IMG/VR virus record: IMGVR_UViG_3300002223_000040
Coordinates: 1-20,652 of that record
Direction: 5' to 3' (one strand)
Source of the DNA: a virus
Length of the DNA: 20,652 nucleotides
The notes under the pieces are model-generated. The model saw nothing but the letters and a program-made list of their open reading frames with translations. It was not told the origin of the DNA and did not search any database. Made by a program: the position numbers and the translations under genes. Within the stretch, counting starts at the first letter, position 1; each line of letters begins with the position of its first letter. This document shows, piece by piece, positions 1-20,652 of this stretch.

Positions 1-778
1 GAGATAGTTCTCTTTCTTGTAAAATCTTTTTTTGTTTCTGTGTTTCGGCTTGTTCAGATTTTAATACAGTTTCTTTTTTCAATAGATCTTTATCTACAAG
101 GCCTAGCTGCGCCCTCTCTTGTTGAATTGTTTGCCACTGTTTCCTCACTTCATGTTCTTTTTCATTAATTTCTTGTTCTTTTTCATCCAGTTTTGCTTTT
201 CGCGCTTCTAATTTTTGGATTTCTTCATTTTGTTTTTCTTTATCTTTGCTTAATTGAACAAACCCTGCCGATAGCTGTTCTTGGAGTTCTGTAAGTTCAT
301 TTTGCTTCTCGGACAACAACTTCTCGTGTGCTTCTTGAGATTGCCTAACTTTTTTAAGCTCTTTTTCTTTTTCTTTTACGGAAAGTTCATTTTGTTGTTG
401 TTGATTTTTCCGAAATGCAAGAGAAGATTTTTCTTCCTGTACCTTTGCTTTTTCATCTGAAAATGCCTCTTTTTCTCCTAACATTATGCGTTCTGTTTCA
501 GTCAAAAGAGCCTGTTTTTTAGCTACTTCCAGCTCTTTTTTGATTATTTGTTCTTCCCTCACTATCAAACTATCTTCCTTTTTTTGTTTCTCTGTTTCTT
601 TTAATTTTCTCACTGTTTCTAGGGCAAATTGTTCTTGCACAATATCGTCTTTTAGTTTTTCAAACTTTACAGTGCTTTCTTTCATTTGAAGAACAATATA
701 GTCACGCTCAATCCGAAGATTATCCAAGTCTTCAATCTCTTTTTTCTTTTTTTCAATGAGAAAATCAAGGTCTTCCAT
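1..778 (-). CDS. Long coiled-coil protein, partial (C-terminus beyond the left edge)
   Basis: An uninterrupted minus-strand frame starts at the ATG at 776-778 and runs off the window with no stop, giving at least 259 residues. The sequence is almost entirely Glu, Lys, Gln, Leu and Ile in heptad-like order, for example the start MEDLDFLIEKKKKEIEDLDN, with no Pro and almost no Gly. This predicts one long alpha-helical coiled coil. The start lies one base after the stop of the upstream gene (780-782), so the two are co-transcribed and probably translationally coupled. It is the last visible gene of the leftward structural operon, so a virion or tail-associated coiled coil (tape-measure-like segment, fiber stalk or internal protein) is plausible, but I do not recognise a family. 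Confidence 0.8.
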   Translation of the reverse strand, partial: MEDLDFLIEKKKKEIEDLDNLRIERDYIVLQMKESTVKFEKLKDDIVQEQFALETVRKLKETEKQKKEDSLIVREEQIIKKELEVAKKQALLTETERIMLGEKEAFSDEKAKVQEEKSSLAFRKNQQQQNELSVKEKEKELKKVRQSQEAHEKLLSEKQNELTELQEQLSAGFVQLSKDKEKQNEEIQKLEARKAKLDEKEQEINEKEHEVRKQWQTIQQERAQLGLVDKDLLKKETVLKSEQAETQKQKKILQERELS

Positions 779-779
779 A

Positions 780-1115
780 TTAGTACCTTACTTCTTGAAA
801 GAATAATTTGACTGCCGCAGTTGAGCCAGATGAATTGGAGAAGTATAAGTTTTGAATCCGTATACCTTCAATCCAAAAAGGGGAATCAGTCGAAGTAATG
901 GTAATAGCGTGGTTGGATGTTGAATTTAATTTCACTGAAATCGTAAAATTTGTCCGTATTTGTACTGCTGTAGGATGTGTTCTTGCCACATTTATCGGCC
1001 CGAAAGTAGACAAAAATGTTGATTGGTTCGCGTCCAAATCATAATCGCTTTCCCCAGATGAGAGATTAAACTCGATATTCTCGTATACTGGTGCAGTAAT
1101 TGTGTCTGTGTGCAT
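780..1115 (-). CDS. Small beta-rich virion-like protein, function unknown
   Basis: A 111-residue protein starting at ATG 1113-1115. It is rich in Ser, Thr, Asn and alternating hydrophobics. The C-terminal half (about residues 75-108) contains the pattern FWIEGIRIQNLYFSNSSGS followed by a short hydrophobic strand. This is what small beta-sandwich structural proteins of phage heads and tails look like, but no family is recognised. There is no signal peptide or membrane segment. It lies between the repetitive fiber-like gene, from which it is separated by a 149-base hairpin-bearing gap, and the coiled-coil gene, which starts one base after its stop. A role as a virion accessory (fiber base, neck or head decoration) is inferred from position only. 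Confidence 0.7.
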   Translation of the reverse strand: MHTDTITAPVYENIEFNLSSGESDYDLDANQSTFLSTFGPINVARTHPTAVQIRTNFTISVKLNSTSNHAITITSTDSPFWIEGIRIQNLYFSNSSGSTAAVKLFFQEVRY

Positions 1116-1264
1116 ATATATACTTTACCTTCTAGCCCCTCTCCCAAAATAATGAGAGAGTGGGAAAGTTAGTTATCTTAATTATTATTTTTGGGCTAGG
1201 GGGGGGTTATCTCTCCCCCCCACTTACGACCGTCGTACCCAATACTAAAACTATCAAATAATCA
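1116..1264. promoter_or_regulatory. Intergenic hairpin region with G8/C7 stem between fiber-like and small virion genes
   Basis: This 149-base gap separates two minus-strand genes. A run of eight G (1199-1206) and a run of seven C (1215-1221) are separated by the eight-base loop TTATCTCT and can form a pure G:C hairpin. A second imperfect inverted repeat is formed by CTAGCCC and AAAATAAT near 1135-1152 and ATTATTTTTGGGCTAG near 1185-1200. No U-tract follows the G/C hairpin on the minus strand, so it is not a textbook terminator. It could pause transcription or protect the 3' end of the fiber message. Confidence 0.45.
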
Positions 1265-4246
1265 TCATGCCGCATCCGGAACAATCGCGGTAATCACCGC
1301 GCCAAGTTCTGTCCATGCTCTAAGGATCCACGTATCCGCGGCAATACACGTCACCTCAAACATCGTGGTAGCGGGGATAGCCGCCTCGTTTGTACCATCA
1401 GAGTCAACGTTGTTGATTGTCGCGCCACTCCCAGCGGGAGTACGCATCTCACAACCAGTTGCTCCAATATAACCAGTGATGACATACCCCACCACAGCTG
1501 TTGGAAGAGTGATGATTGAATTTGCATCTGCACCCGCTGTTACAGCCACGAACCTTTCTCCAGCATTGATAAGACCCGTCGTCAGTCCGTCCGCCGTCGC
1601 AGTAACTGCTGATGCGGAAGCCTGAAACCCAGTCGTAAAGGTTGCCGCTCCAGTAAAGGTTGACGTTCCAGCAACGCTAAGGTTTCCATCTGAAACAGTA
1701 ATGTCTCCAGCGTTAAGGGTGAGAGCAGACGTTCCAGAGGCTGTTCCAGCAATCACCGTTGCTCCATACCGTCCGACAGTGAAGTCAGCAGCAGCCCCGT
1801 CATAACACTGGATGTATTTACCAGTTGTCAGCGTTGCCTCAACTGCCTCAAGAGAAAGCAATGTCCCAGTAGTAAGAGCTGTACCCACAATATGAGCAAC
1901 GGTTCCTGCTTCAGTGGTATTAGCTTGCACTTCCAAGAAACCAACACGGCTGGTTGAAGTGAAGTTACCTGTTGCGGTGAACGAAATTGCACCGTTCGTT
2001 GCAATCGCACCCGCGGTGCTGCTCGTTGCTCGAATAAGTGAACCAGAAGTAAGACCCGTAGTTGATGTGACTTGAAGGCCAACACCGGTCGTCATCGCGC
2101 CAAGAGAGATAAACTCCATGCCTGTCCCCGTGTACGCGCCAGTGGTAACAAGTTTTAAGGCATTCCCCGCAGTAGCAGCAGTCAAGTCAACCTGTACACC
2201 AATACCACCTGTTGAAAGAGCAGCAGCAGAGAGGTTGACACCCACGCCAGCGGTACTCATTCCGTCTACAATCACGCTCACCACCTTACACGCACCTGTC
2301 GTTGTTGGAGACTTAATGCGAAGCATCTCGCCAGTGTATCCAGTGGTAAAACCTGAATTTTCGACATTCAACACCGTAGACGTAAGTTGAGCGGCTGCAG
2401 TAGTCTTGAAGTTGACCAGTGTCCCCGTTCCAACCAACGCAGATGCTTGAACATCGAGCACACCAGCGTTTGATGTGGATGTGAATACTCCAGCATGAGT
2501 AATACTCACGATACCATTCGTTGCAATAATCCCCGTACCACTTGCGGTAACACGAAGCAGGCCACCGGTCGTCATTGCTGATGTGCCGTTGGATAACTGC
2601 ATTCCGATACCAGTCGTAAGGGCGTCCGCGACGAGGTTAAATACGGTTCCTGCGGTGGTATCGTTTGCCTTTACTTCAACAAACCCACCATCTACGGCAG
2701 ATGTCGAAGTAAATGCACCTGTATGTGTGAAGGAGATAATACCATTCGTCGCAATTGCGCCTGTTCCCTGCGCCGCCACTCGTATCAACGACCCCGAAGT
2801 CATCGCTCCGCCTGAATTTGCAATGTTCAAACCAATACCGGTCGTCAATGCGTCGACAGACAAATCCACCGCAGTACCACCTGATGTGATCCCGTCCGCA
2901 AGGATGTCTACGACTTTACACGCGCCGGTCGTGGTAACAGACTTAATTCGTACCATTGAACCTGTGTAGCCGGTTGTAAATCCTGAAGCCTCCACGTTCA
3001 AAATGGTATTCGTTAGCTGTGCCGCGGCAGTGGTCTTCAAATTGACCAATGTGCCCGTACCGACAAGACCAGATGATTGCACATCGAGTAGCCCTGCGTT
3101 TGAGGTAGACGTGTACGCTCCTGTTGAACGAATCGAGACAACACCATTTGTAGCAACTGCACCTGTTGTACCTGTGGATACTCTAAGCAAGCTCCCTGAT
3201 GTCAACGTCGTTGAGGTAGATGCAAGACTGATACCAATACCGGTTGTCAACGCGTCAAGTGCCGCGGCGTCAATCGCTGTGCCTGTCGTCATAGACGACG
3301 CACTGATATGGAGGATTTTACCCGCGGCAAGCACATCCGAGGCCGTCAATCGCAAAAGCACTGTTTCATCGTTTGCGGCAGTTGCGATTTCATTCAACAC
3401 TGCGCTCGTGTTTGTCGTTGCTGTTGAGGCAATGTTCAACAAACGTCCTGTTGCGGTATGAACCGCAGAAGACGATGTGATATTGAGCACCAACCCATCA
3501 GTCACCGCATTTGCCACCATGTGGATGCCTTTTCCTGTCGTCAGAGCTGCAAGTGGGAGGTAGAATGCCGTCCCAGTTGTGAGTCCAGAAGGAGTCAGTG
3601 TGAGGAATGAAGAGGTGGTGTTTCCAGTAAATGCACCAGAACCTGCTAATACAAATACCGAAGCGGTCGTAGCTGTGTCATTCGTAACAGAGAGGGTGGC
3701 TGCATTATCCGCGTCAGTAATCGTAAGTGAACCATCTGATGCAACCATATCACCCGCGGTAAGGGTGAATGAATCGCTCCCTGCGTCTCCTGCGGCAGTA
3801 ATCAAATTAAATACTGCGTCTCCAACTTTACTCACCGACCACGTGTTTGACGTTCCGTTGATGTCTTTTCCGGTTCCAACATTGGTAATCTGTATAAGAT
3901 GACCTGTACCTGCGCCGGTAGCGGTAAACGTCACACCATTATTTGACGCATGTGTGAGGTCAAAGGTAAGCGTTGTGCTTGCAATAGTTAATGTTTTATC
4001 TCCTGCATAAACGCCATCCCAAGTAGCAGAAGACACCGTTCCGGCGGCTCCGATGGTAGTTACAGTAGAACCATTTTTATAGATAAGTTCGCCACTACTA
4101 TTTACATACAAATAGTAATATCCCGATGCCGATGTTGGCACAGTATTAACTGCGTCAAACAAGATAACTGCATCTTTTACGCTATTAACCGCTTGAAGGT
4201 ATAAACCCTTCAACCCTGTCATATTTTTTCCATTTTTTGTAGGCAT
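1265..4246 (-). CDS. Large repetitive fiber-like virion protein (993 residues)
   Basis: This is the largest gene in the window. Composition is dominated by Thr, Ser, Gly, Ala and Val with short beta-strand-sized blocks, as in phage fibers and beta-helix adhesins. Residues about 215-815 are built from diverged repeats containing ALTTGIG, LTSGSLLRV, GA(I/V)ATNG and FTSTS; the ATNG element occurs at about 365, 500, 575 and 750. Residues 332-455 and 542-665 are near-copies at an exact offset of 210 residues. The start (MPTKNGKNMTGLKGLYLQAV) may be a short attachment region. The last 100 residues carry a TLP..VVGYVITGYIGATG...INN...F.C.A..W pattern that I associate with C-terminal domains of phage virion proteins. 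Its position after the capsid gene supports a head or tail fiber. The receptor is unknown. Confidence 0.8.
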   Translation of the reverse strand: MPTKNGKNMTGLKGLYLQAVNSVKDAVILFDAVNTVPTSASGYYYLYVNSSGELIYKNGSTVTTIGAAGTVSSATWDGVYAGDKTLTIASTTLTFDLTHASNNGVTFTATGAGTGHLIQITNVGTGKDINGTSNTWSVSKVGDAVFNLITAAGDAGSDSFTLTAGDMVASDGSLTITDADNAATLSVTNDTATTASVFVLAGSGAFTGNTTSSFLTLTPSGLTTGTAFYLPLAALTTGKGIHMVANAVTDGLVLNITSSSAVHTATGRLLNIASTATTNTSAVLNEIATAANDETVLLRLTASDVLAAGKILHISASSMTTGTAIDAAALDALTTGIGISLASTSTTLTSGSLLRVSTGTTGAVATNGVVSIRSTGAYTSTSNAGLLDVQSSGLVGTGTLVNLKTTAAAQLTNTILNVEASGFTTGYTGSMVRIKSVTTTGACKVVDILADGITSGGTAVDLSVDALTTGIGLNIANSGGAMTSGSLIRVAAQGTGAIATNGIISFTHTGAFTSTSAVDGGFVEVKANDTTAGTVFNLVADALTTGIGMQLSNGTSAMTTGGLLRVTASGTGIIATNGIVSITHAGVFTSTSNAGVLDVQASALVGTGTLVNFKTTAAAQLTSTVLNVENSGFTTGYTGEMLRIKSPTTTGACKVVSVIVDGMSTAGVGVNLSAAALSTGGIGVQVDLTAATAGNALKLVTTGAYTGTGMEFISLGAMTTGVGLQVTSTTGLTSGSLIRATSSTAGAIATNGAISFTATGNFTSTSRVGFLEVQANTTEAGTVAHIVGTALTTGTLLSLEAVEATLTTGKYIQCYDGAAADFTVGRYGATVIAGTASGTSALTLNAGDITVSDGNLSVAGTSTFTGAATFTTGFQASASAVTATADGLTTGLINAGERFVAVTAGADANSIITLPTAVVGYVITGYIGATGCEMRTPAGSGATINNVDSDGTNEAAIPATTMFEVTCIAADTWILRAWTELGAVITAIVPDAA

Positions 4247-4264
4247 ATTTCAAGATTCACGAAT

Positions 4265-4630
4265 CTAGCTCTCCGTACTTCCTTCATCGGAAGCAGGCAA
4301 TGTAGATCCAGATAAATTATGTTGTTGACTAATCATTGAGATAAGCGTCGCACGAGGGACTTCCTCGGTTACTTGCAATCCCATCTCTTGAGCTTGTGCG
4401 TAAAGCTCTGCTTTTTTCATGTGAAGAAGAGGTTTTTTGCCTTTCGCAACCAATCCTTCTACTTCAGCTTTACGTTTTTCGTATGCTTCCATTGTCAAAC
4501 ATCCTTCACGAACAAACTCCGCGGGTATTCCAACAGATCGTGCAACGGCTTCTTTTTCCGACCACGAAATACCTATCTCTTTACACCTTCCTTCGTTATA
4601 GAGTTTGTGATAATCAATTTCAGATCGCAT
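4265..4630 (-). CDS. Small protein with SAP/LEM-like C-terminal helices
   Basis: A 121-residue charged protein starting at ATG 4628-4630. Residues about 78-112 (KKPLLHMKKAELYAQAQEMG, then a turn and TRATLISMISQ-like helix) resemble the SAP/HeH/LEM helix-extended-helix fold: a helix beginning with Lys-Lys-Ala-Glu-Leu, a short extended part, then a second helix. Many phages carry such a small protein directly after the major capsid gene, and it is sometimes implicated in head completion, so this is a guess from position plus motif. The N-terminal 70 residues are highly charged and helical and are not recognised. The gene lies 61 bases after the capsid gene, across a strong hairpin. The start has no Shine-Dalgarno sequence. 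Confidence 0.7.
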   Translation of the reverse strand: MRSEIDYHKLYNEGRCKEIGISWSEKEAVARSVGIPAEFVREGCLTMEAYEKRKAEVEGLVAKGKKPLLHMKKAELYAQAQEMGLQVTEEVPRATLISMISQQHNLSGSTLPASDEGSTES

Positions 4631-4645
4631 AATAAAGTGAGCAGT

Positions 4646-4671
4646 GGGAGAGTGAGGTTTTGCACTCTCCC
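4646..4671 (-). promoter_or_regulatory. Perfect 9-bp hairpin downstream of the capsid gene
   Basis: On the minus strand GGGAGAGTG, an eight-base loop and CACTCTCCC form a perfect stem between the stop of the major capsid gene (4692) and the next start (4630). The bases after the stem are mixed (ACTGCTCACTTTATT), not a U-run, so full termination is unlikely. Partial termination or 3'-end stabilisation of the capsid message would fit the need for a large excess of capsid protein. Confidence 0.5.
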
Positions 4672-4691
4672 CGCATACTCAATTACATGAT

Positions 4692-5690
4692 TTAACTCAA
4701 TGCTGCGTTACTCCCCCAGATATACACCGGCCAACCACGACCAATGGTATACAAGAAGAATAATCTCCAATTCCATGTAAGATTCTTGTATGTTTGTTCC
4801 GGCGGATCAATTGCCGGACGATCAGCGAATTTTGCCATCAGTGATTGTTTTACTTTTGCGCTATCCGCCATAAACCAATACGCAGACGTATCCGTACCAC
4901 CTGTTCTTGTCGTCAATTTCGACCACGGGAGTACCTTAACTTTGGTGCGAAGTGGGTTTGTATCACGATCAGCAGAACCAGAAATTCCGTCAGAGTTGAT
5001 GATACGAAGTGCCTCATCTTCTTTTGCAGGTGAAACAATGAGCGTATCAAGATTGATCGGACGATTGACTCCCGCTGGATCAATGTAATTCATTGCGTCT
5101 GAACGAGCAGATACAATCGCCTCACGAGAAAGAATCGGATTTGTCGTGCTGGTAGTAAGATCACGAATTAAATTACGATGTGTTCGAGAACTCACCGGAG
5201 ACGTATGCACTGCTGAAAACAACGCTAATCCGTCAGGTGGTGTCGCCGCAACGGAATCACCATACACATCAGTGTAATTCGATGTCGAAAAACCATTTGT
5301 CAACACATCGGCTAACGACTGATCAATCATGTGAAATGCCGCGTCTGAAACACTGCGTACATTATCCATGACAAAAGGAAGCTGCTCACGCTGGAATCTG
5401 CGTGCTTCGTATGAGACAGGAATCAACTGTCCATATTTAGCTTGTGTCCAGCTCGCAGTATCACCCTGTACATTCGTGCTACTTTCAAAATCAGCGCCTT
5501 CAGCTGTTTTTTTGATGTTGTTCATTCCATGTGTTGAAATGTAATTGAAAATTTTGAAATCAGTATCCCCCATGTCAAAGATTTCTTTTCCAACCATTTG
5601 TCCAACACTTGTTTTCGCGACTTCACTAAACAACTTTTGAATGTCATCATTCAATAGGTTGGCAAAGTCAGTAGTTCGTATAGATGCCAT
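4692..5690 (-). CDS. Major capsid protein (HK97 fold, Mu gpT-like group)
   Basis: A 332-residue protein starting at ATG 5688-5690. Its length, its place after a decoration-like gene and several sequence features fit the HK97-fold capsid proteins annotated as Mu-like major head subunit (gpT-like). These are an N-terminal helical segment (DFANLLNDDIQKLFSEVAKT), an extended E-loop-like region with EGADFESS and QLIPVSYEARRFQREQLPF at about residues 60-105, then the typical DGLALFSAVHTSP stretch near residue 155. This is followed by a P-domain-like region with LDTLIVSPAKEDEALRIINS and a beta-rich C-terminus. It forms the icosahedral shell; no N-terminal protease-cleaved arm is evident. The upstream neighbour starts 10 bases away, so it is in the same operon. 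No Shine-Dalgarno; the start context is GATATATGG. Confidence 0.9.
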   Translation of the reverse strand: MASIRTTDFANLLNDDIQKLFSEVAKTSVGQMVGKEIFDMGDTDFKIFNYISTHGMNNIKKTAEGADFESSTNVQGDTASWTQAKYGQLIPVSYEARRFQREQLPFVMDNVRSVSDAAFHMIDQSLADVLTNGFSTSNYTDVYGDSVAATPPDGLALFSAVHTSPVSSRTHRNLIRDLTTSTTNPILSREAIVSARSDAMNYIDPAGVNRPINLDTLIVSPAKEDEALRIINSDGISGSADRDTNPLRTKVKVLPWSKLTTRTGGTDTSAYWFMADSAKVKQSLMAKFADRPAIDPPEQTYKNLTWNWRLFFLYTIGRGWPVYIWGSNAALS

Positions 5691-5700
5691 ATATCAATAA

Positions 5701-6114
5701 TTAACTTTGAAGAACAAACTTGTGGAAGTGTCCGGAAACCAATTTGTCGGTTGCATTCACAATTGAATCAATGCGAAACACCAAGTCAGTCGTTGCTGTT
5801 AAATCAAGCGATGCTGCACCCGCTAAATCGTAAGAATTTCCAACATGTGTTGCTTGAACTGGAGTCGTACCAGTCAATGCTTCAAGTTGAACTCTATCGT
5901 CAATTTTCAAAACTGAAATTTTAGACGAGCCATCACCAGTACCGCTTGTTTTCGTTTCTAAAGCGACATACTCGACCACATTGTCGCCCGCTGATGCTGC
6001 CACCAAGTACCCACTCGACATCTTGCACAAATTGTGCTTTGTCAGTGTGGTACTGGCAGTCATCGGCAAATCCATTACATGCCCTTCGTCGTATTGACGT
6101 GGAATAAATGCCAT
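5701..6114 (-). CDS. Head decoration / capsid stabilisation-like protein
   Basis: A 137-residue beta-rich protein lying between the scaffold-like gene (6 bases upstream) and the capsid gene (10 bases downstream). This is the classic place for a capsid cement protein, as lambda gpD lies between scaffold and capsid. It has little helix and many short beta segments: an N-terminal arm with MAFIPRQYDEGHVMDLPMTA, then SSGYLVAASAGDNVVEYVALET near residues 33-54, a central VLKIDDRVQLEALTG and a C-terminal FRIDSIVNATDKLVSGHFHKF. Decoration proteins usually form trimers that lock the expanded shell. Identification rests on order, size and beta character rather than a diagnostic motif. The start is at ATG 6112-6114. 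Confidence 0.7.
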   Translation of the reverse strand: MAFIPRQYDEGHVMDLPMTASTTLTKHNLCKMSSGYLVAASAGDNVVEYVALETKTSGTGDGSSKISVLKIDDRVQLEALTGTTPVQATHVGNSYDLAGAASLDLTATTDLVFRIDSIVNATDKLVSGHFHKFVLQS

Positions 6115-6120
6115 ATAAAT

Positions 6121-6801
6121 TTAATACCATTCATCAACCGATACCTTTCTTGGAAGAAGTGACCTTTTTTCTTTTTTCGTTCCTCCACCTTGCTGCTGAT
6201 TCGGAGTCGTCCGCATCGAGGCAAGCTCTCCACTCTTGTCTTTCTTCCGTGGTTTGCTGTCAAACCCTTTAATTTCCTTCCAAATTTTGGTAGCAATTTT
6301 CAAGTTTTTAACCACCGATTCGACTGATGATCTATCGAGGTTTCTCGGGATGTAACCGATAATCTCGTTATACTGTCTATCGTCCATGAGTTCATGGATG
6401 TAATGCTCTGATTCTGAATCAAGGACTAAACGCAAAGCATCTTTTTCGTTCTTCTTTTCAAGAACGCGGAATACTTTTTCTTCATCCACATCCATGCTTG
6501 TCTCTTTTGGAGACGGTGAGGTCTTGTCCTCCGTGATGCCGTCAAGCGTTCGTCTCTTACCTTTTGCAGACAAAAGGCCCTGCTTGTAGTTGTCTCGGTC
6601 TCGTTCTGCTTTCGTCGCACGCTCTTTCCAAAACTCCACAGTTTCTTCAGAGCTTTCATCTTCAGAGCCTTCCGACTCGTCAGATTCGTTTATAAAGGTG
6701 TCTTCCTCAAGTTCCGTTTCGTTTTCTTCCGAGTGGCCATCCTCGGTAGAGGTATCATCCTCTTCATTCAAGCCGTCCTCCTGCAATTCTTCGTCTTCCA
6801 T
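6121..6801 (-). CDS. Scaffold-like protein (start at 6801 preferred; 6837 possible)
   Basis: A highly charged protein upstream of the decoration and capsid genes, the usual scaffold position. From the ATG at 6799-6801 it has 226 residues: an extremely acidic Glu/Asp/Ser-rich N-terminus (about 60 residues), a basic amphipathic segment (FWKERATKAERDRDNYKQGL), a helical middle and a Lys/Arg-rich C-terminus ending in KVSVDEWY. Basic C-termini are known to bind capsid protein in phage scaffolds such as P22. An in-frame ATG at 6835-6837 would add 12 residues, but I prefer 6801 because its TTTAAATATG context matches neighbouring starts and because the upstream ATG is only a few bases from a terminator U-tract. 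No protease domain is seen. Confidence 0.7.
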   Translation of the reverse strand: MEDEELQEDGLNEEDDTSTEDGHSEENETELEEDTFINESDESEGSEDESSEETVEFWKERATKAERDRDNYKQGLLSAKGKRRTLDGITEDKTSPSPKETSMDVDEEKVFRVLEKKNEKDALRLVLDSESEHYIHELMDDRQYNEIIGYIPRNLDRSSVESVVKNLKIATKIWKEIKGFDSKPRKKDKSGELASMRTTPNQQQGGGTKKEKRSLLPRKVSVDEWY

Positions 6802-6842
6802 ATTTAAAAAGTGTTTCAACTCCGTCTTCAGGAGCATGGAAT

Positions 6843-6869
6843 AAAAAACAGTCCGATTGACGGACTGTT
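6843..6869 (-). terminator. Rho-independent terminator-like hairpin just before the scaffold gene
   Basis: On the minus strand AACAGTCCG, a five-base loop and CGGACTGTT form a perfect 9-bp stem (6847-6869) followed by TTTTTT (6843-6848). The U-tract ends five bases before the upstream candidate ATG at 6837. It lies inside the leftward structural operon, so read-through or conditional termination is required unless a separate promoter serves the head genes. Confidence 0.75.
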
Positions 6870-6946
6870 AGCAGGGGCTAAGAAAGAAATCATGACAAAA
6901 CTCCCTTAGCGACCTTGCAAGCAAACCGCCAAGATTGTCATGATTT
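6868..6946 (-). promoter_or_regulatory. Structured leader RNA ahead of the scaffold terminator
   Basis: On the minus strand an 11-bp perfect stem (6936-6946 with 6887-6897, core ATCATGACA/TGTCATGAT) encloses 38 bases. It is followed by a small hairpin TTAGC-CCCT-GCTAA (6868-6881) that abuts the terminator stem. The loop CCCT can pair with AGGG inside the first stem's loop, and CTTAGC (6877-6882) can pair with GCTAAG (6905-6910), giving mutually exclusive or pseudoknotted folds. Read on the plus strand, the 11-bp stem is also followed by T6, so orientation is not certain. Confidence 0.5.
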
Positions 6947-6960
6947 TTTGAATTGTAAGG

Positions 6961-7194
6961 TTATTCTTTCTCTCCTCCTTTCAGAATATCAAATGTAGCA
7001 ACCATCTTGTCATTTGGATCAAGATAGACTTCTCGCTGTTTCACTTTCAATACTATATCATACTCTTCACCCACCACCCAATCTTTAATTTCTGGTAGTT
7101 CGTCTTCAGTGAATCTCACTGTCGGATAGTGCACCATCATTGGCATATCAACCGACATTGGCATATCCATTTTTTTCATGTTGTGCATTTTCAT
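6961..7194 (-). CDS. Small protein with methionine-rich N-terminus, unknown
   Basis: A 77-residue protein starting at ATG 7192-7194, overlapping the stop of the upstream gene by four bases (ATGA), which implies translational coupling. The first 20 residues contain nine Met arranged as MDM, MPM and MM with a His. The rest is a compact beta-looking domain (YPTVRFTEDELPEIKDWVVG, then VLKVKQREVYLDPNDK and ATFDIL). The domain part resembles small phage head-module proteins that I have no name for. The Met-rich arm could bind soft metals or form a hydrophobic patch, but that is speculation. It is the last gene before the structured leader and terminator at 6843-6946. Confidence 0.75.
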   Translation of the reverse strand: MKMHNMKKMDMPMSVDMPMMVHYPTVRFTEDELPEIKDWVVGEEYDIVLKVKQREVYLDPNDKMVATFDILKGGEKE

Positions 7195-7520
7195 ACTTTT
7201 GAGGTTCCTTTCTTCTCCTTCTTCTCTTTTTCTAGTATCTCACTTGACCGCGCGGCCATTGTTTTCAACTCTTGGAGCTGTCCGTAAAGCGTCCAGTATT
7301 GTTTGCCTTCAAGTCCATTCGAGAGCTGTGCTTGTAGTGCACGTTTGCGTACTGTGTAGTAGTCTCTGAATCCATGCTCTAGGGAGAGACTTTTAAGCCA
7401 ATCCTCAATCGCTTTCTCCTCAACCTTTTGCATTTCTTTCAGGCGCTCTTTTAATTCAGTGTTCTCTTTTGCTTGTGCTGCCATTTCTTTCAATATTTTG
7501 TTCCATTCTCGTGGTGTCAT
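7191..7520 (-). CDS. Small helical coiled-coil protein, unknown
   Basis: I place the start at the ATG at 7518-7520 (109 residues), one base after the portal stop (TGATATG). A GTG at 7532 in the same frame would overlap the portal gene by 11 bases. The protein is almost entirely helical: MTPREWNKILKEMAAQAKEN followed by heptad-like ELKERLKEMQKVEEKAIEDW, a central region containing FRDYYTVRKRALQAQL and a Lys/Glu-rich tail. Position between portal and scaffold suggests an assembly helper or internal head protein. No family is recognised. It overlaps the next gene by four bases. Confidence 0.75.
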   Translation of the reverse strand: MTPREWNKILKEMAAQAKENTELKERLKEMQKVEEKAIEDWLKSLSLEHGFRDYYTVRKRALQAQLSNGLEGKQYWTLYGQLQELKTMAARSSEILEKEKKEKKGTSKV

Positions 7521-7521
7521 A

Positions 7522-9495
7522 TCAAGTGCCACTTAACGCAGGCAATGCTGGTGCTCCACCTGCTCCAGGTATTCCCGCAGGCTGTGCTTGACCTGGCGCG
7601 CCACCAGCCAAAGCCATCATCGGATTCGTTGGCGCGGTCATGTTCTCCAAGAAGCGGTCAGGACTCGTTCCGTATCTCTCCATATACATCTTGAAAAATT
7701 CCTGTTGATTCGCCAGGAAAATCTGTGGGAAATACGTTGCAGTACCACGCATCTGATCTTCCACCTCCGCCATTTCAAACGCACGACTCTTTTGTTTTAG
7801 ACTTTCAGTCTCAATTTTTACAATGTACTCATAATCATCAAGGAAGTCTGATGTGATTTGCTTGATTGCGATCGGCTGTCCATCAAGACGTGATTGTTCT
7901 TCACGCACATCTAAATCAAACGGACGTGCAAGCTCTGCGGTTGTCCCGACCACCTCGATCTGCTCGATCCCACGTTCACCTGTCGCAAACTCTTGATTCG
8001 GCAAGCGAAACACTTGATACGTTTCTTCAAACGCTTTTTCGCCCTCTTCTCCAACAATATGCCTTACTTTGGTCTTGTTGTAGTTCATAAGAACATTGAC
8101 AGTACGAATACGATATTTTTGGAGCCACAAGTCTTTCATCATGGTAAACATGAGGTCTTTTAGCTCCTCCGCTCGTTCGTTGGCTATCACAATCTCTCGT
8201 GCGGTCGAACCTGACCCACTGGCCCCGCTTTGTACCTGATCCGTCGCAGAGCGATCCATGCCTTGTTGAATGATCTTGAGCATGGTGATCTCTCCTTGCT
8301 GTATACCCTCTACTGGCATTGGCTTAACCTGGTTGATATCTTCAACATAAATGTTCGTATCTTGATCAACATACTCGTCCTCAAGATCAAAAGAATCTCG
8401 GTTCACAATACCAACGAGCATTGGAGCCACTACCGAACGGTACGTCTTATCGAGCATGGAGTTAATAAGCGCATTCTCTACATCCTGCTCTGCCATGAGA
8501 ATGTTAGGCAGAGAATTGCCATAGAAAAAGTGAGCGTTCGCAAACGGCTCGAAGACTTGTTTGGCAAACGGGTATCGTTTCTTGCGCTTGCCCCAGAGCA
8601 TGGGGCCGTCGAAGAGGAGTACCCCGTTTGCGATGATACAATACTGTTCTTTTTGTTTGTTAAAATATCTCAAAACTTCGTAGCATTTCTTGTTTTGCAC
8701 TCGGTCTTTCCATTTATCGTAAAAAAATATCTGCAACTCCTCTGTCGCAAGCGTCGAAGATTTGTCCGGCACTTTGTCAAAATTCTTGTATCCGTTAAAC
8801 TCGCGCTCGAACTGTTCCTCTTCAAGGTACTGCAACCAAATGAGGGCTGGCTGCTCTTGAATATCAGCAATGCGGATGTTTTTTATCAAAAGATGTTGTA
8901 GTGGGACATCAATCTCAATCGGTTTGTCTTCGATAATCTCCTCTTGTTCTTCAAACTCCACCTCTCCTTTCTCAAGGTCATATCCTGTGATGATCTTCAC
9001 CTTATCAGTTGTCTTTATGTACCCGTCATACTTGACGACCGTCCCGTTGATTGTACAATTCCATCCGTCCATGTAGATCGTATACTCTGGGTTATTGTCT
9101 CCTTGCAGGTACGTTGCTTCGACAATATGACTTAGTATGTCTCCTCGAATGACAGAGAGCCTGTTCTTTGCGTCAAACGCTTCCATTGAGATGCGCGGGG
9201 GGTTCTTTGCGATAGAAGCGAGGAGTGCCTTGACCTTATTTCGTGTGGTCTTTGTGAAAACATTGGCTTGCCAGTCATCCTTGCCTTGGGATTCCTTAGA
9301 AGGGACGTAGGCATTAGCACGACGTTGCGAATCGTCAATGAATTGTGTCAACGTGCGGTCATTGAACTCCGGATATTGCTGATTCATCACCTCGTCTAGC
9401 ATGAACTGAAGTTCATCATAGATAAACTCAATCTTCTCAACTTCTTTATCAGTCGGTTTGTATTCTTTGACTTTTTTCTCTGTATCGTAGGGCAT
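7522..9495 (-). CDS. Portal protein
   Basis: A 657-residue protein downstream of the terminase genes and upstream of scaffold and capsid, the conserved portal position. Length and layout fit the large portal proteins of the P22-like group: an N-terminal charged helical region, a middle with LFDGPMLWGKRKKRYPFAKQ and FANAHFFYGNSLPNILMAEQ (about residues 300-350), then a long helical region with QQGMDRSATDQVQSG near 420 and the GSTAREIVIANERAEELKD segment that probably includes the channel helix region. The tail (last 30 residues) is Gly/Ala/Pro-rich and disordered. Twelve subunits form the head vertex through which DNA enters. The ATG at 9493-9495 directly abuts the U-tract of a terminator-like hairpin, and no Shine-Dalgarno is present. 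Confidence 0.88.
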   Translation of the reverse strand: MPYDTEKKVKEYKPTDKEVEKIEFIYDELQFMLDEVMNQQYPEFNDRTLTQFIDDSQRRANAYVPSKESQGKDDWQANVFTKTTRNKVKALLASIAKNPPRISMEAFDAKNRLSVIRGDILSHIVEATYLQGDNNPEYTIYMDGWNCTINGTVVKYDGYIKTTDKVKIITGYDLEKGEVEFEEQEEIIEDKPIEIDVPLQHLLIKNIRIADIQEQPALIWLQYLEEEQFEREFNGYKNFDKVPDKSSTLATEELQIFFYDKWKDRVQNKKCYEVLRYFNKQKEQYCIIANGVLLFDGPMLWGKRKKRYPFAKQVFEPFANAHFFYGNSLPNILMAEQDVENALINSMLDKTYRSVVAPMLVGIVNRDSFDLEDEYVDQDTNIYVEDINQVKPMPVEGIQQGEITMLKIIQQGMDRSATDQVQSGASGSGSTAREIVIANERAEELKDLMFTMMKDLWLQKYRIRTVNVLMNYNKTKVRHIVGEEGEKAFEETYQVFRLPNQEFATGERGIEQIEVVGTTAELARPFDLDVREEQSRLDGQPIAIKQITSDFLDDYEYIVKIETESLKQKSRAFEMAEVEDQMRGTATYFPQIFLANQQEFFKMYMERYGTSPDRFLENMTAPTNPMMALAGGAPGQAQPAGIPGAGGAPALPALSGT

Positions 9496-9527
9496 AAAAA
9501 AGACTTCCGTCTTAGAAGCGGAAGCCT
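9496..9527 (-). terminator. Rho-independent terminator-like hairpin abutting the portal start codon
   Basis: On the minus strand AGGCTTCCG, a nine-base loop and CGGAAGTCT form a 9-bp stem with one G:U pair, followed immediately by TTTTTT and then the ATG of the portal gene. The wobble pair is compatible only with the minus-strand RNA; on the plus strand it would be an A:C mismatch. That supports leftward transcription as the functional direction. Confidence 0.72.
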
Positions 9528-9533
9528 GTTGAA

Positions 9534-9585
9534 ATTGCTGCTGGGCAATCTCTCAAGCTAACGCTTTTAAGATGTAAGTCCAGCA
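9534..9585 (-). promoter_or_regulatory. Possible loop-to-upstream pseudoknot ahead of the portal terminator
   Basis: The 104-base gap before the portal gene contains a small hairpin ATTGC-CCAGCA-GCAAT (9534-9549, minus strand). All six of its loop bases are complementary to TGCTGG at 9580-9585. Between them AAGC-GTTA-GCTT can form another short hairpin. The arrangement (upstream strand, small hairpin, terminator, ATG) parallels the one ahead of the scaffold gene. Confidence 0.4.
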
Positions 9586-9599
9586 GATGGTTGAGTTGT

Positions 9600-9866
9600 T
9601 TAAGGTATATTCCAAAGCTTTTTCATGTATTCTCTTACTTCTTTGTAAATCTGTTTGTCTGGTATTCCATTTCTTGCAGAAACGCTTATTTGTTTCCCTC
9701 CAAAAAAATCCGGTGGATTTTCGTGTGAACGAACAGAGAATACATTCTGTGTAATTTTTTGTTTTTCTTCTGCGGCACTTATTGTTCGTGGCCTTGCAAT
9801 AATAGCCAATTCTTCTAACTTGTCCGTCACCTCTTCTTTTGTGTACTGTTGGTCTATTTTTATCAT
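9600..9866 (-). CDS. Small unknown protein between TerL and portal
   Basis: An 88-residue protein starting at ATG 9864-9866, 12 bases after the terminase stop at 9879-9881. Composition is ordinary for a folded protein: an N-terminal helix with KEEVTDKLEELAIIARPRTI, a Phe/Gly-rich centre with NPPDFFGGKQISVSARNGIP and a C-terminal helix with IYKEVREYMKKLWNIP. A second frame on the same strand (9553-9882) is longer but has a Cys/Arg/Lys composition typical of an unused frame, so I prefer this one. No family is recognised. The stop is followed by the portal leader RNA. Confidence 0.7.
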   Translation of the reverse strand: MIKIDQQYTKEEVTDKLEELAIIARPRTISAAEEKQKITQNVFSVRSHENPPDFFGGKQISVSARNGIPDKQIYKEVREYMKKLWNIP

Positions 9867-9878
9867 ATTTGTTCCATT

Positions 9879-11309
9879 TCACGCCATTCTCAATGAATAC
9901 GACGGTTGTTGTTTTTTTCTATGCCTTTCCTGCGTAAATGCTTGTCGTTTCGGTGCGTTGGCCGGAAGCTGTATCTGCAACTGATACGCAAGCGCATCGA
10001 CCAGATCATCGTATGACCCTGCTGGGAAACGAATCAACTCATCAATCAAATCACTCTGGTCTTTCTTTAAGTAGATTGTACCAGTTTCAAAGCGCGGTAC
10101 CAATCCCTCAATGCGATACGTTTTTGAAAGCTGTGCGTCTTTCAATTCTGTGATGACAAAAAAGTCATTTCGCACTCTCATCTCTTTCTCAAGAGTCGGT
10201 TTTAGCGTGTACTCGAATGCTCGCTGTTCTATCCCTATTTTGATCGGCTTGAAATACGCCCGCAAATCAAAGATGTTTTCAATGAGCAAATCTTCTGTCC
10301 CTCGAAACCGATCTGCCATACGCACATACCAGTTGTTCTCATTGTCCACACTCACCACGACAAATGCAGTAAAATCAGATGTCTTTTGTGTGCTGTATGC
10401 CCTATCAATCGTGATATACGTTCGCAGTTGCTTTTTTTCAATCTCTGCGTCCGTATAATACTTGATCTTCTCCAGTCGAAACTTTCGGTTCTCGCCAGAG
10501 ATGGGATCGTTCTGAAACTCTTGATAGAACAAATACCCCTGCCCTTTACGGGTGTACTCCTCTTTGAGCTTCAAAAGGTCAGGAATTGACATGTGCTCTG
10601 GCCACAGTGCCTCCGTGTCATTCATGGCCTTGTACGTCTTCTTGGTGTATTCATTGTAAAGATCATTCGAGAGAATCTTGTACAGCAATGAGTCGTAGTG
10701 CAGTACAGTCCCGATGATGACAAGTCGTCCGTTCTTGTCCATACTTGGAACCAATGCTCCATTGAACCACCGCTCAAGTTTCTCTCTGCGTGCCTTGCTC
10801 TCCACCAACTCATCATTCTCAAGATCGTCAACCAGAATGAGATCAGGCCGGTACTCGTGGTACTTCAACCCTCGAACTTTCATTCCCGCGCCAACCGCTT
10901 TTACCATTGCCCCACCGATGACCATTTCCCCCTCACTCCATATCTCACCCTTGAGATTGCCATAGAGTGCTCGGAGCTTCTCGTTGCCCTCTATTTCAGC
11001 CTGCACTGCCTCAAGAAACAACGTAGCTTGTGAGTAGGTGTCGGATACCAAAAGAACAAAATGTGTTTTTTTGTGGATCACCGCCCACAGAAGATACACC
11101 AGATCAGTAATCGTCGATTTCGCATGAGACCGAGGAGCGGCGATCCCTATCCGCTTGTCATTGCCTTGAAAGAGCTGAAATATCTCTTTGTGAAATGGTG
11201 GTGTTGCCAACCGAAGATGATGACCAAACAAGTATTTACCAAATGCCTCGATATCTTCACTGAATATCCGCAGCACTACTTGTGTCTTTTTTTCCTCGGT
11301 TAGTTGCAT
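9879..11309 (-). CDS. terL: Terminase large subunit (packaging ATPase and nuclease)
   Basis: From the ATG at 11307-11309 the protein has 476 residues; a TTG at 11318 would add three. The N-terminal ATPase shows a Walker A-like APRSHAKST (about residues 58-66), the form seen in the large-terminase branch with Ser/His instead of Gly, a Walker B LILVDDLE (157-164) and the coupling motif IGT (199-201). The C-terminal RNase H-like nuclease shows YITIDRAYS (Asp near 302), IGIEQ (Glu near 361) and the DDLVDALAY acidic pair near 434-435. Together they cut concatemers and drive DNA into the prohead through the portal. The 5' end overlaps the TerS gene by about 50 bases. All catalytic residues appear intact. 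Confidence 0.95.
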   Translation of the reverse strand: MQLTEEKKTQVVLRIFSEDIEAFGKYLFGHHLRLATPPFHKEIFQLFQGNDKRIGIAAPRSHAKSTITDLVYLLWAVIHKKTHFVLLVSDTYSQATLFLEAVQAEIEGNEKLRALYGNLKGEIWSEGEMVIGGAMVKAVGAGMKVRGLKYHEYRPDLILVDDLENDELVESKARREKLERWFNGALVPSMDKNGRLVIIGTVLHYDSLLYKILSNDLYNEYTKKTYKAMNDTEALWPEHMSIPDLLKLKEEYTRKGQGYLFYQEFQNDPISGENRKFRLEKIKYYTDAEIEKKQLRTYITIDRAYSTQKTSDFTAFVVVSVDNENNWYVRMADRFRGTEDLLIENIFDLRAYFKPIKIGIEQRAFEYTLKPTLEKEMRVRNDFFVITELKDAQLSKTYRIEGLVPRFETGTIYLKKDQSDLIDELIRFPAGSYDDLVDALAYQLQIQLPANAPKRQAFTQERHRKKQQPSYSLRMA

Positions 11310-11688
11310 ACGTTCCAACTATTGCTTTGAAATCTGAATCTTCTAGTGCCACACTATGCTTAACGGGCCCGCCATTCTGACCTGTCAATTCTGTTCTACT
11401 GCTGAATCCATCATCTTTTCCTTTTCGTTCCAGATACCAATTACTTTGTTGTACGTCGCCTTTTTCTATTGCTCCTACAACATTCTTTTTTGCTTTATAT
11501 TTAGGCATTTCTTTGAGAGCTTCCTTTCGCTCCGAAAATCCTGGGTTTTCTTGTTGATACAAATACAATGTACTTTCGCTAATGTCAGCCAAAAAACATG
11601 CTTCTCTGTCTGTAGCACCAACACTGAATGCTTCCTCTAATTGTCGTAGAACTTCTCCAGTTACTACGGTTGGTCTACCTGCTGGCAT
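11257..11688 (-). CDS. terS: Terminase small subunit
   Basis: A 143-residue protein starting at ATG 11686-11688. The N-terminus is MPAGRPTVVTGEVLRQLEEA followed by a helix-turn-helix-like segment (FSVGATDREACFLADISEST, residues about 21-40), typical of small terminase subunits that recognise the packaging site. The next helices (ENPGFSERKEALKEMPKYKAK and VVGAIEKGDVQQSNWYLERK) fit the oligomerisation region, and WYLERKGKDDGF is a common feature of this family. It directly precedes and overlaps TerL. This gene has one of the few plausible Shine-Dalgarno sequences in the window (AGGAT five bases before ATG). Confidence 0.82.
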   Translation of the reverse strand: MPAGRPTVVTGEVLRQLEEAFSVGATDREACFLADISESTLYLYQQENPGFSERKEALKEMPKYKAKKNVVGAIEKGDVQQSNWYLERKGKDDGFSSRTELTGQNGGPVKHSVALEDSDFKAIVGTYATNRGKKDTSSAADIQ

Positions 11689-11713
11689 ATCATCCTAATA
11701 TCCTCCACTAATC

Positions 11714-11821
11714 CTAAACCGTGCCCTCTTCTGTAGGTTCCTCAACAGGAGCCTCTGCTGGTTCTGTGCTCTCCTCTACCGTTGGTTCTACTGGTTCTAC
11801 TACTGGTGTTTCGTCTTCCAT
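11714..11821 (-). CDS. Acidic Pro/Glu/Thr-rich 35-residue microprotein
   Basis: ATG at 11819-11821, stop TAG at 11714-11716. The product is almost only Glu, Pro, Val and Thr (for example VEPVEPTVEESTEPAEAPVE), predicted disordered and strongly acidic. It fills most of the 187-base gap between TerS and the 212-residue gene. The start context CTATGGAAGACG and the first residues MEDE are like those of the scaffold gene (MEDEELQ). It could be a genuine small virion or assembly factor, or a remnant of a longer acidic protein. No homologous family is recognised; low complexity limits confidence. Confidence 0.45.
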   Translation of the reverse strand: MEDETPVVEPVEPTVEESTEPAEAPVEEPTEEGTV

Positions 11822-11875
11822 AGATTTTATCTTAACTTAGATAATAAATTAGTTCTTTTTATTCCAATACTTGGA

Positions 11876-12514
11876 TTAAGCTAAGCCCAATACCTCGCCA
11901 ATAGGTACAATGATATTCTCTATTGGTAAAATATTCACAGCATGTTTCTCAAAACGAGATTTAACAAACTCATTCTGATTTCGATCACTTGCCTCTTCCA
12001 ATTCTATTTCGACCATCTTTTCTTCCTCTGGTTTTTCGTATTCAAAAGTTTCAAACATTTGGGGTCGACCTTCAACCTTATAGCTATATATTATTCCCCG
12101 AAGACCAAACTCTTTAATTTCTTCTTTATACTTTTCATTGATTTCATCCTCATATATCTTTCCCTCTTTTTCCTTTTCACTCATTAAATCTTTCGTCACT
12201 TCTGCTTTCTTTGTCTCTTTTTCCTCATTTTTTAAACCCTCAAGAAGCTTGGCTTCCTTTTCCGAAAACTTCGTATCGAGTTCCTTTTTAAATTCTGCAA
12301 GATCGTTACCAAATTTTTCCCTTATTTCGGCGGCCTTTTTTGCCTTACCCATAAACTCTTTATTTACTTCCTCCAAATACTGCGTCATCTTCCGACGCAT
12401 GGTGACTGCTTTAAAAAGATTTCCTGCCACTTCTCCTAAATCTTGTACTGGTATAACTGATAATATTAAACGAAGATGAAATGCTTGAGACTCCTTAAAC
12501 GAATATTTCGCCAT
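11876..12514 (-). CDS. Charged helical protein, unknown (212 residues)
   Basis: Starts at ATG 12512-12514 with MAKYSFKESQAFHLRLILSV, then a central coiled coil from about residue 45 to 135, very rich in Lys and Glu (NDLAEFKKELDTKFSEKEAK). It ends in a mixed domain (RGIIYSYKVEGRPQMFETFE, then NILPIENIIVPIGEVLGLA). The hydrophobic C-terminus is not long enough for a clear membrane segment. It sits two bases after the stop of the 100-residue gene, so it is in the same leftward operon, upstream of the terminase. Function unknown. Confidence 0.72.
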   Translation of the reverse strand: MAKYSFKESQAFHLRLILSVIPVQDLGEVAGNLFKAVTMRRKMTQYLEEVNKEFMGKAKKAAEIREKFGNDLAEFKKELDTKFSEKEAKLLEGLKNEEKETKKAEVTKDLMSEKEKEGKIYEDEINEKYKEEIKEFGLRGIIYSYKVEGRPQMFETFEYEKPEEEKMVEIELEEASDRNQNEFVKSRFEKHAVNILPIENIIVPIGEVLGLA

Positions 12515-12516
12515 AA

Positions 12517-12819
12517 TTATTTTTTTATGACTTCATACCCATTATCACGAAGAAGCATTGCGAGCTGCTCGTGATTCATGGGCTGATAGTCTTGAATAAT
12601 AGTTGTTGGTTGAATATCCAAGTGTTTGGCAAAGTCTTCTTTTAATTCAGAGGAAACAACCGTAGCTGCATACGCCATACCATTGGCTTTTGTCGCCATT
12701 TCATTTTTGATTGCCACTAAAACATCATCAAGCCTGTCGCTGGCAACCGTCATCACTAGCTGATTTTGAGGAGCGATTTCAGTGCCAAGTGAAACAATAA
12801 CTTGGTAGATATTGGCCAT
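12517..12819 (-). CDS. Small alpha/beta protein, unknown (100 residues)
   Basis: Starts at ATG 12817-12819, two bases after the stop of the upstream microprotein (12822-12824). The N-terminal half looks like a small alpha/beta domain (IYQVIVSLGTEIAPQNQLVM then SDRLDDVLVAIKNEMATKAN). The C-terminal part ends in a short amphipathic helix, MNHEQLAMLLRDNGYEVIKK. Codon use and composition look like a genuine gene. No family recognised. Confidence 0.72.
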   Translation of the reverse strand: MANIYQVIVSLGTEIAPQNQLVMTVASDRLDDVLVAIKNEMATKANGMAYAATVVSSELKEDFAKHLDIQPTTIIQDYQPMNHEQLAMLLRDNGYEVIKK

Positions 12820-12821
12820 AC

Positions 12822-12926
12822 CTATTTCATCATTTTGCGTTTTTTCATCATCATCTCTTTTTCCTTCATCATCACGGCAGATGACTTCTTGCTAACCTTC
12901 TTTTTTGCTGGTTTTCGTTTAGGCAT
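12822..12926 (-). CDS. Basic Lys/Met-rich 34-residue microprotein, first gene of the leftward operon
   Basis: ATG at 12924-12926, stop TAG at 12822-12824, two bases before the next ATG. The product has 13 Lys, two Arg and eight Met in 34 residues, beginning MPKRKPAKKKVSKK and ending in MMM and MM blocks. The tight packing with the following gene and the position right after the leader hairpin support a real gene. A small nucleic-acid-binding or DNA-condensing role is possible from charge alone. No family recognised. Confidence 0.5.
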   Translation of the reverse strand: MPKRKPAKKKVSKKSSAVMMKEKEMMMKKRKMMK

Positions 12927-12938
12927 AAAAATTAGTTA

Positions 12939-13004
12939 TATTTGCGGAGGGAACTTGGGGCAAAAGGAGGGGAACGTCCCTAGCTCAACCTGCCGCCGCA
13001 AATA
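12939..13004. promoter_or_regulatory. 9-bp inverted repeat in the leader of the leftward operon
   Basis: TATTTGCGG (12939-12947) and CCGCAAATA (12996-13004) form a perfect 9-bp stem enclosing 48 bases. Inside it GGGA and TCCC elements can form a smaller hairpin. On the minus strand the stem ends about 12 bases before the ATG at 12926, so it would be the 5' leader of the structural operon message. No U-tract follows. It could act on translation or message stability. Confidence 0.45.
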
Positions 13005-13031
13005 CAACAAAAACTTATCCACATACCCCCC

Positions 13032-13060
13032 TTGACGTAAACGATTGAATCGTTTACAAT
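13032..13060 (+). promoter_or_regulatory. Early rightward sigma-70 promoter
   Basis: TTGACG (13032-13037), exactly 17 bases of spacer and TACAAT (13055-13060). This is the best promoter in the window and drives the rightward (early) genes beginning with the 64-residue gene at 13204. Transcription should start near 13067. Confidence 0.85.
13037..13057. promoter_or_regulatory. Perfect 21-bp palindromic operator inside the promoter spacer
   Basis: The half-site GTAAACGATT, one central G and the exact inverted half-site span the spacer from the last base of the -35 to the first three bases of the -10. A dimeric repressor bound here would block RNA polymerase. No obvious cognate repressor gene is in the window; the AlpA/excisionase-like protein at 19084 or a gene outside are candidates. 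Confidence 0.8.
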
Positions 13061-13075
13061 ATATGTATGTTCTCG

Positions 13076-13139
13076 CTGTCTCGACGAACCGGCCGTTACA
13101 AATTAAAAGTGTAACAAGCGGGAAGCCCGAGACAGCCGG
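13076..13139 (+). promoter_or_regulatory. Structured 5' leader of the early transcript
   Basis: CTGTCTCG (13076-13083) pairs perfectly with CGAGACAG (13128-13135). Inside, GTTACA/TGTAAC (13095-13100, 13110-13115) forms a hairpin with a nine-base loop. GCCGG at 13135-13139 can pair with CCGGC at 13089-13093, giving a possible pseudoknot. A 15-codon ORF (ATG 13067 to stop 13112-13114) begins at the predicted transcription start and would be leaderless. The same repeats read as a structured RNA on the minus strand, where the leftward promoter at 13161-13190 would transcribe them. Confidence 0.45.
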
Positions 13140-13160
13140 AACCTGATAAAAGCCAAAATA

Positions 13161-13190
13161 AGTATACCACACCTAAATACCCCTATACAA
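13161..13190 (-). promoter_or_regulatory. Leftward promoter for the structural operon
   Basis: Minus-strand TTGTAT (13185-13190), 18 bases and TATACT (13161-13166). The base triplet before the -10 is TGG, an extended -10 feature. The 11-base -10 region (plus strand AAGTATACCAC) is shared exactly with the second leftward promoter at 13526. Transcription would run through the operator and leader repeats into the gene at 12926. Confidence 0.6.
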
Positions 13191-13203
13191 TTTTGTCAAG
13201 AGT

Positions 13204-13398
13204 ATGAACAAGACAATACGAACTAAAAAAGTGGAAAAACTGAGGATTGGCCAAACAATCAAAATAGACGGTTCTATGTACTACCCTGCCAATTTAAGAA
13301 ATCAAAGCAAAGGCCGAAAGTACCATATTCGTAATATGGGAGCAAAAAAAAGGAATGGAGAGATAATCTTCACCTGGCAAATAACCCGAATTTTATGA
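13204..13398 (+). CDS. Small basic protein, first early gene, unknown
   Basis: A 64-residue basic protein beginning MNKTIRTKKVEKLRIGQTIK, starting at ATG 13204. It appears beta-rich (IGQTIKIDGSMYYPANLR, then KYHIRNMGAKKRNGEIIFTW), with more than a quarter Lys/Arg, so RNA or DNA binding is plausible. It is the first gene downstream of the repressible promoter, the place where phages keep early take-over or regulatory proteins. The stop overlaps the ATG of a 24-codon ORF (ATGA). No family recognised. Confidence 0.7.
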   Translation: MNKTIRTKKVEKLRIGQTIKIDGSMYYPANLRNQSKGRKYHIRNMGAKKRNGEIIFTWQITRIL

Positions 13399-13469
13399 AA
13401 AAAATCATAGGAAATATCAGGGCGTTTCTTTTTCTTCGCAGAATGAGAAAACAATCGCGCGTTATATAA
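13395..13469 (+). CDS. Possible 24-residue basic microprotein
   Basis: ATG at 13395 overlaps the stop of the preceding gene (ATGA), stop TAA at 13467-13469. The product (MKKIIGNIRAFLFLRRMRKQ and four more residues) is a short, cationic, amphipathic helix. Coupling by stop-start overlap is typical of real genes in this window, but the length makes chance likely. If real it could be membrane-active or bind nucleic acid. Confidence 0.3.
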   Translation: MKKIIGNIRAFLFLRRMRKQSRVI

Positions 13470-13473
13470 CAAA

Positions 13474-13496
13474 TAATCCACCCTTTCGGGGGATTA
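13474..13496 (-). promoter_or_regulatory. GAAA-tetraloop hairpin downstream of the second leftward promoter
   Basis: On the minus strand TAATCC-CCC-GAAA-GGG-(U)-GGATTA forms a 9-bp stem with one bulged U and a GNRA-type tetraloop, followed by ATTTGTTATAT. The plus-strand loop would be TTTC, so the stable loop is on the minus strand. It may terminate a short leftward transcript of about 50 nt starting near 13519. Confidence 0.45.
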
Positions 13497-13525
13497 CTTG
13501 TCGAGATGTTCATAGAACACAACCA

Positions 13526-13553
13526 AGTATACCACCCCCGAAAAATAAGTCAA
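13526..13553 (-). promoter_or_regulatory. Second leftward promoter, inside the early operon
   Basis: Minus-strand TTGACT (13548-13553), 16 bases and TATACT (13526-13531) with TGG before the -10. It faces against the early genes and lies in the 89-base gap before the zinc-finger gene at 13559. Its -10 region is identical over 11 bases to the leftward promoter at 13161. Confidence 0.55.
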
Positions 13554-13558
13554 ATTAT

Positions 13559-13732
13559 ATGACAATCAACATCGGCCTACTACAAGCGCAAGGAGCAATG
13601 CTTAAAGCAAGCGGAGTATGGGATATGCTCGTACTGCCAACATGCAGATATTGCAAACATGAAAATGAAGACCTTTTACGCCCGTTCACGGACGGCACAT
13701 ACGTCTGTGATATGTGTATTGAAACACTATGA
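13559..13732 (+). CDS. Zinc-ribbon-like protein of 57 residues
   Basis: ATG at 13559, stop TGA at 13730-13732 overlapping the start of the nuclease gene (ATGA). The N-terminal 25 residues are hydrophobic/helical (MTINIGLLQAQGAMLKASGV). The rest carries CRYC and CDMC, two Cys pairs about 20 residues apart, which fit a small zinc ribbon. Many phages place such proteins in the early region. Possible roles are DNA binding or partnering with the downstream nuclease. The function is not known, but the ordered Cys pairs and coupling support a real gene. Confidence 0.68.
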   Translation: MTINIGLLQAQGAMLKASGVWDMLVLPTCRYCKHENEDLLRPFTDGTYVCDMCIETL

Positions 13733-14442
13733 ACGAAGAAATCGTACGACTTGATAATTACATTTTTGATGAGCGTTTTTACCGCAAGTCAATGGACGGT
13801 ACCGATGACGAATATCGGCCATCTCTCACCTATGTCATCGGCTGTGCGTATCCAATGGATTTTGGGCTAGTACAGTGGCGTGGAGATGTTGGCAACAAGA
13901 GAGCAGATGAGATTATGGAAGAAACCGCAGAAGACGGCTCCTACGTCCACCAAGCCCTTGAAAACATTTTTAAAGGCGAAGAAATCAAACGCGCAGATAT
14001 TGAGGCGCGGTTCTCTCCAAAACGGTCACTTAAAATCATGCGTTGTTTACAGGCCGCTCTCGATTGGTACAATGATGTCCAGCCGAAGATTCTTGCAACC
14101 GAGTACATCGTATGGCATGACCGATTTGCCGGTACGGTTGACCTTAAATGCGAGATTGACGGAAAAACCTATATTGTTGACTTCAAGACCAGTAAGACCA
14201 TACATAGCACGCACAAAGTGCAAATAGCAGGTTACGGCATGGCGGATGAGGCAGATAACATAGCAATTCTCCATCTTGGGAATACAACAAAGAAAAAATA
14301 CTCGTTCCTTGTTCTTGACCAAGAAGATCGTACAAAGTACGAGGAGCAATGCAATCAAACGCTGACAATGTTCCACACACTAAATCCAAACGCACGACCA
14401 AACAGCGAAACTTATCCAGATATTTTTAATTTACCACTATGA
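13729..14442 (+). CDS. PD-(D/E)XK nuclease of the RecB/Cas4-like exonuclease type
   Basis: A 237-residue protein. Residues 70-78 (GSYVHQALE) match the N-terminal G..vH..le motif of RecB-family nucleases. The core is GTVDL (Asp 138), IVDFKTSK (Asp 151, Lys 153) and the QIAGYG helix motif (Gln 165). These form the metal-binding and catalytic set, and all are present. Such phage enzymes process DNA ends for recombination or replication, or degrade host DNA. It overlaps the zinc-ribbon gene upstream and the SSB-like gene downstream by four bases each, so a nuclease/SSB/recombination cassette is likely. No Cys cluster for an iron-sulfur centre is present, unlike true Cas4. Confidence 0.85.
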   Translation: MNEEIVRLDNYIFDERFYRKSMDGTDDEYRPSLTYVIGCAYPMDFGLVQWRGDVGNKRADEIMEETAEDGSYVHQALENIFKGEEIKRADIEARFSPKRSLKIMRCLQAALDWYNDVQPKILATEYIVWHDRFAGTVDLKCEIDGKTYIVDFKTSKTIHSTHKVQIAGYGMADEADNIAILHLGNTTKKKYSFLVLDQEDRTKYEEQCNQTLTMFHTLNPNARPNSETYPDIFNLPL

Positions 14443-14888
14443 AACTCGGAGACATCGAAATCAAATCGAACAGCCAGTTTTTGAAGCTGGAAGAAGGAGC
14501 AAACAAAGTACGCCTTGTGAGTGAATTTATCATTCGTGAAGTAACATTTCCAGGAAGTGACAAGCCATCACAACGCTATTGTGCGTGGGTGATAGATCGC
14601 AAAAGCAATGAATTACGCATGGGTGAATTTGGAAAACAGATTATGAAACAGCTAAAAACTTTGTGTTCCAATCCTGATTATGCGTTTGATATAGTGCCAG
14701 CGTATGACATAACAATCAATCGAGCGGGGTCCGGTATTGAAACAGAATACTCTGTAGTACCAAACCGCAAAGACACACCCATTACAGAAGACGAACAGAA
14801 ACTTATTGACGCTCTTGAAAAACCATCAGAGTTTTATCAGAAATTTACAGAAAAAAAAGAACTAACTCCTGAAGACCTGCCGTTTTAG
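14439..14888 (+). CDS. Single-stranded DNA-binding protein (phage type)
   Basis: A 149-residue protein with a beta-rich N-terminal body (LKLEEGANKVRLVSEFIIRE, then QRYCAWVIDRKSNELRMGEF and FDIVPAYDITINRAGSGIET) and a short acidic C-terminus ending in ELTPEDLPF. A C-terminal acidic-Asp-Leu-Pro-Phe tip is the protein-interaction signature of bacterial and phage SSBs (E. coli SSB ends DDDIPF). Position between a RecB-type nuclease and a putative recombination factor fits. The OB fold itself is inferred and has no diagnostic motif visible to me. It would coat ssDNA at replication forks and recombination intermediates and recruit partners through the tip. Confidence 0.72.
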   Translation: MKLGDIEIKSNSQFLKLEEGANKVRLVSEFIIREVTFPGSDKPSQRYCAWVIDRKSNELRMGEFGKQIMKQLKTLCSNPDYAFDIVPAYDITINRAGSGIETEYSVVPNRKDTPITEDEQKLIDALEKPSEFYQKFTEKKELTPEDLPF

Positions 14889-14890
14889 GT

Positions 14891-15253
14891 ATGTACTTTG
14901 TAGGCCAAGTTGAAGACGGAAAACTCCTCATGCGAAATGCTGCGGCTTTTCGTTCTTCCCTGCAAAAGTTCAATGGAAAGTCGGTTGAGGTGATTGTGAA
15001 AGAGCTTGGTAAGACTAAATCAGAAGCACAGCACCGGTACTATTTTGGCTGTATTATAAACATTATATCACGCGAAACAGGCAATGATCCACTCGAAGTG
15101 CACGAGGTGTGCAAGATGATGTTTTTACCACGCGAGCACAAAAGCACCATGACTCTTTCTACCAAAGAGGCAGAAGAATACTACAACAAAATTCGCCTGT
15201 ATTTTGCGGAAAATTATCAGATAACTATTCCATTACCTAACGAATATGTTTGA
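14891..15253 (+). CDS. Putative NinB-like recombination mediator
   Basis: A 120-residue protein starting two bases after the SSB-like stop. The middle (KTKSEAQHRYYFGCIINIIS, about residues 41-60) resembles the RS..Q...YW.. signature of NinB/Orf-type recombination proteins, followed by a helix with DPLEVHEVCKMMFLP and a C-terminal helical part with KEAEEYYNKIRLYFAENYQI. NinB proteins load or modulate RecA-independent recombination by binding SSB-coated DNA, consistent with the neighbour. The assignment rests on one weak motif plus context. The 3' end overlaps the next gene by eight bases. Confidence 0.5.
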   Translation: MYFVGQVEDGKLLMRNAAAFRSSLQKFNGKSVEVIVKELGKTKSEAQHRYYFGCIINIISRETGNDPLEVHEVCKMMFLPREHKSTMTLSTKEAEEYYNKIRLYFAENYQITIPLPNEYV

Positions 15254-15437
15254 ACCATCGTACAAACGCACAGGAATCAAAACAAAAAACGACGCATTCG
15301 CCCACATCATCGCGTGTCTCATTGAGAATCCTGCTGTTGCGGATAATGAAGGAACGTTGCCAATTATGCTTTTTGGGAAACACATTGTGTTGAAGCCAGT
15401 GAAAAAAAAGAAACGTGTGTATGAAGATATAAACTAA
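15246..15437 (+). CDS. Small basic protein, unknown (63 residues)
   Basis: Starts at ATG 15246 in a GAATATG context, overlapping the upstream gene by eight bases. The sequence has an N-terminal basic stretch (FEPSYKRTGIKTKNDAFAHI), a hydrophobic core (TLPIMLFGKHIVLKPV) and a Lys-rich C-terminus. No motif recognised. The overlap and ordinary codon use support it. Confidence 0.6.
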   Translation: MFEPSYKRTGIKTKNDAFAHIIACLIENPAVADNEGTLPIMLFGKHIVLKPVKKKKRVYEDIN

Positions 15438-15442
15438 AAAAT

Positions 15443-15847
15443 ATGGCAAAAAACAGCAATACATACAAAACTTTCGACGTAAACGAAAAGACACCGAGTG
15501 GATTTTACAAACAATTAAATGATGAATTTCATTTTAACTTTGATCCGTGCCCGCTAAACCCAACTCCAAAATCAGATGGGCTAAACACAAAGTGGGGGGG
15601 GCGTTGTTATATAAATCCACCCTACGGGAAAGCAATCCGTTCTTGGTTAGAAAAAGCAATAAACGAAATACAACTAGGAAATACTGAATTGGCTGTCTTT
15701 TTACTTCCTGCTTATACAGATGTCAAATGGTTCCACGAAGTGGTGTTGCCGACGGCAAAAGAAATTAGGTTTATTAAAGGGAGACTAAAGTTTGGTGAAC
15801 ATTCTAATACAGCACCTTTTGCGAATATGATAGTTATTTTTGAATAA
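15443..15847 (+). CDS. Phage DNA N6-adenine methyltransferase (Dam-like family)
   Basis: A 134-residue protein of the phage DNA N-6-adenine-methyltransferase family. It has an N-terminal FNFDPCPLNP (residues 31-40), DGLNTKWGG, and CYINPPYGK (55-63) where NPPY is the catalytic motif IV, followed by IRSWLEKAINE. The C-terminus (VFLLPAYTDVKWFHEVVLPT, then IRFIKGRLKF and FANMIVIF) completes the small Rossmann core. It would transfer a methyl group from S-adenosylmethionine to adenine, protecting phage DNA from restriction. A run of eight G (15594-15601) encodes Trp-Gly-Gly before NPPY; loss of one G gives a stop within a few codons, so expression could vary. The start context is AAAAAATATG with no Shine-Dalgarno. 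Confidence 0.82.
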   Translation: MAKNSNTYKTFDVNEKTPSGFYKQLNDEFHFNFDPCPLNPTPKSDGLNTKWGGRCYINPPYGKAIRSWLEKAINEIQLGNTELAVFLLPAYTDVKWFHEVVLPTAKEIRFIKGRLKFGEHSNTAPFANMIVIFE

Positions 15848-15862
15848 TTATTACAAAAAATT

Positions 15863-16174
15863 ATGAAGAAATCAGCGAGTAACCTGGCAAAATATAGAAA
15901 AACATGCCACGCCGTTATTTCTCGTGCTGATAATCGCTGCGAAGCACTTATTGACGGAGCACGCTGTGGCAAGTACATCGCAGAGGCGAAGTGGTCGAAC
16001 TTTTTGCACCGCAGCACGCGCAACGGCAAGTCAGATGAGTGGATTCTTGATCCGAGTAGCGTCATCTTTGGTTGTGTCTCGCACCACGAAGCCGAGGAAC
16101 GCAGTGGAAAAAGAGTCGAAGCCGTTGAGTACGATGATCCGGACGGGATTATATACGTTCCTGATAACCAATAA
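15863..16174 (+). CDS. HNH-like or zinc-binding small protein
   Basis: A 103-residue protein. It shows RCEALIDGARCGKYIAEAKW (two Cys), NFLHRSTRNGKSDEWILDPS (His-Arg and Asp-Pro) and FGCVSHHEAEE (Cys, His-His). The spacing of Cys...Cys, His, Asp-Pro-Ser and Cys...His-His looks like a zinc-supported HNH endonuclease core with the Asn replaced by Ser or Asp, or a NinG-type recombination nuclease. Substrate unknown. It follows the methyltransferase by 15 bases. HNH genes near replication genes can be homing or packaging helpers. Confidence 0.58.
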   Translation: MKKSASNLAKYRKTCHAVISRADNRCEALIDGARCGKYIAEAKWSNFLHRSTRNGKSDEWILDPSSVIFGCVSHHEAEERSGKRVEAVEYDDPDGIIYVPDNQ

Positions 16175-16195
16175 TATATATCATTTTATCAAAAT

Positions 16196-16420
16196 ATGTT
16201 ATTCAAACTATTTGGGTTAATAATTTTGATAAAAAAGAAAAGTTACGTGCCAAAAACTGGTGCAAAAAGAGCAAAACGCCTTTACGGAAAACGAAGACGA
16301 GATGGCTTATGTAAACGTTGTGCTGTCGTTGTGACAGAAACAAACAAAGTCACAAAAAAACTCTATTCTTCTTGTAAGGAATGCAAGAAAAGAGAAAGAA
16401 TTGTCCACAGCATAAAATGA
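16196..16420 (+). CDS. Small basic zinc-ribbon protein
   Basis: A 74-residue protein starting at ATG 16196 with a hydrophobic start (MLFKLFGLIILI) and a basic body. The C-terminal half has CKRC and CKEC, about 20 residues apart, typical of a zinc ribbon, with many Lys/Arg. It may bind nucleic acid. The hydrophobic start could be a short membrane or signal segment, or non-coding if translation begins later. Its stop lies directly before a promoter and the structured RNA at 16477. Confidence 0.6.
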   Translation: MLFKLFGLIILIKKKSYVPKTGAKRAKRLYGKRRRDGLCKRCAVVVTETNKVTKKLYSSCKECKKRERIVHSIK

Positions 16421-16431
16421 TTGTTGTGTGG

Positions 16432-16437
16432 TATAAT
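16432..16437 (+). promoter_or_regulatory. Extended -10 promoter ahead of the structured RNA
   Basis: TGG followed by TATAAT (16432-16437) forms an extended -10 element; no good -35 lies 16-18 bases upstream. Start near 16444. It would drive the RNA at 16477 and then the replication genes. Confidence 0.6.
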
Positions 16438-16454
16438 ATAATTTCACAATTTAT

Positions 16455-16559
16455 ATGTCCAAAATCTTACCTATACAAAATCTATCAAGGACTCGCAACG
16501 ACACCGTAAAATCGGTGGCTCCCCGTAAGAGGAGTGGACACGTTGAGAGTCCCCGATAG
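16455..16559 (+). CDS. 34-codon leader ORF overlapping the structured RNA
   Basis: ATG at 16455 in a TTATATG context like other starts here, stop TAG at 16557-16559, just before the U-tract. The product is 34 residues and rich in Arg, Ser and Pro (ending in SGHVESPR). Ribosomes on this frame would unfold the stems at 16477-16564, so it could be an attenuation leader peptide. It may also be accidental, because structure constrains the same bases. Confidence 0.3.
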   Translation: MSKILPIQNLSRTRNDTVKSVAPRKRSGHVESPR

Positions 16560-16567
16560 ATTTTTTT
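16477..16567 (+). ncRNA. Three-way-junction RNA ending in a U-tract before the replisome organizer
   Basis: Nested helices are visible: P1 AAAATCTATC (16477-16486) with GATAGATTTT (16555-16564), P2 GGACTC (16489-16494) with GAGTCC (16547-16552), P3 CAACG (16496-16500) with CGTTG (16541-16545). Inside P3 there are two hairpins: CACCG-TAAAAT-CGGTG (16502-16517) and GCTCC-CCGTAAGA-GGAGT (16518-16535, outer pair G:U). Seven U follow (16561-16567), then GT and the ATG at 16570. An upstream promoter and terminal U-tract allow either a free small RNA of about 120 nt or a conditional terminator in the leader. I do not recognise the fold as a known riboswitch class. Confidence 0.72.
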
Positions 16568-16569
16568 GT

Positions 16570-17370
16570 ATGGCAAAAGCACGATATATTCAAACAAAAT
16601 TTTGGAGTGACGCTTTTATACAAACCTTAGAAAAAGAGGAAAAGTTGTTTTTTCTTTATCTTTTAACGAATGAACACACAAACATTCTTGGTATTTATGA
16701 AATAACTATAGCAACAATGGTGTTTGAATCCGGCCTTAAAGAAGATGAAATCCGAAAGGCTATAGATAGCCTATCAAAGGCTAAAAAACTCTCATATTTT
16801 GAAAATCATATTATTTTGGTGAACTTTTTGAAAAATCAATCTTTGAACCCAAAAGTAAAAAAAGGGATTGAGCGTTTTTGGGCTGACCTTAGCAAAGAAG
16901 TAAAAGAATATATTTGTACAACAGATAGCCTATACATAGCCTATCATAGGCTATCACACTTAAACTTAAACTTAAACTTAAATAATATAGCGGCTAACGC
17001 CGCACAGAAAAAATCTATGTTTGAAGAACCAACAATTGAAGTTGATAAAAACGGCGAAGAAATCGAGCAAACAGATTCAGAGGTAAAACTTCCAAGAGGA
17101 TTCATCACAGGCATTGCTCGGTACTACATGGCTCAATTCAAAGTACCGGAAACCAAAGGCGCGTTCTACGCCTACCAAAGAGCCGTTAAAGACATGATCG
17201 AACTGGCGCGAAAAATCCACACTGATCCAGTAAAAATTGACGAAGAGATACGGGCAAGGATTAACATAGCTAAAAAGTTTTCTGATAAACAGGGTTGGAA
17301 AAAAATGAAACTTCTAACAATCTGCGAAAACTGGAATCTTATCTATTCTGATTGGCGAAAACAGTTGTAG
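16570..17370 (+). CDS. Replisome organizer / DnaD-like replication initiation protein
   Basis: From ATG 16570 the protein has 266 residues; an in-frame GTG at 16534 lies inside the RNA structure and is unlikely. The N-terminal domain (KFWSDAFIQTLEKEEKLFFL, then LLTNEHTNILGIYEITIATM and KIDSLSKAKKLSYF-like text) matches the winged-helix N-domain of phage replisome organizers, including the NFLKNQSLNPKVKKGIERFW stretch. A linker (about residues 135-180) is encoded by short repeats giving LNLNLNLN. A helical C-domain may load the helicase. It binds the origin and recruits the DnaB-type helicase encoded next. Origin-like repeats lie within the gene. Confidence 0.82.
   Translation: MAKARYIQTKFWSDAFIQTLEKEEKLFFLYLLTNEHTNILGIYEITIATMVFESGLKEDEIRKAIDSLSKAKKLSYFENHIILVNFLKNQSLNPKVKKGIERFWADLSKEVKEYICTTDSLYIAYHRLSHLNLNLNLNNIAANAAQKKSMFEEPTIEVDKNGEEIEQTDSEVKLPRGFITGIARYYMAQFKVPETKGAFYAYQRAVKDMIELARKIHTDPVKIDEEIRARINIAKKFSDKQGWKKMKLLTICENWNLIYSDWRKQL
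16758..16982. repeat. Iteron-like TAGCCTAT repeats and CTTAAA tandem array (candidate origin)
   Basis: GATAGCCTAT-type sites occur at 16765-16775, 16924-16934 and 16935-16945, with an inverted copy at 16945-16955. The last two form the perfect palindrome ATAGCCTAT-C-ATAGGCTAT. GGCTATAGATAGCC (16758-16771) is a further palindrome overlapping the first site. Four perfect copies of CTTAAA (16959-16982) follow, then AATAATATA: an AT-rich, easily melted array. Iterons next to an AT-rich array inside the initiator gene is the layout of lambda O and many phage origins. Confidence 0.6.
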
Positions 17371-17381
17371 CAACGCGCTAG

Positions 17382-17413
17382 ACGCTCAAAAAGGCCACTA
17401 GGAGCGTTTTATA
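17382..17413 (+). terminator. Weak terminator-like hairpin between organizer and helicase
   Basis: ACGCTC (17382-17387) and GAGCGT (17402-17407) form a 6-bp stem with a 14-base loop, followed by TTTATAT. It is in the 99-base gap between the replisome organizer and the helicase. It might reduce read-through but is not strong. Confidence 0.35.
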
Positions 17414-17469
17414 TGTAAAAATCTAATCAGAGTGCACCCCCCACCATTAACACGCCTTAAATCGCAAAT

Positions 17470-18732
17470 ATGAACCTCCTACTAGCCTACATCATCAACA
17501 ACCCGAAAGAAACAATCAACCCCAACGTCTTATCCGAACAAGATCGTATTGTTTACACAACACTACGAAAACGCTTTGCTGAAAACAAGCCAATTAACTT
17601 TGACCGACTTGCCGAAGGCACTTTTTACTCACCAATAAATATCGAAATAGCTGCGACAACAAACCTTCTCACTAAAGCGGAATTTCAAGAATACAAAGAA
17701 GAGGCGGAAGACAAATACCGATTGGCGCAATTTGATAAATTGTTTTCACGGTATTTTGCTCTTTTTTCAGAAGCAGAACCAAAAAATAAGCTCGGCGTTC
17801 TCATCGAACTCAAAGAGCAACTATTACATTCCGATACATCACAAAAGAAATACGAAGTACACCACGCAAACACCATGTTTCACTCATGGCTCGAAGCGTA
17901 TGACAAGCCTGTTGAATATGTTGCAAAGACAGGATTTCCTGCGTTAGATCGCGTGCTTGGCGGTTTTCGCGGGTCCGAATTAGCTGTCATTGTCGCAGAC
18001 ACCAATGTGGGAAAAACCAACTTACTTATCAACATGGCGGTGTCCATGACAAAAGCTGGAAAGTCAATCCTATTTTTCTCGCTTGAAATGGGAGTGAACG
18101 AACTGATAGACAGGCTTGTTCCAATTTATGGAAATTTTAGTGTTCAAGAAATCACGGAAAGAGCAGTTCAAAAAGATTTTTTGGGAAAAACTGTTACTGA
18201 ACTTTCCGCGCTCAATCTCACAATCATTTCCTCCGGTTCGATCACGTCCGAAGACGTGTTAAGCGAAGCAATAAACTACAATCCGGACATCATCATGGTG
18301 GATTATTTACAACTTCTTGCCGACCCAAAAGGAAAAGAAAACGAAACAGAACGTCTCCGCCAAATGGTTCTCAAACTGAAACGTGGTGCTCTTAATCTCA
18401 ATAAACCAATCATTACACCTGCACAAGTTGACAAAGCCTCGTCAAAATCCGGCTCAATCAAAATCGAAAACATAGCAAGCTCGAAAGAAATAGCAAACTC
18501 CGCAGATATTGGGCTGTATCTGTACGAAAAAGAAATAAACGGAAAAGACCAAAGTGTTTTGAACGCAATAAAATATGAAACACGGTTACGTCTTGTTAAG
18601 TCTCGCCACTCCCAAAAAGGTTTTGATATAAAAATAAACTTCGATCATCGCACCATGCAAATGACCGAAGACAACAAAGAATCCCAAACCGCCATTGAAA
18701 CAAAAAACTTGATCGATTTAATTAAATTTTAA
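17470..18732 (+). CDS. Replicative DNA helicase, DnaB/gp4-like (RecA fold)
   Basis: A 420-residue protein. After a helical N-terminal domain (about 1-150), the RecA-type motor contains Walker A ADTNVGKT (176-183), in which the usual first Gly and the TG are replaced (G..G.GKT consensus) but Lys-Thr are kept; SLEMG (204-208) with the catalytic Glu; Walker B IIMVDYLQLL (274-283); a TPAQVDK motif with Gln 319 at the H4 position; and a C-terminal KSRHSQKG, the likely Arg finger. It is shorter than E. coli DnaB (471), as in many phage forms. As a ring hexamer it unwinds the fork, loaded by the upstream replisome organizer. The next gene begins within a few dozen bases. Confidence 0.93.
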   Translation: MNLLLAYIINNPKETINPNVLSEQDRIVYTTLRKRFAENKPINFDRLAEGTFYSPINIEIAATTNLLTKAEFQEYKEEAEDKYRLAQFDKLFSRYFALFSEAEPKNKLGVLIELKEQLLHSDTSQKKYEVHHANTMFHSWLEAYDKPVEYVAKTGFPALDRVLGGFRGSELAVIVADTNVGKTNLLINMAVSMTKAGKSILFFSLEMGVNELIDRLVPIYGNFSVQEITERAVQKDFLGKTVTELSALNLTIISSGSITSEDVLSEAINYNPDIIMVDYLQLLADPKGKENETERLRQMVLKLKRGALNLNKPIITPAQVDKASSKSGSIKIENIASSKEIANSADIGLYLYEKEINGKDQSVLNAIKYETRLRLVKSRHSQKGFDIKINFDHRTMQMTEDNKESQTAIETKNLIDLIKF

Positions 18733-18793
18733 AACATGCCAACATACACAAATAATACTCTCCCATGGAAAATAATTTTAAAACACAAAATAT

Positions 18794-18979
18794 ATGGAAC
18801 AACACTCACCTACTACAAAAGCACGACCGACTTCCTTAGCTTCACCGACGATTGGGAAGAGACTCACGTGCAAGCGGTGCAAGGACAGCGGGGCGTGGGT
18901 AGCAATCGAAGATTTTCGCTATAAAGTTCGGTGCGCGACGTGTGGACTGGAATATTATTCCAAAGAACAACATTTATAA
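18794..18979 (+). CDS. Small zinc-ribbon protein
   Basis: A 61-residue protein starting at ATG 18794 (AAAATATATGG context). Cys pairs CKRC and CATC are separated by about 21 residues (SGAWVAIEDFRYKVR between), a standard zinc ribbon. The N-terminal 20 residues are Ser/Thr/Pro-rich and probably disordered. An overlapping frame starting at 18736 lacks Cys motifs and is less convincing. Likely nucleic-acid or protein binding. Function unknown. Confidence 0.6.
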   Translation: MEQHSPTTKARPTSLASPTIGKRLTCKRCKDSGAWVAIEDFRYKVRCATCGLEYYSKEQHL

Positions 18980-19031
18980 AATATCTCATCGGCATACAAC
19001 AGCGTAATTTTGAGTTGTCCCCCCCCAACTA

Positions 19032-19062
19032 TTGACAAAGTGTTAATGCCATATAGTATAAT
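19032..19062 (+). promoter_or_regulatory. Promoter for the accessory gene block
   Basis: TTGACA (19032-19037) matches the -35 consensus; TATAAT (19057-19062) is the -10, with a 19-base spacer, slightly long. It lies in the gap between the zinc-ribbon gene and the HTH gene at 19084, directly after an eight-C tract (19019-19026) flanked by AGTTG and CAACT that can form a small hairpin. Confidence 0.65.
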
Positions 19063-19083
19063 ACATTTTGTAATTTTCTTTTT

Positions 19084-19239
19084 ATGGATAAAAAATGGAT
19101 CAGCGTGCGCCAGTATGCTAAACAAGTGGGAAAATCAAGACAACAAATTTACATGGATATACGAACCGGAAAACTCCCAAAAGAAAAATGGAGAAGAAAA
19201 GAGTTAAGTTTTAAACGACTACAAATACTTGATTCTTAA
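19084..19239 (+). CDS. Excisionase/AlpA-type HTH DNA-binding protein
   Basis: A 51-residue protein from ATG 19084 to stop TAA 19237-19239. WISVRQYAKQVGKSRQQIYM followed by DIRTGKLP is the winged HTH of MerR/AlpA/excisionase family proteins: a 'SV.QYAK..G.S...IY..I..GKLP' recognition unit. The C-terminal residues are Lys/Arg-rich. These proteins act as excisionases (when next to an integrase) or as transcription regulators. No integrase is visible here, so a regulator role is more likely. It is the first gene after a promoter with consensus -35. Confidence 0.75.
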   Translation: MDKKWISVRQYAKQVGKSRQQIYMDIRTGKLPKEKWRRKELSFKRLQILDS

Positions 19240-19243
19240 TTTT

Positions 19244-19423
19244 ATGAAATGTCAGGAAAGATATATTCAAAATACCAATCTGAACGATTGGATACAAGAT
19301 GATGTAGAACACGAAACACGGACAGTACATGATTTGGGGACAGCTTATGAACAATGCGTATATTGCGGAGGGAAAATTTATCCCAAGAATGATTGGGGAC
19401 AGGGAGAGGTATATGGATGGTGA
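19244..19423 (+). CDS. Small Cys-containing protein, unknown
   Basis: 59 residues from ATG 19244, four bases after the HTH stop; a TTG farther upstream gives five extra residues and is not preferred. It has MKCQERY at the start, a DDVEHETRTVHDLG middle and CVYCGGKIYP in the C-terminal third, so three Cys overall. One Cys pair plus His or N-terminal Cys might bind zinc, and CVYCGGK resembles half a zinc ribbon. No family recognised. Confidence 0.6.
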   Translation: MKCQERYIQNTNLNDWIQDDVEHETRTVHDLGTAYEQCVYCGGKIYPKNDWGQGEVYGW

Positions 19424-19451
19424 CAAATTTTTATTTTTTTATTGCTGATGT

Positions 19452-19874
19452 ATGAAACAACACATCACACAAGAACAATGGAATGAGTTGAGTGAGAAGC
19501 AGAAATTAAGGTTGTATCAGTTTATAGCTAAAGATTTAATCAACATTTCTGATGTTTCAGAAACTATAGATAAAATTGTTGTCACACCAGACATAGGTGA
19601 AATGATCGAATTTTTGGGCGAAAAACAGGACGCCTCAGACGAAGAAAAAAGTATGAAACCTATGAACAAATGCTGTGAGCACAATTTAATTATTCTTGAA
19701 CTAGAAAGGGTGGAAAAAAGGTTAGAAGTGGCAGAAAACAAACATTATTTCTGGCGAAATTCAACTGTTGGCAACCCACCAGGAGAACAGGAACTAAAAT
19801 GTTTAGAAGAAAAAATAGGAAATTTAATTGCTCGAAAACAGATTTTACTACATAGACTAGGCTGGGAATACTAA
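19452..19874 (+). CDS. Unknown helical accessory protein (140 residues)
   Basis: Starts at ATG 19452. The N-terminal ITQEQWNELSEKQKLRLYQF is the opening of a common small phage/bacterial protein type; I recall IGEMIEFLG following in such proteins (here residues about 48-56). The middle has DEEKSMKPMNKCCEHNLIIL, and the C-terminal half is a coiled coil (ELERVEKRLEVAENKHYFWR; CLEEKIGNLIARKQILLHRL). No enzymatic motif. It is likely cytoplasmic and accessory. Confidence 0.68.
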   Translation: MKQHITQEQWNELSEKQKLRLYQFIAKDLINISDVSETIDKIVVTPDIGEMIEFLGEKQDASDEEKSMKPMNKCCEHNLIILELERVEKRLEVAENKHYFWRNSTVGNPPGEQELKCLEEKIGNLIARKQILLHRLGWEY

Positions 19875-19897
19875 AATGATTAAATTATTTTAATTTT

Positions 19898-19993
19898 ATG
19901 TGTCAAGGATGTGCTTTACCAATGAATGTAGATATTATGAAACCACTCATTGAGGAGATTATTGATGAATTAAGAGCAGATATTTATTCCTAA
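19898..19993 (+). CDS. Cys-pair microprotein (31 residues)
   Basis: ATG at 19898 in a TAATTTTATG context, stop TAA at 19991-19993, starting 24 bases after the previous stop. The product begins MCQGCALPMNVDIMKPLIEE and ends in an acidic helix. CQGC could bind metal on its own only by dimerisation. Possible real microprotein; short length limits confidence. Confidence 0.4.
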   Translation: MCQGCALPMNVDIMKPLIEEIIDELRADIYS

Positions 19994-20031
19994 AATTTTA
20001 CAAAATTATTGCACTGTAAAGATAAAGAAAT

Positions 20032-20226
20032 ATGAATGAGAAATTTTCTATTTGGGAGCTAGTAAAAGGGATGTTTTTTGTTAGTCTTATTGGGTCTCTT
20101 TTCCTTTGGGTTACTTTCTCTTTTTTTATAAAAGATGAATTGGAGCAGATCACAAAAATAGACGTACCAAATGTTACTTCACCAGTGACAAGTACTTATA
20201 ATAACTATGAACCAACAAATCCTTGA
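20032..20226 (+). CDS. Single-pass membrane protein, unknown (64 residues)
   Basis: Starts at ATG 20032. Residues about 11-34 form one hydrophobic transmembrane segment (VKGMFFVSLIGSLFLWVTFS), followed by a charged and then Thr/Pro/Asn-rich tail (KDELEQITKIDVPN...). Size and a single span could suit a holin- or spanin-like lysis protein, a membrane anchor or a superinfection-exclusion factor. No endolysin is nearby to support lysis, so I leave it open. Its 3' end overlaps the next gene by 20 bases. Confidence 0.65.
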   Translation: MNEKFSIWELVKGMFFVSLIGSLFLWVTFSFFIKDELEQITKIDVPNVTSPVTSTYNNYEPTNP

Positions 20227-20515
20227 ACAATACGACGAACTGTGGGATCAAAAATGCGGAATAGCGGACGGAGTTACTGCGACATTTAGCATCCAGCCTG
20301 AAAGAGAGGAAATAAAACAATTCCTCCTCGCCGCCCTCAACCAAAAAGATGCTGAATGGCGGGAGAAGATTGAAGGTTTGAGGATGGAAGAAAGACCCAT
20401 GTCAGAACATCTGAGTACCGCTACTGAAATTGTCCAAGAAGATAGGGACGAAAATTACAACAAAGCTATCCGAGAAATCAACACCAAAATAGACCAAATT
20501 CTACAAGGAGAATAA
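20207..20515 (+). CDS. Unknown acidic helical protein (102 residues)
   Basis: Starts at ATG 20207, overlapping the upstream membrane-protein gene. Highly charged and helical: LEQYDELWDQKCGIADGVTA, then REEIKQFLLAALNQKDAEWR, a central EGLRMEERPMSEHLSTATEI and a C-terminal YNKAIREINTKIDQILQGE. No family recognised. It is followed 17 bases later by the Cys-X-Ala repeat gene. Confidence 0.6.
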   Translation: MNQQILEQYDELWDQKCGIADGVTATFSIQPEREEIKQFLLAALNQKDAEWREKIEGLRMEERPMSEHLSTATEIVQEDRDENYNKAIREINTKIDQILQGE

Positions 20516-20532
20516 ACACTAACATAAAATAT

Positions 20533-20652
20533 ATGTCGGACAACAATACTAACTGCCGTGCCTGCCGTGCCTGCTATGCCTGCTATGCCTGCTATGCCTG
20601 CCGTGCCTGCTATGCCTGCTATGCCTGCTATGCCTGCCGTGCCTGCTATGCC
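20533..20652 (+). CDS. Cys-X-Ala tripeptide-repeat protein, partial (C-terminus beyond the right edge)
   Basis: ATG 20533 in an AAAATATATG context; residues MSDNNTN are followed by at least 11 tripeptides Cys-X-Ala, with X Arg or Tyr in the order R R Y Y Y R Y Y Y R Y. From the second unit on, the order repeats every four units (12 residues, 36 bases). Every Cys is TGC, every Ala GCC, Arg CGT and Tyr TAT, with no silent variation, so the array is young or homogenised. A Cys at every third position would suit a metal-rich or disulfide-linked fibre, but I know no matching family with certainty. The frame is open at the window end, and the composition is far more GC-rich than its surroundings. 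Confidence 0.65.
   Translation, partial: MSDNNTNCRACRACYACYACYACRACYACYACYACRACYA
20554..20652 (+). repeat. 9-bp tandem repeat array with 36-bp higher-order period
   Basis: Eleven units of TGC(CGT or TAT)GCC in perfect register, reaching the end of the window. CGT units recur every fourth unit after the first. Read on the minus strand it codes Gly-X-Ala (X Ile or Thr), a collagen-like pattern, but the plus-strand frame has a native-looking start. Confidence 0.9.

Follow-up and report, generated by a model that had tools for sequence, protein, structure and literature searches.

The locus examined here raises the question of whether a branched hairpin that ends at the start codon of a phage replication gene controls the expression of that gene and, if so, which pairing sets the control. 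The stretch analysed as a whole (the window) is a virus record of 20,652 nt. A sequence-only reading had described a promoter-driven three-way-junction RNA with a U-tract touching the replisome organizer start codon, and had proposed an attenuator or riboswitch that gates the replication genes. We favour, with a probability of about 0.7, a transcription attenuator of the replication operon that would be set by pairing of the leader 5′ end with the terminator loop. The features flanking and overlapping the hairpin are as follows:

16429-16437, plus strand: extended −10 promoter element, TGGTATAAT, identified in the sequence
16455-16559, plus strand: candidate leader ORF of 34 codons, MSKILPIQNLSRTRNDTVKSVAPRKRSGHVESPR, from ORF inspection
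16570-17370, plus strand: DnaD-like helicase loader (replisome organizer), 266 aa, by PHROG match
17470-18732, plus strand: DnaB-like replicative helicase, the next gene of the operon (Pfam DnaB_C, 6.1e-32; PHROG 19, 2e-55)

The extended −10 element was indeed found just upstream of the structure. The matches of the 16570 gene to PHROG 1701 (E = 2.2e-18) and PHROG 6251 (E = 4.5e-16), as DnaD-like helicase loader and replisome organizer, agree with the replisome organizer named in the sequence-only reading. Just upstream of the element, 16196-16420 encodes a Cys-rich, zinc-ribbon-like protein of 74 aa that matches no family. Within the loader gene, partly palindromic repeats (GATAGCCTAT and ATAGCCTATC, at 16754-16790 and 16924-16960) look like origin iterons, and tandem 9-bp repeats (CTGCYRTGC) occupy 20544-20652, up to the right end of the record. 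The window genes are devoid of Shine-Dalgarno sites, as in Bacteroidota; the promoter, however, is of the TATAAT type. Prophage matches were found in MAGs of several phyla, and Bacteroidota are thus only a possible host group. The sole other record found that covers the element, L002, is 100% identical over 12 kb and, within the helicase gene (window 18634; L002 12065), the two part abruptly at a mosaic junction; the helicase has 420 aa in the window, whereas that of L002 has 540 aa and a C-terminal extension.

We observed that plus-strand bases 16472-16572 fold into a three-way-junction hairpin with a minimum free energy of −44.3 kcal/mol, compared with −23.0 ± 3.6 kcal/mol for dinucleotide shuffles (z = −5.94, 0/200), in agreement with the earlier judgement that a chance origin of so many nested stems is unlikely. 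This fold ranks among the strongest within the 20,652-nt record; another very strong one, of about −46 kcal/mol, lies at 5971-6082 inside the minus-strand gene 5701-6114. The hairpin is made up of the following parts:

16477-16564, plus strand: terminator hairpin, the P1/P2/P3 stem around hairpins 1 and 2 (−40.5 kcal/mol)
16477-16486 and 16555-16564, plus strand: P1, 10 bp, from the fold
16489-16494 and 16547-16552, plus strand: P2, 6 bp, from the fold
16496-16500 and 16541-16545, plus strand: P3, 5 bp, from the fold
16502-16517, plus strand: hairpin 1, CACCG-UAAAAU-CGGUG, 5 bp with a 6-nt loop, from the fold
16518-16535, plus strand: hairpin 2, GCUCC-CCGUAAGA-GGAGU, 5 bp with an 8-nt loop complementary to US2 (see below), from the fold
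16536-16540, plus strand: linker GGACA joining hairpin 2 to P3, the complement of US1 (see below), from the fold and nascent-chain folding
16561-16567, plus strand: U7 tract of the predicted intrinsic terminator, from the sequence

The three stems, the two hairpins, U7 and the GT-ATG that follows are all present as first described. The nesting had been called perfect; the stems do nest, but two internal mismatches interrupt them, one 2x2 (AA/CC) and one 1x1 (G/A). With a stable G+C-rich stem at 16477-16564 and a U tract directly after it, the element has the anatomy of an intrinsic terminator, although its long branched interior kept it from being listed by a simple terminator scanner, which accepts only loops of 3-8 nt. 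The minus strand of the element folds at least as well as the plus strand, and therefore energy alone does not give the strand; judging from the T-tract, the promoter, the gene orientation and the G-U pairs present in the stems of relatives, the RNA strand is the plus strand. These G-U pairs indicate a plus-strand RNA and not DNA. A feature of the DNA itself, such as an origin hairpin, a protein-binding dyad or a small inverted-repeat element, might be suspected next to a loader gene that carries the repeated GATAGCCTAT motifs, the possible iterons; we consider it very unlikely, since besides the G-U pairs the polarity of promoter, hairpin and T-tract is always toward the gene and no second copy of the element occurs within the record.

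Only the two nucleotides GT separate U7 from the loader ATG at 16570. This space is too small for a promoter, and therefore transcription from this leader could reach the loader only by readthrough. Attenuation as such is strongly supported by this anatomy.

The start of the leader, TGTCC-AAAA-TCTTAC at 16456-16470, right after the promoter, complements two segments of the hairpin interior:

16456-16460, plus strand: US1, TGTCC, complement of the junction linker 16536-16540, from the sequence and leader shuffling
16465-16470, plus strand: US2, TCTTAC, complement of the hairpin-2 loop GTAAGA at 16525-16530, from the sequence; the equivalent helix covaries in nine relatives

A collinear two-part match of this kind arose in about 2 of 100,000 shuffled leaders (p = 2e-5), whereas the best single exact match in the window alone, of 6 nt, is not significant (p = 0.18). 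The pairing amounts to 6 + 5 bp in the window and is longer in many relatives (8-12). When the folding of the nascent chain was followed, the US1-linker pairing was the minimum free energy structure for chains ending at 16540-16544 and was displaced once the 3′ strands of P3 and P2 emerged. A scan of the window for the best duplex partner of the loop and linker did not single out US1 and US2, because the spacer splits them. This complementarity between leader and loop is the key part that the earlier description lacked.

L002 being identical, the window sequence itself gives no covariation. A covariance model of the window element (R1) recovered only identical copies among 88 loci, and a blastn search against phages returned nothing; a DNA pattern of the core gave one match, which was judged to be due to chance. 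The covariation described here comes from relatives in architecture, and the membership of the window in this class rests on its layout and on its own two-part match. One subfamily (L017, L026 and L031) has a common US1, TTTCGCA, and a common linker, TTGCGAA. A pattern scan defined on US1 and linker only, leaving US2 and the loop outside the pattern, brought in further members, for a total of nine distinct sequences. US2 and the loop differ between these members and yet remain complementary (ACATTTG/CAAATGT, ATCAATC/GATTGAT, ACAATA/TATTGT, TCACTA/TAGTGA, TAACTA/TAGTTA, ATCAGTA/TACTGAT and GAATCA/TGATTC). Across the nine sequences the US2-loop helix is 92% paired, with double-sided changes at 7/7 pairs (0/500 shuffles); its score is 1.10 versus 0.26 when shuffled, and the signal is gone when the helix is slid by one column. 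The whole pseudoknotted structure is 97.5% paired, with changes on both sides at 18 pairs. Because the alignment (A5) was put together by hand from excised segments, we ran a control in which the extraction rule was fixed and the loops were permuted (p = 5e-5). The compensatory changes in homologues on which the sequence-only reading had made its RNA depend are present, but in the US2-loop helix, which it had not described.

The same arrangement recurs before the loader genes of other phages. Loader genes were gathered by protein similarity from IMG/VR (79 loci, then 35) and from genomes (5 loci), and about 20 loci have a strong hairpin directly before the loader, most of them with a T-tract; at some other loci the hairpin lies about 250 nt before it. 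The hairpin sequences are unrelated among loci, yet the bases just upstream complement the loop. Thus GACAAT-AAA-GAATCAC in L014 pairs with GTGATTC in the loop and ATTGTC in the linker, TGCCTA-AAA-TACAGATA in L057 with TATCTGTA in the loop and TAGGCA in the linker, and TGCGC-AAGC-CCGTGAG in L109 with CTCACGG and GCGCA. The window layout (US1-linker, A-rich spacer, US2-loop) is common to these three loci and the TTTCGCA family. In a kissing type, the 5′ complement is itself a hairpin loop, as in Tenacibaculum phage JQ (L005) and L019; in phage JQ, an isolate, the element lies at L005 4100-4232 (AGCATCCTAC and GTAGGATGCT), before a 78-aa ORF and the loader gene. TTTCGCA-family elements also stand directly before other types of gene (MSGWIKIHRQL..., MNFLEKDLEEIIF...; L137 1348-1455, L140 5030-5138, L133 10967-11076 and L138 4643-4755), and this element appears to be mobile as a module.

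Phage genes are often separated by terminators, of which these loci have many, and the hairpin might be just a strong terminator of the upstream gene whose complementarity is due to chance. Terminators were found mechanically and matches of at least 8 nt between leader and hairpin were counted, with leaders and hairpins swapped between loci as the control. Such a match was present in 7/12 terminators ending <45 nt before the loader versus 5/132 swapped pairs (p = 2e-6), and in 18/49 terminators within 1 kb upstream of the loader versus 126/2352 (p = 8e-11). The other terminators of the same loci showed no excess (15/172 versus 6.5%, p = 0.16), which makes the complementarity a property of these leaders and not of terminators generally. 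At L064, L083, L104 and many loader loci no such pairing of leader and loop was found. Since the complementarity is enriched at loader terminators only and covaries, and U7 and the loader ATG leave no room for a promoter between them, an ordinary terminator with chance complementarity appears highly improbable.

Promoter motifs occur close to the 5′ complement. Among the phage JQ-like loaders (group A), 17/24 carry TAnnTTTG, the −7 element of Bacteroidota, at 15-40 nt before it; in loaders of the window's kind (group B), TATAAT lies within 55 nt upstream of it in 8/14, against a background of about 3% for each group (3.1% for TATAAT). The order of elements is therefore promoter, 5′ complement, terminator and gene. 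The recurrence of this order before other loaders, together with the lack of room for a promoter between U7 and ATG, upholds the earlier proposal of an attenuator that gates replication genes.

The riboswitch that had been offered beside the attenuator fared differently. A junction this compact, possibly with a pseudoknot and with a terminator following at once, would suit a ligand-binding RNA. However, no conserved nucleotides were found across the class (window, L014, L057 and L109), in which only the pairing is common, no Rfam family matches at the gathering score in the window or in 20 related loci, and the class precedes replication genes, not metabolic ones. With complementarity conserved rather than nucleotides, a riboswitch can be practically discarded.

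According to the attenuator reading, polymerase would start ~12 nt before the leader ATG and make first the short 5′ segment US1-AAAA-US2 and then the branched hairpin, whose closing stem and U7 would form an intrinsic terminator that reaches to the loader start codon. Since US1 and US2 are antisense to the linker and the hairpin-2 loop, the nascent 5′ end could pair with the loop before the 3′ arm is made. This pairing would either compete with the terminator or dock on it, and would set the frequency of readthrough into the loader and helicase genes. Its most likely sign is that it keeps the lower stem open, allowing readthrough, and that termination follows when US1 and US2 are occupied; the occupants could be leaders terminated earlier and acting in trans, or ribosomes at the leader ATG that overlaps US1, or kinetics alone might decide. 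We infer that termination occurs, and likewise the sign of the pairing, the trigger and any action in trans. Regarding direction, US2 ends 6 nt before the 10-bp P1 in the window, too short a gap to span the full stem to the junction, and thus full docking would require the base of P1 to open, favouring readthrough. This is a geometric argument, which we infer for the window and which is not valid for all relatives; in those of the kissing type, the leader-loop helix could coexist with the terminator stem, and its role need not be that of an antiterminator.

The leader ORF offers another way of controlling the same terminator, in which its translation would open the hairpin and couple to translation of the loader. 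The ORF that had been seen threaded through the structure does exist; its start codon overlaps US1, and it stops in the P1 3′ strand, 10 nt short of the loader ATG. Leader ORFs start near US1 and US2 and end close to or overlap the next start in the window, L014, L057, L081, L085, L089, L127, L026, L031 and L053, and, where the element abuts its gene, about half of the cases have an ORF ending at the next start codon. On the other hand, similar ORFs occur in only part of the class: L079, L082, L123, L124, L017 and L065 have no ATG or an early stop. These hairpins average >1 open frame by chance, which renders the evidence from leader ORFs weak, and no Shine-Dalgarno site precedes the window leader ATG. 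We therefore regard control by ribosomes as rather doubtful.

Attenuators that act through RNA pairing are known in plasmids and phages. The rep attenuators of pT181 and pIP501 have an intrinsic terminator just upstream of the replication-initiator gene that is switched by RNA pairing; there, regulation is by a countertranscript of the opposite strand, and it is the terminator 5′ arm that the antiterminator pairs with, whereas in the window the leader supplies the complement with its own 5′ end, and the pairing partner is the loop. In phage P4 termination is Rho-dependent, and the targets of the C4 RNA of P1 and P7 lie in C4's own transcript. In action, the closest analogues of the window element appear to be P4 CI/seqA and P1/P7 C4, and also IsrK of Gifsy-1. 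Satellite phage P4 carries CI RNA and the complementary seqA and seqC in one leader, with premature termination before the replication genes, and CI is made by processing of the untranslated primary transcript (PMC4825925). The window likewise contains an RNA and its complementary target within the leader of a replication operon, but here the hairpin itself would be an intrinsic terminator abutting the gene. C4 is a three-stem RNA with two antisense segments (a′ and b′) to the target RNA and variable specificity loops, which is processed by RNase P and occludes ribosome-binding sites (PMC5320573). The window element also has three stems and two antisense segments to its own transcript; in contrast, one of these segments is a junction linker, the RNA ends in a predicted terminator and it has no Rfam match. 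We tried the Rfam C4 family (RF01695, c4-a1b1 motif) as an identity for it and ruled this out, with 0 matches in the window and the 20 related loci and, within 16300-16700, none at E ≤ 5. IsrK is the terminated short leader RNA made together with a readthrough mRNA from one promoter, and the short form acts in trans on the long one (PMC4825925); terminated and readthrough forms are what we propose here, with the difference that IsrK controls an antiterminator gene and the window element precedes a helicase loader.

These likenesses bring up the possibility of a self-antisense RNA for immunity or copy control. The terminated leader, of ~125 nt, would build up as phage copies increase, and through its loop and linker, which are free, it would pair in trans with newly made US1 and US2, forcing termination, like P4 CI with seqA and seqC. 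US1, US2 and the loop are hypervariable while complementarity is kept, as expected of specificity determinants, and P4 CI and P1/P7 C4 share a leader with their targets and control replication or immunity genes (PMC4825925, PMC5320573). Pairing in cis, however, would compete with pairing in trans, and a temperate lifestyle is hinted at only by a weak match to a Cox-like excisionase or repressor (E = 2e-4) in the small protein at 19084-19239. We hold this role to be possible, at less than even odds.

No description of this class of attenuator was found in the literature searched, which left out most subscription papers. The attenuator in front of the loader is probably a switch of phage replication, made of RNA and not described before, whose design recurs, with different letters, before replication genes in many unrelated phages. 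More tentatively, the class might be a widespread family in which the 5′ leader is antisense to its own terminator loop, with fast-diverging specificities, and in which the terminated leader is an RNA-only factor of immunity or copy control that acts in trans in phages infecting Bacteroidota and other hosts and that evolved independently of P4 CI and P1 C4. RNA control of the onset of phage replication is known from few systems (P4, P1/P7), and a compact self-complementary attenuator before the loader operons of diverse uncultured phages and of the isolate Tenacibaculum phage JQ, whose element is a tractable test case, would add a layer of replication control that is general and easy to test. 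The paired specificities of such attenuators could be put to use as orthogonal RNA switches.

What the first reader, a model, noticed from the sequence alone, without database searches (positions are those of the whole stretch)
20533..20652. Strict Cys-X-Ala repeat protein with a 12-residue higher-order pattern at the window edge
Seen directly: after seven residues the frame becomes 11 perfect Cys-(Arg/Tyr)-Ala units with no silent variation, with Arg every fourth unit. Inference: a Cys every three residues could make a metal-loaded or disulfide fibre or a phage-encoded surface or stress protein. The identical codons argue for recent expansion or gene conversion, and the array may be variable in length. 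Alternatively the minus strand would read as a collagen-like Gly-X-Ala domain, as seen in phage fibers; its frame stays open into 20533 but meets a stop at about 20457.
Basis: partly seen in the sequence, partly recalled or inferred. Interest (0 to 1): 0.78.

Follow-up and report, generated by a model that had tools for sequence, protein, structure and literature searches.

The report
Phage Cys-triplet repeat protein, cut short
The window ends inside a real phage gene whose protein begins with a cysteine every third residue; relatives in other phages show it is the cysteine-filled version of a family of repeat proteins that share a conserved tail domain and have no known function.

Summary
Confirmed: 20533-20652 (+) reads MSDNNTN followed by 11 Cys-(Arg/Tyr)-Ala units, and the record stops inside the array. 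It is a gene start, not a shadow frame. A 27-base piece of the array recurs in two other uncultured phage contigs that carry a full gene (205 aa): MSDSNKN, about 23 Cys-x-Ala/Ser triplets, then a 130-aa C-terminal domain. That domain occurs in more than 20 further phage proteins. Most of these carry S-x-G-V-x-x hexapeptides instead of Cys triplets. Counted back in threes from a conserved junction, their core reads S-V-S-V..., while the Cys members read C-C-C-C. So the Cys triplet is a Cys-core version of a period-3 repeat, probably a narrow beta-solenoid. An insect antifreeze protein uses the same every-third-residue-inward code, but relatedness is not shown. The variable residue is N/D/Y/R/K in both forms. 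The gene lies in the replication/early module, away from the tail genes; the minus-strand collagen reading has no support. The 12-residue pattern is a local 36-bp duplication without statistical support as a conserved feature. Function is unknown; a host-interaction scaffold is most likely. The unit count (11) is a lower bound at a contig end.

The parts
20533..20652 (+). 5' part of an open reading frame: MSDNNTN + 11 Cys-x-Ala units, cut by the contig end
   Evidence: homologous complete gene L003:612-1229
20533..20553 (+). N-terminal leader MSDNNTN (relatives: MSDSNKN in L003/L005, MSDTSCEN in L017, MSNTSCRS in L029)
   Evidence: start context '...AT ATG' without Shine-Dalgarno is that of most genes in this window
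20554..20652 (+). array of 11 Cys-(Arg/Tyr)-Ala triplets, codons TGC-(CGT/TAT)-GCC
20559..20652 (+). 36-bp period (CRA-CYA-CYA-CYA), 2.6 copies, 100% identical: local duplication, contig ends inside it
   Evidence: no significant four-unit period by unit shuffling
20207..20515 (+). upstream neighbour, 102-aa protein of unknown function, 17 bp before the start codon
   Evidence: no convincing family hit, no relative found in viral contigs
20455..20652 (-). antisense open frame GIAGTAGIA...; judged a shadow of the + strand codons
   Evidence: (the same shadow lies behind the true gene in L003)

Best explanation
Shown for the family, and inferred for the window from its array and start: the frame is the start of a + strand phage gene of a family built of (i) an N-terminal tandem array with a core residue every third position and (ii) a conserved ~120-aa C-terminal domain, here lost beyond the contig end. 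The window, L003/L005/L006, L017/L018 and L029 have Cys in the core positions (C-x-A, C-x-S, C-x-G); most other members have Ser and Val/Ile alternating there (S-x-G-V-x-x). Inferred (about 0.55): the array folds as a narrow beta-solenoid with the core residues stacked inside and the variable residue (Asn/Asp/Tyr/Arg/Lys) on the outer face; Cys acts first as a small core residue and may be cross-linked when oxidised. Inferred (about 0.3): the protein is an early-module accessory protein whose rigid, length-variable arm binds a host or phage target (in the manner of pentapeptide-repeat proteins) and carries the C-terminal domain. The array changes length by duplication of whole 9-bp units.
For: A 27-base exact match of the array in two other contigs with a full-length gene; a third contig also breaks inside the array. 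The C-terminal domain is shared by more than 20 phage proteins, by one gut phage record and by three bacterial genome contigs. Counting back in threes from the junction [SC]-x-[GAS]-V-x-x-x-[ILV]-F gives CCCC... or SVSV... in the 21 aligned members, with few exceptions next to the junction. Variable positions use the same residues in hexapeptide members (N 77, D 50, Y 40, E 21, K 20) and Cys members (N, Y, D, R). L029 has the same pattern with different codons (TGC-TAC/GAC-GGT), so the Cys spacing is kept at protein level. Neighbours in the window are Dam methylase, DnaB helicase, helicase loader and PD-(D/E)XK nuclease on +; relatives sit by VRR-NUC and HNH genes. The beetle antifreeze protein has inward residues at positions 2, 5, 8 and 11 of a 12-residue coil (PMC8038014) and is a weak profile hit (1ezg, E 0.54).
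Against: AlphaFold2 models give the C-terminal domain fairly well (pLDDT mostly 60-90) but the repeats poorly (pLDDT 30-54), so the solenoid is not shown. No solved fold matches; the antifreeze hit may be composition only. No repeat-length signature of a given coil size was found. In the window itself the C-terminal domain is not present, so membership rests on the array and the first seven residues (upstream-plus-start similarity to L003, p = 0.02). No functional data exist.
Confidence: 0.6

Rival explanations
1. The Cys triplets are a metal- or Fe-S-loaded, or disulfide-locked, chain (overlapping CxxC pairs), for redox or metal handling during infection.
For: Every pair of neighbouring cysteines forms CxxC; 23 such units in the L003 array; Cys is otherwise rare in this phage (0.7% of codons).
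Against: Relatives with the same C-terminal domain and the same register have Ser/Val in all those positions, so the architecture does not need thiols; no zinc-ribbon, metallothionein or ferredoxin family match for the array.
Confidence: 0.2
2. The coding strand is the minus strand: a collagen-like Gly-x-Ala tail-fibre segment.
For: The frame GIAGTAGIA is open for 65 codons to the edge; PHROG 'collagen like minor tail' models match 11 of 21 relatives, though on their + strand repeats.
Against: The complete relatives L003, L005, L017 and L029 encode the array on + fused in frame to a conserved domain. The hexapeptide relatives have an obligatory Gly only every sixth residue, which is not a collagen pattern. 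Minus-strand structural genes lie several kb away. In many other phages similar DNA arrays have their gene in another frame (AEQ, PQA, QAQ), which shows that open shadow frames are expected.
Confidence: 0.03
3. Assembly or low-complexity artefact: the array at the contig end was made or lengthened by the assembler.
For: The contig ends inside perfect 36-bp repeats; L006 also ends inside its array.
Against: Two other contigs run through a complete, more varied array into the C-terminal domain. The start codon context fits the genome. The number of units in the window remains unproven.
Confidence: 0.07
4. The variable middle codons (AAT, TAT, GAT, CGT) are made by a diversity-generating retroelement that mutates adenines.
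For: All unit differences change the amino acid, and the codons could derive from AAT by changes at A.
Against: No reverse transcriptase in ten records including the window, although all may be incomplete. Asp is always linked to the Ser codon TCC (p about 2e-5), which points to duplication of whole units.
Confidence: 0.02

Closest known systems
PHROG families phrog_15341 and phrog_14105 (phage proteins, unknown function)
   Same: phrog_15341 matches the Cys-triplet part of the L003 protein (E 5.5e-8, residues 7-92); phrog_14105 matches the C-terminal domain (E 1.8e-4)
   Different: The window fragment itself was not scored against them; neither family has a function or, as far as found here, a described repeat code
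DUF7666-hexapeptide proteins of uncultured and gut phages (PF24703)
   Same: Same C-terminal domain after S-x-G-V-x-x-like repeats (L007, L023, L030, L033, L036, L170)
   Different: These have an extra N-terminal DUF7666 domain and no Cys core; the window and L003 start directly with the repeats
Flavobacterium phage FL-1 hypothetical protein and L260
   Same: N-terminal Cys triplets CSDCSGCSRC...
   Different: A different C-terminal domain (CETT..CRAGWVV); in FL-1 the annotated genes do not follow the Cys-triplet frame
Beetle hyperactive antifreeze protein (TmAFP, 1EZG; TCTxSxNCxxAx)
   Same: Inward residue every third position, Cys/Ser/Ala core, tandem repeats (PMC8038014; weak hit)
   Different: Secreted, disulfide-bonded, TxT ice-binding face; no evidence of homology
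Pentapeptide-repeat proteins (MfpA, Qnr)
   Same: Repeat beta-helix idea: small core residues, variable outer face (review PMC8145042; MfpA/Qnr details from general knowledge)
   Different: Period 5 with A(D/N)LXX, not period 3

Membership tests
Phage period-3 repeat + C-terminal domain family (L003/L029/L014 type) | N-terminal tandem repeats with a C, or S/V, core residue every third position | tested here: met
   11 Cys in register in the window; family register
Phage period-3 repeat + C-terminal domain family (L003/L029/L014 type) | Conserved C-terminal domain (..W.DMP...DYIKSLPEFDA..F..ITG) | not testable with these tools
   The window record ends inside the array; present in L003 and the family members
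Phage period-3 repeat + C-terminal domain family (L003/L029/L014 type) | Short leader MS(D/N).. directly before the repeats in the Cys subgroup | tested here: met
   MSDNNTN against MSDSNKN, MSDTSCEN, MSNTSCRS
Collagen-like phage fibre | Gly every third residue on the coding strand | tested here: not met
   + strand is C-x-A; relatives have an obligatory Gly only every sixth residue. It is met only in the minus-strand shadow frame
Collagen-like phage fibre | Gene in the tail module or next to it | tested here: not met
   Gene lies in the + strand module after DnaB; terminase, portal, capsid and the 993-aa protein are on -
Beetle-type antifreeze beta-helix | 12-residue TCTxSxNCxxAx unit with TxT face | tested here: not met
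   No Thr in the array; only the period-3 core code is shared
Pentapeptide repeat protein | Tandem A(D/N)LXX pentapeptides | tested here: not met
   Period is 3; no Pfam pentapeptide hit
Metal-binding Cys-rich protein (metallothionein, zinc ribbon, ferredoxin) | Family signature of Cys spacing | tested here: not met
   Only a single-residue Fer4_2 hit at E 6.9 and none at E 0.1; metal content itself not testable
Diversity-generating retroelement target | Reverse transcriptase and template repeat in the genome | tested here: inconclusive
   No RVT_1 in ten records, which may be fragments

The most novel reading that the evidence does not exclude
A new type of triplet beta-solenoid in phages: a period-3 core code in which Ser-Val hexads and all-Cys triplets are interchangeable, giving thiol-filled, length-variable binding arms that have been joined to at least two unrelated C-terminal domains and passed between unrelated phages.
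Probability: 0.35. Interest if true: 0.65.

Novelty: new variant of a known kind. Interest (0 to 1): 0.42.

Why it matters
Repeat proteins of this kind are carried by many uncultured phages and are easily missed or mislabelled: open shadow frames, 'collagen' hits, no annotated gene following the array in FL-1. The register shown here (S-V-S-V and C-C-C-C on the same period-3 grid, same junction, same C-terminal domain) gives a simple rule to recognise them and a direct structural prediction. A run of more than 20 stacked cysteines in one phage protein that is probably cytosolic would be a very unusual protein core.

Tried and rejected
Short-peptide searches of the window fragment found nothing. 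No window relative in named phages at DNA level, and no relative of the upstream neighbour. A scan with the generic pattern (TGCNNTGCC)n gave 119 stretches: those read were mostly antisense of AEQ, PQA or QAQ repeats and unrelated; only the already known contigs of L002 and of L006/L080 are of this type. A scan with a C-x-G pattern gave 120 stretches; only L252 (same contig as L029) has the C-terminal domain, and L260 has triplets with another domain. Pfam 'Plasmodium_HRP' and PDB 9e5c hits to the array are compositional. PADLOC hits are weak and scattered. Structure comparison gave one uncharacterised siphovirus protein only. Repeat-lag tests for a 12- or 18-residue coil gave no clear answer. 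Literature: no paper found on DUF7666 or on such repeats. A shared genome background with L003 was checked and not found in the parts held: the terminase is absent from those records and only distant hits to a few window proteins appear, so the gene seems shared between unrelated phages.

Full report
Observation. The record is a 20,652-base virus contig and is all there is. Shuffled sequence never gives more than two such units in a row. The 36-bp super-repeat is real as DNA (2.6 perfect copies), but shuffling the units gives p = 0.07, and the same four-unit lag is not significant in L003 (p = 0.15) or L029. I treat it as a recent local duplication.

Relatives. A 27-base stretch of the array occurs exactly in two other IMG/VR contigs. 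There the gene is complete: 205 aa, MSDSNKN, about 23 triplets mostly of four kinds (CNA, CYA, CRA, CDS), then a 130-aa domain. A third contig breaks inside the array as the window does. Using the C-terminal domain, more than 20 further phage proteins were found, one unannotated gut-phage record and three bacterial genome contigs. Most carry S-x-G-V-x-x hexapeptides, some after an N-terminal DUF7666 domain. L017/L018 and L029 carry C-x-G triplets like ours, in different codons.

The rule. The 21 aligned members share a junction of the form [SC]-x-[GAS]-V-x-x-x-[ILV]-F. Counting back from it in threes, hexapeptide members read S,V,S,V,S,V... and Cys members C,C,C,C..., apart from one or two positions next to the junction in L017 and L029. 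The residue after each Ser/Cys is drawn from the same set: N, D, Y, E, K in 234 hexads, N, D, Y, R in L003 and D, Y, C, R in L029. So the Cys triplet is the same repeat with both core positions filled by Cys. Inside L003 the Asp codon always travels with Ser (6 of 6, p about 2e-5), which means that whole 9-bp units are copied.

Strand. In L003/L005, L017 and L029 the + frame continues into the conserved domain, so that frame is the gene. The minus Gly-x-Ala frame exists behind the array in L003 too and is a by-product. A wide scan showed how misleading such DNA is: many phages with (TGCNNTGCC)n have their gene in another frame (AEQ, PQA, QAQ repeats). The start at 20533 has the T before ATG and the lack of a Shine-Dalgarno sequence seen at most gene starts in this window.

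Setting. Terminase, portal, capsid and a 993-aa repeat protein lie on the - strand. The + strand from 13.7 kb carries a PD-(D/E)XK nuclease, Dam methylase, helicase loader and DnaB, then small unknown genes and ours. Relatives sit near VRR-NUC and HNH genes. This is an early or accessory position, not a tail position; expression timing itself is inferred. The phages of the window and of L003 look otherwise nearly unrelated in the parts held, so the gene seems to move between phages.

How it may work. A core residue every third position is the code of the beetle antifreeze beta-helix (inward positions 2, 5, 8, 11; PMC8038014), and that protein is a weak profile hit (E 0.54). I infer a narrow solenoid with stacked Cys. 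The AlphaFold models do not confirm it: repeats are at pLDDT 30-54, the C-terminal domain mostly 60-90, and no solved fold matches. A metal- or disulfide-loaded chain remains possible, but relatives keep the same architecture without Cys. The biochemical role is not known; I favour a host-interaction scaffold at about 0.3.

Novelty. The sequence family is present in PHROGs as unknown function, and Cys triplets exist in Flavobacterium phage FL-1 with another C-terminal domain, where the annotation does not follow the Cys frame. What is new here is the link between the Ser-Val and Cys forms and the period-3 rule. Verdict: a real gene of a known but uncharacterised kind, with an unusual Cys-core variant.

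Noticed in passing
window, whole: Most gene starts have T directly before ATG and no Shine-Dalgarno sequence (2 of 23 with one), a start style that may point to the host group.
   Followed up: partly
window 1265-4246 (-): 993-aa protein rich in Gly/Ala/Thr/Ser with recurring 'LTTGIG..L' and 'LTSGSLLRV' stretches, no Pfam family; possibly a repetitive fibre.
   Followed up: no
L294:2497-3201 (Flavobacterium phage FL-1, KY421186.2): A long Cys-triplet frame (CSDCSGCSRC...) whose frame the annotation does not follow; the conserved C-terminal part continues in another frame annotated as a separate hypothetical protein, which may mark a frameshift.
   Followed up: partly
L260:8746-9393: Cys-triplet array joined to an unrelated C-terminal domain (CETTHCRAGWVVHLAGEPGYALE), so the triplet arm is modular.
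   Followed up: partly
L039-L155: Many phages carry (TGCNNTGCC)n arrays that are the antisense of AEQ, PQA or QAQ repeats; their C-x-A frames are shadows.
   Followed up: partly
L003:1283-1353: A tRNA gene with undetermined anticodon directly after the Cys-triplet gene.
   Followed up: no
L029:3979-4893: A transposase-like 304-aa protein close behind the Cys-triplet gene, judged by eye only.
   Followed up: no
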